Part shown: positions 1 to 64,000 of the stretch, one piece after another
Layout: each line of letters starts with the position of its first letter
Position numbering within the stretch: position 1 is the first letter of the stretch
From: Pseudacidovorax intermedius
Lineage (GTDB): Bacteria > Pseudomonadota > Gammaproteobacteria > Burkholderiales > Burkholderiaceae_C
DNA: 64,000 nt
Direction of reading: 5' to 3'
NCBI RefSeq assembly: GCF_003350475.1
Contig: NZ_QQAV01000003.1
Span: 1 to 64,000 of the forward strand
Program-made: the position numbers and the translations under genes
Notes under the pieces: generated by a model
The model's database searches: none
What the model was told of the DNA's origin: nothing
The model's input: the letters and a program-made list of their open reading frames with translations, nothing else

Positions 1-3000
1 TTGAAGGTCAGCCCGCCCATGCTCTGCGTGCCAGAGACCGTGACCGTGCCGCCGCTGGCGCCTCCGAATGTCGCCACGCTGGTGCCGCCCGCCCAAGGAC
101 CGTTCAATGCTCCATCGCTGGTGGTCCAGTTGGAATTGCTGCTGTCCCAGGTGCCGGTCCCCCCGTCTACCGTGCCGTTGCCTTGTGTCACGTCCCAGTA
201 AGTACCGCTGAGACTCCCCGCCAGCAGTTCATCGCTGCTGGCAGCCCAGTAGGTCAGGCTCGGGTCGTTGCCGCCCAGCTTGATCTGGTTGAGCGGCGTC
301 TTGTTCATCACGTTTCGGAGAGGACCACTGAACACGTTCGTGGCGTAGAACCTGTCACTCCCAAGGGCCCAGTTGTCCACCTTCATGGCATAGGCGCCGG
401 GATTGAGGGACGACACCCGCAGGCTGGCGAAGACGCTCGTGCTGCTATCCATATCCAGCGTGCTGGCAGCCGTTTGGGTCATGGCGCCCAGGCTGCTGCT
501 GGTGCCTGCGGTGACTTTCAAGGTACCGCCCGCCAACACGATGTTCACTCCCGTGTTGTTGATGGACGCAGTGATTGTGAGCTGGGCGCCCGCGTTCACC
601 GTGATGGTGCCCGTGCCGGTGATGGCCGAGACGTTGCTGGTGCTGCCGTTGTTGAGGATCAGCGCGCCACCACTGCCCATGTCCAACGTGCCGCCGGACT
701 CCACCGTGATGCCCTTGCCCAGCGTCTGGCTGAAGCTGCCCAGCTTGAACGTGCCCGTGTTCTTGACGGTGATGGCGCTGGCAGTCGATGCGCCGTTGTT
801 GGCTCCGACGGCCAGCGTGCCGGCGCTCACCGTCGTGTCGCCGCCGTAGGTGCTGCCCGTGCCGCTGAGCGTGAGGGTGCCCGTGCCGGTGTCCTTGATC
901 AGCGCACCGGTGCCCGTGATGGTGGCCGAAAGCGTCTGGTTGGCGCTGCTCGAGTACTGCAGCGTGGCGTTGTTGGTGATGGCCGTCGCGTAGGCACCGG
1001 CGCTGCCGTTCCAGCCCAATGCGCCTGCGCCGCCGATCTTGAGGGTGCCGGCACTGATGGTGATGGCACCGGTAAAGGTGTTGGCCCCAGTGAGCGTGAG
1101 CGTGGACGTGTTGTCGTTGTCCTTGGTGAGGGTACCCGCTCCGCTGATGACGCCCGCAAGCGTCTGGTTGGCACTGCTGCTGTAGAAAAGCGATCCGCCA
1201 TTGACGATGTCGCCGCCATAGTTGCCGACGCCCAGCGTACCGCTGCTGCGTATCTTCAGCGTGCCATTGCTGATGGTGGTCTTGCCGCTGTAGGTGTTGG
1301 CGGCATTGAGCACCACCGAGCCGTTCAGCGTACTGGTACCCACCGTCAGTGCATTGGCGCCGCTGATGACGTTGTCGAAGACCAGACTGCCTGTGCCGGT
1401 TGCACCCACAGTCGCATCAGCCGTCAGCGTGACCGGCCCAGTCAACGTCGAGACGACTCCCCCATCGCCTCCACGTATGGCGGCTTCAAATCCTGCTTCG
1501 CCCAAGCCGACTCCGGCGATCGAGATGGACTGCGGATAGGAGGCCGTTGCAAAAAATATGCCGAGTTGGGCACCGCTCTGAACGATCACGGAGGTTGCTC
1601 CTCCAAGGCCCGCTCCCACATTGCTGGTGAAGACTCGCCCCTTCTCGATAAGTAAGGTGCCCGTGAAGCTGCTGGGCAATGATGGTGTCTGCCAATCATC
1701 ATTCGGCCATCCAGTGCCCGCGGTACTCAGCGCAAGCGTGCCCGCCCCCGTGATGTTGGCCCAGGGCACCGTGGAAATCGCCGTCGATTCATTGAATCTC
1801 AGCTTGGCCGTACTCGCAATGCTGAAGCCCGATGTGGAGCCCGCCGTGACATTCGCAGCACCCGTGCCGAACTGCAAGGTGCCGCCGTTGATGTTGGTGG
1901 CGCCCGTGTAGGTGTGGGTGCCGCTGAGCGTGATGGTGCCCGTGCCTTCCTTGGTAAGGCCCCAGTTGTTGCTGCCTCCGGCAAGGGCCGCAGAGTTGCT
2001 TAGTTTGCCGGAGAAGGTGCTGCTGCCATTGCCGTTGCCGACCGACAGCGTGGGTGCGGTGCCTGCGATGGCCGCGGCCACCGTGCCCGCGCCCGAGAGG
2101 GTGCCGATCTTGATGGTGCCGTTGTAGATCTGCAGCCGGCTCGTGCTGTCCACCGTGACGGCCAGGGTGGTGTCGATGCCACCCTCCAGCGAGACGTCGC
2201 CGAAGTTGCTCACGTTCAGGTTGCCCGAGCCGGTGGTCGTGGCTCCAGACAGGACAAGGCGCTTTTTGGAACCATCGACCGTCTCCAGGGGAGAACTGCC
2301 GGTGACGTTGATCGTGGCGTTGGTCAGGGTGGTTGGCCCGCCAACGTACAGGCTCCTGGGGGTGGTGCCCGCGTGGCTGTAGGACAGTGTTCCCGCGATG
2401 TTCCAGGTGCCGGTGTAGGCGATCTGGGCCGCGGTGGGGTTGCTCAGGCCCAGTGTGGCGCCGTTGTCGACCGACACCGAGCCACCGAGCGCGCTCAGTT
2501 GTGCGCTGCTGTTCAACACACCCGCCTTGACGGACAGGCCCCCACTGAAGGTGTTGGTGCCAGTGAGCGTGATGGTTCCGGCGCCCTGCTTCTCGAAGGC
2601 GGTGCTGCCCGACAGCACGCTGGAGATGCTCGCGCTCACCCCAGAGGCAGCCGTGAGCACGTTGCTGCTCGCCGCACCCGTCAAGGTGCCCCCGCTCAGT
2701 GTGTAGCCCGTGGTGTTGAAGGTCAGCCCGCCCATGCTCTGCGTGCCTGAGACCGTGACCGTGCCGGCACTGGTGCCGCCGAACTTCGCGACGACCGAGC
2801 CTCCCGCCCAGACGCCGACGACCGCACCGGTGCTGTCCGACCAGTTGGTGGTCGTCGTGTCCCAGGTTCCGGAGCCGCCATTGATCTGGTTGTTGCCCGC
2901 CACGATGTCCCAGTAGCTGCCCGTGGAGACGATGATCTGGACGGAGCCGGAGCCACCGGCCGTGGCTGCCACACTGGCCGAGGGCGGCTGCCCAGCGCCC

Positions 3001-3860
3001 CCAGATCCACCACTAGAGGAAACAGTCGGCGTTCCGACGATTGCCGAATTTGCGGATGCGTAACAGCTTCCGCCCCCGGTGCCGCCTCTGGCCTCCGAGC
3101 TCCAATCGGCACCACCCGCACCTCCCGAGCCGGCCGTAAAACCGCCGCCGCCGCCGCCACCACCACTGCCATCGACGGAGGGCTGCAATCCGTTGCTTCC
3201 ATTCGACAACGTTCCGCAGTTGGACGAGGCCGTGATGGCGGCGCCCGCGGCGCCGCCGTTTCTCACAGCTGTCGAGGCACTCCCATTGAACCCACCACCG
3301 GCGCCTCCGCCACCGCCTGCCTGCAGTAGCACGGCGCCGGCAACCACGAGCGTGCTGCTGCCGCCACCGCCGCCGCCCGTCCCGCTGGCTCCCGAACAGC
3401 CGCCGGCACCGCCTAAGCCGCCGCTGGCGGCCCCGGTCCCACCCGGAGTCGTCACCGGACAGCCAGCAAAGGCCCCCCCCCCCCCCCCGCCAGCGATCAC
3501 TCCACTGATCACGGAACCAGGGGTCACCTGGATCTTGGCGCTGATCATTGCACCGTTGCCGCCAGTGCCCCCCGCACCGCCCCCGTCATTTCCTCCGCCC
3601 CCGCCACCTCCGCCACCCAGGTTGACCGTGATGACGCTCACATCGGCAGGAATGGTGTAGTTCCATGAGCCTGCTGTACTGCTGGAGAACACCGTGGTCT
3701 GCGCCTGAGCCATGCCCATACCAAACGCCAGTGCGACGCCCGCAACCGCCCGCCATGGCGCCCGGCTGGCACCCTCCGGATCCGGCTGGCCTACCCTGCC
3801 CCCGCACCTCCGCATCTGCGTGCGGACGGTTGCTGCAAGCCTCGTGAAAATCTTGTGCAT
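1..3860 (-). CDS. Large autotransporter-like surface protein, partial (C-terminus beyond left edge)
   Basis: An open frame runs from ATG at 3860 to the window edge (1286 codons, no stop). The N-terminus is long: a basic stretch (MHKIFTRLAATVR), then a hydrophobic core ending in MAQAQ near residue 54, like an extended type V signal peptide. Residues about 70-290 are very Gly-rich. Several passenger-associated transport repeats follow, of the form GTGTLTLSGxNTYxGxTxxxxGTL, near residues 425, 640, 845, 917 and 992. A module starting YWD and ending GTVTVSGTQSMGGLTF occurs near residue 310 and again near 1220. These repeats are typical of autotransporter passenger domains, so an adhesin-like beta-helix at the cell surface is inferred. 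The C-terminal barrel that would prove type V secretion lies outside the window. The start has only a weak ribosome site. The gene lies 62 bp after a small membrane-protein gene on the same strand. Confidence 0.85.
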   Translation of the reverse strand, partial: MHKIFTRLAATVRTQMRRCGGRVGQPDPEGASRAPWRAVAGVALAFGMGMAQAQTTVFSSSTAGSWNYTIPADVSVITVNLGGGGGGGGGNDGGGAGGTGGNGAMISAKIQVTPGSVISGVIAGGGGGGAFAGCPVTTPGGTGAASGGLGGAGGCSGASGTGGGGGGSSTLVVAGAVLLQAGGGGGAGGGFNGSASTAVRNGGAAGAAITASSNCGTLSNGSNGLQPSVDGSGGGGGGGGFTAGSGGAGGADWSSEARGGTGGGSCYASANSAIVGTPTVSSSGGSGGAGQPPSASVAATAGGSGSVQIIVSTGSYWDIVAGNNQINGGSGTWDTTTTNWSDSTGAVVGVWAGGSVVAKFGGTSAGTVTVSGTQSMGGLTFNTTGYTLSGGTLTGAASSNVLTAASGVSASISSVLSGSTAFEKQGAGTITLTGTNTFSGGLSVKAGVLNSSAQLSALGGSVSVDNGATLGLSNPTAAQIAYTGTWNIAGTLSYSHAGTTPRSLYVGGPTTLTNATINVTGSSPLETVDGSKKRLVLSGATTTGSGNLNVSNFGDVSLEGGIDTTLAVTVDSTSRLQIYNGTIKIGTLSGAGTVAAAIAGTAPTLSVGNGNGSSTFSGKLSNSAALAGGSNNWGLTKEGTGTITLSGTHTYTGATNINGGTLQFGTGAANVTAGSTSGFSIASTAKLRFNESTAISTVPWANITGAGTLALSTAGTGWPNDDWQTPSLPSSFTGTLLIEKGRVFTSNVGAGLGGATSVIVQSGAQLGIFFATASYPQSISIAGVGLGEAGFEAAIRGGDGGVVSTLTGPVTLTADATVGATGTGSLVFDNVISGANALTVGTSTLNGSVVLNAANTYSGKTTISNGTLKIRSSGTLGVGNYGGDIVNGGSLFYSSSANQTLAGVISGAGTLTKDNDNTSTLTLTGANTFTGAITISAGTLKIGGAGALGWNGSAGAYATAITNNATLQYSSSANQTLSATITGTGALIKDTGTGTLTLSGTGSTYGGDTTVSAGTLAVGANNGASTASAITVKNTGTFKLGSFSQTLGKGITVESGGTLDMGSGGALILNNGSTSNVSAITGTGTITVNAGAQLTITASINNTGVNIVLAGGTLKVTAGTSSSLGAMTQTAASTLDMDSSTSVFASLRVSSLNPGAYAMKVDNWALGSDRFYATNVFSGPLRNVMNKTPLNQIKLGGNDPSLTYWAASSDELLAGSLSGTYWDVTQGNGTVDGGTGTWDSSNSNWTTSDGALNGPWAGGTSVATFGGASGGTVTVSGTQSMGGLTF
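2716..2930 (-). repeat. Duplicated passenger module (second copy at about 1-215)
   Basis: The first 32 bases of the window recur exactly at 2716-2747, and 48 of the first 50 bases match. The similarity then decays but the encoded pattern persists: YWD, then GGxGTWD, NWxxxxG, WAGGxxVAxFGG and GTVTVSGTQSMGGLTF. The copies are about 2.7 kb apart (about 900 residues), which suggests duplication of a large passenger segment. The near-identical core could support recombination that changes passenger length. Confidence 0.75.
3473..3488 (-). repeat. 16-base homopolymeric G tract in coding strand
   Basis: The plus strand shows 16 consecutive C, which is 16 G in the coding strand of the autotransporter-like gene. 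It falls near codon 125 within a Gly-rich segment. I read through it codon by codon: the frame before (VIAG) and after (AFAGCPV) agree, so the gene is in frame at this tract length. Gaining or losing one base would shift the frame. Long G tracts are classic slipped-strand phase-variation sites in surface genes, but they are also prone to sequencing error. Confidence 0.8.
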
Positions 3861-3886
3861 TCTTGTTGTGTCTTGAAGGATTTGGC

Positions 3887-3911
3887 GATGGGCCGTACGC
3901 GCAAGCCCATC
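3887..3911. other. Short hairpin ahead of the autotransporter-like gene
   Basis: GATGGGC (3887-3893) and GCCCATC (3905-3911) form a perfect 7-bp stem with an 11-nt loop. It sits between the small membrane-protein stop (3923) and the autotransporter start (3860). No T run follows, so it is not a standard terminator. It could be an RNA processing or translational control element in the leader, or chance. Confidence 0.35.
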
Positions 3912-3922
3912 GTGCCGCCTCG

Positions 3923-4081
3923 TCAGAGGTCTTGGCCGCGAAGGGCGACTGCCTCATCGTCCTGATGCGCCAAGCTGTCGTCCGCCCTGCCAGCCGCCAC
4001 GCACAGCGCCATGACCAGCACCCCAAAGGTGCCGCCCACCAGAACGCCGCCGATCCAAACCACCAGTACGAATGCGCTCAT
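3923..4081 (-). CDS. Small single-pass membrane protein (52 aa)
   Basis: ATG at 4081 has a strong ribosome site: GAGGGAG ends 9 bases upstream. The 52-residue product starts MSAFVLVVWIGGVLVGGTFG, a Gly-containing hydrophobic segment of about 28 residues, then ends in a short acidic hydrophilic tail (DDSLAHQDDEAVALRGQDL). I do not recognise a named family with certainty; it resembles the small one-helix DUF3789-type proteins. It sits in the 259-bp gap between the giant barrel gene and the autotransporter gene, on the same strand, so co-transcription is likely. Function is unknown; an accessory role at the inner membrane is only a guess. Confidence 0.6.
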   Translation of the reverse strand: MSAFVLVVWIGGVLVGGTFGVLVMALCVAAGRADDSLAHQDDEAVALRGQDL

Positions 4082-4119
4082 GTCACTGTGCTCCCTCGAC
4101 GAAGACGACGCGTTGCCAC

Positions 4120-7100
4120 TCAGTCCTGCGACTGCGCCGCCTGCCTGGGGGCTTGAGCGGGGACGCCATCGATGCGAGGCGGTTCCTCGATCGGCTTGCT
4201 TGGCGCGTTGCTCGACAGGCTGGCCGCCCCGACCGCGCTGCCCGGTTGATCCGCACCGCTGCGCGCGAAGCCCAGGCCTGTTTCGTCGAACTTGAACCGC
4301 AACCTGAAGTAGGCACCCTTGCTGGTGTACTCGCCGGCGGTCAGATCGCGATCGGACAAGCCGAGCGCGTTGTAGCCAATCGACAGCCAGAGGTCCTTCA
4401 TGACCTGGTAGCCCAGCTCCAGCCCGAGCGACTTCTGCAACGCGCCTCCTGAGCCGTGCAGCAGGCCACCCTGTACGCTCATGTCCCACTTGGCATTGAG
4501 GTCACGCGTCCAGCGGGCGTAGAGGAGTTGCGCCGTGTAGCTGCTCTTGAGGCTGCCGTCGTCGTAGCTCGAGCGCTTCATCGCGAGACGTCCGCTGACG
4601 GTGTTGTCCGCGTCAGGGCTGAAGTTCGCGTGCACCGAAGCAATGTCGGCTTTGTAGCTGCCGGGCAGGCTGGCGTCCGATCCGAAGGCGTTGCCGCTGA
4701 TGCTGCCCGCGGTGGCCGTGCTTCCACGGATGGTCTCGCTGCGGTGCTCATAGCGCGCCAGCGCATTGAACCGGTCGTCATCCTTTGGGCGGTAGGCCGC
4801 GCCGATCTGCTGGCGTGACTGGATGCGGTCATTGCCCTGCTGGGCATCAACGCCCTTGCTGCTGCTGTAAACGCTGCGCGCAAGCAAGGTCCACTCGTCA
4901 TTCAGACGGTAGCCCATGCCCATGCTGTTGAGCACCGTGTCGGCGTCGGAGCCGGTGCGCTTCTCCAGGATGCCGCTCGCGCGGAAGGCCCCGTTTGTGT
5001 ACTCGACGCCGCTCGTCACCGCGGTGGAGCTGCCCAGACCCGAGGCCAGGCTGGTGCTGGAGACGGTGCCCAGGGCACGGGTGCGCTCGATGCCGCCGGT
5101 CACCGACCAGTGCTCACCCAACTTGATGGTGTTGCGGATGCCATTGGCAATCTGCGCCGTACGACTGCTGTCGGCGTCTGCCAAACGGTACTCGTTGTAG
5201 ACACGGCCACCCTCCATGTAGGCGCTTTCGACGCCCAGAATGCCGACGTTGCGGCTGCTGCTGGTCGTGCTGCTCGAGTCCTCATAAAGCGTGGAGCTGA
5301 GTTCATAGCGGCCATAGACCCGCGTCTTGTCGGTGATGGCGTAATTGCCGCCGACCGCCGCCATATGACGACCGCTGTCGTTGGTGTCCTGCTCCCCTTC
5401 CACGAACACCTGCGCCTGCGGAACACCGGGCAATGTGGCCGTCAGACGGCCGCGCACGGTCGTGAGGTCATTCTGGTCGCTGGCAAGGCTGCCACTGGAA
5501 TTGGCGGCTGCGCCCAGGGCTGTCACGGAGGAGCCCATCTGGCTCGACCCCAGTGTGCTGCTATAGCTCGAGACCTGGTCGTAGCTGAACATCGAGGCCG
5601 AACTGCTGCTGGCCGTCGCACCGTGCCGCAGGCCTACCTCGGCACTGAAGTAGTCGTTGAAACGCTTGAGCAGCGACACGCTCTGTCCACGTGCAGCGGG
5701 TGTGGCTGCCGTGGCAGTGCTGATTGAGGTGCCGTTGGCACTGGCGCTGGTGCCGTCGTTCTTGCTGTAGAGCGCCTCGGCCCGCGCTGCAAGCGTGGAA
5801 TCGATGCGGTACTCGGCGCGTACGCTGGCTTCGGTCGTGCCTGCACCGAAGCCCGCGGCCGGGTTGTCGAAGCTGCTGGAGGCTCGTGCAGCCTGCGCCG
5901 AGACGCCGAGGTTCTCGGTCTGATGACGCAGTTCGATGCGGCCCGCCGAGCCTGAGCCCTTCTCGTCACTATGGGTGCGCACGGCTTCGGTGGCCATGCT
6001 GGTGTTGTCTCCAAGCCGTGCCAGACCCGTGACCGCCGCGAGACGCCGAGGATTCTTCGGGTCCTCGTCGACATGTGCCACTACGCCGGCCTGCACACGT
6101 TCGCCGACTTTGAACTGCGCGTCCACACCGGCTACCGTGTACTTCGGACCGCCTGCGTCCACCTCATAGGTGACACGGACCGATTGCGGGTTGAGGTTCG
6201 CGTCCACCGCGGAGACGGGGCTCACGAACATCAGCCGCCGAGTGTTCGGCTCCAGCGTGTAGTCCACGAAGCGCGCGAGCGTGGTGGCCTTCAGGATCAC
6301 GTTCGACTGATTGCGGTCGCGCGAGACGATTTCGACCGTCTCGCTGTTCTCCACCATGTCGCCCAGGTTGCCCGCCAGATAGTAGGGACCCGAGATGCCG
6401 CGACCGGCAAATTCCTCGATCTGCTGGGTCTGCGAGGTGCGCGAGCCATAGGCGGTGATGCGCATGCGGTCCTCGTCGTACACACCCTTGGCACCCGTCA
6501 GCGTACGGTTCGTCTGGCTCAGCTTACGCACTTCGGTGCTGCTGCTGGTCTGGAAGTCTCCATAGAGCAGATAGGAGCGGTTCTTGTCGATACGCACGTA
6601 GAGCTTCTGGGAGCTCTGCGCGTCGTAGCCGCGCTCGGAGGCATCGCCGTAGACGGGATAGAACTCGTCGGGGCGGATGTCGCGGAACAGACGGTCCTTG
6701 TTGGACTTGGCAGTGTCGAGTGACGCAGTGAGGAGGTACTCGCCCTTGATGGCGCCCTTCAGGAAAAATGCTGCACGACCGCCGGCACGAGTGTTCTTGG
6801 TATCGCCGTTACTGCCCAGGGAACTGAGTTCCTGCTCGAAGGCTGCACCCGCCGGCAATTGATCGATTCCGAGCTTGCCTCGCTTGGTGAGGTCGAGCGT
6901 GCCCTCGACAACGCCGACCGCGATCATGGGGCGGAGGTCGGGCAGCAGGACCAATCGAACCTCTTGCACGATGCCGTTGACGGTCGCACGCACGCGCACA
7001 TCGCCCGGAGTGCCGGGCGGCACCAAGTGGTAGGTTGCACGCCCACCCTCGATAAAGGACTGCAGGCCGGGTTCCTTGTCGTTGAGGTCCTCTTCCTGCC

Positions 7101-10100
7101 AGCGACCAGCATCGCTCTCCAGGGTAATCGCAGTGCGGGCGGTGACCGGCACGCCCGCGGCATCGGTCAACACGACATGCACGGGAACAGGGGTGCGCGC
7201 GTCGGCGCGGGAGTCCTTCGGCACTTCAAGGCGCACGACACCGAGCTTGTCGGGCGCGGTCACCGAGATCTCGACCGCCTCGCCACGCGAGTTGCCCATC
7301 TCGTCCGTCACCTGCAGGCGCAGACGGCTGTTGCCAGGCTTGAACTGGACCCCGATGTATTCCCACGCACTGGTCTGGGTGGCGGGCAGCGTCGTCTTCT
7401 TGCCGACGCGGCGGGCATCGACTGCCTCGCCATTGACGGAGAGTTGCAGAACCGCGCCCGCTGGACCTTTCACACGCACGTTGATGGCCTGGCCCGGCAA
7501 GGTGTCTCCGTTGCGCAGTTCTACGAAGCCCGGCTTGTTGTCAAGGTCTGGAAGGAGTTTCTCCAACTCGATGACACTTGGAGCCATGGGCTGTGGAACA
7601 AGGCCCTGCGTGACGCTCCCGGGTTGGCCCGCACTTTGATCGCCGATGCCGGCACTGGGTACTTGGCCCGTTGCGGGCATGGCCCTCACCTGCTGGGCCA
7701 CAGCCAGCGTGCCGGAACCACCGACCGTGCCGGTGCCATCCAGGAAATTGCCGCCGCCCGCGCCCGCCGCCCGTTGAGGCGCACCCGGCAGGGAAATCAG
7801 CGGCCCGGTCGTCGCCGTGAGAGACGCGCCGGCGCCGGCTCCCGTGCCGTTGATCTGTCCGGCAGCGGGCAGCGCTCGCGTGTCGCTGGCGACGATAGTC
7901 TGGGCCTTGGGATCGAGCCGATTGCGAAGAGCGCCCGCCAGTTCGGCGTCGAGGTTCTTGGCCGCCGCCTTGCGACGCGCCTCGACATCCTTGGTGGTCT
8001 GAGCGTCATCGCAGCCCTGCAGCGGGAAGTTGGCTTTGTGAAACTCGCCCTTCTTTAGATCGACGAAGCGGCTGGCGGCGGTCCCGGCATTGCGGTTGTC
8101 CTGAATGAGCACCTTGGCGCCAACGGGTAGTGTCGTCTCGTCGAGGCGCAGTACGTGGGTCATGGGCTTGAGCCCGTACAGGCTCCAGCGGCCCTCACCG
8201 TCCGTGATCACATTGGTGCCGTCTTCAAGCCAGAGGCGGACACCGGGAACGCCAGGCTCATCTTCTCCGTCCTGCTGTCGATCGCTTCGGCAGTCCATGT
8301 ACACCTTGCCGAATGCGAAGGCCTCATCGGAGAACACCCCGCCATTGACACGAACGGTGTGCTCAGCGGTGTTGGAAGTGAATCCCGTGGTGCTTGCCTG
8401 GGCCCGATTGGTGGCGTTTGCAGCGACGCGCGCGCCGACGCCTACACGCACCCGGTAACGCACCATGACGCTCTGATCGGCCGCGAGTTGCGCGTCGGGG
8501 AACTGCCATGCCAGCGTCGGACCGACGCCGCCGCTCGGGTTGGCCACAGTGTTGCCGTTGAGGCGACTGCTGCCAGGCACATAAGCGAAGCCTGCCGGCA
8601 AGGTGTCGCTGAAGTTGACGCCCTTGAGGGGAAAGCCCGTCTTGTTGGTGACTGTCAGGGCATAGTCGAGGAAGTCGCCGAACTCCACCTGCTGCTTGCT
8701 CGCGGCCTTGCGAAGCACAAGGCCGTTGATCAAGCCCGGGTCGAGCGGAATGTGGTTGTGCACGACATCGCAGGCACTGCCGTCCGAGTTGAATCCCGCC
8801 TCCAGGGTGGTATACCAAGTCGTGGCTTCGCCATTGGCGGGAGACAGCGCGTTGGGCGTGACGGCCCCGCACGTGGCAAAGCTCCCTCCCTGCGCAGGTA
8901 TGCGCTGCGAAGGGTAGATGTAACCACTGTTGGCAGGCGGGGTCACGGAAAGGCTGTAGGCGCACTTGCCCGAAATGGGCGGCGCAAGCCAGTAGAACTG
9001 CCAACTGCCATCGGTACCCGTCGTCATGGACATGGTGCCGTCTGCGTTGAACGTGTAGATCCCGGAGTTGCCGCCGAGCACTTGGTCTGCTGTGATGGCA
9101 CCGGCGGTGCCGCCGGTGCAGGACTGCCTTTTGATGGTGACGACCGCGCCGACTATCGGACTGCGGCTGACGGCGTCGTAGACGGTCCCTTGAGGGTCCA
9201 CCAGCAGCCCCACAGCAGAGGCTGCGCTGGCGCCAGCCACCTGTGTGGGGTCGACGTTGATGGTGTTCTGCATAAGCGAAGCAGCCCAGCCCTTGTTGGT
9301 ATATGTGACGCGCCCGCCTGCATAGTCGCCCTTGAGCGTCACGCGCACCGTGAACCCGAGTTGCTCGCTGCTTCCGGCCGGTAGCGGCCGACTTCCATCG
9401 GTCAAGTTGAGCCCAATTTCCGTGGGGAAGTGGGTCGGGTCGGCGGAGTTCCACTGGCTACGGTTGCAACCGGCAGCGCCCGTGAAGTTGGCCGAAGGTG
9501 CCAGGATGCCAGCCCCACTGCGTACTGGCCCACGCAGTTCCCATTGAGCGACCGGGCCGGATGCCTGGTCCATCGAGAATGCACAGTTGAGGTTGTCGAT
9601 CACGCGGACATTGGGCGCCTCGGAGCTTCCGGTGTTGCTGACCTTGAAGAGGAAATCGACGTCGTACACACCTGCAGAAACGTACCGCGGAGGAGACGCG
9701 CTCTTGCTGAGAGCCAGCAGCGGAGACTGAGTGCCTACCGGTGTGGGAGAGCCGTTGTTGCCAGGGTTGCCGTCGCCGTCGGGATCGGGGTCGCTGCCGT
9801 TGACGGAATCGTCTGTGATGACGGCACTACTGCCCGCCACAGTGGCCGCCTGGGCCTTGCTACTGGTGTAGAGCATGGACGGCCGTCCGGCCGTGTTGAA
9901 GCGAACCACGAACTGAAGTGTCAAGTCGCCGCCCACTGGCAACACGGCGCCCGGAGCCAGCAACGAAGATCGTGATGAAGTGCCGTCGAAGGCACTGCTC
10001 ACGCTTGCCGACTGACCGCCCACGCTGCCACTGGGTTGCGCGATCTTGAGCGAGCCAGGAACGATGGTGTACTGGCCGACTGCAGGCGAGGCGGATGTGC

Positions 10101-11490
10101 TGTAGGTGCCAAACTGCGTTGCGCCTGCGCCCTCGAGGACATTGAGCAATTGGACGTCGTATAGCCATGAAGTGCCGTAGTTCTTGACGCGCAGGGAAAG
10201 CGTCACATCGGAAGTTCCGTCCGCGTTGGGTCGCGGCAGGCTCGCGGCTTCGGCCACTCCGATGCGCGCCGGATTCACGGAGATGGCCTGCGTGTTTGAG
10301 CTGCTGGAGGTGGCCTGCGTGCCGTCGTTGAAATAGGCCTGCGCAGTGTTGAGCAAGTTGCCCGCGCTGGCTGTGACGGTGGCCGACAGCCGCATCTGCA
10401 ACGAGGCATTCGGTGAAATGGTGGCCGGAGCGAGCAGCGCCGCCGCCACTTCGATTGCCGACGCGTCGTCGCCACCACTTGTGCGGTAGCTGAAGGCAGC
10501 ATCACCGGGCAGCCGGAACAGCCGCAGGGCCCCCGGCATTGAGCTTTGCAAGCTGCCAGCCATGTATCGCGTGCCTGCCGGGAGCACATCGCGCACGAGA
10601 ATCGCGCTGACGGGGCTGCCATCGACGACGATTGGCGTGTTGGCAGGAACCGCGGTGCCAGTGGCCTGCGCAGCCTGATTACCGACATTGGTCCCGTTGA
10701 CGACGTAGTCAATACGGGAGACCCCGGGCTGCAGAGGCGCGGTGTAGCTCGCGGATTTGATCAGACTGAGGACGGCCGCATTGCCAATCTCGATCACGTC
10801 CATATTGCTCGCGCTGACCGCCTGCGCGCCCGTGCTGGCGGTCAGCGTCGCGCAGACGGCACCCGAGGCCGCCGTGGGCATCGTGCCCACCGCCAGCAAC
10901 GTGACAGACTCCCCGGAATCGAGCGAAAACGCCCCAGCAGTATTCAGCGGCAGTGCCGCCTCTCCCGCATCGACAACACCGTTGCCATTGCTATCGCGCA
11001 CCAGTTGCAGCCCACTCAGGCTCAACGCGGCGCTAGAAGGGCATGCCGCGCCGCCATTGCTCCAGCCAATTTTGTAGCTGCTCCGGACATTGCCGGTATT
11101 GGTCAGCAGATGACTCATGACCACCTGCATTCCCGGCGGACGCGTGAGAGCTTGGTCCTGCGTGAGCGCAATGGCTTCGACGGATTGCACCGTGAGAACC
11201 ACGCCGTTGGAGCTGACAGTCTCGGTCTGTGTGTAGCCCGTCGGAATGTAGGTGGCCGTGGCGACGACGCGCAGTATGGTGCCGGCAGGTGCAGGCGTGG
11301 CCCCCGCTGCGCCGCACAGGCAACCGACCAGCAACAGCAGCAGCATGAGCACCCGCAGCAAAGGGCCAAACCACCGGGACGGGCAGAAATGTCGCAGCAG
11401 GGTGGGGTTCAGGTGCATTTGAATTTCAGTCACGGCTCGACTGACTTGGTCGTTGTTGTGGGCTGGTTTCGAAAGCGAATACGCACGCAT
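4120..11490 (-). CDS. Giant DUF11/SdrD-repeat protein with C-terminal outer-membrane beta-barrel (2456 aa)
   Basis: The frame is open from 11664, but ATG at 11490 (MRAYSLSK) is preferred because GAGGGAG lies 7 bases upstream. A hydrophobic signal core lies near residues 45-65; it contains LVGC, which fits a lipobox, though ordinary cleavage after AGA is also plausible. Residues about 70-1000 hold DUF11-type repeats (conserved turns such as NTGNV, ITVTNKTG, LPAGFAYVPGS). SdrD/Cna-B-like segments lie near 765-860 and 1060-1125. An Ig/Big-1-like region spans about 1330-1530. From about 1600 a YPVYGDAS motif is followed by alternating amphipathic strands to about 2395 (SKGAYFRLRFKFDE), a porin-like barrel, then a Pro/Ala-rich tail. 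I infer an outer-membrane anchor with a very long extracellular or periplasmic repeat arm. Substrate and partner are unknown. Confidence 0.85.
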   Translation of the reverse strand: MRAYSLSKPAHNNDQVSRAVTEIQMHLNPTLLRHFCPSRWFGPLLRVLMLLLLLVGCLCGAAGATPAPAGTILRVVATATYIPTGYTQTETVSSNGVVLTVQSVEAIALTQDQALTRPPGMQVVMSHLLTNTGNVRSSYKIGWSNGGAACPSSAALSLSGLQLVRDSNGNGVVDAGEAALPLNTAGAFSLDSGESVTLLAVGTMPTAASGAVCATLTASTGAQAVSASNMDVIEIGNAAVLSLIKSASYTAPLQPGVSRIDYVVNGTNVGNQAAQATGTAVPANTPIVVDGSPVSAILVRDVLPAGTRYMAGSLQSSMPGALRLFRLPGDAAFSYRTSGGDDASAIEVAAALLAPATISPNASLQMRLSATVTASAGNLLNTAQAYFNDGTQATSSSSNTQAISVNPARIGVAEAASLPRPNADGTSDVTLSLRVKNYGTSWLYDVQLLNVLEGAGATQFGTYSTSASPAVGQYTIVPGSLKIAQPSGSVGGQSASVSSAFDGTSSRSSLLAPGAVLPVGGDLTLQFVVRFNTAGRPSMLYTSSKAQAATVAGSSAVITDDSVNGSDPDPDGDGNPGNNGSPTPVGTQSPLLALSKSASPPRYVSAGVYDVDFLFKVSNTGSSEAPNVRVIDNLNCAFSMDQASGPVAQWELRGPVRSGAGILAPSANFTGAAGCNRSQWNSADPTHFPTEIGLNLTDGSRPLPAGSSEQLGFTVRVTLKGDYAGGRVTYTNKGWAASLMQNTINVDPTQVAGASAASAVGLLVDPQGTVYDAVSRSPIVGAVVTIKRQSCTGGTAGAITADQVLGGNSGIYTFNADGTMSMTTGTDGSWQFYWLAPPISGKCAYSLSVTPPANSGYIYPSQRIPAQGGSFATCGAVTPNALSPANGEATTWYTTLEAGFNSDGSACDVVHNHIPLDPGLINGLVLRKAASKQQVEFGDFLDYALTVTNKTGFPLKGVNFSDTLPAGFAYVPGSSRLNGNTVANPSGGVGPTLAWQFPDAQLAADQSVMVRYRVRVGVGARVAANATNRAQASTTGFTSNTAEHTVRVNGGVFSDEAFAFGKVYMDCRSDRQQDGEDEPGVPGVRLWLEDGTNVITDGEGRWSLYGLKPMTHVLRLDETTLPVGAKVLIQDNRNAGTAASRFVDLKKGEFHKANFPLQGCDDAQTTKDVEARRKAAAKNLDAELAGALRNRLDPKAQTIVASDTRALPAAGQINGTGAGAGASLTATTGPLISLPGAPQRAAGAGGGNFLDGTGTVGGSGTLAVAQQVRAMPATGQVPSAGIGDQSAGQPGSVTQGLVPQPMAPSVIELEKLLPDLDNKPGFVELRNGDTLPGQAINVRVKGPAGAVLQLSVNGEAVDARRVGKKTTLPATQTSAWEYIGVQFKPGNSRLRLQVTDEMGNSRGEAVEISVTAPDKLGVVRLEVPKDSRADARTPVPVHVVLTDAAGVPVTARTAITLESDAGRWQEEDLNDKEPGLQSFIEGGRATYHLVPPGTPGDVRVRATVNGIVQEVRLVLLPDLRPMIAVGVVEGTLDLTKRGKLGIDQLPAGAAFEQELSSLGSNGDTKNTRAGGRAAFFLKGAIKGEYLLTASLDTAKSNKDRLFRDIRPDEFYPVYGDASERGYDAQSSQKLYVRIDKNRSYLLYGDFQTSSSTEVRKLSQTNRTLTGAKGVYDEDRMRITAYGSRTSQTQQIEEFAGRGISGPYYLAGNLGDMVENSETVEIVSRDRNQSNVILKATTLARFVDYTLEPNTRRLMFVSPVSAVDANLNPQSVRVTYEVDAGGPKYTVAGVDAQFKVGERVQAGVVAHVDEDPKNPRRLAAVTGLARLGDNTSMATEAVRTHSDEKGSGSAGRIELRHQTENLGVSAQAARASSSFDNPAAGFGAGTTEASVRAEYRIDSTLAARAEALYSKNDGTSASANGTSISTATAATPAARGQSVSLLKRFNDYFSAEVGLRHGATASSSSASMFSYDQVSSYSSTLGSSQMGSSVTALGAAANSSGSLASDQNDLTTVRGRLTATLPGVPQAQVFVEGEQDTNDSGRHMAAVGGNYAITDKTRVYGRYELSSTLYEDSSSTTSSSRNVGILGVESAYMEGGRVYNEYRLADADSSRTAQIANGIRNTIKLGEHWSVTGGIERTRALGTVSSTSLASGLGSSTAVTSGVEYTNGAFRASGILEKRTGSDADTVLNSMGMGYRLNDEWTLLARSVYSSSKGVDAQQGNDRIQSRQQIGAAYRPKDDDRFNALARYEHRSETIRGSTATAGSISGNAFGSDASLPGSYKADIASVHANFSPDADNTVSGRLAMKRSSYDDGSLKSSYTAQLLYARWTRDLNAKWDMSVQGGLLHGSGGALQKSLGLELGYQVMKDLWLSIGYNALGLSDRDLTAGEYTSKGAYFRLRFKFDETGLGFARSGADQPGSAVGAASLSSNAPSKPIEEPPRIDGVPAQAPRQAAQSQD

Positions 11491-11581
11491 GGCGAAGCTC
11501 CCTCTCTCGAACGGCTGTTTTTGCCTTGATCGGCTTGTTCTCGTTCTTTTCTGCTTGCTCTGTTGCAGGTGCGCCAAAGCA

Positions 11582-11673
11582 GACAGAAAAGGGCAAAGCG
11601 GACGCAGCCTCAGAGCAGCGTGCTTTGCCTTGCGCGCGGGGCCGCCCCCATAGGGGGCGAGCACCCGCGGCCC
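11582..11673 (-). terminator. Hairpin-rich intergenic block with terminator-like structure
   Basis: On the minus strand GGCAAAGC (complement of 11622-11629) pairs with GCTTTGCC (11592-11599), with an extra ACGC/GCGT pairing, and is followed by CTTTTCTGTCT. This looks like an intrinsic terminator between the 1004-aa and 2456-aa genes. Just before it a second hairpin pairs GGGGCCGC (11638-11645) with GCGGCCC (11667-11673). If it is active, the giant gene needs read-through or its own promoter in the last 90 bp. I see no clear -35/-10 there. Confidence 0.55.
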
Positions 11674-11695
11674 TAGGCCCGCAAGGGCAGACGAT

Positions 11696-14600
11696 TTACT
11701 GCTGCAGCTGGACCTGGAAGGTCAGCGTGGCCGAAGCGCCCGGCGCCACCGTGGTGGCGGTGGTGCCATTGCCGCAGCTCACCGACGTGGTGCTGGCGCT
11801 CCAACCCGTCGGGTTGGTGAAGGCCGGCAAGACCGTTCCAGCCGACGACGCACAAGTGCTCGTGGGCTGAACCGTGGTCAGCGTTGTGTACGCCGGCAGA
11901 ACATCGGAGATGTTCAGGTTTGTCACCGTGGAGGTGCCTTCGTTGATGGCCTTGACCTGATACACGATGCACTCGCCCGGCTTGGCGGTCAGCGCAGTCG
12001 TCGCCAGGTTGCCCAATGCGGTGGTGATGCCTGCGGCATCGCACGTTGCATTGGGGTTCTTGGCCTGCGTCTTGTACAGACGCACTTGAGCAGCAACGAC
12101 GGTGGTGGTGTCGGTCGTAGACGGCGTACCGCAGTTGTCGCTACCTGCAGGGAAGGTCACGGCCACAGTGGAGATGTCGGCGCTGCCAACGGTTGCACCG
12201 CCCGGTGCGAACAGCTTGATCAGCAGTTTGACATCCGTGCCAGGCACGGGCGCCGGGATGGCGCCTGTTGCATCGATCAGCTGATCGCTCGCGTCAATCA
12301 CGCCGTTGCCATTGCTGTCGACGTAGGCCGCATAGGTCCATCCCAAGGCTGCATTACCGCTTCCAAGGGTGACGGTGAGCTTGCCGGGCTTGCATGCGCC
12401 CGTACCGGTGGCGCTCAGCGTATGCGCATAGACGATCGAACCACCGGGTGCGACCTGCCCCGTGCCTGCGACCCCGATGGTGGCGCTGTAAGTGGACGCA
12501 GCGGCGGTCACATTCACCTGGTCATACAGCGTATCCACCGGAGTGGAGCCGTCAGAGGCTGCAGACACCGCGCGTACCTGGAAGTACACCGCCTGGCTGA
12601 TCTGCACCTGGGTTGCAGGCACGAAGATACAAGCCGTGACCTGGGTCTGGCCGCCGTTGGCAGCTGCCGTGCCCGTGGTGGTAATGGCGGTGCCGGCCGC
12701 GCACGAGGCACTGGTCGTTGCACCCGAGACAAACTTCACCGTCCAGCCTGCGGGCAGAGAGCCAGGGAAGCCCGATGTGCTGCTCGCCGACAGGGTGTAG
12801 GTGTTGGCATTGCTGTCGTTGTTGGTCACCCACAGGTCGAACGTGGTCCACGAACCCGCCGGAACGGGGTCTTGGGTCACGGTCGGTTGCGCGCTCGGGC
12901 CCGTGCCCACGTCAGCTTTGCTGCCCGATGCAAAAACGCCCGCCGCACTGTTGGTCAGGTCCACTGCGGGGCCGGTAACCGCCACAACGGTGTCCTTGGA
13001 GGCGTCAAACTGGCCAGAATCCGAGCCCGACGTACCCAGCAGCGTCAAGGTGTAGTTGGCCCCTGTGTTGATGGCCGTCGTCGGCGGAATCGTCGCCTTC
13101 ACGATGACTTTGACCGAACCGCCAATGGCGATCGGACCCGTGTCCACCTTGCCATCGTTGTTGGTGTCCGACAGTTCTGTGGTGCCGTCCGACTTGTAGA
13201 AGCGGAAGATCGTGTTGGCCGGGAAGGTCTGGGTCGCGATGGAGATGTTGACGCTGTCGGTGTCGTTGCCCAGGTTGTAGACCACGTGCGTGAAGCTCGT
13301 GGCAGAGCCGGCGGCGACCTTGGCGTTGGACTGCGCATCCGTGCTCGAATTGTTCGGCGTACCCGCTGTGCTGTCCTTCGCGTCGCTGGAGGCAACCGAC
13401 GTGGCCGCACCCACCGCAACGCTGTAGGTCCCTTGCACCGTGAATGGGGAACCGTTCGAGGTCGACGGGGTGCTGCCCAGTGCCGGCGCACTCGCGGTGG
13501 CCGTTGGCGCGTCGGTCGGGTTGTACTTCACCGTGTTGGTGGTGCTGGCCGTGCCGACGGTTGCAGAACTGTTCACCAATACGACAAAGGTCAGGCTACG
13601 CGTGTTGTTCACGGGCAGACTGTTGTCCACGAAGGTCAGCGTGCCGCCGCTGGCTGCGAAGTCGATGTTCGCACCGTTGCTGCCTGCCGTTTCGCTCAAC
13701 GCTACGCCGGGGTTGCTGCTCCACACCGCTGATCCGGACACGTACGTGAAGCCGGCGGTCGCACCCGTACCGATCACGTCCTGCAGGTTGAAGCGGCCCA
13801 CTGCACCACCAGTGTTGCTGTAGGTGATGGTGTAGGTGGTGTAGACACACGACGCCGGGTTGCTGCCCATGCCCGCCCAAGTGGTCGCGCACGTGGCCCC
13901 AGCGGGCGTACGCTTGCCGGCAGCGATGGCTGCAGGCCACGATCCGCCGCCAGGCGCACCGATGCCGGTATTGGGCAGTGCGAGCGCCTTGGAGACGTTG
14001 AATGCGGCCGCATTGGTGAGCGTGACGCTGTCCTGGACCTGAACGCTCTGGTTGCTTGCGGCATAGCCGTAGCTGGTGACGCTCGATGCCTGCGGCGTGA
14101 CCGTCACATTGCCGACGTCGTAGGCGCCTGTGCCGGTCGCCGTCGTCGGAATGCTGTATGCCACCACGAAGCCGTACTGGCCGTTGTTGCCAGCCACCGT
14201 CGTGACAGACGTCAGACTACAGCCAGTCTGACCCGTGGCGTCGGAACATAGAGGAGTTGCACTGTCGGGAAGGCCGTCGAAGTTCGAGTCGTTGTAAATC
14301 TCGATCTTGGCAAACTTCTTGCTGGCTGACGCATCTACCTTGATGTTGAACCCGTCGGCACCGTTGCCCGTGTTGGTGAGCACGTGCGCCGCGTAGATCG
14401 TGGCACCAGCGGCGCCTGTCTTGTTGTTGACGACGTCCAGCGTACTGGCGGTCGTAATCTTTCCATCCAACGCATAGGAGCCCACTTGCAGGACCGTGGT
14501 CTGCACGAGGTTCGACGTGGAAACTTGCGAAGTGCCATTCGGATCCAGATAGGAAGCCGACGCCACGTTGCCGATTGACGTTCCCGCGGCAGGCGCTGCC

Positions 14601-14710
14601 GCCATCGCTGCTGGACTTCCACTCAGGAAGACCGCCGCCATGGCTGCCGTGCCCGCCCACGTCGCAAGCAGCTTGCCGCTGCCGCGAGTCAGGGGGTATT
14701 GATTTTTCAC
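11696..14710 (-). CDS. Exported DUF11-type repeat surface protein (1004 aa)
   Basis: The start is GTG at 14710, with GAGGAG 8 bases upstream. The N-terminus has a clear signal peptide (basic start, hydrophobic TAAMAAVFLSGSPAAMA, cleavage probably before APAAG). The rest is Thr/Ser/Ala/Gly-rich, low in charge, and built from beta-sandwich repeats with turns such as VLTNTGNGADGF, YTITYSNTGG and INEGTSTVTNL. The last 130 residues form a DUF11 domain ending VTLTFQVQLQQ-like. Asp-rich DSNxxGxxD loops (for example DSNFDGLPDS and DSNGNGVIDAS) look like calcium-binding turns. No membrane anchor or barrel is visible, so it is probably secreted or held by the neighbouring giant barrel protein. The 205-bp gap to that gene holds a possible terminator. 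Confidence 0.85.
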   Translation of the reverse strand: MKNQYPLTRGSGKLLATWAGTAAMAAVFLSGSPAAMAAAPAAGTSIGNVASASYLDPNGTSQVSTSNLVQTTVLQVGSYALDGKITTASTLDVVNNKTGAAGATIYAAHVLTNTGNGADGFNIKVDASASKKFAKIEIYNDSNFDGLPDSATPLCSDATGQTGCSLTSVTTVAGNNGQYGFVVAYSIPTTATGTGAYDVGNVTVTPQASSVTSYGYAASNQSVQVQDSVTLTNAAAFNVSKALALPNTGIGAPGGGSWPAAIAAGKRTPAGATCATTWAGMGSNPASCVYTTYTITYSNTGGAVGRFNLQDVIGTGATAGFTYVSGSAVWSSNPGVALSETAGSNGANIDFAASGGTLTFVDNSLPVNNTRSLTFVVLVNSSATVGTASTTNTVKYNPTDAPTATASAPALGSTPSTSNGSPFTVQGTYSVAVGAATSVASSDAKDSTAGTPNNSSTDAQSNAKVAAGSATSFTHVVYNLGNDTDSVNISIATQTFPANTIFRFYKSDGTTELSDTNNDGKVDTGPIAIGGSVKVIVKATIPPTTAINTGANYTLTLLGTSGSDSGQFDASKDTVVAVTGPAVDLTNSAAGVFASGSKADVGTGPSAQPTVTQDPVPAGSWTTFDLWVTNNDSNANTYTLSASSTSGFPGSLPAGWTVKFVSGATTSASCAAGTAITTTGTAAANGGQTQVTACIFVPATQVQISQAVYFQVRAVSAASDGSTPVDTLYDQVNVTAAASTYSATIGVAGTGQVAPGGSIVYAHTLSATGTGACKPGKLTVTLGSGNAALGWTYAAYVDSNGNGVIDASDQLIDATGAIPAPVPGTDVKLLIKLFAPGGATVGSADISTVAVTFPAGSDNCGTPSTTDTTTVVAAQVRLYKTQAKNPNATCDAAGITTALGNLATTALTAKPGECIVYQVKAINEGTSTVTNLNISDVLPAYTTLTTVQPTSTCASSAGTVLPAFTNPTGWSASTTSVSCGNGTTATTVAPGASATLTFQVQLQQ

Positions 14711-14924
14711 TTGTTTTCTCCTCTAAGGAAGGCCGACGTTCACAAAAGAACTTGAAATCTGCCTTGCGTTACGGCTATTTCGCCGCCTCCCGCACAGCAG
14801 GGCAGTGCGGCCACCACGCGCCCAAACCATTACGGTCCAGGCTTTCGTAGCAACCAACACGGGGGTAGAGAGAAGCAGGCCGTACCACGTTGTCGAAGCG
14901 CAAAGCGGTGCCAGCCGGCCCCTC

Positions 14925-15542
14925 TCAAGGCTTGGTTGGCGATGCCGCAGTTGCGGTCGCGGTTCGGGTAGTTGCGCTATTGGGAGAAGTGCTTGCGGAG
15001 GGCGCTGTCTTCGGCTTGACGGCTTCGACCGTCGCGCGAGCGCTCACGACCGCCTGGGCTCCGGGCGCGAGTTCATCGATGCGCCAGCGAATCTGCCGGT
15101 ATTCGTCATAGGGCACAGCCTGCATGCGCCCGTCGCTACCCTTGCGCATCAGGGGCTCAGGGGCAAATGCACCATCTGCCTGCAGCGCAAACTGAGCGCC
15201 CTTCTCTGGCTGCGCTGAGCGGGCGACGTACTCCAAGCCCTCCGGCAACGGCAGATTCGCCGCGATGCCCCTGACGGTCTGGCTACTTACATTTTTATAG
15301 ACGACTCGGTACTCCAAGACGTCGTTGGGCTTGACAGCGTCAGCGTCAATAAGCTTGTCGCGGCCACCCCCATCCTTCACGACCTTCTTCTGGGTCAAGG
15401 AGACGGTTACGGCCCTCTGCTCCTGGGGCGCAGTCGCTGCTTCAAGCTCGGCCGACTTTCCTGAGGGAGGGACCAACTGCGCCCAAATGGGTGTGGCCAG
15501 AAACAGGCTCAGCAAAGCGGCGGCGGTCAGGCGAGTTTTCAT
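14925..15542 (-). CDS. Small exported DUF11-like protein (205 aa)
   Basis: The frame is open further upstream, but ATG at 15542 is chosen: AGGAAAG lies just before it and the product begins with a standard signal peptide (MKTRLTAAALLSLFLATPIWAQ). The mature part holds one conserved-repeat domain: residues about 50-170 include VTVSLTQKK, PNDVLEYRVVYKN and ANLPLPEGLEYVARS, the pattern seen in DUF11 proteins. The last 35 residues are a Thr/Ala/Ser/Pro-rich low-complexity tail. It is the first structural gene of the surface cluster, 88 bp after the winged-helix regulator gene. It may be a subunit or periplasmic partner of the larger DUF11 proteins; that is inference from domain type and position. 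Confidence 0.8.
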   Translation of the reverse strand: MKTRLTAAALLSLFLATPIWAQLVPPSGKSAELEAATAPQEQRAVTVSLTQKKVVKDGGGRDKLIDADAVKPNDVLEYRVVYKNVSSQTVRGIAANLPLPEGLEYVARSAQPEKGAQFALQADGAFAPEPLMRKGSDGRMQAVPYDEYRQIRWRIDELAPGAQAVVSARATVEAVKPKTAPSASTSPNSATTRTATATAASPTKP

Positions 15543-15630
15543 GATCTTTCCTAGACTGAAGAAATGCGGGGAAGGGGAGGACGACCGAGACGTTGCGGAT
15601 CCACTGACACACATGAAGCGGTCTGCGCGT

Positions 15631-16317
15631 TCATGAGGAGGCGTCAGACTTCTCGGCAGGAGAAGTCTGTGCGCGCCCCCCCAGGAGCGAGGATCGGAAG
15701 AACGGGCCGTCCGAATGCAGAGCGGCCGGTTGCAGTTCGTCGCGGACGCGCAACCGATAGCCCCAGCCGTGTACGGACAAAAGCGGTCCTGGCGAGCTTG
15801 ATCGCCCAAGCTTGGTCATCAGCCGCATCAGGATCATTCGCCTACTGGTGAGCGCCAGTGGCTTCTGGCCATACATGACACGCGTGTTCTCCATGAGCTG
15901 GAAGAACGCGTCGAAAGAGATCGCGTGATCTGTTGCCTGAGCAAGCGCAAGCAGGAGCGCGCGCTCGCAGATATTCAGTCGCAGTTGGTAGCCGTCTGGG
16001 GCTCGCAGCAACCAGCAGTCGCCGATGAGCAGCCAACCGGTTTCACCCAGCGACCGGTCGCCCAGATCAATCGAAGACGGCGTTGCTTGAGGTTGCCTCG
16101 ATGACGGAATGATGATGTCCGCCAGGCCCGAAGGGGGCGGGGTGCCCCCCTCCTCGGTCGAGGCCTCAGCACTCACGTCGCTCGCGTGGTCACCTGTGAC
16201 CCCGCGGTATGCACGGATGGTGCTCAGCAGCTCGCAAAGCTCACGCTCAAGCCGCTCCAGACTGGACGGGTTCAGTGCAAGACCGGCAGCCATTGGAGAA
16301 AGACCGACTTCAGGCAT
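15631..16317 (-). CDS. Receiver-less OmpR/PhoB-type winged-helix transcriptional regulator
   Basis: The product is about 228 aa. GTG at 16320 and ATG at 16317 are adjacent possible starts; ATG is preferred. Residues about 95-195 fit a Trans_reg_C winged helix: RLNICERALLLALAQ, SFDAFFQLMEN, LTSRRMILMRLMTKLG and the wing GPLLSVHGWGYRLRVR. The N-terminal 90 residues lack the Asp/Lys pattern of a phospho-receiver and are partly low complexity (TEEGGTPPPSG). It is therefore not a normal response regulator. It sits at the head of the surface cluster on the same strand and faces the inverted-repeat region at 16382-16502, so it is a good candidate local regulator. No cognate sensor is visible. Confidence 0.75.
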   Translation of the reverse strand: MPEVGLSPMAAGLALNPSSLERLERELCELLSTIRAYRGVTGDHASDVSAEASTEEGGTPPPSGLADIIIPSSRQPQATPSSIDLGDRSLGETGWLLIGDCWLLRAPDGYQLRLNICERALLLALAQATDHAISFDAFFQLMENTRVMYGQKPLALTSRRMILMRLMTKLGRSSSPGPLLSVHGWGYRLRVRDELQPAALHSDGPFFRSSLLGGRAQTSPAEKSDASS

Positions 16318-16381
16318 CACATCCGCCCGTCCGGCCTACACCAACTCTGGCCTTGCGCTCAGCTACACCGTAATCCCGCTG

Positions 16382-16502
16382 GACAAAAGGGTACCCTTTA
16401 GGTCTAAATACTGAAAAACGGTTAGTCAGTGACCGTTTTTACTCTTAGTATCTTTTTAGATAGGGGCTGTAAATGATGCAAGCAAAAGGGTACCCTTTTG
16501 TC
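16382..16502. promoter_or_regulatory. Inverted-repeat pair with palindromic cores between regulator and serine recombinase
   Basis: GACAAAAGGGTACCCTTT at 16382-16399 is repeated exactly in reverse complement at 16485-16502. Each arm is itself built on a palindrome: AAAGGGTACCCTTT on the left and CAAAAGGGTACCCTTTTG (16483-16500) on the right. Core centres are 99 bp apart. The 85 bp between the arms are AT-rich against a GC-rich background. The site lies between a minus-strand regulator (start 16317) and a plus-strand serine recombinase (start 16590). It may be the recombinase's crossover sites, an invertible segment or a pair of operators. The sequence shows the symmetry but not which of these it is. 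Confidence 0.7.
16414..16440. other. AT-rich hairpin inside the inverted-repeat segment
   Basis: AAAAACGGT (16414-16422) pairs perfectly with ACCGTTTTT (16432-16440) around a 9-nt loop. The A run and T run make it terminator-like on both strands, though the stem has only three or four GC pairs. Part of a larger imperfect symmetry (TCTAAATACT upstream, AGTATCTTTTTAGA downstream) surrounds it. It could insulate the divergent genes or form part of a recombination site. Confidence 0.6.
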
Positions 16503-16589
16503 AATGCCTAGACTCAGTCCTTGTTAACTACTCCTCAGGCAAGTGGCGCGCTCTGCGACGAAGCGGGTGCGTCCCCCCCTCCTACGATC

Positions 16590-17210
16590 ATGAAAGTTGG
16601 CTACGCAAGGGTTTCGACAGACGAACAAAGTGTCGATCTACAGATACGGGCGCTTGAGCGCGCAGGCTGCGACGCGCTCTACACCGATCAGGGTGTGTCG
16701 GGTGCAGTGTTCGACCGGCCCGGTTTGACTCGAGCTCTCAGACGGCTGAGGGCGGGCGACACTTTGGTCGTCTGGAAACTGGATCGATTGGGGCGCTCCG
16801 TCAATGGGCTTGTGCAGGTCGTCTCTACGCTAGGCAAGCGGCGCATCCACTTCGCATCGTTGTCGGAGAGCATTGACACCGGTACCCCGGGCGGCATCCT
16901 TATTTTTCATCTGATGGGAGCGCTGGCGGAATTTGAGCGCTCCCTGATCAGTGAACGCACCAAGGCCGGCATGGAGGCTGCCCGCGGCCAAGGTCGACAC
17001 GTAGGAAGACCGCGTTCGCTGAGTGCCGAGCAGCTTGACGAACTGGCGCTTTACTTGGGACGCGAGCCTGTTCACATGCTTGCCCGAAAGTTTGACGTTC
17101 ACACGCGCACGCTGCGGCGATACATCCAGACGCTGGAGTCTCCGGGCTTTTCGACAGCCCCGAGCTGCGAACACTTTCCGGGCCGGGAAATAACCAAGGA
17201 GTCGGAATAG
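16590..17210 (+). CDS. Serine recombinase, resolvase/invertase family (206 aa)
   Basis: ATG at 16590 starts the family N-terminus MKVGYARVSTDEQSVDLQ, with Ser9 as the expected nucleophile in GYARVS. The catalytic domain continues with LVVWKLDRLGRS (near residues 60-71) and the E-helix motif EFERSLISERT (near 115). The C-terminus carries a helix-turn-helix (HMLARKFDVHTRTLRRYIQ), as in Hin/Gin and Tn3-type resolvases. Length is normal for small serine recombinases, somewhat extended by a Ser-rich tail. It should cut and rejoin DNA at paired palindromic sites; the inverted repeats 90-200 bp upstream are obvious candidates. It may be a domesticated switch enzyme for the surface cluster or a leftover resolvase of a transposon. 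Confidence 0.88.
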   Translation: MKVGYARVSTDEQSVDLQIRALERAGCDALYTDQGVSGAVFDRPGLTRALRRLRAGDTLVVWKLDRLGRSVNGLVQVVSTLGKRRIHFASLSESIDTGTPGGILIFHLMGALAEFERSLISERTKAGMEAARGQGRHVGRPRSLSAEQLDELALYLGREPVHMLARKFDVHTRTLRRYIQTLESPGFSTAPSCEHFPGREITKESE

Positions 17211-17334
17211 TTCCATCCCCGACTGGACGCATAGGTGGGATATCGACGAGCCGCGGGCTGACTCTGATGGTCGCGCAAGGCCGGGCTCAACCTTTGGGTC
17301 AGGTTCCAGGGAGGCCGCCAAGCGCGGCGCCACG

Positions 17335-18337
17335 ATGCAGGAGTTGTGCGTTGCGTTCGCCGAGCGCACCGGCATCGCGGTATGCACCGTGACCATGCAC
17401 CGGGCGATCAAGCGTGCCGGCCTTGAGCGCACCAACACGCGCCAGGCGCGCACGGCTACTCAACCCAAGCGCTATGGCTACACCAAGGCGCATCGCACTG
17501 CGCCTTCGACCGCGGACCAGTACGCCAGTTCGCTGACGGACGCCGAATGGGCGCTGGCGGCAGACCTGTTCGAACTGCCTGAGGGCAGCCGAGGTCGGCC
17601 CTCCAAATACGAGCGGCGCACGATGGTCGATGCGTGCTGCTATGTGCTTCGAACGGGATGCGCCTGGACGATGCTGCCCAAGTCCTTTCCCCCTTGGCTG
17701 ACGGTGCACAAGAGCTTCAGTCGCTGGGCCGCGCAAGGCAAGTTCGAGCAGTTGCAGCAACGGCTGTTCGCACAATGGCGCCAACGCATCGAACGCAATG
17801 CCGCCCCCAGCGCGATGGTCATCGATTCGCAGGCCAACCGCATTTCCCCGCAGGGCGGCACCTCGGGCTACGACGCTGGCAAGAAGGTCAAGGGGCGCAA
17901 GCGCCACATCGTGACCGATACGCTGGGCTTGTTGCTGGCCGTCAGCGTCACCGCTGCCAGCGTGCAGGATCGCGATGGTGCCCCTGAGGTCGTCGCCCCA
18001 GCCTGTGCCAAGTACGCGTCCGTCAAGCTGCTCTACGCCGACTCCGCCTACGCAGGCAAGTGCGCCGAGCGACTGCGCCATGAGAACGACATTGCTGTCG
18101 AAGTGGTACGTCGCCCTGGCGCCTTCGGCGAGTGGAACGACCCGCACTGTTCACACGTGCTCAGGCCGGCGGCTTTTTATCCTGCCCAAGCGCTGGGTCG
18201 TCGAGCGCACTCAGGCTTGGTTGGAGCGCGAGCGCCGCATGGTCATGCACCATGACCGCTCTGCAAAAAATGCCACTGCCTGGGCCTGGCTGGCCCAGTC
18301 TCGTATGCTCCTGCGTAGGTTGGCGAGCCATGTTTGA
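17335..18337 (+). pseudogene. IS5-type transposase (DUF4096 + DDE), frameshifted
   Basis: Residues about 50-130 match the DUF4096 N-terminal domain of IS5-group transposases (SSLTDAEWALAADLF, CCYVLRTGCAWTMLPKSFPPW). The DDE core follows (VIDSQANRIS, GYDAGKKVKGRKRHIVTDT, LLYADSAYAG). The C-terminal motif FILPKRWVVERTQAW is found in another frame. I infer two single-base losses, one near 18146 and one in the T run at 18174-18178, because the protein moves through all three frames there. The first 40 residues (TMQELCVAFAERTGIAVCTVTMHRAIKRAGLE) look instead like an IS630-type helix-turn-helix, so the left end may be a chimera of two elements. I could not define terminal inverted repeats or a target duplication. 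Confidence 0.8.
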
Positions 18338-18405
18338 TTTTGTCTAGACCCTGTCAGATGCTCACGGACGCATCCGAACTGATCGACCACGGTACACGCC
18401 GCAAC

Positions 18406-18493
18406 TGGCGGAAGCGGTGAGATTCGAACTCACGGACGGTTGCCCGTCGCCGGTTTTCAAGACCGGTGCAATCGACCACTCTGCCACGCTTCC
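18406..18493 (-). tRNA. tRNA-Ser (anticodon TGA)
   Basis: The minus strand folds as a class II tRNA of 88 nt. The 7-bp acceptor stem GGAAGCG/CGCTTCC is followed by G and an encoded CCA. The anticodon loop CTTGAAA gives TGA. The T-arm has GAGTTCGAATCTC and there is a long variable arm, as expected for serine. Its 3' end faces the accessory region to the left, a common integration position for genomic islands. Confidence 0.93.
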
Positions 18494-18591
18494 TGGGTCG
18501 GCCTTCTGCGGCGGTGCCGTGCGGCACCCGAAGGCAAAATGCGGCCGCAAGTGTAAGGGCACCGCCGCGCCCTTCCGCGGTGGCAGCGGCG

Positions 18592-19851
18592 TCAGTCCGC
18601 CCCGTCGCCTTCGGGCAGGAACATCGCCTGCAGGTCGCTCAGAAAATCCATGCCCCGTTCGGTGGGCCACACGCGGTGCAGGTCGCGCGCCAGCAGGCCG
18701 CGGGCTTCGGCTTCTTCCAGCGGGCGGCGGATGGCGCTGATGGCCAGGCCGGTGCGCTCGGCAAACTGGGCCAGCGTGAAACCTTCCTTCAGGCGCAGTG
18801 CGTTCAGCATGAACTCGAACGGCAGGTCGGCCAGCGCCACGTCGTCGCTCTGGGCCACGGCCTGGCCGGCCAGGGCCTGCGCCATGTAGCGCTGCGGGTC
18901 GCGCACGCGCACCTGCCGCACGATGCGGTGGGCAAAGCTCAGCTTGCCGTGCGCGCCGGCGCCCAGACCCAGGTAGTCGCCGAACTGCCAGTAGTTGAGG
19001 TTGTGCGTGCAGCTGTGGCCCTGCCTCGCATAGGCCGACACCTCGTAGCGCGCCAGGCCCGCGGCCGCGGTGCGCTCGGTGATGCGGTCGAGCATGGCGT
19101 AGGCGATGTCGTCCTCGGGCAGCGCGGGCGGGTGCTTGGCGAAGAAGGTGTTGGGCTCGATGGTCAGGTGGTAGATCGACAGGTGCGGCGGCGCGAGGGC
19201 CAGGGCCTGGTCCAGCTCGGCCTCCAGGCCCTGCAGCGTCTGCCCGGGCAGCGCGTACATCAGGTCGAGGTTGAAGGTCTCGAAGGCCTGCGCAGCTTCT
19301 TCCACGGCGGCGATGGCCTGGCGGCGGTCGTGCACGCGGCCGAGCGCCTTCAGGTGCGCGTCGTCGAAGCTCTGCACGCCGACCGACAGCCGCGTGACGC
19401 CCGCAGCGCGGTAGGCACGGAAGCGGTCGCGCTCGAAGGTGCCGGGGTTGGCCTCCAGGGTGATCTCGCAGCCGGGCTCCAGCCGCAGGCGGGCGCGCAC
19501 GGCGCCGAGCAGGCGGTCGATGCTTTCGGGCGCGAACAGGCTGGGCGTGCCGCCGCCCATGAAGATGGTGTGCACGGTGCGGCCCCACACCAGGGGCAGC
19601 GCGGCGTCGAGGTCGGCGATCAGTGCGTCGATGTAGCGCTGCTCGGGCACGGCCGCGTCATTGCCTTCGCCACGCCATTCGTGCGAATTGAAGTCGCAGT
19701 AGGGGCACTTGCGCAGGCACCAGGGCAGGTGGATGTACAGCGACAGCGGCGGCGATGCGGCCAGCTGCAGCGGCCCGGGCCGCATCATGTGCAGCACGTC
19801 GTTGGCCTGCGGCGCGACGGCCACGGCGGGCTGGATCGGGATGCTGCTCAT
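18592..19851 (-). CDS. hemW: HemW-type radical SAM protein
   Basis: The 419-aa product carries the radical SAM motif C45xxxC49xxC52 (WCLRKCPYCDF) and the SAM-binding GGGTPS segment. The C-terminal region has the HemW/HemN winged helix (LPFEFMLNALRLKEGF). HemW proteins resemble oxygen-independent coproporphyrinogen oxidase but act as haem chaperones; they lack part of the HemN N-terminus, and this protein starts its SAM motif in the HemW position. ATG at 19851 overlaps the rdgB stop as ATGA, so the two are translationally coupled. Ends 99 bp before tRNA-Ser. Confidence 0.88.
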   Translation of the reverse strand: MSSIPIQPAVAVAPQANDVLHMMRPGPLQLAASPPLSLYIHLPWCLRKCPYCDFNSHEWRGEGNDAAVPEQRYIDALIADLDAALPLVWGRTVHTIFMGGGTPSLFAPESIDRLLGAVRARLRLEPGCEITLEANPGTFERDRFRAYRAAGVTRLSVGVQSFDDAHLKALGRVHDRRQAIAAVEEAAQAFETFNLDLMYALPGQTLQGLEAELDQALALAPPHLSIYHLTIEPNTFFAKHPPALPEDDIAYAMLDRITERTAAAGLARYEVSAYARQGHSCTHNLNYWQFGDYLGLGAGAHGKLSFAHRIVRQVRVRDPQRYMAQALAGQAVAQSDDVALADLPFEFMLNALRLKEGFTLAQFAERTGLAISAIRRPLEEAEARGLLARDLHRVWPTERGMDFLSDLQAMFLPEGDGAD

Positions 19852-20456
19852 CCGCCCAGGGCCCAGCGCTCGCGCATCAGGGCCAGCATGGCGCGCGCGG
19901 CCTGGCCACGGTGGCTGTGGGCGTTCTTCACCTCGGGCGGCAGTTGCGCGAAGGTCTTGCCGAACTGCGGCAGGAACATCACGGGGTCGAAGCCGAAGCC
20001 GTGCTCGCCCACCGGCTCGGTGGTGATCTCGCCGACGGCGCGGCCCACGGCGACCAACGGCTCCGGGTCTTCGGCATGGCGCAGCGCGACCAGGGTGCTG
20101 ACCAGCGCGGCGCGGCGGTTGGATTCGCCGCGCAGCTGCGCCAGCAATGCCTTCACGTTGTTGGCGTCGCCCTTCTCGTAGCCGAACTGCGTGGCGTAGT
20201 AGGCCGTGTCCACGCCCGGCAGGCCGCCGAAGGCGTCGACGCACAGGCCGGCGTCGTCGGCGATGGCGGGCAGGCCGGTGGCCGCGCTGGCATGGCGGGC
20301 CTTGGCCAGCGCGTTTTCGACGAAGGTGCGGAAGGGCTCTTCCGCCTCGCCCACGCCCAGCTCCGACTGGCACACGAGCGTCAGGCCCAGCGTGCCGAAG
20401 AGCTGCTGCAGCTCGGCCAGCTTGCCCGCGTTGTTGGATGCGAGAACCAGTTTCAT
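19848..20456 (-). CDS. rdgB: XTP/dITP pyrophosphatase (non-canonical purine NTPase)
   Basis: The start is ATG at 20456 (MKLVLASNNAGKLAEL); the open frame upstream is not used. The 202-aa length fits the HAM1/RdgB family. SNNAGK at residues 7-12 is the phosphate-binding motif; ADDAGLCVDAFGG and the C-terminal GFGFDPVMFLP and SHRGQAARAM segments are family signatures. The enzyme removes ITP and XTP from the nucleotide pool. It follows rph by 27 bp and overlaps hemW by 4 bases. Confidence 0.93.
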   Translation of the reverse strand: MKLVLASNNAGKLAELQQLFGTLGLTLVCQSELGVGEAEEPFRTFVENALAKARHASAATGLPAIADDAGLCVDAFGGLPGVDTAYYATQFGYEKGDANNVKALLAQLRGESNRRAALVSTLVALRHAEDPEPLVAVGRAVGEITTEPVGEHGFGFDPVMFLPQFGKTFAQLPPEVKNAHSHRGQAARAMLALMRERWALGG

Positions 20457-20483
20457 GGATGCGCTCTCCGTGCTCACGCCCAC

Positions 20484-21215
20484 TCAGGCGATCTGCAGCG
20501 CCTGCTTCTGCAGTTGCACCAGCTCGGCGATGCCCTTGTCGGCCAGCGCGAGCAGTTGGTTCATCTCGTCGCGGCTGAAGGCGGCGCCCTCGGCCGTGCC
20601 CTGCACTTCCACGAAGTGCCCGGCGCCGGTCATCACGACGTTCATGTCGGTGTCGCAGGCGGAGTCTTCGACGTATTCCAGGTCCAGCAGCGGCGTGCCC
20701 TGCACGATGCCGACCGAGATGGCGGCCACATGGCTGCGGATGGGCGACGCGGCCAGCGTGCCGGCGGCGATGAGCTTGGCGACCGCATCGTGCGCCGCCA
20801 CGAAGGCGCCCGTGATGGCCGCCGTGCGGGTGCCGCCGTCGGCCTGCAGCACGTCGCAGTCGAGGTAGATGGTGCGCTCGCCCAGTGCCGCCAGGTCGAA
20901 CACGGCGCGCATCGAACGGCCGATGAGGCGCTGGATCTCCTGCGTGCGGCCGCTCTGCTTGCCGCGTGCGGCCTCGCGGTCGCCGCGGGTGTGGGTGGCG
21001 CGGGGCAGCATGCCGTATTCGGCCGTCACCCAGCCTTCGCCGCTGCCGCGCTTGTGCGGCGGCACCTTCTCTTCGACGGAGGCGGTGCACAGCACGCGCG
21101 TCTGGCCGAATTCGATGAGGACGGAGCCTTCGGCATGGATGGTGAAGCCGCGGGTGATGCGCACGGGGCGAAGCTGGTCGGCGGCGCGGCCGCTGCTGCG
21201 GATGAAAGGACTCAT
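20484..21215 (-). CDS. rph: Ribonuclease PH
   Basis: ATG at 21215 gives 243 aa, the normal RNase PH length. Typical segments are [49 protein letters not shown] and [19 protein letters not shown]. It is a phosphorolytic 3'-5' exoribonuclease that trims tRNA 3' ends. It lies directly downstream of the PP2C gene (82-bp gap) and upstream of rdgB on the same strand, an order often seen in beta- and gammaproteobacteria. Confidence 0.95.
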
Positions 21216-21297
21216 GTGAATCTCTGGATCGGAAACGTGGAAAAGCAAGGCGATGGCCGCAGGCCCGGAAGGCTCGCCGTGCAGCACCTTGCGCGGA

Positions 21298-22200
21298 TCA
21301 GTTCTTTCGGGCGGCGGAGCGCCGTATCGCCTCGTTGATCTCGGCGATGGAGCGCTCGATGGCGGCCTCGTCGAGCTCGTCGTGGTCTTCCTCGCCCGGC
21401 AGCCCGGCCTGGATGCTGGAGGCGAAGACGTCCGGCCCGATGCTGTCGGTGGAAACGCCGGGCTCGGAGCCGGGCGCGTCGGGCGTCTCCCACTCCACCG
21501 CGATCAGCGTGACATTGTCGGAGTGGCTGCCGCCGCGGCGCAGGGCCATCTCGACGAGTTCGGGCGCCGCATCGGCCACCGGGCGCGCGCCGAGGGTACG
21601 GACCAGCAGCGCGTCCTCGACCACGCTCCAGAGCCCGTCTGAACAGAGCATCAGCCGGTCGCCCTGCTGCAAGGGCAGCGGCTCAGACAGATCGAACAGC
21701 GGCGGCACCGGCGAGCCCAGGCAGGTCTGGAGCAGGTTGCGGTTCACCGGCATGGCGCCCCCCTCGGCACGAGGCCGCTCGGCATTGGAATGGTCGCGCG
21801 TGCGCACCATCAGCCGGTTGCCCCGCACCGCATACAGGCGCGAATCGCCACAGTGGACCCAGGTGGCGCAGCCCTGCTGCAGCACCGCCACCACGATGGT
21901 GGTGCGCGGCGTGTCGAGCATGGCCTTGCCGCTGGCGTAACGCATGATCTGCTGGTGGGCCGCCATGACCGCCGCCGCGAGGAAGGCGCGCACGTCCTTG
22001 AGCACGGGTCGCGCCTCGCGCTGGAACAGCGCCGCAACGGCCTGCAGCGCGATCTGCGCCGCCACCTCGCCTTCCGGATGGCCGCCCATGCCGTCGGCCA
22101 GCACGAACAGCGCCGACTCGCGGGTGTAGCAGTAGCCCATGCGGTCCTCGTTCTTGAGGCGCCCGCCCTTGCGGCTGACTTGGAAGACGGAAAACTTCAT
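21298..22200 (-). CDS. PP2C-family Ser/Thr protein phosphatase
   Basis: The 300-aa product shows the PP2C metal-binding pattern: NEDR at residues 17-20, [11 protein letters not shown] at about 35-45, HCGDSRLY near 115 and [12 protein letters not shown] near 215-225. These acidic residues bind the two metal ions. The domain is followed by an acidic tail ([15 protein letters not shown]) that is not part of the catalytic core. ATG at 22200 overlaps the stop of the upstream kinase gene as ATGA. The pair probably forms a kinase/phosphatase switch, with this enzyme reversing phosphorylation by its neighbour. Targets are unknown. Confidence 0.9.
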
Positions 22201-23210
22201 GACGCCGCCGGACGGGTGGTGGGCGTGCCGGCCTTGGCCAGCGGCTTGCGCTCCGTGGCACGCATGTTGTCGATCGACAGGCGCATGCGCTCGGCCACCG
22301 ACAGCTTGGTGTAGCGGCGCTCACCCTCGCGGCCCAGCTCTTTCTGCAGCGCGAAGACGGACTGGGGCCGCGACAGCGGGTCGAGGGCCATGCACCACTC
22401 GACCACCTCGATCAGGTCGTCCGAGTACACGCCGCGCATGCGCGTGAGCGACAGGCCCAGGCGGTCCTTGTCGAGCCGTTGGGGCGCGTCCAGCGGGGGG
22501 TAGCCATGCATGCAGGCATACATGCAGGCGCCCACGGCATAGATGTCGGTCCACGGGCCCATGGAGGAGTCGCGCCGGTACATCTCGGGCGCCGCAAAGC
22601 CGGGCGTGTACATGGGCCGCACGAAGTTGCCCTCCTTGGAGAGCACCTCGCGGGCGGCGCCGAAGTCGATCATCACCGCGCGGTCGTCGTCGGTGATGAA
22701 GATGTTGGCGGGCTTGATGTCCAGGTGCAGCATCTTGTGCTGGTGCACCACGCGCAGGCCGCGCAGGATCTCGTCGAACAGCGAGCGGATCGTCGACTCG
22801 CGCAACACCTTGGCGCGCTTGAGTTCGCGGGCGGTGACGATGAAGTCCTGAAGCGTGGCGCCTTCCAGGTAGTTCATCACCATGTAGACGGTCTCGTTCT
22901 CGCGGAAGAAGTTGAGCACGCTCACCACCGAGGCATGGGCGATCTGCGCCAGGGCCCGGCCCTCCTCGAAGAAGCTCTTGAGTCCGAGCCGGTAGAGCGA
23001 CAGCTTTTCGGGCGCCACCTGCGGAATGAGGCTGCCGTCCTCGCGCGTCACGAGCGACGAAGGGAGGTACTCCTTGATGGCGACCTGCTGGCCCGCCTTG
23101 TCCATCGCCAGGTAGACCACGCCGAAACCGCCGGAGGAAATGCGTCGAACGACTCGGTAGCCACCGATCACCGTGTCCGGAATCAGGGGCGACGGTTTGA
23201 CCTTTGACAT
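22197..23210 (-). CDS. Hanks-type Ser/Thr protein kinase (cytoplasmic)
   Basis: The start ATG at 23210 gives 337 aa. The kinase fold is complete: Gly loop SSGGFGVV (25-32), catalytic Lys46 in [14 protein letters not shown] (162-169) with catalytic Asp164, DFG at 182-184 and APE at 207-209. The residue before Asp164 is Leu, not Arg, so it is a non-RD-type loop. No membrane segment or PASTA domain is visible; the C-terminus has a short Lys/Pro/Thr-rich tail. It overlaps the PP2C gene by 4 bases and is divergent from yicC (119-bp intergenic region). Confidence 0.92.
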
Positions 23211-23329
23211 AATCGGAGGCTTCGCCCGAAGAGGTGAGGCGGCAAGCCCGTCGATCCGCATGAGAGAGGGCGCCGGCCCGTCGCTTCTGCGGGGCTTGTC
23301 AGACGAACACGAGCCGAGAGCGAGGTGCA

Positions 23330-24247
23330 ATGGCAGTTTACAGCATGACCGGTTACGCCAGCGGCCAGAGCCGCGCGTCGAGCGCGGACGCGCCCGCGGG
23401 CGAGGAACGCCCGGGCCCCCGCCTGGGCCTGGAGCTGCGCGCCGTCAACAGCCGCTTCCTGGACCTGAGTTTCAAGCTGCCCGAAGAGCTGCGCCAGCAC
23501 GAGCCGGCCCTTCGCGAACTGCTCACCCGCCGCCTCAAGCGCGGCAAGGTCGAGATGCGCGGCTCGGTCGAGACCGGCACGGACGCCGCGGTGGCCGAGC
23601 CCTCCGTGCGCCTCTTGCAGCGGCTCAACGGCGTCCAGGACGCGGTGCGAGCCTGGCTGCCGACTGCCCGCGAGCTGAGCGTGGCCGATGTGCTGCGGCT
23701 GGCCGGCAGCGACGGCGGCCGCACGCTGCCCGCCGAACAGTTCGACGTCGTCGCCCTCGCCACCTCCGTGGTGGACGACCTGATCGCCGCGCGCGAGCGC
23801 GAAGGCGCCCGGCTCGTGGCCTTGCTGCAGGAGCGGCTGCAAGGCCTGCGCGCCCTGGCCGAGCAGGCGGAACCGCTCGTGCCCCGGCTCGTGGAGCAGC
23901 AACGCACCCGCTTCCTGGAGCGCTGGCAAGAGGCGATGGGCCTGGCCGCCGGCAGTGCGACGCCCGAGGCCGCACAGGACCGTGCGCTGTCCGAGGCCAC
24001 CGCCTTTGCGATCCGCATCGACGTTGCCGAGGAACTGGGCCGTCTGCGCGCCCACCTCGACGAGATCGACCGGCTGCTGACCAAGGGCGGCGAAGTCGGC
24101 AAGCGGCTCGACTTCCTCATCCAGGAACTGCACCGCGAGGCCAACACGCTGGGCTCGAAGTCGGCGGCGCTCGAACTCACCCGGATCGGCGTCGACATGA
24201 AGGTGCTGATCGAGCAGATGCGCGAGCAGGTCCAGAACATCGAATGA
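23330..24247 (+). CDS. yicC: YicC family endoribonuclease-like protein
   Basis: The 305-aa product begins with the family N-terminus [12 protein letters not shown] and ends with the conserved C-terminal block [17 protein letters not shown]. The middle has [19 protein letters not shown]. YicC proteins are RNA-binding endoribonucleases implicated in small RNA turnover. The stop overlaps the gmk start as ATGA, the common yicC-gmk-rpoZ-spoT arrangement. Confidence 0.92.
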
Positions 24248-24873
24248 GCGCCATGGAATATCCCGGAAACCTGTTTGTCGTCGCGGCGCCGAGCGGCGCC
24301 GGCAAGTCCAGCCTCGTCAAGGCCTTGCGCGAGCTGGATTCGGCGGTCAACCCGTCGGTCTCGCACACCACCCGTGCGCCGCGCGGGCAGGAAAAGCACG
24401 GCCGCGAGTACTTCTTCGTCTCGCCCGCCGAATTCGATGCCATGGTGCAGGCCGAGGCCTTCCTCGAGTGGGCCAATGTGCATGGCCACCGCTACGGCAC
24501 GTCCAAGCGCGCGGTGGAAGAGCGCATCGCCTCGGGTGCCGACGTGATCCTGGAGATCGACTTCCAGGGCGCGCTGCAGGTGCGCAAGGTGTTCGCCAAC
24601 GCGGTGCTGATCTTCATCCTGCCGCCCAGTTGGGAAGAGTTGCGCTCCCGCCTGGAGCGCCGCGGCGAGGACGCCCCCGAGGTCATCGAACTGCGCTTGC
24701 AGAATGCGGCGGAGGAGATGACGCAAACCCGTGAATTCGACTACGTTATAATCAACGAGTTATTTGAACGCGCGCTTTTCGACCTCAAAGCGATCGTTCA
24801 CGCGCAGCGGCTTCGCTACTCTGCCCAGCGCCGCGCCCGTGCCGACACCTTCGCGGCACTGAACATTCCCTGA
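24244..24873 (+). CDS. gmk: Guanylate kinase
   Basis: ATG at 24244 overlaps the yicC stop by 4 bases. The 209-aa protein has the P-loop APSGAGKS (15-22), the GMP-binding segment [19 protein letters not shown] and [13 protein letters not shown]. It converts GMP to GDP with ATP. A second in-frame Met (residue 4) is possible but the coupled start is favoured. Confidence 0.95.
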
Positions 24874-24895
24874 CACTTCATCAACGCATACCGTC

Positions 24896-25099
24896 ATGGC
24901 CCGCATCACCGTCGAAGACTGCCTGCAGCAGATCCCCAACCGCTTCCAGCTCGTCCTGGCCGCCACCTATCGCGCCCGCATGCTGAGCCAGGGCCATGCG
25001 CCCAAGATCGAGAGCAAGAACAAGCCCGCGGTCACCGCCCTGCGCGAGATCGCCGATGGCAAGGTCGGCCTCGAGATGCTCAAGAAGGTTCCGGGCTGA
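24896..25099 (+). CDS. rpoZ: RNA polymerase omega subunit
   Basis: The 67-aa product matches omega: [20 protein letters not shown], then ATYRARML and [14 protein letters not shown]. It supports assembly of RNA polymerase and forms part of the ppGpp site. It sits 22 bp after gmk, and an intrinsic terminator follows at 25134. Confidence 0.95.
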
Positions 25100-25133
25100 T
25101 TGCCGCCACCTCTCGCAACTCAGGCGAAGAACA

Positions 25134-25157
25134 AGCACCTTTCGAGGTGCTTTTTTT
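25134..25157 (+). terminator. Rho-independent terminator after rpoZ
   Basis: AGCACCT, loop TTCG and AGGTGCT form a perfect 7-bp stem with a UUCG tetraloop, followed by a run of T. It separates rpoZ from spoT, so spoT probably relies on read-through or a promoter in the 40 bp that follow. Confidence 0.9.
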
Positions 25158-25200
25158 GCGCCCGGAGACCGCAGGACGCTTCAGCGGCTAAAGTCGAAGC

Positions 25201-27456
25201 ATGAGTGTGGTCCTTCCCTCTTCCGCGTCCGGCGCGGCGCCGGCGCCCGGCAAGGCGCCGACCGCTGCGCTGAACGCGGCCGCGGCCAGCTTCGCGGCGC
25301 TGACCGCGCGACTGGACTACCTGGCCGCGGAGGATGTGGAACTGGTGCGCCGCGCCTACCGATTTGCCGACGAAGCCCATCTCGGCCAGTTGCGCAACAG
25401 CGGCGAGCCCTACATCACGCATCCCATCGCCGTCGCCGCCCAGTGTGCCGAGTGGAAGCTCGATGCCCAGGCCCTCATGGCCGCGCTGCTGCACGACGCC
25501 ATCGAAGACTGCGGCGTCACCAAGCCTGAATTGGTCGAGCGTTTCGGTTCGGCGGTGGCGGAACTGGTGGACGGCCTCACCAAGCTCGACAAGCTTCAGT
25601 TCGACACGCGCGAGGAGAACCAGGCCGAGTCCTTCCGCAAGATGCTGCTCGCCATGGCGCGCGACGTGCGCGTCATCCTCATCAAGCTGGCCGACCGCAC
25701 GCACAACATGCGCACCCTGAGCGATGCGCCGCGGGCCAAATGGGGCCGCATCGCGCGCGAGACGCTGGACATCTACGCCCCCATCGCCTACCGCCTGGGG
25801 CTCAACCAGACCTACCGCGAGTTGCAGGAGTTGTCGTTCCGGCATCTCAAGCCCTGGCGCCACGCGATCCTGACCAAGGCCGTGGCCAAGGCCCGCAGCC
25901 GCCGGCGCGATCTCATCCAGAAAGTGCAGCGCGACGTGGAGACGGCGTTTGCTGCCGCCGGCCTCCAAGTGCGTATCGCCGGCCGCGAGAAGACGCTGTA
26001 CTCCATCTACCGCAAGATGGACGACAAGCACCTGAGCTTTGCACAGGTCACCGACATCTACGGTTTTCGCTTGGTCGTACCCAGCACCATCGCCTGTTAC
26101 ACGGGCCTGGGCGTGTTGCACCAGTTGTACAAGCCGCATCCGGGCAAGTTCAAGGATCACATCGCGATCCCCAAGATCAACGGCTACCAGTCGCTGCACA
26201 CGACGCTGGTGGGCCCTTCGGGCGTGAACGTGGAGTTCCAGCTCCGTACCGAAGCGATGCATGTGGTCGCCGAGTCCGGCGTGGCGGCACACTGGCTGTA
26301 CAAGGCGGCCGGCGATGCAGACCAAGGCGAGCGGCTCAGCGCCAAGTGGCTGCAGTCGCTGGTCGACATCCAGGACGAGACGCGCGACGCGCGTGAGTTC
26401 TGGGAACACGTCAAGGTCGACCTGTTCCCGGACGCGGTCTATGTCTTCACGCCCCGCAGCGAGATCCTGGCGCTGCCGCGCGGCGCCACGGTGGTGGACT
26501 TTGCCTATGCGATCCACACCAGCGTGGGCCACCACGCCTCGGCGGCGCGCATCAACGGAGAGCAGGTGCCGCTGCGCACCGAACTCAAGAACGGCGACGT
26601 GGTCGAGGTGATCACGGCGCCGGTCTCCACGCCTAACCCAGCGTGGCTGGGCTTCGTTCGCACGGGCCGGGCCCGCTCGAAGATCCGCAACTACCTCAAG
26701 ACGCTGGCCCAGGCCGAGTCTGAGCGCCTGGGCGAAAAGCTGCTGTCCCAGGCGCTGCGTGCTGAGGGCGTGCGCAAGTTGCCGGGAATCGAAGCGGACT
26801 ACCAGGCGATCTGGGACAAGCTGCTGCGCTTCACCGGCAACCGCAACCGCGAAGACCTGATGACCGACATCGGCCTCGGCAAGCGGGTGGCCAGCATCGT
26901 GGCCAAGCGGTTGATGACGCTGCTGGCCGAGCGCGGCGAGAAGCCCGATGCGCTGCTGATGAGTCGCGAGCGCTTCACGGCGCATGAGAACGTCTCGCAA
27001 GGCGCGGTCACGCTGGACGGCAGCGAGAACTCATCCGTGCGCTTTGCGCTGTGCTGCCGCCCCGTGCCCGGCGATCCGATCGTGGGCTATCTGGGCCATG
27101 GTGAAGGCCTGGTGGTCCACACCGACGCCTGCGGGGTCGGTCAGCGGCTGCGCCACAAGGACGCCGAGCGCTTCTTCGCCGTGGAATGGGCCGACGAGCC
27201 CGTGCGCAGCTTCGAGACGGGCATCCTGGTGACGGTTCGCAACGACAAAGGCGTGCTGGCGCGCGTCGCCTCCACCCTCGCCCGGGCCGAGGCGGACATC
27301 ACCCACGTCGAGATGCCGGACGAAAGCCAGCAGGATTCAACCGACCTGCGCTTCGTCATCGCTGTACGCGACGCAGCCCATGTCGAATCCGTGCTGCGCG
27401 CCGCGCGGCGCACACCGTCAGTGCTGTCGGCACGGCGGATCGTGCCTGCACCCTGA
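25201..27456 (+). CDS. spoT: Bifunctional (p)ppGpp synthetase/hydrolase
   Basis: The 751-aa protein has an intact HD hydrolase domain (H74, H98-D99 in LLHDAIEDC, then KLADRTHNMRTL), so it can degrade ppGpp. The synthetase domain follows (YSIYRKMDDK and DIYGFRLVV near residues 265-290, PKINGYQSLHT). TGS (FTPRSEILALPRGATVVDFA, near 415) and C-terminal ACT domains complete the long RelA/SpoT layout. The intact HD site and the gmk-rpoZ-spoT order favour SpoT over RelA. Confidence 0.93.
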   Translation: MSVVLPSSASGAAPAPGKAPTAALNAAAASFAALTARLDYLAAEDVELVRRAYRFADEAHLGQLRNSGEPYITHPIAVAAQCAEWKLDAQALMAALLHDAIEDCGVTKPELVERFGSAVAELVDGLTKLDKLQFDTREENQAESFRKMLLAMARDVRVILIKLADRTHNMRTLSDAPRAKWGRIARETLDIYAPIAYRLGLNQTYRELQELSFRHLKPWRHAILTKAVAKARSRRRDLIQKVQRDVETAFAAAGLQVRIAGREKTLYSIYRKMDDKHLSFAQVTDIYGFRLVVPSTIACYTGLGVLHQLYKPHPGKFKDHIAIPKINGYQSLHTTLVGPSGVNVEFQLRTEAMHVVAESGVAAHWLYKAAGDADQGERLSAKWLQSLVDIQDETRDAREFWEHVKVDLFPDAVYVFTPRSEILALPRGATVVDFAYAIHTSVGHHASAARINGEQVPLRTELKNGDVVEVITAPVSTPNPAWLGFVRTGRARSKIRNYLKTLAQAESERLGEKLLSQALRAEGVRKLPGIEADYQAIWDKLLRFTGNRNREDLMTDIGLGKRVASIVAKRLMTLLAERGEKPDALLMSRERFTAHENVSQGAVTLDGSENSSVRFALCCRPVPGDPIVGYLGHGEGLVVHTDACGVGQRLRHKDAERFFAVEWADEPVRSFETGILVTVRNDKGVLARVASTLARAEADITHVEMPDESQQDSTDLRFVIAVRDAAHVESVLRAARRTPSVLSARRIVPAP

Positions 27457-27496
27457 GCGCTCCCGTGCGCCGCCGGCCGGCCGCGCTGTTGTCCGA

Positions 27497-28063
27497 TCAG
27501 CGGGAGGCGGGGGCGGGGTACACGACCTCGACCACTTCGATCTCCTGCGTACCGCCGGGCGTCACCAGCTTGAGCGCATCGCCCACGCGGGCCTTGAGCA
27601 AGGTCCGCGATATGGGCGCGATCCAGCTCACCTGGCGTTGTGCGCTCTCCGCCTCGTCGATCCCCAGGATGGTGACCGTGTGCTCCTCGCCGGATTCATC
27701 CGCGTAGGTCACGGTGGCGCCAAAGAACACTTGGTCGCTGCCGTGGTGGACCGATGGATCGGTCACTTCGGCGATCTCCAGGCGCTTGGTGAGAAAGCGG
27801 ATCCGCCGGTCGATTTCTCGAAGCCGCTTCTTGCCGTACAGGTAGTCGCCGTTTTCCGAGCGATCACCATTCTTGGCGGCCCAATGGACGGCCTCGACCA
27901 CCTTGGGACGCTCCACGTCCATCAATGACAGCAGTTCGGCACGCAGGCGCTCGTAACCTTCCGGCGTGATGTAGTTCTTGCCACCTGGGGGCAAGGGCGG
28001 GAGGCCGCCAGCCTCGTCGTCCTCATCACCGTTGTCGCTTTCCTTGGTGAAGGCTTTGCTCAT
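27497..28063 (-). CDS. greB: Transcription elongation factor GreB
   Basis: The 188-aa product has an acidic N-terminal extension (about 25 residues, GDEDDEAGG), then the Gre coiled coil with NYITPEGYERLRAEL and the GreB-like GDRSENGDYLYGKKRLREIDRRI tip region, and a C-terminal FKBP-like domain (FFGATVTYADESGEEH, SRTLLKARVGD). It rescues backtracked RNA polymerase by stimulating transcript cleavage. It is convergent with spoT. Confidence 0.92.
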   Translation of the reverse strand: MSKAFTKESDNGDEDDEAGGLPPLPPGGKNYITPEGYERLRAELLSLMDVERPKVVEAVHWAAKNGDRSENGDYLYGKKRLREIDRRIRFLTKRLEIAEVTDPSVHHGSDQVFFGATVTYADESGEEHTVTILGIDEAESAQRQVSWIAPISRTLLKARVGDALKLVTPGGTQEIEVVEVVYPAPASR

Positions 28064-28089
28064 GCGCGAGATCCCTCAAAAGTTTTCGG

Positions 28090-28129
28090 ACAAAGAAAAA
28101 CGGGCTAGCGCTTGTGGCGCTAACCCGTT
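28090..28129 (-). terminator. Terminator downstream of tRNA-Arg
   Basis: On the minus strand AACGGGTTAGCGC pairs with GCGCTAGCCCGTT (one mismatch) across a short CACAA loop, followed by TTTTTCTTTG. It ends the tRNA-Ile/tRNA-Arg transcript just before greB. Confidence 0.88.
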
Positions 28130-28147
28130 GTTCCCCATAGGGAAATA

Positions 28148-28224
28148 TGGTGCGGCTGGCAGGAATCGAACCCACGACCCCTTGGTTCGTAGCCAAGTAC
28201 TCTATCCAGCTGAGCTACAGCCGC
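28148..28224 (-). tRNA. tRNA-Arg (anticodon ACG)
   Basis: This 77-nt tRNA has acceptor stem GCGGCTG/CAGCCGC, then A and an encoded CCA. The anticodon loop gives ACG and the T-arm contains GGGTTCGATTCC. It lies 73 bp downstream of the split tRNA-Ile, on the same strand, and probably shares its transcript. Confidence 0.95.
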
Positions 28225-28297
28225 TGAGCTTTCTAGTATAGCACGACATTTTCGTGGCGCCAACTATCAAGCAAAACTTTCTTCGTTTCTTCCGCCC

Positions 28298-28625
28298 TGG
28301 TAGGCCGTGCTGGGCTTGAACCAGCGACCAAAGGATTATGCCTACCACTTCAGCTTTCGCTGCCCGTTTCCGGTTCGTGGTCTGGACTCTGTCTTGCCTT
28401 TCGGCCTTCCCGTCGAGTCTCTACACGTTCCCCTTTCGGGGCTTCGCTCGGCGTTGGCCTGGCGCTCGGAAGAGCACGTTAGCGTTCGCCGAATTTGAGA
28501 AGTTCTACTTCAAGGCAGAGTGAACTTACCTTGAGCAACCCGTCGGGCCTCATCCGTTGGCGCCGAGGCACCTTTAGGCTGCTGCCCTTCAAGTCCTCTG
28601 CTCTAACCAACTGAGCTAACGGCCC
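28298..28625 (-). tRNA. tRNA-Ile (CAT, tRNA-Ile2) interrupted by a group I intron
   Basis: The 5' exon is 28592-28625 (GGGCCGT acceptor, D-arm, 5' half of the anticodon stem, ending GAGGACT). The 3' exon is 28298-28340 (CATAATCC, T-arm GCTGGTTCAAGCCCAGC, ACGGCCT, A, CCA). Joined, they form a full tRNA with loop CTCATAA and anticodon CAT. Its T-arm and anticodon arm resemble tRNA-Ile2 rather than elongator Met, so the anticodon C is expected to be changed to lysidine by TilS. The exons are separated by 251 nt inserted between T33 and C34. Confidence 0.93.
28341..28591 (-). ncRNA. Group I self-splicing intron in tRNA-Ile(CAU) anticodon loop
   Basis: The 251-nt insert has the conserved group I core in order: AATTCGGCGAA-CTAA near 28480-28498 (P), CAACGCCGAGC near 28445-28460 (Q), GTGTAGAGACTCGACGG at 28410-28426 (R) and AAGACAGAGTCC at 28384-28395 (S). 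The 5' exon ends ACT, and GGT in the intron can form a 3-bp P1 with the conserved U-G wobble at the splice site. The intron ends in G, as required. Several GAAA-capped hairpins (for example GGCCGAAAGGC and CAGCGAAAGCTG) fit peripheral and P9 stems. The core closely resembles, from memory, the Azoarcus tRNA-Ile intron. No homing endonuclease gene is present. Confidence 0.92.
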
Positions 28626-28652
28626 GAAGAGGTGAGATTATGACACGATTTT

Positions 28653-30575
28653 TTAGCCTCTGTCACGCGGAACGAAGGCACGACCCGAAAAAGATTTGCC
28701 GCCGGGGCCACGACCGGCGCCCGAAGGACGACCGTCGCGCGCAGCAGGCGCGGGCCGGCGGCTGTCGCCGTGCGAGCGGGGACCGCCAAAGCCCTCGCCA
28801 TGCCCACGGCCGCCAAAGCCTTCGTTGTGTCCACGATGACCTGCGAAGCCTTCGCCAGAACGTTGGCCGCCGCCGAAGCCCTCTTGACGGCCGCGATGGC
28901 CGCCACCGAAACCGTCGTCGCCCTGAGGCCGGCCAAAGCCACCCCCTGCGCGAGCGCCACCGTCGAAACCCTGCGAGCGCTGGCCGCCATGACGCGCGCC
29001 GCCCGAGGACTCACCCCAACCCTGCGCACGGCCACCGCCGGCAAAGCCAGGCGAGCGACGGCGGTCGTCTCCTTGGCGGCCGGCCGGACCACCACGGCCC
29101 CGGCCCGCGCCGCCACGCGGCGGCTGGGCCGTCGGCGCACGGCGGGTCGGCTCCATGCCTTCGATCACTTCGGGCTGGAACTGCTGCTTGGTGAAGGCTT
29201 CGATGTCGAAGATGCGGCGTTGGTCGCGGAACTCGGCGAAGGTCACGGCGATACCATCGCGGCCCGCCCGCCCGGTACGGCCGATGCGGTGGGTGTAGTC
29301 CTCCGCCTTCATCGGCAGGCCGAAGTTGAAAACGTGACTGATCGTCGGCACGTCGATGCCGCGGGCAGCGACGTCGGTGGCCACGAGGATCTGCACTTGG
29401 CCGTTGCGCAGCGCCATGAGTCGACGGTTGCGCAGGCCCTGGCTCAGCGCCCCGTGCAGCGCCACGGCGGAGAAGCCGGCCTGCTGCAGGTCATTGGCCA
29501 GGCCGTCGCATTCGATCTGCGTGCTGGCGAAGACCACGGCCTGCTGGATGGCCGTGTCACGCAGCCAATGATCGAGCAGCGCACGCTTGTGGCTGGCGTG
29601 GTCGGCCCAGTGCAGCACCTGACGGATGTTGGCGTGCTTCTGCTGCGGGCTGTCGATCTGCACCTTGCGCGGCTCGCGCATCACGCGGGCGGCCAGTTGC
29701 TGGATGCGCGGCGCAAAGGTGGCGCTGAACATCATGGTCTGCTGGCGCTGGATGGTCAGCTGGTTGATCTCGGCGAGGTCGTCGGCGAAGCCCAGGTCGA
29801 GCATGCGGTCGGCCTCGTCGACGACGAGGAAGCGCACCTGATCCAGCTTGATCTGCATCGAACGCTGCAGGTCCAGCAGCCGGCCGGGCGTGGCCACCAC
29901 GAGGTTGGCGTTCTGCAGGCGGGCGATCTGCAACTGGTAGGGCATGCCGCCCACCACGTTGGCGATGCGCAGGCCGCGGCAGTGGCGCACCAGTTCGATG
30001 GCGTCGTGGGCCACCTGCTGAGCCAGTTCGCGCGTGGGGCACAGCACCAGCGCGCCGGGGACGGCCGCCTTGAAGTTGCGCGACTGCGTCGGATTGACGC
30101 GGCGGGGCTTCTTGGGCGGCGCTTCGCCGCGGGCGGCGGCTTCGGCCGCCAGGCGGGCGTGCTCGGCCTTGGCCTCTTCTTCTTCGCGCTGCTGTTGCAG
30201 CAGCAGCGTGTGCAGCACGGGCAGCAGGAAGGCGGCGGTCTTGCCGCTGCCGGTCTGGCTGGAGACCATCAGGTCGACGAAGCCGGCCGCGCTGGCGTCC
30301 TGCTCTTCGTTGCCGGGCATGGCCATCGGGATGGCCTTCGTCTGGACGGCGGTGGGTTCGGTGTAGCCCAGGTCGCGCACGGCGGCGACGAGTTCGGGCG
30401 CCAAGCCGAGTTTGGCAAAAGGATGCGGGCCCTCGGGCGCAGCAGGCTCGGCGACGACGTCGTGGGCCAGGACGGCTTCGGGCGCGTCGGCGCGGCCATC
30501 AGCCACGATTTCAGTGGAAAAGGAAGGGTCGAGCACAGGCGCAGCAGCGCCCTGCTCATGCAGGGAGTCGGTCAT
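28653..30575 (-). CDS. DEAD-box ATP-dependent RNA helicase, RhlE-like
   Basis: ATG at 30575 gives 640 aa. All helicase motifs are present: Q motif (FAKLGL, PTAVQTKAI), I SSQTGSGKTAAF, Ia PTRELAQQ, II VDEADRML, III SATFAP, IV VVFAST, V ATDVAARGID and VI HRIGRTGRAG. A charged insertion of about 40 residues (Glu/Lys/Ala-rich, then KKPRR) separates motif I from Ia. The last 160 residues are a Gly/Arg-rich low-complexity tail with RGG and GFGG repeats, probably RNA binding. It lies 27 bp upstream of the split tRNA-Ile on the same strand, so the transcripts may be linked. Confidence 0.92.
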   Translation of the reverse strand: MTDSLHEQGAAAPVLDPSFSTEIVADGRADAPEAVLAHDVVAEPAAPEGPHPFAKLGLAPELVAAVRDLGYTEPTAVQTKAIPMAMPGNEEQDASAAGFVDLMVSSQTGSGKTAAFLLPVLHTLLLQQQREEEEAKAEHARLAAEAAARGEAPPKKPRRVNPTQSRNFKAAVPGALVLCPTRELAQQVAHDAIELVRHCRGLRIANVVGGMPYQLQIARLQNANLVVATPGRLLDLQRSMQIKLDQVRFLVVDEADRMLDLGFADDLAEINQLTIQRQQTMMFSATFAPRIQQLAARVMREPRKVQIDSPQQKHANIRQVLHWADHASHKRALLDHWLRDTAIQQAVVFASTQIECDGLANDLQQAGFSAVALHGALSQGLRNRRLMALRNGQVQILVATDVAARGIDVPTISHVFNFGLPMKAEDYTHRIGRTGRAGRDGIAVTFAEFRDQRRIFDIEAFTKQQFQPEVIEGMEPTRRAPTAQPPRGGAGRGRGGPAGRQGDDRRRSPGFAGGGRAQGWGESSGGARHGGQRSQGFDGGARAGGGFGRPQGDDGFGGGHRGRQEGFGGGQRSGEGFAGHRGHNEGFGGRGHGEGFGGPRSHGDSRRPAPAARDGRPSGAGRGPGGKSFSGRAFVPRDRG

Positions 30576-30851
30576 AAAACTGATCGTGAACGCACGCCGC
30601 CCCGCAGGGGCAGGCACGTTGGAGGTTCAGAAAAACATCAACCATCCAACGACGATCGGCGCGCAGGCGATCCGTGTAAGAGGATCAGGCGCCGTGGTCG
30701 GGTTCATCGAGCTGTTCCGCTGTGTGCGGGAGCCGCCGACCAATGTGCAAGAAGGGAGATGCGCAAAACTCGCTGCGGTCATGGTTTTGCAGCGAGCCCA
30801 CGATTATGGCAGGAGTTCAGGGTTTTGCCTAATCCCGCTTTGAGCAAATGT

Positions 30852-31436
30852 TCAATCCTGCAGGCGCAGGAAGGTGTCGCGGTAGTGCAGCAGCTCGTCG
30901 ATGGACTCGTGCACGTCGGCCAGCGCCGTGTGGGCCTGTTGCTTCTTGAAGGTGGCATAGGCGGCGGGCTTCCAGCGCTTGGCCAATTCCTTGAGCGTGC
31001 TGACGTCGAGGTTGCGGTAATGGAAGTAAGCCTCCAGCCGCGGCATGTACTTGACCAGGAAGCGCCGGTCCTGCCCGATGGTGTTGCCGCACATCGGCGA
31101 GCCGCTGCGCGGCACGTAGCGCATGAGGAAGTCGATGAGCTGCTGCTCGGCAGCGGCTTCGTCGAGGGTGGAGGTGCGCACCTTGTCGATCAGGCCGCTG
31201 CGGCCATGCGTGCCCTTGTTCCACGCGTCCATGGCGTCGAGCACGGCGTCGCTCTGGTGGACGACGAGCACGGGGCCGTCGATACGCACCGACAGGTCGG
31301 GGCTGGTGACGACGACGGCGATCTCGAGCAGGCGCTCCTTCTCGGGATCGAGGCCGCTCATCTCGCAGTCGAGCCAGACGAGGTTCTGGTCGCTCTTGGG
31401 AAGGGCCGGGGCAGAAGAGGCTTGGGATGCGGACAT
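30852..31436 (-). CDS. orn: Oligoribonuclease
   Basis: The 194-aa product has the DEDDh exonuclease pattern: [13 protein letters not shown] (Asp23, Glu25), [12 protein letters not shown] and [14 protein letters not shown]. Orn degrades 2-5 nt RNA fragments and pGpG. It is divergent from the M48 peptidase gene with a 69-bp gap. Confidence 0.95.
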
Positions 31437-31505
31437 CGGGGCATTCTCGCCCACAGTCACCTGCGCCCCGTGTGGCCGGTGGGTGCCCACTACACTGCGC
31501 CACGC

Positions 31506-32774
31506 ATGTCCGCCTCCCTTGCCTTCACCCTTCTTTTCGCCGTCGCGCTGAGTGCCGGATTGCTGCTGCGCTTCTGGCTGGCGGCACGCCAGATCCGCCA
31601 TGTGGCCCGGCACCGCGATGCCGTGCCAGCGCCTTTTGCCGGCACCGTCGATCTGGCGGCGCACCGCAAGGCCGCCGACTACACGGTCGCGCGCATGCGC
31701 TTCGGCCTGATCGAAGCTGCCTGGGGCGCGGCCACCCTGATCGCCTGGACCTTGTTGGGCGGCCTGGACCTGCTGGACAAGACGCTGGCTGCCTGGCTGG
31801 GCGCCGGCATGTGGCAACAGCTCGCGCTGCTTGGCGCCTTCAGCCTGATCGGCGGACTGATCGACCTGCCCTTCACGTGGTGGCAGACCTTCCGGCTCGA
31901 AGAGCGCTTTGGATTCAACAAGATGACGCCCAGGCTCTGGCTGGCCGACCTGCTCAAGGGGACGGCACTGGGCGTGGCGCTGGGCCTGCCGCTGGCCGCG
32001 CTGGTGCTCTGGTTGATGGGTGCGGCCGGGCCGCTCTGGTGGCTGTGGGCCTGGGTGGCACTCGCGGGCTGGACGCTGCTGCTGCAGTTCATCGTCCCGA
32101 CCTGGATCGCCCCGCTGTTCAACAAGTTCTTGCCGCTGGAGGACGAATCGCTCAAGCAGCGCGTGCAGACGCTGATGACCCGCTGCGGTTTCGCGGCGAA
32201 GGGCCTGTTCGTGATGGACGGCAGCCGCCGCAGCGCCCATGCCAATGCCTACTTCACCGGCTTCGGCCGGTCCAAACGCGTGGTGTTCTTCGACACGCTG
32301 CTGCGGCAGCTCACGCCGGGCGAGGTGGAGGCCGTGCTGGCCCACGAGCTGGGCCACTTCAAGCACCGCCATATCACCCGCCGCATGGGCCTGATGCTGG
32401 TGCTGAGCCTCGCGGCCTTCGCGTTGCTGGGCTGGCTGTCGGCCCAGGCCTGGTTCTACACCGGGCTGGGCGTGCAGCCGCACATGGCGGCGCCCAACGA
32501 CGCGCTGGCGCTGCTGCTGTTCATGCTGGTGGTGCCGGTGTTCAGCTTCTTCGTCTCGCCGGTCATGGCGCGCATGTCGCGTCGGGACGAATTCGAGGCC
32601 GATGCCTTCGCGGCCACGCATGCCGACGGTGCCGACCTGTCCCGCGCCCTGCTCAAACTGCACCAGGACAACGCGTCCACGTTGACGCCGGATCCGGTCT
32701 ATGTCGGCTTCTATTACTCCCACCCGCCGGCGGCGCAGCGCCTGGCGCGGCTGCAGCCGGCCGCGGTGGCCTGA
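31506..32774 (+). CDS. M48 family (Ste24-like) membrane metallopeptidase
   Basis: The 422-aa protein starts with a membrane segment ([20 protein letters not shown]) and has about six or seven hydrophobic helices. The zinc site HELGH lies near residue 280 in [13 protein letters not shown]; the third ligand region EFEADAFA lies near 360. The layout matches CAAX-prenyl-protease-like M48A enzymes rather than the shorter HtpX. It probably degrades or processes membrane proteins. It is followed 8 bp later by rsgA, likely in one operon. Confidence 0.92.
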
Positions 32775-32782
32775 GGACATCC

Positions 32783-33751
32783 GTGGGCCGCAGCAAGCAC
32801 AGCACGCAAGTCGGCGCCGCACCCGCCACGGCAACGGTGCAGCCAGGCCTGGTGGTTGGCAGCCATGGCCGGCACTGCCTGGTGGAATCGCCCGACGGCG
32901 AGCGCCGCATCTGCCACCCACGCGGCAAGAAGAGCCAGGCCGTGGTGGGCGACCGGGTGCAATGGCTGCCGAGCACCGACGAGGGCACCATCGAACGGGT
33001 GGACACGCGCCGCAATCTCTTCTATCGGCAGGACGAGATCCGCACCAAGTCCTTCGCGGCGAACCTGGACCAGATCCTGATGCTGGTCGCGGCGGAACCC
33101 GACTTTTCGGAGCATCAGCTGGCGCGGGCGCTGATCGCGGCCGAGGCCGAACACATCCGTGCGCTGATCGTGCTCAACAAGAGCGACCTGCCCGGTCTTT
33201 TCTCGCCAGCCTGGGAGCGGCTCGCGCCCTACCGCCGCATGGGCTACGGGGTGCTGCCCCTTTCGTTGAAGGACACCGGCGCCTCAGGCCTGGCCGAGGT
33301 GCAGGCCGAACTGGCAGGCCGCACCACGCTCATCCTCGGCCCCTCGGGTGTGGGCAAGAGCACGCTGGTCAACCGGCTGGTGCCTTCGGCGCTGGCGCAG
33401 ACGGGCGAGATCTCGCAGGCACTCAATTCGGGCCGCCACACCACCACGACGACCACCTGGTACTGGATGGACAAGCCAGCCGGGACGGCCTTGATCGACT
33501 CGCCCGGATTCCAGGAATTCGGCCTTCACCACATCGAGCCCACGCAATTGCCGGCGCTGATGCCCGACATCGCGGCCCACACGGGCGAATGCCGCTTCTA
33601 CAACTGCACGCACCGGCACGAGCCTGGGTGCGGCGTGATCGCCCATGTGGAAGGTGACGAGCGCAACGGCAACAGCGACGCGGACATCAGCGCGATGCGC
33701 TACCGCATCTACAACGAGCTCTTCGACGAGCTGAGCCGGCCGGCGTACTGA
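32783..33751 (+). CDS. rsgA: Ribosome small subunit-dependent GTPase A
   Basis: GTG at 32783 is favoured because GAGGA lies just upstream and it gives a 322-aa product of normal length. The OB fold is followed by a circularly permuted GTPase: G4 LNKSDL near 134, P-loop GPSGVGKST near 191, and G3 DSPGF near 237. A zinc motif follows ([14 protein letters not shown]). It acts late in 30S subunit maturation. Confidence 0.94.
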
Positions 33752-33826
33752 AGGGCCACGGGCTGCGCCCCGCCTCCCAGTCGCAAGCCGGGCATGCCGG
33801 CGCGACTGCCGCGCCGAACCTCAGCC

Positions 33827-34912
33827 TCAGCCCTCCAGGATCGCCTGCAGCGCCTCCACCAACACACCGCACTGCGCCCGCGTGCCGATGCTGATGCGCA
33901 GCCACTGGTCGATGCGCGGCTGCCGGAAATGCCGCACCAGCACGGCCCGCTCGCGCAGCGCTGCCGCCAGGGTGGCCGCGTCGCGCTGCGGATGGCGCGC
34001 GAACACGAAGTTGGCCTGCGAAGGCAACACTTCGAAGCCGAGGTCCTCCAGCTGCAGCGCCAGCCCTTCGCGCGTGTCGATCACCGCGCGGCATTGCGCG
34101 CTGAACCACTCGTCGTCCTCGATGGCCGCCTGTGCGCCGGCCTGGGCCAGCCGGTCGAGCGGGTAGGAGTTGAAGCTGTTCTTGATGCGGGCCAGGGCTT
34201 CGATGAGCGGCGGCTGCCCCAGCGCAAAGCCCACGCGCAGGCCGGCCAGCGCGCGCGACTTGGAGAGGGTCTGCACCACCAGCAGGTTGGGATGGGCCTC
34301 GACCAGCGCCGCGGCGCTGCTGGCGCCAAAGTCCACATAAGCCTCGTCGACCAACACCACCCGCATGGGGCAGGCGCGCAGCAACTGTTCGATGGCGTCC
34401 AGGGGCAGCCCCTGCCCCGTCGGCGCATTCGGATTGGCGATCACCACGCCCGCGCAGCCCCGCTCCGCCCGCCGGGCCAGGGCGTCGATCTCGATGCGCA
34501 AGGCCTCGTCCACCGGCACCGCCTCCGCCTCGATGCCGTGCAGCTGGGTCCAGACCCGGTAGAAGCTGTAGGTGACATCGGGAAAGAGCAGGGGCTCGCC
34601 GCGCTGGAAGAAAGCCAGGAAGGCGTGGCTCAGCACCTCGTCGGAGCCGTTGCCGACGAACACCTGCGCGGGCTGCAAGCCATGACGGCGGGCGATGGCC
34701 TCGCGCAGCGACGTGGACTCGGGATCGGGGTAACGCTGCAGCCCATCACGCGCGGCCTCGGCGATGGCGGCGATCACCCGCGGCGACGGCGGACTCGGAT
34801 GCTCGTTGGTGTTGAGCTTGACCAGGTTGGCGATGCGTGGCTGCTCGCCGGGCACATAGGGCTCGAGCCCCGCGACACGCGGGCTCCAGAAGGCAGGATA
34901 GGGATGGGACAT
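33827..34912 (-). CDS. hisC: Histidinol-phosphate aminotransferase
   Basis: The product is 361 aa from ATG 34912 (MSHPYPAFW); ATG 34924 would add four residues. It has the class I/II aminotransferase pattern: VKLNTNEHP, GNGSDEVL, IANPNAPTGQGLP, LVDEAYVDFG and the PLP-lysine segment TLSKSRALAGLRVG. It transfers amino groups in histidine synthesis. It is isolated from other his genes here and follows a CobD/CbiB-like gene by 50 to 60 bp. Confidence 0.93.
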   Translation of the reverse strand: MSHPYPAFWSPRVAGLEPYVPGEQPRIANLVKLNTNEHPSPPSPRVIAAIAEAARDGLQRYPDPESTSLREAIARRHGLQPAQVFVGNGSDEVLSHAFLAFFQRGEPLLFPDVTYSFYRVWTQLHGIEAEAVPVDEALRIEIDALARRAERGCAGVVIANPNAPTGQGLPLDAIEQLLRACPMRVVLVDEAYVDFGASSAAALVEAHPNLLVVQTLSKSRALAGLRVGFALGQPPLIEALARIKNSFNSYPLDRLAQAGAQAAIEDDEWFSAQCRAVIDTREGLALQLEDLGFEVLPSQANFVFARHPQRDAATLAAALRERAVLVRHFRQPRIDQWLRISIGTRAQCGVLVEALQAILEG

Positions 34913-34974
34913 ATCGCTCGCCATGCGGCACAAGACCGCCGAGGAAGATGGAAGAGAGAAGACGGCGCGGGCCT

Positions 34975-35970
34975 TCAGCCCAGCAGGCGCGCCAGGGTCA
35001 GGAGCGCCAGCAGCAGCATCCACAGCACCACCGAGCGCCACACCAGGCCCACGACGCTGCGCAGATGGGCCGGTTCGGGCTCTCGCCCAGCCGTGCCGCC
35101 ACCGGCCGATATGGCAGGACCGGGCTGGTCGGCAGCATCCACCAGCGCGTCGGCCAACGGCCGGCTGGGCCGCAACTGCTCGCCACCCAGGCGTACATTG
35201 AGCGCCCCCGAGGTGGCAGCCAGGATCACGCCATCGTTCACCCCCGAGAAATGACGCGCGTCGTTGCGCCAGCAGTCGATGGCTTCCTCGAAGCTGCCGA
35301 CCACCGCGAAGCCCAGGGCCGTGATGCGGGCGGGGAGCCAGTCGATCACCGTCCATGCGCGGTCCGCGGCCTGCTGCACCCAGACGCTCGCCGGCTGACT
35401 CATGGCGTTGTGCTTGTAGGCCCAATAGCGGCCGACGAACTCGCTCATGCGATAGAACACGGCCCCGGCCGGCCCCAGCCCCAGCAGCGCGCCCAGCGAG
35501 AACCATGCAAGCACGCCCAGCACATGGCGGTGCGCCGCAATGACCGAGTACTCGATCACGTGCCGGACGATCTCGCTGCGCGGCAGCTCGGCCGCGTCGA
35601 CCCGTTGCCAGCGTGCGAGCAGGCTGCGCGCGAGCGCCTCGTCGCCCACATCCAGCGCGTCGCGGATCTCCGTGAAGTGATGGCTGAACTGCCGGAAGCC
35701 CAGCGTGACGTAGAGCACGCCCACGCCCCAGACCAGCGCAAAGGGCGCGCCCAGCGTGAGCATCAGCAGCCAGTGCAGCCCCAGTGCCAACAGGCTGGGC
35801 ACCCCCACGGCCAGCGACCATGCGACCCATCCGTGGTGGGGCTTGCCGGCATCGAAGTTGCGGCTCGTCCAGCGTGTCCAGGCCAGCGCCGCGCGAGCTG
35901 CCGGGTTGTCGGATGCCAGCGGCCGGACCTGCTCGATCAGCAGTGCGCACAGGATGGCAAAGAAGCTCAT
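34975..35970 (-). CDS. CobD/CbiB family membrane protein
   Basis: The 331-aa protein resembles cobalamin-biosynthesis CobD/CbiB: RWTSRNFDAG, FRQFSHHFTEIRDAL, YSVIAAHRHVLGVLAWF, RMSEFVGRYWAYKH and DWLPARITALGFAVVGSF. Hydrophobic segments near 50-90 and 150-180 and a terminal one (WRSVVLWMLLLALLTLARLL) indicate a membrane protein. No other cobalamin gene is in the window, so a role in adenosylcobinamide phosphate formation is uncertain. In this lineage the gene commonly sits beside hisC. Confidence 0.8.
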   Translation of the reverse strand: MSFFAILCALLIEQVRPLASDNPAARAALAWTRWTSRNFDAGKPHHGWVAWSLAVGVPSLLALGLHWLLMLTLGAPFALVWGVGVLYVTLGFRQFSHHFTEIRDALDVGDEALARSLLARWQRVDAAELPRSEIVRHVIEYSVIAAHRHVLGVLAWFSLGALLGLGPAGAVFYRMSEFVGRYWAYKHNAMSQPASVWVQQAADRAWTVIDWLPARITALGFAVVGSFEEAIDCWRNDARHFSGVNDGVILAATSGALNVRLGGEQLRPSRPLADALVDAADQPGPAISAGGGTAGREPEPAHLRSVVGLVWRSVVLWMLLLALLTLARLLG

Positions 35971-36045
35971 CGAGGAATCATAAGACGGCCCTGAAGCCCG
36001 CCACGGACTCCGGCGGCGCAGCCATCGCTGGCACGCACAGTGCCG

Positions 36046-36804
36046 TCATGCGACCAGGAAACGGTAGAGATTGCGCAGCATGCCCGCTGTGGCGCCCCAG
36101 ACGAAGCGCTCGCGGCCGCCGTCCTGGTACGGCATCGAGAAGAAGTGCCGCGCCGCGGGGCCGTCCCCTTCCACCTGATGGCGGCGATGGTGGGCCGGGT
36201 TCATCAGGAAGGCCAGCGGCACTTCGAACACATCCGCCACCTCGGCAGGATTGGGTCGTAGCACAAAGCCGGGCTGCACCAGCGCGACGACTGGCGTCAC
36301 GACAAAGGCGGTGATGGTGGTGTAGGTGGGCAGTTCACCCAGCACCTCGACGAAGCCCGCCTCCAGCCCCACCTCCTCCCATGCCTCGCGCAAGGCCGCG
36401 CCAGCGATGCTGGCATCGCCGGGATCCACCCGCCCACCTGGAAAGGCGATCTGGCCCGAGTGGGTGGACATGCGGGTGGCGCGTTCGGTCAGCAGCACCG
36501 TGGGCTCGTCCCGCTGCACGATCGGCACGAGGACGGCAGCAGGGGCGGGGTTGCGGCGCGTCAGGCTCGGCTCCCTGCGGACTTCGGGGGTCCACGTCAC
36601 GCTGTGGGGCGTGGAGAAGCGCTCGCGCAGGCCCGCAGCCGTCAGTCGGGCGGCAGGCACCGCGGGCAGGTGGCGGTCGATGCGGGTCACCGGCACGGCG
36701 CGCGGATCCGTCACCGCCCCGGCCGGCGTGCCGACCGCGTTGACCACCTCGGGCGGTGCATGGCCCGGGCTACCGGAAGAAGGGGGTTCAGGACTCAGGG
36801 ACAT
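36046..36804 (-). CDS. NUDIX hydrolase, CoA pyrophosphatase-like
   Basis: ATG at 36804 gives 252 aa. The NUDIX box is AFPGGRVDPGDASIAGAALR followed by EAWEEVGL, preceded by the CoA-hydrolase-type LLTERATRMSTHSGQIAFPGG signature. The first 75 residues are Pro/Ala-rich and unlike the core. It probably cleaves CoA or its oxidised forms. The rplS terminator lies in its leader. Confidence 0.88.
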   Translation of the reverse strand: MSLSPEPPSSGSPGHAPPEVVNAVGTPAGAVTDPRAVPVTRIDRHLPAVPAARLTAAGLRERFSTPHSVTWTPEVRREPSLTRRNPAPAAVLVPIVQRDEPTVLLTERATRMSTHSGQIAFPGGRVDPGDASIAGAALREAWEEVGLEAGFVEVLGELPTYTTITAFVVTPVVALVQPGFVLRPNPAEVADVFEVPLAFLMNPAHHRRHQVEGDGPAARHFFSMPYQDGGRERFVWGATAGMLRNLYRFLVA

Positions 36805-36820
36805 GGCGGTGAACTGCAAT

Positions 36821-36844
36821 GAAAAAGGCCGCCCGAAGGCGGCC
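36821..36844 (-). terminator. Terminator of the rpsP-rimM-trmD-rplS operon
   Basis: On the minus strand GGCCGCC, loop TTCG and GGCGGCC form a 7-bp GC stem followed by TTTTT. It lies 49 bp after the rplS stop and just upstream of the NUDIX start at 36804. Confidence 0.92.
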
Positions 36845-36892
36845 CTGTGCGGACGGCAGGAGCGGTGACCGGTCCTGCCTGCACGTCGCGAA

Positions 36893-37276
<384 letters not shown>

Positions 37277-37424
37277 GGTTTCCTGCGAAAGGATCGTGTC
37301 CGCGCTGCACTGAAGGCGGCTGCCGGTGCCTGCGATATCGCGAGTTGCAAAGAAGGCGCCGGATCCACAAGGGCGAGCCTCGGGACGAGGGCCGCGGCCG
37401 GACAGAGGATCGAAAAGCCCTCGA

Positions 37425-38183
37425 TTATAGCGTGGGCTGCGGCAGTTGCTGCAAATACTGCTCGTCCAGCGGCTGGAGACGGCCTTGGGCGCGGGCCGCG
37501 GCGATCAGGTCGGGCCGGCGCTCGGCCGTCAGCGCCAGCCGCTGCTCCCGCCGCCAGCGCTCGATCTGGGCGTGGTGGCCGGACATCAGGGGCGCCGGCA
37601 CGGACATGTCGCGCCAGACCTCGGGTCGCGTGTAGTGCGGACAGTCGAGCAGGCCATCCAGTTCGGGATTGAAACTGTCCTGCGCATGGCTGTCGGCGTC
37701 GCCGAGCACGCCGGGCTGCAGCCGTGCCACGGCATCGAGCAGCGCCAGCGCCGCCAGTTCGCCGCCGGACAGCACGAAATCGCCCAGGCTGATCTGATGG
37801 GTCACGTAGCGATCGATGAAGCGCTGATCCAGTCCCTCGTAGCGGCCGCAGATCAGCACCGCCCCGGCACTCGCCGCCCATTCGGTCACCACTGCGTGGC
37901 CCAGTGGCTGGCCCACGGGTGAGAAAAGGACCACGGGCGAGGCCTCACCCCGGTCGGCAACGGCAGCCTCCACGCAACGGGCCAGGGGCTCGGCCATCAT
38001 GACCATGCCGGGCCCGCCGCCGAAAGGCCGGTCGTCGACGCGCCGGTAATTGCCTTCGGCAAAGTCGCGCGGATTCCAGAAGCGCACGTCCACCTGTCCG
38101 GACGCAAAGGCGCGCCGGTTGATGCCGTTGGCGAGGAAGGGCGCGAACAGTTCCGGGAAAAGGGTCAGGACGTCGAAGCGCAT
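37425..38183 (-). CDS. trmD: tRNA (guanine-N1-)-methyltransferase
   Basis: The 252-aa protein has TrmD signatures: [44 protein letters not shown] and the knot region [17 protein letters not shown]. It methylates G37 of tRNAs to prevent frameshifting. It follows rimM by 35 bp. Confidence 0.97.
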
Positions 38184-38218
38184 GCGCGTCCGCGTGCAGG
38201 CGGCAGTGGGCCAGCCGC

Positions 38219-38779
38219 TCAGTAGTCGGGCTGCCAGTCGGCCACGATGAGGCGGCCGGCCAGATCGACCTTGTCGACGATGGCGGAGACGAAGGGAATC
38301 AACCGCTCGCCAGGCTTGTCGCCTTCAGCAGTCGGCGGCACCTCGAGGACCAGGGTGGTCTGCGGGCCGGTCGCCAGCAGTTCACGCACCGTGCCCAAGG
38401 CCACGCCTTCGCGGTTGACGACCGACAGGCCGACAAGGTCGACCCAGTAGTACTCGTCGTCGCCCGGCGTCGGGAACAGGGAGCGCGGCACGAAGATGCG
38501 GGCACCGCGCAGGGCCTCGGCCGCATTGCGGTCGGGCACCTCATCGGAATGCGCCACGATGCAATCGGTGTGCTCGCGGGCTTCTCGGATGGGAAGTCGA
38601 AAGACCTGGCGACCGTTGCCAGGCGGCTGGAGGAACCAGCGCTTGGAAGTGAACAGCGCCTCGGGCTCGGCGCTGTGGGGCAGGACCTTGAACCAGCCCT
38701 TGATGCCCCAGGCATCGACGATGCGCCCGACTTCGATGGCGTCCGCCGGCAGTTCGGCAGCGTCGAGCGTGGGCAGCAT
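38219..38779 (-). CDS. rimM: 16S rRNA processing protein RimM
   Basis: ATG at 38779 gives 186 aa. The N-terminal domain has [18 protein letters not shown] and the C-terminal PRC barrel has [16 protein letters not shown] and [14 protein letters not shown]. RimM assists 30S head maturation around S19. It is 17 bp after rpsP. Confidence 0.95.
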
Positions 38780-38796
38780 CGGCGACGGCGCGCCGA

Positions 38797-39072
38797 TCAG
38801 GCGGCGGCTTGCTCGGCAGCGGCAGGGGCGGCGGTGCCGGCCTGCTTGATAAGGCGCACCACGGTGGGCGAAGCCTGGGCGCCGACGCTCTTCCAGTAGG
38901 CCAGGCGGTCCTGGGCGATACGGATGCTTTCCTCGCCGCCGCGGGCGGTGGGGTTGTAGAAGCCCAGGCGCTCGATGAAGCGGCCGTCGCGACGGGTGCG
39001 CTTGTCGGCGACGACGATATTGAAGAACGGACGGCCCTTGGAGCCGCCGCGGGAGAGTCGAATGACGACCAT
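38797..39072 (-). CDS. rpsP: 30S ribosomal protein S16
   Basis: The 91-aa product begins [20 protein letters not shown] and contains [15 protein letters not shown], diagnostic for S16. AAGGA lies 7 bases before the start. First gene of the rpsP-rimM-trmD-rplS operon; its promoter must lie in the 156-bp gap shared with the divergent acetyltransferase. Confidence 0.97.
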
Positions 39073-39228
39073 GATTTATCCTTGGGGTGGAGCCAGCCGC
39101 AGGTTTCTGGGAATGCCTGGGATCGGCCGGTGAATTCTTCTCCAGCGTTGAGACACGCGACATGGCCACCCGGCCAGCGACACGCTGAAAAGCCCGCGAG
39201 TATAGCGCCCTTCCGCACCCCCGCTTCC

Positions 39229-39756
39229 ATGCACCTGACCATTCGACCCAGCCGCGACGAAGATCTCGCGGCCATCACGGCCATCTATGCCCATCACGTC
39301 CTGAACGGCACGGGCACCTTCGAGACCGACGCCCCGACCCGGGTCGACATGTCCCACCGCCGGGCCGACGTGCTGGCCAAGGGCCTGCCCTATCTGGTGG
39401 CAGAGAGCGAGGCCGGCGAGGTGCTCGGCTTCGCCTACTGCAACTGGTTCAAGCCGCGGCCCGCTTATCGCTATTCCGCCGAGGACTCGATCTATATCGC
39501 CGACGCCGCACGCGGCATGGGCGTCGGGGCGCACCTTCTTAAAGCCCTGATCGGCGCCGCCCAGGCAGCCGGTGTGCGCAAGCTCATCGCCGTGATCGGC
39601 GACTCGGCCAATGCGGGGTCGGTCGGCGTCCATCGCAAGCTGGGCTTCGTCGAAGTCGGCGTCATCAAGGACTGCGGCTGGAAGTTCGGCCAGTGGCGCG
39701 ATGTGGTGCTGATGGACAAGGTGCTCGGCGAAGGCAGCAGCACGTCACCCGAATAA
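39229..39756 (+). CDS. GNAT N-acetyltransferase, phosphinothricin acetyltransferase-like
   Basis: The 175-aa protein starts MHLTIRPSRDEDLAAITAIY and has NGTGTFETDAPT, FAYCNWFKPRPAYR and the acetyl-CoA loop ARGMGVGAHLLKAL, then HRKLGFVEVG and WKFGQWRDVVLMDK. This matches the Pat/YncA branch of GNATs that acetylate small amines or methionine derivatives. It is 10 bp upstream of the next gene. Confidence 0.9.
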   Translation: MHLTIRPSRDEDLAAITAIYAHHVLNGTGTFETDAPTRVDMSHRRADVLAKGLPYLVAESEAGEVLGFAYCNWFKPRPAYRYSAEDSIYIADAARGMGVGAHLLKALIGAAQAAGVRKLIAVIGDSANAGSVGVHRKLGFVEVGVIKDCGWKFGQWRDVVLMDKVLGEGSSTSPE

Positions 39757-39765
39757 GGACCCGCC

Positions 39766-40266
39766 ATGACCATCGACACCCAGGCCGGGACCGTCCCCGG
39801 CGCCGTTCCAGTTCGCAGGCCCCGGAGCAAGACCCTCGCAGCATGGCTGGCCTTCGTGGGCGGCCCGCTGGGGCTGCACCGCTTCTACCTCCATGGCCTC
39901 GGCGACATGCTGGGTTGGCTGCTGCCGATCCCGACGGCGCTGGGCCTCTACGGCGTGGAGCGGGCCCGCATGTACGGGCTGGACGACGGCTGGAGCTGGG
40001 TGCTCATCCCTTTCCTGGGCTTCACCATTGCGGGCTGCGCGCTGATGGCCATCATCTACGGCCTGATGGCGCCGGAACGCTGGAACGCCAAGCACAACCC
40101 CCAGCTCGCACCCGATGCGGCGCCGGGTGGCACCAACTGGTTCACCATCGGTGCCGTCGTGCTGGCATTGCTGATCGGCGCGACGGTGCTGATGTCGAGC
40201 ATCGTCTTCAGCTTCCAGCGCTACTTCGAGCACCAGATCGAGGAAGGCCGCCGCATCTCGCAGTGA
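39766..40266 (+). CDS. TM2-domain-like small membrane protein
   Basis: The 166-aa product contains KTLAAWLAFVGGPLGLHRFY, a TM2-type motif (GxxGxHRFY), followed by about three more hydrophobic segments (LGWLLPIPTALGL, WVLIPFLGFTIAGCALMAII, FTIGAVVLALLIGATVLMSS). Function is unknown. It follows the acetyltransferase closely and is convergent with the phosphate transporter. Confidence 0.75.
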   Translation: MTIDTQAGTVPGAVPVRRPRSKTLAAWLAFVGGPLGLHRFYLHGLGDMLGWLLPIPTALGLYGVERARMYGLDDGWSWVLIPFLGFTIAGCALMAIIYGLMAPERWNAKHNPQLAPDAAPGGTNWFTIGAVVLALLIGATVLMSSIVFSFQRYFEHQIEEGRRISQ

Positions 40267-40294
40267 GCAGGCGGCAGGCCAGCGCCCCGCCGCC

Positions 40295-41305
40295 TCAGAA
40301 CAGCTGCATGCTCAGCCAGTAGGCGATGGCTGCCACGAAGGCGGCGGCGGGAATGGTGAAGATCCATGCCCACACGATGTTGCCCGCCACGCCCCAGCGC
40401 ACCGCGCTGGCGCGTTGGACCGACCCCACACCGACGATGGCACCCGTGATGGTGTGCGTGGTCGACACGGGTATGCCCAGCGCCGTCGCCAGGAACAGCG
40501 TCAGCGCCCCGCCCGTCTCGGCGCAGAAGCCGCCCACCGGCTTGAGCTTGGTGATCTTCTGGCCCATGGTGCGCACGATGCGCCAGCCACCGAACATGGT
40601 GCCCAGGGCAATGGCCGTGTAACAGCACACCACCACCCAGGTGGGCGGCGAGGTGTCGGCGGCGGAGGCGTAGCCGGTGGCCAGCAGCAGCATCCAGATG
40701 ATGCCGATGGTCTTCTGCGCATCGTTGCCGCCGTGGCCCAGGCTGTAGGCGCCGGCAGAGACCAGCTGCAGCCGCCGGAACCACCGGTCCACCCGGGAGG
40801 GCGTGGCCCGGCGGAAGATCCAGGCCACGGCCACCATCATCAGCGAGCCCAGCAGGAAGCCCAGCAGCGGCGAAACGAAGATGAAGGCCACCGTCTTCCA
40901 GATACCCGCACCCACCAGGCCCGACGTGCCGGTCTTGGCCATCACGGCGCCCACGATGCCGCCGATCAGCGCATGCGAGGAGCTGCTGGGAATGCCGTAG
41001 TACCACGTGACCAGGTTCCAGCTGATGGCCCCGATCAGCGCGCCGAACACCACGTGCACGTCGATGACATTGGCATGCGCGATGCCCTTGCCCACCGTCG
41101 CCGCCACGCTGAGGTGGAAGACGAAGATGGCAATCAAGTTGAAGAAGGCGGCGAACAGCACCGCCTGGCCCGGCTTGAGCACGCCAGTGGACACCACGGT
41201 GGCGATGGAATTCGCCGCATCGTGGAAGCCGTTCATGAAGTCGAAGGCGATGGCCAGCGCGACCAGCACCACCACCACCCAGAGGGCGACCTGCACCGTT
41301 GCCAT
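40295..41305 (-). CDS. pit: Inorganic phosphate transporter, PiT family
   Basis: The 336-aa membrane protein carries two PiT signatures in inverted repeat: DFMNGFHDAANSIATVVSTG near the N-terminus and YSLGHGGNDAQKTIGII in the middle, with about ten hydrophobic segments. It moves phosphate coupled to a proton or as metal-phosphate. The upstream DUF47 gene, 19 bp away on the same strand, is its usual partner. Confidence 0.93.
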   Translation of the reverse strand: MATVQVALWVVVVLVALAIAFDFMNGFHDAANSIATVVSTGVLKPGQAVLFAAFFNLIAIFVFHLSVAATVGKGIAHANVIDVHVVFGALIGAISWNLVTWYYGIPSSSSHALIGGIVGAVMAKTGTSGLVGAGIWKTVAFIFVSPLLGFLLGSLMMVAVAWIFRRATPSRVDRWFRRLQLVSAGAYSLGHGGNDAQKTIGIIWMLLLATGYASAADTSPPTWVVVCCYTAIALGTMFGGWRIVRTMGQKITKLKPVGGFCAETGGALTLFLATALGIPVSTTHTITGAIVGVGSVQRASAVRWGVAGNIVWAWIFTIPAAAFVAAIAYWLSMQLF

Positions 41306-41324
41306 GGAGACTGCTCCCGGCGGC

Positions 41325-41969
41325 TCAGGAGTTCTCGAGGATGATGCCCTCGATCACGTTGGCCACGTCCTCGCACTTGTCGGTGACCGTTTCCAGCAGC
41401 TCGTAGATGGCCTTGAGCTTGATCACCTCGCGCACGTCGGGCTCTTCTCGGAAGAGCTTGCTCATGGCACTGCGCATCACGCGGTCGGCGTCGGATTCGA
41501 TGCGATCGATCTCTTCGCAGGTCTTGAGCGTGGCCTCGGCCACGGCAGGATCGGCGATCTTGCCCAGGTACTTGACGGCATCCTTGAGGCGGCCGCAGCA
41601 CTTGACCGACAGGGCAGTCAGGCGGGAGATCTCGTCCGTCATCTGCCGCACGTCGTACAGCGCCATGGTCTCGGCGCAGTCCTGGATCAGGTCGGCCACG
41701 TCGTCCATCGTGTTGATGAGCTTGTGGATCTGCTCCCGGTCGATGGGGGTGATGAAGGTCTTGTGCAGCAGCAGGTTGACGTCGTGCGTCACCCGGTCGG
41801 CCGCGCGTTCGGCGTTGTCGACGTCGCGGTTGTACTGCTCACGCAGGTGCACGTCGTTGTAGTTGGCGACCAGCTGTTCGAAAGCCCGTGCGGCCTCGAC
41901 GATGCGCTCGGCATGCTGGTTGAACATCTCAAAGAAATTGCCCTCGCGGGGCAGCAGCTTGCCGAGCAT
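41325..41969 (-). CDS. DUF47/PhoU-like protein, Pit accessory
   Basis: The 214-aa, mostly helical protein shows DUF47 features: LLPREGNFFEMFNQHAERIV, ADRVTHDVNLLLHKTFITPIDREQI-type helices and IESDADRVMRSAMSKLF. The Glu/Asp-rich E-x-x-x-D patterns resemble PhoU metal-binding helices. It probably regulates the downstream Pit transporter. Confidence 0.9.
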   Translation of the reverse strand: MLGKLLPREGNFFEMFNQHAERIVEAARAFEQLVANYNDVHLREQYNRDVDNAERAADRVTHDVNLLLHKTFITPIDREQIHKLINTMDDVADLIQDCAETMALYDVRQMTDEISRLTALSVKCCGRLKDAVKYLGKIADPAVAEATLKTCEEIDRIESDADRVMRSAMSKLFREEPDVREVIKLKAIYELLETVTDKCEDVANVIEGIILENS

Positions 41970-42068
41970 GAAATTGGCGTCCTTACACGAAAGATGCGAC
42001 AGGGTGATGACACCCGAGCAACCCGCGAGTGTAAAGGGCGGCGCCTGCCGGCGCCCCCAGCGGGTTCT

Positions 42069-42548
42069 TCAGAGGCGTTGGATGGCTTGGCCCGCCACGG
42101 CTGCGAGCTGCGCCGCGTCGACCCGCTCGGGCGCGATTTCCGCCAGCGGCAACAGCACGAAGGCCCGCTCATGCATCCGCGGATGGGGCACAACGAGGCG
42201 CGGCTCGGCGATGCGGGCATCGCCATGGAGCAGCAGGTCCAGATCGAGCGTGCGCGGCGCGTTGCGATACGGACGCTCGCGGCCCGCTTCGAGCTCCAGG
42301 CGCTGCAACTCGTCGAGGAGATCGAGCGGCGACAGCTGCGTGTCGAGGGCAGCCACCGCATTGACGAAGTCCGGGCCGCCAGCATCGACGGGCGCGCTGC
42401 GGTAGAGGCTCGAGCGGGCGACCAGGCGCGTCCGCGGCAGGCCGCCAAGGTCGGCGAGTGCACGACCCACGGCCGCTTGGGCGTCGCCGAGGTTGGCGCC
42501 AAGTGCCACGTAGGCGCGCACGCAGGGCACTTCGGGTACGGCGTGCAT
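42069..42548 (-). CDS. folK: 6-hydroxymethyldihydropterin pyrophosphokinase
   Basis: ATG at 42548 gives 159 aa. Signatures are YVALGANLGD, SSLYRSAPV, FVNAVAALDT and the HPPK motif RTLDLDLLLHGD, followed by HPRMHERAFVLLPLAE. It makes a folate precursor. It lies 68 bp downstream of pcnB on the same strand, a common pcnB-folK pair. Confidence 0.94.
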   Translation of the reverse strand: MHAVPEVPCVRAYVALGANLGDAQAAVGRALADLGGLPRTRLVARSSLYRSAPVDAGGPDFVNAVAALDTQLSPLDLLDELQRLELEAGRERPYRNAPRTLDLDLLLHGDARIAEPRLVVPHPRMHERAFVLLPLAEIAPERVDAAQLAAVAGQAIQRL

Positions 42549-42616
42549 GCCTGGGACGGGGCGACCTCCAGCGTCGCTGGCGATGGGTGCGCCCGTCGGC
42601 GTGCCCGACGCGAGGC

Positions 42617-44257
42617 TCACGCCGCGTCGGGCGAGGAGCCGCCCGCGTCGCCCCCACCCGCCGCGCCGCCGCCGGTACGCGGCTTGCGGCGCCGCCGGCG
42701 CTTGCGCGGTGCCCCGCCCTCGCCATCTGCGGGCACCAGGGCCTCGTCGCCATCGCCGGTCTGTTCGCCCAGGGCAGCCTCGGCCGGTTCTCCGCCGGCC
42801 GTCGACGCAGGCACCGCGGCACGAGGGCTGCGCGTGTGCACGCGGGGCGCGCGGTTGCCCGACTGTGTCTTGCGCTGCTCCGCCCGCACCTGCTCGATCA
42901 GGTCCTCGCGGCGGATGTCGTCGGCGGTGCTGAACTCCTGCCACCACTCGGCGATGGCTTCGTCCACCTCGCCGATGTCGGCGCGCAGGCGCATGAAGTC
43001 GAAGCCGGCGCGGAAACGCGCCTGCTCCACCAGGCCGTAGGGCGTGCTGCCGACGCGCTTGTCGAAGCGCGGCTGCATCATCCAGATCTCGCGCATGTCG
43101 GCCGCCAGCTTGCCGCGGCCCGACACGTCGCCGATGCGGGTGTTGAAGACGTCGTCGATGGCGTCCTGCAGCGCGGGGATCGGCGGCTGTGCACGCTGGC
43201 CCGGGCGTTCCTTGAGGCGCGCCTGCCAGCCCTCGCGCACATCGCTCCACAGCACGCAGGCCAGCAGGAAGCTGGCCGCCACCGGCTTGCCCTCGCCGAC
43301 GCGGCGGTCGGTGTCGGCCAGCGCGGCTTTCACGAAGGGCAGGTCGGCGCGCTCCACCACCACGTCGAGCAGCGGATAGATGCCGCGCGCCAGGCCCAGC
43401 GTGCGCAGTTGCGCGATGCTGGCCAGTGCATGGCCGGTCTGCAGCAGCTTGAGCATCTCGTCGAACATGCGGCTCTGCGGCACGTCGGCCAGCAGCCGGG
43501 CCGATTCGACCAGCGGCGCCGCCGTCTTGGCGTCCATCTTGAAGCCCAGCGCCGCCAGCTTGGCCGAGAAGCGGATGGCGCGCACGATGCGCACCGGGTC
43601 CTCGCGGTAGCGGGTGGCGGGGTCGCCGATCATGCGCAGCACCAGCTTCTGCGCGTCGCGGATGCCGTTGTGGTAGTCCACCACGATCTGCCGCGCCGGG
43701 TCGTAATACATCGCGTTGACGGTGAAGTCGCGCCGCGCGGCGTCCTCGTCCTGCGGTCCCCAGACGTTGTCGCGCAGCACGCGGCCGCTGGCATCCACGG
43801 CATGCTTCATGGCCGAGAGTTCGCTCTTGCTGGTGCGCTCGTTGCCGGCCACCTGCTCGGCGGCGCCGGCTTCCATGTAGGCGCGGAAGGTCGAGACCTC
43901 GATCACCTCGTGCTCGCGGCCCCGGCCGTACACCACGTGCACGATGCGGAAGCGCCGGCCGATGATGAAGGCGCGCCGGAACAGGCCCTTGACCTCTTCC
44001 GGCGTGGCATTGGTGGCGACGTCGAAGTCCTTGGGCTTGAGGCCCAGCAGCAGGTCGCGCACCGCGCCGCCCACGATGTAGGCCTCGAAACCGGCCTGCT
44101 GCAAGGTGGCCACCACGTTCTTGGCCCGCTCGTCTACCAGGGCGGGGTCGATGCGGTGCACGCTGGCATCCACTTCCTGGCGCTTGCCGAAGCGCGAGCG
44201 GCCGCCGCGGGCCGAGCCCGTCTTGGCCAGGATCTTGTCGATGAATTGCTTGATCAT
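42617..44257 (-). CDS. pcnB: Poly(A) polymerase I
   Basis: The 546-aa product has the nucleotidyltransferase motif YIVGGAVRDLLLGLKPKDFD, then RRFRIVHVVYG, RRDFTVNAMYYDP and RIVRAIRFSAKL, characteristic of PcnB and CCA-adding relatives. The RRDFTVNA and long C-terminal basic region favour PcnB. The tail is Ala/Gly-rich with a cluster of about ten Lys/Arg (RKRRRRRKPR), likely RNA binding. It adds poly(A) tails that promote RNA decay. Confidence 0.92.
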   Translation of the reverse strand: MIKQFIDKILAKTGSARGGRSRFGKRQEVDASVHRIDPALVDERAKNVVATLQQAGFEAYIVGGAVRDLLLGLKPKDFDVATNATPEEVKGLFRRAFIIGRRFRIVHVVYGRGREHEVIEVSTFRAYMEAGAAEQVAGNERTSKSELSAMKHAVDASGRVLRDNVWGPQDEDAARRDFTVNAMYYDPARQIVVDYHNGIRDAQKLVLRMIGDPATRYREDPVRIVRAIRFSAKLAALGFKMDAKTAAPLVESARLLADVPQSRMFDEMLKLLQTGHALASIAQLRTLGLARGIYPLLDVVVERADLPFVKAALADTDRRVGEGKPVAASFLLACVLWSDVREGWQARLKERPGQRAQPPIPALQDAIDDVFNTRIGDVSGRGKLAADMREIWMMQPRFDKRVGSTPYGLVEQARFRAGFDFMRLRADIGEVDEAIAEWWQEFSTADDIRREDLIEQVRAEQRKTQSGNRAPRVHTRSPRAAVPASTAGGEPAEAALGEQTGDGDEALVPADGEGGAPRKRRRRRKPRTGGGAAGGGDAGGSSPDAA

Positions 44258-44303
44258 GGAATCCGTGTGTCGGACCGCCCCCGCAGGGCGGCCCGGAGTG
44301 TCT

Positions 44304-44987
44304 TCATTCGTTCTCGAGCATGTGCCGCACCAGCGGGATGGTGATGGCACGCTGCGTCTGCAGCGCATAACCGTCGAGCTTCTTGAGCAGCTCGATGAGG
44401 CTGCCCAGGTCGCGGCTGAAGCGGTGCAGCATGTAGTCGACCACCTCCGGCGGCAGCTTGAGGCCGCGCGCCGAGGCCAGTTCGTGCAGCACCGCCCGTC
44501 GCTCTGCCTCACTCAGCAGCTGCAGTTGGAACACATGGCCCCAGGCCAGCCGCGTGCGCAGGTCCTCGCGCAGCTTGAGGTCGGCCGGCGGCAGCTCGCC
44601 CGCCGCCACCACGCCGCACTGCAGCGACTGGGCCTGCACGAACCAGCTGAAGGCGGCCTGCTGCTGAACGGTGTCGTACAGGTGCACGTCGTCCATCAGC
44701 ACGGCGTCCCATTGCTCGTCGAAGGGCGGTGGGTCGTAGAGGCCCGGGTGCATCCAGCCCAGCCGCGCCCCCTGGTCGTACAGGGCCGCGGCCACCGACT
44801 CCAGCAGGTGCGTCTTGCCGGTGCCCGATTCGCCCCAGAGATAGATAGGTACCGGCGAGTGCAGCGTGCCCCGGCCCGTGCCCACCCAGGCCCGCAGATG
44901 GGCCACCGCCTCTTCATTCGGCCCGACGTGGAAGCTCGCCAGCGTCGGCGCTGTCTGCAGGCCGATGTCGAGCGCGAGCTGCTTCAT
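44304..44987 (-). CDS. hda: DnaA regulatory inactivator Hda-like AAA+ protein
   Basis: The 227-aa protein begins [19 protein letters not shown], containing the QLALDI clamp-binding motif typical of Hda. The AAA+ core has [12 protein letters not shown] (Walker A) and VLMDDVHLY (Walker B), then the DnaA-like lid ([20 protein letters not shown]). It promotes DnaA-ATP hydrolysis after replication starts. Lies 46 bp before pcnB and divergent from purM. Confidence 0.92.
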
Positions 44988-45147
44988 GCGAGGGAGATGG
45001 ATGGCGGCGGAGGGGATGCGGGAATGCGGCGGGGCGGGCCGGAGCCGACCCTTAAAATCGCGTGAAATTCTATGCGGCCCGCCTCCGCGCCTGTCGAAGA
45101 CGCCCGGGCCGCCTTCTTTTTGTCCCTTCCCTGCGCCGCTCGCCACC

Positions 45148-46215
45148 ATGACTTCGCCCTCCTCCACCCCCCTCAGCTACAAGGACGCCGGCGTCGACAT
45201 CGATGCGGGGGACGCGCTGGTCGACCGCATCAAGCCGCTGGCGAAGAAGACGATGCGCGAAGGCGTGCTGGCCGGCATCGGCGGCTTCGGCGCGCTGTTC
45301 GAGGTGCCCAAGCGCTACAAGGAGCCGGTGCTGGTCTCCGGCACCGATGGCGTCGGCACCAAGCTCAAGCTGGCCTTCGAATGGCAGATGCACGACACCG
45401 TGGGCATCGACCTGGTGGCCATGAGCGTCAATGACGTCCTGGTGCAAGGCGCCGAGCCGCTGTTCTTCCTCGACTATTTCGCCTGCGGCAAGCTGGACGT
45501 GGACACCGCCGCCCGCGTCGTGGGCGGCATCGCCAAGGGTTGCGAGCTGTCGGGCTGCGCGCTGATCGGCGGCGAGACGGCCGAGATGCCCGGCATGTAT
45601 CCCGCCGGCGAATACGACCTGGCCGGCTTCGCCGTCGGCGCGGTCGAGAAGTCGAAGATCCTCACCGGCCAGAACGTCAAGCCCGGCGACGTGGTGCTGG
45701 GCCTGGCCTCGCACGGCGTGCATTCCAACGGCTTCTCGCTGGTGCGCAAGGTGATCGAGCGCGCCGGCACCGACCTGCCCGCCACGCTGGACGGCCAGCC
45801 CTTCCGCGCGGCCGTGATGGCGCCCACCCGCCTGTACGTCAAGCCGGTGCTGGCGGCGCTGGCCGGCCATCCGCACGGCGGCGAGGCGGGCGACGGCGGC
45901 ATCAAGGCGCTGGCCCACATCACCGGCGGCGGCCTGCTGGAGAACATTCCGCGCGTGCTGCCCGAAGGCACCGCGGCCCACCTCACCAAGGGCAGCTGGC
46001 CGCAGACGGAACTGTTCGCCTGGCTGCAGAAGGTGGCGGGCATTGACGACATCGAGATGAACCGTACCTTCAACAACGGCATCGGCATGGTGGTGGTGGT
46101 GGCCGCCGCCGACGCTGAGTCCTGCGCCGCCACGCTGCGCGCCCAGGGCGAGACGGTCTACCAGATCGGCACCATCGCCGAGCGCGGCAACGGCGCCGCT
46201 GTCGTCGTGGCCTGA
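45148..46215 (+). CDS. purM: Phosphoribosylformylglycinamidine cyclo-ligase
   Basis: The 355-aa product from ATG 45148 has [66 protein letters not shown] and [13 protein letters not shown]. It is the AIR synthetase of purine synthesis. The open frame upstream of the start is not used. Divergent from hda. Confidence 0.96.
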
Positions 46216-46240
46216 GGATCCGCCCGGCCACGCCGTGACG

Positions 46241-47290
46241 ATGCCGCATCCTGTCGCCGTCGGCGCAAACCGGCCGGTGGTCATCGCCAGCTACCTGCTG
46301 ATGGGGCTGGGCCTGCTGGGCATCCTGCTCAGCCATCTGCTGGTGGGCCTGCTGTGCGCCTGCGTGGGCTTTCTGTTCACGCGCTGGTTCACGCGCCTGA
46401 CGGTGCAGTGGGCACATCGGCGGCTGCCGCCCCGAGCGCGGGCGCGGGTCGAATCGATCATCAAGGCCGTGGCGATCCTGCTGGTGGTGCTGGGCCCGCT
46501 GGCGCTGCTGGCGCTCGGTGTGTCGCAGGCGCGCGAATACGTGGTGGAGGCACCGCAGCAGTACCGCGGACTGCTCGACTACATCGCCCGCACCATCCTG
46601 GAACTGCGCCAGAAGCTGCCGCCCGAGCTGGCCGCTTCGCTGCCGGCGGCGGCCGACGACGTCCAGCGCATGGTGGCCAACTACCTGCGCAACGAAGCGG
46701 GCACGCTCGCCCTGGCCGGCCGGGCCTGGCTCAACGCCGTGCTGCACGGCTACGTGGGCCTGATCGTCGGCGGCCTGGCCGCCGTCGCGCTGCCGCCGCT
46801 GCACCGCCGCCCCCTGGCTGCCGCACTCCACCAGCGCATCACCACCTTCGGACTGGCCTTCAAGCAGATCGTGGCGGCCCAGTTCTGGATCGCCAGCTTC
46901 AACACCGCCCTCACGGCCACCTTCCTATTGCTGGTACTGCCGCTGTGGGACACGCGGCTGCCCTACACGCCCGTGCTGATCACCTTCACCTTCGTGGCGG
47001 GGCTGGTGCCCATCGTGGGCAACCTGCTGTGCAACGTGGTGCTGACGCTGGTGGGCCTGTCGGTCTCGCCGGTGACGGCAGCGGCCTGCCTGGTCTTCCT
47101 GATCCTGATCCACAAGGCCGAGTACGTCATCAACGCCAAGGTGGTTGGCAAGCGCACCCACATGGCGGTGTGGGAGTTGCTGTCGGTGATGTTCGTGGCC
47201 GAAACCGTCTTCGGGCCGGCAGGGCTGGTGGCGGCGCCGCTGTTCTACGCCTACCTCAAGAAGGAGCTGGAGGCGGCGAAGCTGGTCTGA
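46241..47290 (+). CDS. AI-2E family (YdiK/PerM-like) membrane protein
   Basis: ATG at 46241 (or GTG 46235) begins a 349-aa integral membrane protein. It has an N-terminal pair of helices (ASYLLMGLGLLGILLSHLLV), a soluble middle part (near 100-150), and C-terminal helices with PYTPVLITFTFVAGLVPIVG and AETVFGPAGLVAAPLFYAYL, the AI-2E/UPF0118 signature. Members include exporters of varied substrates. The substrate cannot be told from sequence. It starts 25 bp after purM. Confidence 0.85.
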   Translation: MPHPVAVGANRPVVIASYLLMGLGLLGILLSHLLVGLLCACVGFLFTRWFTRLTVQWAHRRLPPRARARVESIIKAVAILLVVLGPLALLALGVSQAREYVVEAPQQYRGLLDYIARTILELRQKLPPELAASLPAAADDVQRMVANYLRNEAGTLALAGRAWLNAVLHGYVGLIVGGLAAVALPPLHRRPLAAALHQRITTFGLAFKQIVAAQFWIASFNTALTATFLLLVLPLWDTRLPYTPVLITFTFVAGLVPIVGNLLCNVVLTLVGLSVSPVTAAACLVFLILIHKAEYVINAKVVGKRTHMAVWELLSVMFVAETVFGPAGLVAAPLFYAYLKKELEAAKLV

Positions 47291-47414
47291 GGCAGTCGCG
47301 GGACGCGACCTGCCGATGTCCGATTCCGAGCGAAGGTGGACGCAGCCGGTGCGGACGCAGGGCGTGGTGGTCCGAACAATGCAGGCTTCCTCAACGCCAA
47401 GACAGGAAGCAGCC

Positions 47415-47987
47415 ATGACCACCGCCCTGCTCGTGATCGACGCCCAGGCGTCCTTTCTCCACCGCCCCTTCTACCGTCCCGACGACGTTCCCGCGTGGCT
47501 GGCCGCGCAGAACGCGCTGATCGCAGGCTGCCGCGACGCCGGCGTGCCCATCGTCAGGGTCTACCACGTCGACGGCCCGCACGATGCCGCCAACCCTTTC
47601 GCCGAGGAGAGCGGCCACGTACGCCCCTTCGACGGCCTGGCCGACTTCGCCGCCGACGCCACCTTCGTCAAGCACCGGCACAGCGCGCTGGTGGGCACCG
47701 GGCTCGACGTCTGGCTCACCCAACAGGGCGTCCGTCGACTGATCGTCAGCGGCATCCGCACCGAGCAATGCTGCGAGACGACGACGCGCCATGCCAGCGA
47801 CTCGGGCTGGCAGGTGGACTACGCGCTGGACGCCACGCTCACCTTCGACATGGTCCAGCCCGACGGCCAGCCACTGACGGCCGCGCAGATCAAGGCCCGG
47901 ACGGCCACCGTGCTGCAGGGCCGATTCGCGCAGGTGTGCAGCGCCGCGCAGGCCGTCGCACGCCTGCCCGCGCTCGAAACGGCCTGA
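47415..47987 (+). CDS. Isochorismatase-family cysteine hydrolase
   Basis: The 190-aa protein has ALLVIDAQASF with Asp9, Lys86 in ATFVKHRHSAL and the nucleophile segment GIRTEQCCETTTRHA with Cys119. These form the Asp-Lys-Cys triad. The family hydrolyses nicotinamide-, carbamate- or isochorismate-like substrates; the exact substrate is not visible. AGGAAG precedes the start. It heads a short operon with an ABM protein and a GlxA-type regulator. Confidence 0.9.
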   Translation: MTTALLVIDAQASFLHRPFYRPDDVPAWLAAQNALIAGCRDAGVPIVRVYHVDGPHDAANPFAEESGHVRPFDGLADFAADATFVKHRHSALVGTGLDVWLTQQGVRRLIVSGIRTEQCCETTTRHASDSGWQVDYALDATLTFDMVQPDGQPLTAAQIKARTATVLQGRFAQVCSAAQAVARLPALETA

Positions 47988-48065
47988 AGCGCACAGAATC
48001 GCAGGCAGACCTCGACGCCCGGCGCCCCACGCTGCGCCTTCCAGGCGACGGCGCGCCGAGGGCAC

Positions 48066-48437
48066 ATGTCCCGGACCCTCTCCATGACGACCCCGAACGC
48101 CAGCCCCTTTGCGCACCTGCCCGACGGCCCCTGCTATGCCGTCATCTTTTCCTCCCAGCGAAGTGCCGGGCATGACGACGACGGCTACGCCGAGGCCGCC
48201 GACCGCATGGTCGAGCTGGCGGCGGCGCAGCCCGGCTTCCTGGGCGTGGAAAGCGCACGCGGCGCCGATGGCTTCGGCATCACGGTCTCGTACTGGGCCA
48301 GCGAGGAGGCGATCGCCGCCTGGCGCCGCCATGCCGGGCACGCCGCCGCACGCGCGCAGGGCCGCAGCCGCTGGTACACGGCCTTCGAACTGCGCGTGGC
48401 CCGCGTCGAACGGGCCTATGGCAGCGGACGGCCATGA
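48066..48437 (+). CDS. Antibiotic biosynthesis monooxygenase (ABM) domain protein
   Basis: The 123-aa product (start ATG 48066 with GAGGG upstream; ATG 48084 is an alternative) has the ferredoxin-like ABM fold: YAVIFSSQR, RMVELAAAQPGFLGVESARG, ITVSYWASEEAIAAWRRHAGH and RWYTAFELRVARVERAYG. Such proteins may be haem-independent oxygenases or small stress proteins. Its stop overlaps the next start as ATGA, so it is coupled to the regulator. Confidence 0.85.
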   Translation: MSRTLSMTTPNASPFAHLPDGPCYAVIFSSQRSAGHDDDGYAEAADRMVELAAAQPGFLGVESARGADGFGITVSYWASEEAIAAWRRHAGHAAARAQGRSRWYTAFELRVARVERAYGSGRP

Positions 48438-49495
48438 GCGACTGTCCGGCCGCGCGGGCACGCGCGCGCGTTGCAACCACGGCCGCAGCAGCACCGGGGC
48501 GCCAGCCGCAGGAAGCGCACACCACCATCCGCGTCGTCTTTGCCCTGCTGCCCGACAGCCTGGCGCTGGACTGGGCCGGGCCCGCCGAGGCGCTGCGCAT
48601 CGCCAACCGGCTGCTCGAGGCCGGCGGCCAGCCGTTGCGTTTCGAGGTGGAGTTCGCCGCCGCCCAGCCCGAATTGCGCAGCTCCGTCGGCGTGCAGCTG
48701 GCGGGCCTCATGCCGCTGCCCGGCGCTTGGGATGCGCGGGCGACCTGGCTCGTGCTGGTGGGCCTGCCCGGGCGACACATCGACGTCGACACACCCGAGG
48801 CGCGTCATCTGCTGCACTGGCTGCGCGGCCAGCGTCTGGAAGCCGGCCAACTGGAGCTGTTGACCATCTGCGGCGGCGCCCTGCTCGCGGCCCACGCGGG
48901 CCTGCTGGCGGGCCGGCGCGCCACCACGCACCACCATCACCTCGATGAACTGAAGGCCAGCGAACCGGCCTGCGAGGTGGTGGCCAACCGGGTCTTCGTG
49001 CTCGACGCGCCCGTCTTCAGCAGCGCCGGCGTGACCACCGGCATCGACCTCGTGCTGCACCGCATCGGCACGCTGTGCGGCGAAGCGCTGGCAGCCCAGG
49101 TGGCGCAGACGATGGTGATGCCGCTGCGGCGCGGCCCGCAGGATCCGGAACTCTCGCCCTTCCTGGCCCACCGTCATCACCTGCACGCCGCCGTGCACCG
49201 CGTGCAGGACGCAGTGAGCGAGGCGCCCCAGGCCGACTGGACGGTGCCGGGCATGGCCGCCCTGGCCCACACCTCACCGCGGCACCTGACACGCCTGTTC
49301 GTGCAGCATGCCGGCGTGGCGCCCCTGACCTACCTGCGGCGCTTGCGGCTCGAAAAGGCGCGGCAGGCCATCGGCGCCGGCGCCAACGTGACCCAGGCGG
49401 CCGAGGCCGCGGGCTTCGGCACGGACACGCAGTTGCGCCGGGCCTGGCATCAGTTCGGGCTGCCGGGCACGCCCGCGCGCCCCTCGGCCGCCTGA
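48434..49495 (+). CDS. GlxA-type AraC family transcriptional regulator (DJ-1/PfpI + HTH)
   Basis: The 353-aa protein has an N-terminal DJ-1/PfpI-like domain (VVFALLPDSLALDWAGPAEA, nucleophile elbow LLTICGGALLAAHAGLL, then ATTHHHHLDELK) and a C-terminal AraC HTH (MAALAHTSPRHLTRLFVQHA, LRRLRLEKARQAI, VTQAAEAAGFGTDTQLRRAW). This is the GlxA/FtrA arrangement. It probably controls its own operon with the cysteine hydrolase and ABM genes. Its 3' end overlaps the convergent FUSC gene by 46 bp. Confidence 0.9.
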   Translation: MSDCPAARARARVATTAAAAPGRQPQEAHTTIRVVFALLPDSLALDWAGPAEALRIANRLLEAGGQPLRFEVEFAAAQPELRSSVGVQLAGLMPLPGAWDARATWLVLVGLPGRHIDVDTPEARHLLHWLRGQRLEAGQLELLTICGGALLAAHAGLLAGRRATTHHHHLDELKASEPACEVVANRVFVLDAPVFSSAGVTTGIDLVLHRIGTLCGEALAAQVAQTMVMPLRRGPQDPELSPFLAHRHHLHAAVHRVQDAVSEAPQADWTVPGMAALAHTSPRHLTRLFVQHAGVAPLTYLRRLRLEKARQAIGAGANVTQAAEAAGFGTDTQLRRAWHQFGLPGTPARPSAA

Positions 49496-51729
49496 TCGGG
49501 CGCGGCGTCGGCCACCGCCAGCCAGTCGGCGGCATGGGCACGCAGCACGTCGATCTGCACCCACACCAGCAGCAACTCGGTGCGCATCAGCCGCAGGCGG
49601 GCCATCACCTCGTCGGCCTCGTCCGCTTGGGGGACGTTGCGACCGGCGTCCGTCTCGGCGCCGGCGGCCAGCGCCTCGCGCGCCGGGTGCGGCGGCGCCG
49701 TACCCAACCGGCCCGCCTCGACGTCTGCCGCCAACTGTTCCAGCGCCGCGGCAGCCTGCTGGGCGGCCTCTCGCAGCACCGCCACCTGCGGGCCGTCGGG
49801 CACCGCGGCGCGGTGCGCGCCGAGCGCCGAGAGGTAGCTCAGCAGCGTGTGCGACTGGATCACGAAGCGCACCGCCACGCCTGCGCGGCGGCGGGCGAAG
49901 CCGGGCTCGCGGAACATCTCGGTCACGGCCGTGGACAGCGCCGCGTCGGCGTTATGGGCGTTGCGCCGCGCCAGCCGGTAGGCCAGGTCGTCGCGTGCGC
50001 CACTGTCGTACTGGCTCGCGATCTGGCGCAGGTAGGCCGCATGCTGGCGCATGGCCTGCGCGGCGATCTCGTGGATGCGCCGGGCCTGCCAGTGCGGCAG
50101 CACCAGCAGCACGGCCAGGCCGGCGATCACGCTGCCAATGGCGGTGTCGATCAGCCGCGGCTCGATCAGGCGCGCGCTGTCGGTGATCTGGTTGAAGCAC
50201 ATCAGCACCAGCAAGGTCATGGCCGCCGTGGCCAGCAGGTAGCGCGTGCTGCGGTTGGCAAAGAACACCACGCCCGCCACCACGGCGAACACCGACTGCA
50301 GCAGCGGCTGCGGAAAGAGGTCGATCAGCGCCCAGCCCGCCACCACGCCAAGGGCCGTGCCGGCCACGCGCTGACCCATGCGAGCGATGGTCTCGCCATA
50401 GCCGGGCTGGCAGACGAAGAGCGTGGTCAGCATGATCCAGTAGCCCTCCTGCAGCTGCACCACATGCATGACGCCATAGCCGGCGGCCAGCGCGACGGCC
50501 AGGCGCACGGCATGGCGGAACAGCGGCGAGCGGGGCGTGAGCTGCCGGCGCACGCGCGCCAGCGCATCGCGCCAGTCGCGGGCCGAGCGGTCGAACAGGC
50601 TCATGTCGGTGCGGCCGAGCCGGGCCGAGGGATGCGCCGTATCGCTGGCGCCGGCCAGTTGCCCGTCGAGCAGGGCCAGGTTGCGCGCCAGTGCCTCGAT
50701 GGCGGGCAGCCGTTGCTGCGCCTCTTCACCTGCGGTCGCACGCGCATGCACGATGGCGCTGCGCAGTTCGGCCAGGGCCTGCACGCTCTGGCCGTCCATC
50801 ACGAAGGGCTCGCGGCGCTCCACCGACCGGGCCAACTGGCTGCACGCATCGCCCTGCAGCCAGAGCACACGCTGGCAACGGTAGAGCAGGTCGCTGTGGA
50901 AGAAGGCCTCAGCCAGCGCGTTGTAGTCCTCATGCGAGGAACTGGCGCGCTCGTGCACGTCCTGCGCGATCAGGTAGAGGCCGCGGTAGCGCGCAAGCCG
51001 GCCCGTGGGTGCCCGCGGGCCGAGGCGCGAGAAGATGGCCTCCTTGGCATCGTTGAGGGCGGAGACCACCTTTGCATTGAGCCCGGCCAGCGCCAACCGC
51101 TTGCGCTGCACGTCCACGCCGCGCAGCGGCTCGAAGAGCGAGGCCTTGTAGCGCACGTACTCGCCCAGCACGCCATAGACCCGCACCAGCATGGCCTGCA
51201 CCGGCAGCGAGGGGAACAGCGCGCACCACAGCACCGAGATCGCCCCGTACCAGGCCGCACCGGCCACCAGCAGCAGCGGCTCGCGCCAATGGTGGCCAGG
51301 GCCGTGCGCCGCCACGGCATGCTCCATGCTGATGGTGGCGTACATCGCCAGGATCAACGTGCCATAGGCGATGGCCTTGTAGCGTGCGCCGATGGCGCCC
51401 AGCATGGTGATGCCGAAGGCCGCCAGGCAGAACACGCCGATGAACACCCACGACAGGCCGAACAGGGCCTGCACCCCCGCGCCCACGGCTGCGAAGCAGG
51501 CCAGCATCACCAGGAGCGCACGCAGCCGGCCGCGCCAGCTGTCGTCGGTCTCGGCCAGCGCGCTGGCGATGGTGCCGAGGAAGAGCGGGATGACCGCATC
51601 CTGGTGGCCGGCCAGACGGGCGCCGGCCATCAGCGTGGCCAGCGCCAGCAGCACGCGCAGGGGTTGCGCGCGCTGGAAGAGCAGCCGCCATTGGCCGCGC
51701 AGGCCGTCGATCGAGATCAGGGAGTCCAT
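49450..51729 (-). CDS. FUSC/YccS-family inner membrane protein
   Basis: ATG at 51729 gives 759 aa. Two halves of about six transmembrane segments each (LRVLLALATLMAGARL onward, and AVRLAVALAAGYGVMHVVQL onward) flank cytoplasmic helical regions, as in YccS/YhfK. The FUSC signature region is LQEGYWIMLTTLFVCQPGYG, then TALGVVAGWALIDLF and RYLLATAAMTLLVLM. The family includes aromatic-acid efflux pumps. No membrane-fusion partner is adjacent. Its 3' end overlaps the regulator gene on the opposite strand. Confidence 0.9.
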   Translation of the reverse strand: MDSLISIDGLRGQWRLLFQRAQPLRVLLALATLMAGARLAGHQDAVIPLFLGTIASALAETDDSWRGRLRALLVMLACFAAVGAGVQALFGLSWVFIGVFCLAAFGITMLGAIGARYKAIAYGTLILAMYATISMEHAVAAHGPGHHWREPLLLVAGAAWYGAISVLWCALFPSLPVQAMLVRVYGVLGEYVRYKASLFEPLRGVDVQRKRLALAGLNAKVVSALNDAKEAIFSRLGPRAPTGRLARYRGLYLIAQDVHERASSSHEDYNALAEAFFHSDLLYRCQRVLWLQGDACSQLARSVERREPFVMDGQSVQALAELRSAIVHARATAGEEAQQRLPAIEALARNLALLDGQLAGASDTAHPSARLGRTDMSLFDRSARDWRDALARVRRQLTPRSPLFRHAVRLAVALAAGYGVMHVVQLQEGYWIMLTTLFVCQPGYGETIARMGQRVAGTALGVVAGWALIDLFPQPLLQSVFAVVAGVVFFANRSTRYLLATAAMTLLVLMCFNQITDSARLIEPRLIDTAIGSVIAGLAVLLVLPHWQARRIHEIAAQAMRQHAAYLRQIASQYDSGARDDLAYRLARRNAHNADAALSTAVTEMFREPGFARRRAGVAVRFVIQSHTLLSYLSALGAHRAAVPDGPQVAVLREAAQQAAAALEQLAADVEAGRLGTAPPHPAREALAAGAETDAGRNVPQADEADEVMARLRLMRTELLLVWVQIDVLRAHAADWLAVADAAPDQAAEGRAGVPGSPN

Positions 51730-51847
51730 GGAAGAGCGGAAAGTCGTCCGGGTCACGCAGGATGCATGCCGCGGGTCTGTTGAAGCAGCGCGCCCGTCGA
51801 TGCAGGCGGTGGCCCGGCGCACCGACAGGCGGTGGTGGCCGGCCGGC

Positions 51848-53287
51848 TCAGCGGGTCGTGAACAGGATGCTCGCCCGCAGCCCGCCCGAACTCGCCGTGG
51901 CTGCCAGGCGCATCTGCGCGCCCAGCAGCTTCGCATAGCGGGCGACGATGGACAGGCCCAGGCCCGACCCTTCGCCCAGCTTGCGTCCGTCGGTGCCCTG
52001 AGCCCAGCGGTGCATCAGCGCCTGCCGCTGCACCTCGGGAATCCCAGGTCCGTCGTCGGCCACCGAGAGCACGGGCACCATCGCGCCATCGACCTCCTCC
52101 TTCGACAGCTCGATGGTCACGGTCTTGCCGCCGTAGCGCAGGGCGTTGTCGATCAGGTTGTCGAGGATGCCCTCCACCAGCGCCACGCTGCCGTTGATGG
52201 TGAAGCCGCCGCTTTCCTGCGCCTCGTCCAGGCCGCGGGCGCCCAGGTCGACGCCTCGGGCGTCGGCACGGGTCAGGTGGCGCAGCACGGCCTCATGGGC
52301 CAGTTCGTCGAGCACCACCGGCTCACGCTGCAGCACGGCATCGGATTCGGCCGCCAGCGCCAGCGCGAGCAACTGGTCGACCAGGTGGCTGGCCCGGGCC
52401 TCGCTGTCGGCGATGCGCTGCAACTGTTCGCGCGCGACACCCGGGTCGGAATGGCCCAGGCCGTAATGCGCCAGCGCGCGGATGCCGGCCAATGGCGTGC
52501 GCAGCTCATGCGCCACGTTGCCGGCGAACTCCCGCTGCGCCCGCACGCTGCCGTCCAGGCGGACGAACAGGTCGTTCAGGGCATCGCCCAATTGCGCGAC
52601 CTCGCGTGTGTCGCCGCCCACGATCACCGGCGACAGGTCGCTGGCGTCGCGTCGGCCGAGGTCCTGCTGGAGTGCGCCCAGCGGGGCCAGCTCCCGTGCG
52701 ATGCCACGCCACAGCCACCAGGCGAGCACGCCCAGCAGCAGGATCTGCGGCAGCGTCGCATAGAGCGCCAGGCGCCGCAGCAGCGCCGTGCGCGAGCCGG
52801 TCGTCTGGGCCACGACCACGGTGAAGTCGCCCGTCCCGGCGGGATGGCGCAGGACCACGGCGCGCAATTGCTTGCCGGCGAAGCGCACGTCCGCCAGATG
52901 CCAGGTCGCGCCGTCGGCCAGGAAGGGCGTCTGCAGCGTCGGCTCGCCTGAAAGCAGACTGCCGTCGGGCCGACGAACCGCGAAGTACACCGTCTCCCGC
53001 TGGTCGAACAGCAGCGTCGTCATCTCGCGCGCCGTCAGCTGCAGCTGCGCGTCGGGCCGGCCCTGGGGCTGGATGTTGGCGGCGATGGCATAGGCATCGT
53101 CCACCAGCGCGCGGTCGAAGGCCTGGCGCACGAAGTAGTTGGAGATGGTCAGCACCACCACCGTGCCGGCCAGCCAGGTGAGGGCCAGCGGCAGCATCAC
53201 CTGCCGCAGCACCCGCGCGCGCAGCGACGGGCGCGGGCGATGCCCGGCCGCCGCAACTGCCGCGGCGGTGGCCGGCCGGGCGCTCAA
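51848..53287 (-). CDS. Sensor histidine kinase, TctE/QseC-like
   Basis: The start is TTG at 53287, which overlaps the response regulator stop as TTGA, favouring coupled translation. The 479-aa protein has a transmembrane segment near 30-50, a periplasmic 2CSK_N-type domain (YAIAANIQPQGRPDAQLQL, FFAVRRPDG-like), a second segment near 175-195, the H-box FAGNVAHELRTPLAGIRAL, then N (DNLIDNALRYGG) and G (DDGPGIP, GSGLGLSIV) boxes. No tctCBA transporter genes are next to it here. Confidence 0.92.
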   Translation of the reverse strand: MSARPATAAAVAAAGHRPRPSLRARVLRQVMLPLALTWLAGTVVVLTISNYFVRQAFDRALVDDAYAIAANIQPQGRPDAQLQLTAREMTTLLFDQRETVYFAVRRPDGSLLSGEPTLQTPFLADGATWHLADVRFAGKQLRAVVLRHPAGTGDFTVVVAQTTGSRTALLRRLALYATLPQILLLGVLAWWLWRGIARELAPLGALQQDLGRRDASDLSPVIVGGDTREVAQLGDALNDLFVRLDGSVRAQREFAGNVAHELRTPLAGIRALAHYGLGHSDPGVAREQLQRIADSEARASHLVDQLLALALAAESDAVLQREPVVLDELAHEAVLRHLTRADARGVDLGARGLDEAQESGGFTINGSVALVEGILDNLIDNALRYGGKTVTIELSKEEVDGAMVPVLSVADDGPGIPEVQRQALMHRWAQGTDGRKLGEGSGLGLSIVARYAKLLGAQMRLAATASSGGLRASILFTTR

Positions 53288-53973
53288 GCGTCGCCTTCCA
53301 GCAGGTAGCCGATGCCGCGCAGGGTGCGGATGCCGGCACCGCTGCCGAGCAGCTTCTTGCGCAGGCGCGAGATGAAGGCCTCCAGCGCGTTGTCGCCCAG
53401 CGCGTCGTCGAAGCTCGAGAGCTTGTTGGAGAGCACGCGCTTGCTGACGGCATGGCCCGGCGGGCTCATGAGCTCCCAGAGCACCTCGAATTCGCGGGCC
53501 GGCAGGTCCAGCGGCGCGTTGCCGATGAAGAAGCGACGCGCCCGGCGGTCGAGCTTGAGCTGGCCGACCAATGCGACGTCGTCCGTGCCCTGGGCGCGGC
53601 GCACCAGCGCACGCAGGCGGGCGTCGACTTCGGGCAGCTCGAAGGGTTTGCCGAGGTAGTCGTCGGCGCCTGCGTCCAGGCCGGCGATGCGCTCGTCGGT
53701 GCGGTTGCGGGCGGTGAGGACCAGGACCGGCGTACGGTCACCACGGCTGCGCGCCTGGCGCAGCACGGTCAGGCCGCTGCCCAGCGGACTGCCGGGGCCG
53801 GGGCCGGCCGGCAGGTTCAGGTCCAGCAGCACGGCATCGAAGGGTTGCACACGCCAGAGGTAGTCGGCCTCCTCCATGCTTGCCGCCACATCGACGCGAT
53901 GCCCGGCATCGGTCAGGCTGCGCAACATCACGTCGCGCAGGGTCGCATCGTCTTCCACCAACAGGATTCGCAT
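53284..53973 (-). CDS. OmpR-family response regulator, TctD/QseB-like
   Basis: The 229-aa protein begins MRILLVEDDATLRDVMLRSL with acidic D8-D9, phosphoacceptor Asp51 (VLLDLNLP) and Lys in LGKPFEL. The winged-helix C-terminus has PAREFEVLWELM, SKRVLSNKLSSFDD and TLRGIGYLLEG. The phosphorylation loop holds a Gly/Pro-rich insertion (AGPGPGSPLGSG) after the Asp. Pairs with the downstream kinase. Confidence 0.94.
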   Translation of the reverse strand: MRILLVEDDATLRDVMLRSLTDAGHRVDVAASMEEADYLWRVQPFDAVLLDLNLPAGPGPGSPLGSGLTVLRQARSRGDRTPVLVLTARNRTDERIAGLDAGADDYLGKPFELPEVDARLRALVRRAQGTDDVALVGQLKLDRRARRFFIGNAPLDLPAREFEVLWELMSPPGHAVSKRVLSNKLSSFDDALGDNALEAFISRLRKKLLGSGAGIRTLRGIGYLLEGDA

Positions 53974-54105
53974 GGGGGCGAAGGCTACCCCACCCGAAGG
54001 GAAGCTGACCAGAGAAGAGTCAGCTACTGGTCAGGTTGTCGCACGGGGCTGGCGCAGCGGCGGACGGCTTCGGAGTCCTGGACTTCGCGACTGGACGACG
54101 CCCGT

Positions 54106-54957
54106 TCAGGAAATCTCTCGCCTCAGCGCGGCGGCGCGCTCGGCGATGGCGTCGACATCCAGGGCGTCCTCTGCATGGGCGAGGTAGGTGTCGAGGTCAT
54201 GCACCGCCTGCGCGGTATGGCCCTGCTCGGCGCGGGCCAGGCCGCGGTCGCGGTACTCGCCCCAGGCCTGGGGCAGCAGCACGATCAGGCGGTCCAGAAC
54301 GGCAATGAGGCGGGCCCAGTCCTCCTGCGCGCTGTGGATCTCCTTCAGGTTGCGCAGCATGCGGGCGATGATCTCCCGCGCGGGCGCAGGCTGCAGATAC
54401 AGGCCCAGCGGCACGTCGAATTCGCCCACCAGGCCGTTGCTGCGCTTGTACGGCTCCAGCCGTTCGGCCAGTTCCTCCCGCGACAGCGAACGTCCGGTGA
54501 AGGGGTCGATCACCACCTGGCCCTTGGGCAGCGACACCTTCAGCATGAAATGTCCGGGGAAGCTGATGCCGCGCGCGTGCAGGCTCAGGCCCTGGGCCAG
54601 CTCGATCCACAGCACGGCCAGCGAGATCGGGATGCCGCGACGGGTGCGAAGCACCGCATGCAGGTAGCTGTTGTCGGGGTCGTAGTAGTCGTTGATGTTG
54701 CCGCCGAAGCTCAGGTCGTGGAAGAAGAACTGGTTCAGCGCCCGCAGCCGCGCAAGCGGAGCGGCGTCGGCAGGAAGACGACGCTTGAGGCGCGCCAGCA
54801 GCTGGTCCATGTCGCCCAGCACCTGCTGGACGTCGAGCTCGGGATACTCGTCCTGCGCGAGGCTGGCGGCGGCCTCGAGCAGGGGGAAGTGCTCGTCGCT
54901 CTGCACCAGCGATTCGAAATAGGCCAGCGGCGTCGGCGTGTCGTATCGAAGAGACAT
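54106..54957 (-). CDS. SirB1 family protein (transglutaminase-like + TPR)
   Basis: The 283-aa product has the SirB1 core: ALNQFFFHDLSFGGNINDYY, SYLHAVLRTRRGIPISLAVL and GISFPGHFMLKV, the transglutaminase-like fold with His in FPGH. The C-terminus holds TPR-like helices (WGEYRDRGLARAEQGHTAQA). Function is not firmly known. It is 86 bp downstream of murJ on the same strand. Confidence 0.88.
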   Translation of the reverse strand: MSLRYDTPTPLAYFESLVQSDEHFPLLEAAASLAQDEYPELDVQQVLGDMDQLLARLKRRLPADAAPLARLRALNQFFFHDLSFGGNINDYYDPDNSYLHAVLRTRRGIPISLAVLWIELAQGLSLHARGISFPGHFMLKVSLPKGQVVIDPFTGRSLSREELAERLEPYKRSNGLVGEFDVPLGLYLQPAPAREIIARMLRNLKEIHSAQEDWARLIAVLDRLIVLLPQAWGEYRDRGLARAEQGHTAQAVHDLDTYLAHAEDALDVDAIAERAAALRREIS

Positions 54958-55043
54958 GGGCCTTTGTAGTGGAGCCGCGTCGCCAGCGTCAAGGCGGCCG
55001 GCGGAAGCCCCACGGCCACCTCGGCGATGCCGGGCGCCGTGCT

Positions 55044-56606
55044 TCAGCGTCGCACGAAGCTGCGCAGCCGCAGGCCGCAGGCGGTCAACACACCGAAATA
55101 CAGCGCCGCCGCCCCCGCCACGAAGGCCGCCAGCAGTCCGATGCGCAGCAGCCGCTGGCTGCGCAGGCCCACCCAGTCGAAGCCGTGCGCACCCCAGACC
55201 AGCAGCGCCGTCATCACCACAGTTCCCGCCAGCACCTGCAGCAGGAAGCGGCCCCAGCCCGGCGCCAACCGGTAGCTGCCGCTGCGGCGCAGGCCCACCC
55301 ACAACGCCAATGCGTTGAACAGTTGCCCCACGCCGATGGCCAGCGTCAGGCCCGCGTGCTGCAGCCAGGGAACGAACGCCAGATTGAGCAGCTGGGTGAT
55401 GGCCAGCGCCGCCAGGCTGATGCGCATGGGCGTGCGCATGTCGTGGCGCGCGTAGAAACCCGCCGCCAGCACCTTGATCGACACGATGCCCACCAGCCCG
55501 ACGCCGTAGCCCGCCAACGCATCCGCCGTGCGCAGCACGCTGGCGTCGTCGAAGGCGCCGTTGTGGAACAGCACCGCCACCAGCGGCACCGGAAACACCA
55601 GCAGCGCCGCTGCGCACGGCAGCGCCAGCAGCACGATCAGGCGCAGGCCCCAGTCGAGCATGGCCGAATAGCGGTCGGCATCCTTCGCCGCGCGCGCCGC
55701 GGCGAGCTGGGGCATCAGCACCACGCCCAGGGCCACGCCCAGCATGGCGCTGGGAAACTCCATCAGCCGGTCGGCATTGGTGATCCAGGTGACGCTGCCG
55801 GCGGTCAGGTGCGAGGCGATCTGCGTGTTGATGAGCAGCGACAGCTGCGCCCCGCTGACGCCGATCATGGCCGGCAGCATCAGGCCGAGGATCTTGCGGG
55901 TGCCCGGGTCGGCCCAGGCCTCGCGCAGGGCTGCGAAGCGCACCGCCAGCTTCGGCATCAGGCCCAGTCGGCGCAGCGCCGGGATCTGGATCGCCAGCTG
56001 CAGCATGCCGCCCACCATCACACCCACACACTGGGCGTAGATCGGCTCGATGCCCCAGCGCCGGAACAGCGGCGCCCCCGCCACGATGGAAAGGATCAGC
56101 GCGATGTTGAGCAGCACCGGCGAGGCCGCCGGCACGGCGAAGCGCTTCCAGGTGTTGAGGATGCCGCCGGCAAAAGCCACCAGCGACATGAAGCCGATGT
56201 AGGGGAACATCCAGCGCGTCATCACGACGGCGGCATCGAAGCTGCCCGAGCGCTCCAGACCGCTGGCCATGGCCCAGACCATCAGCGGCGCGGCGACCAC
56301 GCCCATCACGCACAGCAGCACCAGCGCCCACAGCAGCAGCGTGCCGACGTGGTCGATCAGTTGCCGCGCCGCGTCCTCGCCACCCTCGGTGCGGGTGGCC
56401 GACAGCACCGGCACGAAAGCCTGGCTGAACGCGCCCTCGCCCAGCACGCGCCGGAAGAGGTTGGGGATGCGGAAGGCGACGTAGAAGGCGTCGGTCAGCG
56501 CGCTCACGCCGAACACCGAGCTCATCAGCACATCGCGCACGAGGCCGGTGATGCGCGACGCCAGGGTCAGCAGGGAGACGGTGGAAGCGGATTTGAAGAG
56601 CGACAC
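55044..56606 (-). CDS. murJ: Lipid II flippase MurJ
   Basis: GTG at 56606 begins a 520-aa membrane protein with about 14 hydrophobic segments. Signatures are SRITGLVRDVLMSSVFG, DAFYVAFRIPNLFRRVLGEG and AFSQAFVPVL. It flips lipid II for peptidoglycan synthesis. The start has no strong ribosome site, and no in-frame ATG nearby is better. Confidence 0.94.
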   Translation of the reverse strand: MSLFKSASTVSLLTLASRITGLVRDVLMSSVFGVSALTDAFYVAFRIPNLFRRVLGEGAFSQAFVPVLSATRTEGGEDAARQLIDHVGTLLLWALVLLCVMGVVAAPLMVWAMASGLERSGSFDAAVVMTRWMFPYIGFMSLVAFAGGILNTWKRFAVPAASPVLLNIALILSIVAGAPLFRRWGIEPIYAQCVGVMVGGMLQLAIQIPALRRLGLMPKLAVRFAALREAWADPGTRKILGLMLPAMIGVSGAQLSLLINTQIASHLTAGSVTWITNADRLMEFPSAMLGVALGVVLMPQLAAARAAKDADRYSAMLDWGLRLIVLLALPCAAALLVFPVPLVAVLFHNGAFDDASVLRTADALAGYGVGLVGIVSIKVLAAGFYARHDMRTPMRISLAALAITQLLNLAFVPWLQHAGLTLAIGVGQLFNALALWVGLRRSGSYRLAPGWGRFLLQVLAGTVVMTALLVWGAHGFDWVGLRSQRLLRIGLLAAFVAGAAALYFGVLTACGLRLRSFVRR

Positions 56607-56954
56607 GGCGGCGCAGTGTAGGCGGGGCGTTTGAGAGCTTGGCCGAGTGCGGGCCTGCCTCCTCCGTCACCCGTGGCTCCGTGTTTGGCCTCCGACACAG
56701 CATCGGCGCGGATCACGTCGCCGGCGGCGCGGGGGGCGGCGGGAACAAGGACAACGGAGGCCAGCGAGGCCAACATCCGATGATGCGGCGGCAGTCATCG
56801 TGAGCCGGAACCCCCAGTGCACCCGCGGAACCGGCTTTGCGGGGCCGCCGGGTGCACCCCTTGAGGGGGATTCGGCTACACGAAGTGAGCAAGAAACGGG
56901 GTGGTATACTTTCAGGTTCGCCGCATCATCCCCAGACACTCAAGGAACACAAAT
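56607..56954. other. Intergenic region between murJ and rpsT (348 bp)
   Basis: I see no credible gene here. The right half contains GC-rich inverted repeats (GGTGCACCC-type arms near 56812-56865), typical of lineage intergenic repeats, then the rpsT promoter and leader. Confidence 0.5.
56902..56910 (+). promoter_or_regulatory. Candidate extended -10 promoter for rpsT
   Basis: TGGTATACT is an extended -10 (TGn + TATACT), 45 bp before the rpsT start. The -35 position (GAAGTG) is poor, which an extended -10 can tolerate. Its position fits a short leader for a highly expressed ribosomal gene. Confidence 0.45.
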
Positions 56955-57269
56955 ATGGCATCCGCCAAGCCCAAGAAGAAGAACCCGCGCCTCGCGTCGG
57001 GCCGCAAGCGCGTCCGCCAGGACACCAAACTCAATGCCGCCAACAGCTCGCTGCGCTCCAAGTACCGCACGGCCCTGAAGAACGTCGCCAAGGCCGTTGC
57101 CGCTGGCGACCAGGCCAAGGCCACCGAGCTGTTTGCCAAGGCCCAGAGCGTCGTCGACACCATCGCCGACAAGGGCATCTTCCACAAGAACAAGGCCGCG
57201 CGCGACAAGAGCCGCCTGGCCGCCAAGGTCAAGGCCCTGGCCACTGCCGCCCCGGCGGCCGCCGCCTGA
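56955..57269 (+). CDS. rpsT: 30S ribosomal protein S20
   Basis: The 104-aa basic product starts [20 protein letters not shown] and contains [32 protein letters not shown], matching S20. It has an Ala-rich C-terminal tail. Transcribed alone, with a terminator after it; divergent from murJ. Confidence 0.96.
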
Positions 57270-57336
57270 CGGAATTCAGGTCAGCCCGGACTGCCGACAG
57301 GCGGTCCGCCGTTTGATCGGGTGCGCTGCAGCGAAA

Positions 57337-57369
57337 AACGAAAAACCGCCTTCGGGCGGTTTTTCGTTT
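57337..57369. terminator. Bidirectional terminator between rpsT and DUF3579 gene
   Basis: A 15-bp perfect stem (AAACGAAAAACCGCC paired with GGCGGTTTTTCGTTT) around a TTCG tetraloop. The A run and T run on both sides make it work for both convergent genes. Confidence 0.9.
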
Positions 57370-57409
57370 CTGGATCCGGCAGGCCCGAAGCGGCAAACGG
57401 GCGAGGCAA

Positions 57410-57733
57410 TCAGCCCTTGGCCGGCTTCCCGTCCGGTACCAGGCAGGCCTCGGCCACCTGGAGGTCGTTGTCCTTGGCGAAGTTCATGACGAAATCCCAG
57501 GCCATCGGCTCGGACTCCTGGAGGTCGCGGTGGACGACCACGCACTTGACGCCATTGATAACCGTCGGCACGCACCAGGGCGAATAGCTGAGATGCCCCC
57601 CGAGGCGGGCACCGCCGGGGCGGAACTGGCTCATCACGCCGGCCAGCCGCTCGGCCCAGTCGCTGGGCCGGAACGTGCGACCCTGGCTCGTGACGCCCTG
57701 GATGAAGACTTCTTTGGCAGAGGGGGAAACCAT
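57410..57733 (-). CDS. DUF3579 domain protein
   Basis: The 107-aa protein has FIQGVTSQGRTFRPSDWAER, GVMSQFRPGG, YSPWCVPTVINGVKCVVV and WDFVMNFAKDNDLQV, the DUF3579 pattern found mainly in betaproteobacteria. Function is unknown. It is divergent from argD with 179 bp between, a conserved neighbour pair in this group. Confidence 0.88.
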   Translation of the reverse strand: MVSPSAKEVFIQGVTSQGRTFRPSDWAERLAGVMSQFRPGGARLGGHLSYSPWCVPTVINGVKCVVVHRDLQESEPMAWDFVMNFAKDNDLQVAEACLVPDGKPAKG

Positions 57734-57912
57734 TGTTCTCGTGTTCGGCGCAGGCGTGTTGCGCCGCACAAGGGATTCTACCCAGCGTGTCCCGCGCGCG
57801 ACCTCCGCGGGACATGCATCCGATGGGGATCGCGGCGCATGGCAGTGATGCGCAATCCTCAACGAAGGCGTCATGCCCCCCACCTAGAATTTCTTCACTT
57901 TCAGGAGAACCC

Positions 57913-59118
57913 ATGAGCGCCACTGCCGCCCCCACCTCGCCCCACGTCATGAACACCTATGGCCGGCTGCCCATCGCCCTGGTGCGCGGCCAGGGCTGCC
58001 GCGTGTGGGACGTCAACGGCAAGGCCTACCTGGACGGCCTGGGCGGCATCGCCGTCAACACGCTGGGCCACAACCATCCCGAACTCGTGCCGGCGCTGCA
58101 GGAACAGCTCACCCAGCTGATCCACACCTCCAACTACTACTACGTGCCCGGCCAGGAAGTGCTGGCCGAGCGCCTGACGGCGCTGTCGGGCATGACCAAC
58201 GCCTTCTTCTGCTGCACCGGGCTGGAGGCCAACGAGGCCGCCATCAAGCTGGCGCGCAAGTTCGGCCACGACAAGGGCATCGAGCGGCCGGAGATCGTGG
58301 TGTACGAGCATGCCTTCCACGGCCGCAGCCTGGCCACGCTGTCGGCCACCGGCAACCCGAAGATCCAGAAAGGCTTCGGCCCGCTGGTCGAGGGCTTCAT
58401 CCGCGTGCCGCTCAACGACATCGAGGCGCTGAAGAAGGCGACCGAAGGCAACCCCAACGTGGTGGCCGTGATGTTCGAGACCATCCAGGGCGAAGGCGGC
58501 ATCCACCCGATGCGCTGGGACTACCTGCAGCAGGTGCGGGCCCTGTGCGACACCAACGACTGGCTGATGATGATCGACGAGATCCAGACCGGCATCGGCC
58601 GCACCGGCAAGTGGTTCGCCCACCAGTGGGCCGGCATCGTGCCGGACGTGATGTCGCTGGCCAAGGGCCTGGGTTCGGGCGTGCCGGTGGGCGCGGTGGT
58701 GGCCGGCCCCAAGGCCGCGAACATCTTCCAGCCGGGCAACCACGGCACCACCTTCGGCGGCAACCCGCTGGCCATGCGCGCCGGCATCGAGACGCTGCGC
58801 ATCATGGAGAAGGACGGCCTGCTGCAGAACGCCGCCGATGTCGGTGCGCACCTCAAGGCCGCGCTGCAGGCCGCCTTCGAAGGCGTGGCCGGCGTGAAGG
58901 AGGTACGCGGCCAGGGCCTGATGCTCGGCATCGAACTCGACCGGCCCGCCGGCGCCGTGCTGACCCGCGCCTGCGACGCCGGCCTCCTACTGTCGGTGAC
59001 GGCAGACAGCGTGATCCGCCTGGTGCCGCCGCTCGTCCTCACCGTGGCCGAAGCCGACGAGATCGTCGCCCTCCTCGCCCCCATCGTGAAGGCCTTCCTG
59101 GCCGAGCCGGCACAATAA
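57913..59118 (+). CDS. argD: Acetylornithine aminotransferase
   Basis: CAGGAG precedes ATG at 57913. The 401-aa class III aminotransferase has CCTGLEANEAAIKLARK, GRSLATLSATGNPK, MFETIQGEGGI, MIDEIQTGIGRTGK and the PLP lysine in SLAKGLGSGVPVG. It acts in arginine synthesis. The next gene, argF, starts 4 bp after its stop, supporting this role over succinylornithine use. Confidence 0.93.
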   Translation: MSATAAPTSPHVMNTYGRLPIALVRGQGCRVWDVNGKAYLDGLGGIAVNTLGHNHPELVPALQEQLTQLIHTSNYYYVPGQEVLAERLTALSGMTNAFFCCTGLEANEAAIKLARKFGHDKGIERPEIVVYEHAFHGRSLATLSATGNPKIQKGFGPLVEGFIRVPLNDIEALKKATEGNPNVVAVMFETIQGEGGIHPMRWDYLQQVRALCDTNDWLMMIDEIQTGIGRTGKWFAHQWAGIVPDVMSLAKGLGSGVPVGAVVAGPKAANIFQPGNHGTTFGGNPLAMRAGIETLRIMEKDGLLQNAADVGAHLKAALQAAFEGVAGVKEVRGQGLMLGIELDRPAGAVLTRACDAGLLLSVTADSVIRLVPPLVLTVAEADEIVALLAPIVKAFLAEPAQ

Positions 59119-59122
59119 GCCC

Positions 59123-60079
59123 ATGAGCCTTCCTGCGATCCGCCACTACCTCCAGTTCAGCGACTTCACGGCCGACGAGTACGCGTACCTGTTCCGACGC
59201 GCGGCGCTCATCAAGAAGAAGTTCAAGACCTACGAGAAGCACCACACGCTGGCGGATCGCACACTGGCCATGATCTTCGAGAAGGCCAGCACCCGCACCC
59301 GCGTGAGCTTCGAGGCCGGCATGTACCAGCTCGGCGGCAGCGTCGTGCACCTGACCACCGGCGACAGCCAATTGGGTCGCGCCGAGCCCATCGAGGACAG
59401 CGCCAAGGTCATCAGCCGTATGACCGACCTGGTCATGATCCGCACCTACGAGCAGGAGAAGATCGAACGCTTCGCCGCCAACTCGCGCGTGCCGGTCATC
59501 AACGGCCTGACCAACGAATTCCATCCCTGCCAGATCTTGGCCGACCTGTTCACCTACCTGGAGCACCGCGGTCTCGGCGCCGACGGCACGCCGGACCCCG
59601 AGGCGCTGCGCGGCAAGACCGTGGCCTGGGTGGGCGACGGCAACAACATGGCCAACACCTGGCTGCAGGCGGCCGAGATCCTCGGCTTTGCAGTGCATGT
59701 GAGCACGCCCAGCGGCTACGAGGTGGACCAGGCCGTCGCCGGCATCCGCTCCGGCGACAGCTACAAGGTCTTCAAGGACCCGATGGACGCCTGTCGCGAC
59801 GCCCATCTGGTGACCACCGACGTGTGGACCAGCATGGGCTACGAGGCCGAGAACGAGCAGCGCCGCCAGGCCTTTGCCGACTGGTGCGTGGACGAGGCCA
59901 TGATGGCCGTGGCCCAGCCCGACGCCCTCTTCATGCACTGCCTGCCCGCCCACCGCGGCGAGGAGGTCACGGGCGATGTCATCGACGGTCCCCAATCGGT
60001 GGTCTGGGACGAGGCTGAGAACCGCATGCATGTACAGAAGGCACTGATGGAGTACCTGCTGCTCGGCCGCATCGGCTGA
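59123..60079 (+). CDS. argF: Ornithine carbamoyltransferase
   Basis: The 318-aa product has the carbamoyl-phosphate motif [12 protein letters not shown], ornithine-side motifs [12 protein letters not shown], and [13 protein letters not shown]. It makes citrulline from ornithine. Directly downstream of argD, probably cotranscribed. Confidence 0.95.
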
Positions 60080-60097
60080 CGCTGCCCCGCCGCCTCC

Positions 60098-60406
60098 ATG
60101 AGCCCCTGCCAGAGCTGCGGCGCCTGCTGCGCCAGCTACCGCGTCGACTTCAGCATCTACGAACTGGACGACATGGGCGGCACGGTCCCTGCCGGCCTGA
60201 CGGTGGAAGTCAATGGCGCCACCTGCCGGATGCGGGGCACGGACCATGTGCCGATCCGCTGTGCCGCCCTCACCGGCAAGGTCGGCCAGTCCGTGGGCTG
60301 CGGCATCTACGAGTGGCGGCCGAATCCTTGCCGCGAACTGGAAGCCGGCAGCTACGGCTGCGAGAAGGCACGCGCACGGCACGGCTTGCCTGCCCTCGAA
60401 GGCTGA
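60098..60406 (+). CDS. YkgJ family cysteine-cluster protein
   Basis: The 102-aa protein begins with C4xxC7xxC10C11 (PCQSCGACC) and has later cysteines in [26 protein letters not shown] and YGCEKA. These match the YkgJ/UPF0153 zinc or Fe-S cluster family of unknown function. It follows argF by 18 bp. Confidence 0.88.
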
Positions 60407-60507
60407 GGCCGGCCCCTGGCGCATGGGGCCCGCAGGCAGGCCGCCCCTTTGCCCGCGTTGGGAATAACCGACACCACGCCCGCCGCGCCAGCGCTATGGT
60501 CCGGGCC

Positions 60508-61152
60508 ATGTCTGCCACCTCTCCCCGTCTCTGGGACATTTCCCCTCCCGTCTACGTCGGCGCACCGGTGTTTCCCGGCGACACACCCTATGCCCAGCAA
60601 TGGGCCGCGACGCTGGGACCGGGCTGCCCGGTCAACGTCAGCCAGATCACGATGTCGCCGCACGTGGGCGCCCATGCCGACGCGCCGCTGCACTACGCAG
60701 CCGATGGCGCCACCATCGGAGACGTCGATCTGGACGCCTTCCTGGGGCCCTGCCGGGTGATCCACGCCATTGGCGTCGCGCCGCTCGTCGAATGGAAGCA
60801 CATCGCCCATGCCATCGACGACCACCTTCCACCGCGGGTGCTGGTGCGCACCTACGACAAGGCGCCGGTGGACCGATGGGACCCGGCGCTGCCGGCCTAC
60901 GCGCCCGAGACGGTCGAACGCCTGGCCGCGCTGGGCGTACGGCTCATCGGCATCGACACCGCCAGCATCGACCCCGCCGACAGCAAGGCCCTGCCCAGCC
61001 ACCAGACCATCCGCCGCCACGACATGCGCGTCTTGGAAAACCTCGTGCTCGACGCCGTGCCCGAAGGCGACTACGAACTGATCGCGCTGCCGCTCAAGCT
61101 GGTGGAGGCGGATGCCTCGCCCGTGCGCGCCGTGCTGCGCGCGCTGGACTGA
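60508..61152 (+). CDS. kynB: Kynurenine formamidase (arylformamidase)
   Basis: The 214-aa protein (ATG 60508; ATG 60496 is an alternative) has the metal site H52-H56-D58-H62 in [15 protein letters not shown], where Ala replaces the more usual Thr of HxGTH. Other signatures are [20 protein letters not shown] and [20 protein letters not shown]. It hydrolyses N-formylkynurenine, the product of KynA encoded nearby at 63013. Confidence 0.92.
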
Positions 61153-61192
61153 GGGCCTGCGAACACGCGGCAGCGCGGTGCCCGGCTCAGGC

Positions 61193-61573
61193 TCAGGCCG
61201 GCACCATGGCGTAGGCGACGATCTCGATCTTCATGCCCGGCACCACCAGCGCTGCGACGGCCGCGCTGGAGCGGTTGGGATACGGCGCCTCGAAGAACTC
61301 GCGGTAGACCGCGTCGATGGCAGGCATGTCGGCCACGTCGGTCATGTAGATCAGCACCTGCGTCACATCGGCCATGGTGCCGCCGGCCGCCTGCACGGCG
61401 CGCCGGAGGTTCTCGAAGGTCAGGCGCGTCTGCGCCTCGATGGTCCCGGTGTCGATGGTGCCGTCGGTGCGAACGGGCCCATGCGCGGTGAAGAGCATGG
61501 CGCCCGTGGCCTTCACGGCCCACGAAAAAGGTTGCTTGAGCGCCGGCAAACCCACATCGATCACTTGCTTCAT
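61193..61573 (-). CDS. RidA/YjgF family deaminase-like protein
   Basis: The 126-aa product has the RidA fold: FENLRRAVQAAGGTMADVTQ, VLIYMTDVADMPAIDAVYRE and FFEAPYPNRSSAAVAALVVP with the conserved Arg in PNRSS. It may hydrolyse imine intermediates from amino acid metabolism. It lies between kynB and the aromatic aminotransferase and is divergent from the latter. Confidence 0.88.
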   Translation of the reverse strand: MKQVIDVGLPALKQPFSWAVKATGAMLFTAHGPVRTDGTIDTGTIEAQTRLTFENLRRAVQAAGGTMADVTQVLIYMTDVADMPAIDAVYREFFEAPYPNRSSAAVAALVVPGMKIEIVAYAMVPA

Positions 61574-61594
61574 CACAGCTCCAGATGTTCCATA

Positions 61595-61617
61595 CATAAA
61601 ACGACGTTTATTTTATG
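61595..61617. promoter_or_regulatory. Candidate operator palindrome between ridA-like gene and aminotransferase
   Basis: CATAAAA (61595-61601) and TTTTATG (61611-61617) form a perfect inverted repeat, with a second overlapping palindrome AAACGACGTTT (61599-61609). It is 22 bp upstream of the RidA-like start and in an AT-rich patch. An Lrp/AsnC-type or other dimeric regulator could bind here; no such regulator gene is in the window. Confidence 0.5.
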
Positions 61618-61793
61618 GTCACCGTTGGAAATAAGCGACACAACGCATTTTTTGACGGTGATAACTTCCCCGCTTCGCTCCGCAGCGCCCTGTCCTACGC
61701 CGCTCGACCCTCGAGCGCGGCAGCCCGCCCGGCCCGCAGCTTGCATCGTCCGTTCCGCCATCCGCCCACGGACCGCACCACCGAAAGCCACAC

Positions 61794-62987
61794 ATGTTCG
61801 AACACATTCCTGCCTACCCCGGTGACCCGATCCTCTCGCTGATGGAGGAGTTCCAGAGCGACATGCGTCCCAACAAGGTGTCGCTGAGCATCGGCATCTA
61901 TTTCGACGACGATGGCCGCCTGCCCGTGATGAAGGCCGTGCGCACCGCCGAGACCGCGCTGCTGCAGGAAATCGGCCCGCGCTCCTACCTGCCCATGGAA
62001 GGCATGGCCGACTACCGCGCCGCGGTGCAAAAGCTGGCCTTCGGCCCCACGCACGAGGCCGTCACCAGCGGCCGCGTTGCCACCATCCAGACCATCGGCG
62101 GCTCCGGCGGCCTGAAGGTGGGCGGCGACTTCCTCAAGCGCTACTTCGGCGATTCGCAGGTGTGGGTCAGCGACCCGACCTGGGAGAACCACCGCGCCAT
62201 GTTCGAGGGCGCCGGCTTCCAGGTGAACCTGTACCCCTACTACGACCCGGCCACCGGCGGCCTGCGCTTCGAGGACATGCTGGCGGCCTTCAAGACGCTG
62301 CCCGCCCGCAGCATCGTGCTGATGCACGCCAGCTGCCACAACCCGACAGGCGTCGACCTGTCGCAGGACCAGTGGAAGCAGCTGATCCCCGTGATCGCCG
62401 AGCGCGGCCTGATTCCCTATGTGGACATGGCCTACCAGGGCTTCGGCGACGGTCTGGTCGAGGACGCCTTCGCGCCGCGCGCGCTGGCCGATGCGGGCGT
62501 GCGCTTCTTCCTGGCCAACTCCTTCTCCAAGAGCTTCTCGCTGTATGGCGAGCGCTGCGGCGGCCTGTCGGTGGTGTGCGGCTCGGCCGAGGAAGCCGGC
62601 CGGGTGCTGGGCCAGCTCAAGAGTTCGGTGCGCGCCAACTATTCCAGCCCGCCGACGCACGGCGCGCGCATCGTGACGCGCGTACTGAGCACGCCCGAGC
62701 TCTACGCCCAGTGGGACGCCGAGCTCGCCGAGATGCGGGGCCGCATCAAGGCCATGCGCGAGGCCCTGCATGCCACGCTGGCCGACCGCCTGCCCGGTCG
62801 CGACTTCGGCTACTTCCTGACCCAGCGCGGCATGTTCAGCTATACCGGCCTCACGCCCGAGCAGGTGGACCGCCTGCGCGAAGAGCATGCGGTGTACCTG
62901 GTGCGCTCGGGCCGAATGTGCATCGCCGGCCTGTCGACCAAGAACGTGGCCTACGTCGCCCAGGCCATGGCCGCCGTGCTGGACTGA
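61794..62987 (+). CDS. Aromatic amino acid aminotransferase (TyrB/AspC type)
   Basis: The 397-aa protein has the class I aspartate/aromatic aminotransferase pattern: [72 protein letters not shown] and the PLP lysine in [13 protein letters not shown]. It interconverts aromatic amino acids or aspartate with keto acids. The position before kynA suggests tryptophan/tyrosine or kynurenine-linked metabolism. Confidence 0.92.
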
Positions 62988-63012
62988 ACCCACCCTCCCC
63001 AGGAGCCTTGCG

Positions 63013-63897
63013 ATGAATTCCTCGACATCCGCCGGCCAGGCGGAGGGCGGAGCGCTGCCCGAACAGATCGTCCACGAAGAAAAAGCCCAGCTCGACTTCA
63101 GCCAGTCGATGAGCTACGGCGACTACCTGCATCTGGACGAGATCCTGGGCGCCCAGCATCCGCTGTCGCCCGCGCATGACGAGATGCTGTTCATCGTGCA
63201 GCACCAGACCAGCGAGCTGTGGATGAAGCTGATGCTGCACGAGTTGACGGCCGCCACCGCCGCCATCGCCAACCCAAGCGAGAACACCAAGCCCGAGGCC
63301 TTCAAGATGCTGGCGCGGGTCACGCGCATCATGGAGCAGCTGGTGGGCGCCTGGACCGTGCTCTCGACCATGACGCCGCCCGAGTACACCGCCATGCGGC
63401 CCTACCTGGCCAACTCCAGCGGCTTTCAGAGCGCCCAGTACCGCTGCATCGAGTTCGCGCTGGGCAACAAGAATGCCGCCATGCTCAAGCCGCATGCCCA
63501 TCGCCCGCACCTGCTGTCGATGGTGGACGCGGCATGGCGCCGGCCTTCGCTGTACGACGAGACGCTGCGGCTGATGGCCCGCGAAGGCATCGCCATTCCG
63601 GCCGACAAGCTAGAGCGCGACTGGACGCAGCCCTATGCCGCCAGCGAAGGCGTCAAGCAGGCCTGGCTCACGGTCTACCGCGATCCGAAGGCGCACTGGG
63701 ACCTGTACCAGCTGGGCGAAAAGCTCACCGACATCGAGGATGCGTTCCGCCTCTGGCGCTTCCGCCACGTGACGACGGTGGAACGGGTGATCGGCTTCAA
63801 GCGCGGCACCGGCGGCACCGGTGGCGTGAGTTACCTGCGCAAGATGCTGGACGTGGTGCTGTTCCCGGAACTCTGGGCGCTGAGAACAGAACTTTGA
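63013..63897 (+). CDS. kynA: Tryptophan 2,3-dioxygenase
   Basis: AGGAG lies 7 bases before ATG 63013. The 294-aa protein has [19 protein letters not shown], the haem-site segment [37 protein letters not shown] and [18 protein letters not shown]. It opens the indole ring of tryptophan to give N-formylkynurenine. It follows the aminotransferase by 25 bp; kynU is not in the window. Confidence 0.95.
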
Positions 63898-63921
63898 GCC
63901 CCCCCATGCCGCTTCGCGGCT

Positions 63922-63955
63922 CCCCCCTCTCTGTCGCCTTCGGCTTGGAGGGGGG
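63922..63955 (+). terminator. Hairpin after kynA
   Basis: CCCCCCTC (63922-63929) pairs with GAGGGGGG (63948-63955) across a loop that can form its own GCC-TTCG-GGC-like stem. No long T run follows. It resembles the GC-rich 3' hairpin repeats common in this lineage and may terminate or stabilise the kynA transcript. Confidence 0.5.
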
Positions 63956-64000
63956 CGCACTCAGAAGCCTGGCGAAGCCAGTTCCTCGGGTGCCCTGGCG

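Follow-up and report, generated by a model that had tools for sequence, protein, structure and literature searches.

A group I intron with an apparently rewired periphery splits the tRNA-Ile(CAU) gene of Pseudacidovorax intermedius

Positions 28591-28341 on the minus strand of the window, the whole 64,000-nucleotide stretch of DNA analysed here, are a group I intron in the tRNA-Ile(CAU) gene, and the coordinates are exact. As a complete explanation of the locus, we strongly favour an intron with a rewired periphery that would be co-transcribed with tRNA-Ile2 and spliced by guanosine between U33 and C34, its catalysis being predicted from sequence comparison. Group I introns of tRNA-Ile2 were already known; what appears to be new, as far as our searches reach, is a separate lineage combined with a rewired periphery. 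One anticodon loop would then host introns of two distinct lineages, inserted three bases from each other, and the family offers a natural example of a ribozyme that lacks a well-studied contact and seems to have another in its place. The evolution of ribozyme peripheries becomes directly testable on RNAs of about 250 nt.

Known introns of tRNA-Ile2

The intron in Azoarcus BH72 pre-tRNA-Ile(CAU) interrupts the same tRNA as the window intron. Its core is similar, its 5' splice site has a U.G pair, it is inserted after CAU, and it forms two tertiary contacts, L2-P8 and L9-P5. Its guide pairs with the triplet CAU (PMC6274277, accessible text), and its GAAA/11-nt receptor contacts join nucleotides 24-27 to 146-151/160-164 and 189-192 to 60-65/80-84, a related receptor being used by IC3 introns (PMC3494683, accessible text). 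Closer to our organism, group I introns in the tRNA-Ile2 genes of several species of Acidovorax and Burkholderia were identified manually, tRNAscan-SE 2.0 not having been designed to detect them (PMC8450103, accessible text). These share both the tRNA and the lineages with the window intron, and the accessible text of that paper gives no insertion site, structure or sequence comparison for them. They very probably belong to the same family as the window intron, judging by the sequences recovered here, which include introns between U33 and C34 in Paracidovorax (L171), Burkholderia sp. (L218) and Paraburkholderia (L161). We found no description of the insertion site, guide or periphery of such tRNA-Ile2 introns in the accessible text of the open-access literature (including PMC8450103, PMC3494683, PMC3984707, PMC6274277 and PMC4033280), subscription papers and intron databases lying outside that search.

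The tRNA-Ile(CAU) gene is interrupted between U33 and C34

When the sequence was reread, the two tRNA halves and the 251-nt insert, with its ends, were as the first-pass annotation had described them:

28592..28625, minus strand: tRNA-Ile(CAU) 5' exon, tRNA positions 1-33, 34 nt (ARAGORN on joined exons and unique excision)
28341..28591, minus strand: group I intron, 251 nt, between U33 and C34 (empty site, unique excision, covariation)
28341, minus strand: omega-G, the terminal G of the intron (G in 59/59, required by the cutting expressions)
28298..28340, minus strand: tRNA-Ile(CAU) 3' exon, from C34 to CCA (ARAGORN on joined exons and unique excision)
28148..28224, minus strand: tRNA-Arg(ACG), 73 bases downstream, a conserved neighbour (same-genus comparison)

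ARAGORN reported no tRNA at the unspliced locus. From the joined exons it recovered a 77-nt tRNA with a CAU anticodon, which is the complete tRNA-Ile2 that had been predicted. Only one single-block excision restores the tRNA, namely the removal of 251 nt after its 34th base, which is U33. The same excision fixes the terminal G of the window intron; a G likewise ends all 59 introns of the wider set described below (49 aligned and 10 held out), where the expressions used to cut the introns already required it. The insertion lies in the anticodon loop, as in canonical IC3 tRNA introns, and not between positions 36 and 37, where the Azoarcus intron sits.

Comparison within the genus provided empty sites which, with the unique excision, bear out the proposed splice site after U33. 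Among 15 Pseudacidovorax genomes, our own included, six carry the intron and nine an uninterrupted gene. The uninterrupted gene adjoins tRNA-Arg(ACG) in eight of these nine; in the ninth (G007) it is parted from tRNA-Arg by an insert of 32 kb. The intron-bearing locus is 98-100% identical to the window in four other genomes and 95% identical in a fifth. In a tree of the downstream flank, all six intron-bearing genomes fall into one clade (100/100), so that the distribution in the genus is accounted for by a single gain or by a small number of losses. This tree covers 13 of the 15 genomes and leaves out G005, which matches over only about 250 bases downstream, and G006, whose upstream flank is the same as that of G005. 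The downstream side matches between our genome and five intron-free genomes of the genus, and the flank upstream of the gene (5' of 28626) found no match in those five; a genus tree from the upstream flank was rejected for that reason. Within the genus, intron-bearing genes have the pair A28-U42 and intron-free genes G28-C42. Co-conversion of the exon flank with the intron was considered and rejected: A28-U42 also occurs in family members with an intron at the 36/37 site, so no transfer need be invoked.

Comparative evidence settles the group I identity

The first-pass annotation had called the insert a group I intron and proposed a covariance search. With Rfam RF00028 the core was indeed matched in the window, at 27.3 bits (E 0.0002), but this lies below the gathering score of 50, and over the whole genome the same model returned nothing at E<=1, so that the Infernal test alone would have been weak. 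Since the gene is also missed by ARAGORN, genomes of this kind can seem to be without an essential tRNA. It is the comparative evidence that settles the identity of the intron. A core pattern scan of genome and viral contigs, together with genus and family searches, yielded at least 64 loci, some genomes contributing twice, and from these we drew at least 49 distinct introns inserted at exactly U33/C34, which form the alignment set. The pattern loci listed number at least 144, comprising at least 41 of the 33/34-site type, at least 3 cut versions, at least 80 that are tRNA-Leu-like and at least 20 that are other or truncated.

Fitted to the 49 introns, a group I structure that includes P3 and P7 has 96.5% of its cells paired, and 26 of its 53 pairs change on both sides. 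Cells with both-side changes number 272; slid controls reach no more than 52 and shuffles average 84.8, none of the 500 shuffles coming as high. The structure contains the P3/P7 pseudoknot and P4-P6 with a conserved core, and full-intron folding of the window intron gave a z of -2.4. The core elements are:

28497..28502, minus strand: P3 5' strand (1/6 P3 pairs covaries, the rest invariant)
28448..28493, minus strand: P4 and P5, the P and Q elements (49-intron structure)
28430..28441, minus strand: P6a hairpin (49-intron structure)
28415..28419, minus strand: P7 5' strand, the R element (1/5 P7 pairs covaries, the rest invariant)
28406..28411, minus strand: P3 3' strand (49-intron structure)
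28385..28389, minus strand: P7 3' strand, the S element (49-intron structure)

Ten further introns were held out; these are homologues rather than independent cases and were found by a pattern that contains the guide and the P2 apex.

An invariant guide probably specifies the 5' splice site

28535..28541, minus strand: internal guide sequence GGGUUGC, of which GGUU pairs with exon GACU to form P1 (invariant 49/49)

The guide occupies intron positions 51-57 and is unchanged in 49/49 introns, and the pairing of ACU with GGU suggested earlier falls on the middle of this invariant heptamer. The helix that it forms with the exon, P1, has four pairs, two of them G.U, and places a U.G pair at the 5' splice site in all 49 aligned introns and in all ten held-out ones. 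When the exon was folded with the P1 region, P1 was present in the minimum free energy structure in 49/49 and 10/10 cases, compared with 195/980 in the shuffled-spacer control. In the minimum free energy structure of the complete window intron there is no P1, the guide being engaged with a segment inside the intron. Being invariant, P1 gains no covariation support. P10 has three pairs in 30/59 introns, two in 16/59 and one in 13/59, the window intron having the single pair.

The most informative comparison is with tRNA-Leu(UAA) introns (n=66, six of them from viral contigs; mostly from alphaproteobacteria and Acidobacteria), all of which were found by the same core pattern and share the same core. 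Unlike the 33/34-site family, these introns splice after U34, have mostly a short P1 and carry the guide GAGUGC, against GGUUGC at an equal distance to P2 in the 33/34-site introns. A shift of the guide by one base relative to the tRNA-Leu introns would explain splicing after U33 rather than U34.

As a separate observation, most of the P2 apex AAGUUCACUCUGC (28515-28527) could pair with GCAGAGGACUU of the 5' exon, which might offer the exon another partner; the apex contains, at intron position 66, a second site able to pair with GACU (AGUU).

The usual P2-P8 contact is absent and another may replace it

28542..28591, minus strand: P1 extension with receptor-like internal loop CCUAAA (28578-28573) / CAACGG (28559-28554)
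28516..28527, minus strand: conserved P2 apex AAGUUNNCUCUG, replacing a GAAA loop (46/49 by free match)
28396..28405, minus strand: short P8 hairpin GCC-GAAA-GGC, without the receptor of other tRNA introns
28364..28373, minus strand: P9.1 hairpin CCG-GAAA-CGG (stem covaries)
28351..28362, minus strand: P9.2 hairpin with GAAA loop (49-intron structure)

Canonical IC3 tRNA introns, of the Azoarcus and cyanobacterial type, combine a GNRA loop on P2 with a receptor in P8, and the 33/34-site family does not. A GAAA-capped P2 occurs in 0/59 of its members, as against 59/66 tRNA-Leu introns under a strict stem rule and 66/66 by plain string, and under the stem rule some GNRA string is found on P2 in 4/59. 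A receptor-like CCU..ANGG in P8 is likewise found in 0/59, compared with 60/66 tRNA-Leu introns. The elements of the first Azoarcus contact pair (24-27 to 146-151/160-164) are accordingly absent from the family. Twenty other Burkholderiaceae introns (tRNA-Ile 36/37, Arg, Thr and Leu) retain them, with GAAA on P2 in 20 and the P8 receptor in 18. The P2 apex AAGUUNNCUCUG is conserved as listed above, the ten held-out introns having been found with that very string.

Two other elements are present jointly in the 33/34-site introns. A GAAA-capped P9.1 is found in 49/49 and in 10/10 held-out introns, against 3/66 tRNA-Leu introns and 0/20 of the other family introns; another GNRA caps P9.1 in five further tRNA-Leu introns and in one of the 20. 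The P1 extension is 44-59 nt long and carries a CCU..AYGG motif in 46/49 and 9/10 (8% of shuffles), the receptor-like motif being missing in 4/59 (L036, L177, L216 and the held-out L282). In one member (L233) the loop reads CCUAAG/UAUGG, which we take to be the consensus 11-nt receptor. Because these two elements occur together while the usual P2/P8 pair is jointly absent, we infer that the P9.1 GAAA touches the P1-extension loop. This is weakened by the three tRNA-Leu introns with a P9.1 GAAA, in which the guide starts 9-12 bases into the intron and there is no long P1 extension. A second canonical IC3 feature is a GNRA loop on L9 with its receptor in P5. In the 33/34-site family the GAAA of P9.2 is invariant, and the P5 loop looks receptor-like in some sequences, by eye only.

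More tentatively, and with less than even confidence, we consider that the clamp itself may have moved, the P9.1 GAAA docking in the P1-extension receptor instead of L2 in P8. Since the P1 extension is lost once the 5' splice site has been cut and P10 has formed, such a contact might secure that site during step one and be released for step two; it could act as a built-in switch that offsets a P1 of four pairs, two of them G.U.

Two intron lineages in one tRNA

A tree of 144 introns, 58 of them from the 33/34 site, places 57 of these 58 in one clade (100/96), set among the tRNA-Leu introns that surround it; the exception, L289, lies outside on a long branch. Five introns inserted after CAU in family members (L071, L073, L074, L079 and L085) group instead with tRNA-Arg introns (100/96), the Azoarcus intron not being included in this tree. 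The bootstrap is unsettled and several long branches meet, which leaves the exact neighbour of the clade unsure. The separation of the two tRNA-Ile intron lineages is the safer part of the tree, and taken at face value it implies, most simply, that the same tRNA was invaded at least twice. The contrast with the Azoarcus position drawn in the first-pass annotation is upheld, the after-CAU introns forming a clade of their own. Its further suggestion, that of a related intron with a shifted P1, gives way in light of the tree and of the P2, P8 and P9.1 counts to that of a separate lineage with a different periphery.

As that annotation stated, tRNA introns of this kind are known, but they are not rare. 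By DNA similarity, a 33/34-site intron was found in 9/399 genomes of the family (our own and L063-L070). The pattern of guide and P2 apex, which misses variants and therefore sets lower bounds, found it in at least 16/399 sampled genomes of the order, each of the 16 having the intron at U33/C34 on inspection, and in at least 2/369 of the class, our own being included in both. An extra pattern match (L280) was set aside as chance, and a family-search match (L091) looked like chance as well. Carriers include Paraburkholderia, Caballeronia, Paracidovorax, Limnohabitans, Polynucleobacter, Aquitalea, Vogesella, Silvimonas and Halotalea.

Judged by eye from their flanks, group I introns of Burkholderiaceae also occur in tRNA-Thr, tRNA-Arg and tRNA-Leu (L072, L078, L075-L077 and L080-L090), L085 being a tRNA-Ile intron at the other (36/37) site.

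Splicing and AUA decoding

Group I introns are spliced by two guanosine-initiated transesterifications. Here the intron would be transcribed as part of the tRNA-Ile2 precursor, in which exon bases 30-33 (GACU) would pair with the guide GGUU and set U33 opposite a G at the 5' splice site. Exogenous guanosine is predicted to cut after U33; the terminal G would then line up the 3' site, and U33 would be joined to C34. An anticodon loop would exist only after splicing, and TilS, for which the genome has a match above the cut-off, would probably make lysidine thereafter.

The first-pass annotation had held that the cell depends on correct splicing. The draft genome (5.98 Mb, 29 contigs) gave 48 tRNA hits, among which there is no second Ile(CAU) and no Ile(UAU), the other CAT anticodons belonging to two tRNA-Met genes; a search of the genome with an intact locus found only this gene and two tRNA-Lys halves. 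AUA decoding therefore probably depends on the splicing of tRNA-Ile(CAU), as far as gene content can tell. Genes for Ile(GAT) and Ala(TGC), which as a rule are part of rRNA operons, are both absent among the 48 hits, so the assembly is incomplete for tRNAs and could hide a further Ile(CAU) copy; dependence is accordingly probable rather than certain.

Alternative readings of the locus

This incompleteness is what would leave room for a degenerate intron in a gene no longer in use, the functional tRNA-Ile(CAU) being encoded at another locus. Against it, no second Ile(CAU) was found in the draft, the core and guide are intact, the locus is nearly identical in five other genomes (98-100% in four, 95% in the fifth), and compensatory changes run across the intron family; we regard a dead gene as extremely unlikely. 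Just as unlikely is a common lineage with the Azoarcus-site tRNA-Ile introns, the splice site having slid by three bases. Such a slide would fit the shared tRNA and the similar core, but in the tree, which leaves the Azoarcus intron outside, all five introns of the 36/37 site join the tRNA-Arg introns (100/96) apart from the 33/34-site clade, and the two types differ in P2, P8 and P9.1.

An actively homing element, whose presence would shield the tRNA from island integration, is a reading suggested by the island repeat of G007, which crosses the intron site (GGACT|CATAATCC). Homing is opposed by the lack of an endonuclease-sized open reading frame, the longest open stretch over the 49 introns being 83 amino acids. 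A shielding effect is opposed by att-like 3'-half fragments in 5/30 intron genomes, on which ground we rejected protection of the tRNA from islands by the intron; the reading as a whole seems to us very improbable.

Islands, plasmids and viral contigs

A pattern for the 3' half of the gene gave raw matches in at least 168/200 genomes of the family and matched twice in 7/30 intron-bearing genomes. The extra copy is att-like in five of these (L351 in G111, L352 in G045, L354 in G449, L356 in G664 and L357 in G534) and a tRNA-Met in G418. In G625 (L353, L314) it is a second intron-bearing gene, so that this genome apparently has two such tRNA-Ile2 genes, of different exon type. In G111 the first base of the duplicate coincides with that of the 3' exon, and the intron-bearing gene lies 9.8 kb away. 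In G007, a 32-kb island (C66:47282-79466; L116, L117) lies beside the intron-free tRNA-Ile2; its repeat of 53 bp runs across the point where the intron would insert, and next to the far copy stands an ORF that by eye resembles a tyrosine recombinase.

Related introns also occur on mobile DNA. With the window as query, PLSDB gave matches of 60-80% identity in 1258 plasmid records and of 90-95% in one. In pCTX-M3 (L092, 3937-4233), the only one inspected, a related group I intron interrupts a tRNA-Leu(UAA) gene that is missing from the annotation and lies near aac(3)-IId. According to the accessible text of a 2014 review, every phage intron known at that time lay in a protein-coding gene (PMC3984707). 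In IMG/VR, 24 contigs (L250-L273) have same-core introns in tRNA-like genes, of which 8 are Leu-like, 2 are tRNA-Ile2 and 14 are other or truncated. By eye, L250, L260 and L271 depart from the usual core downstream and may hold coding sequence.
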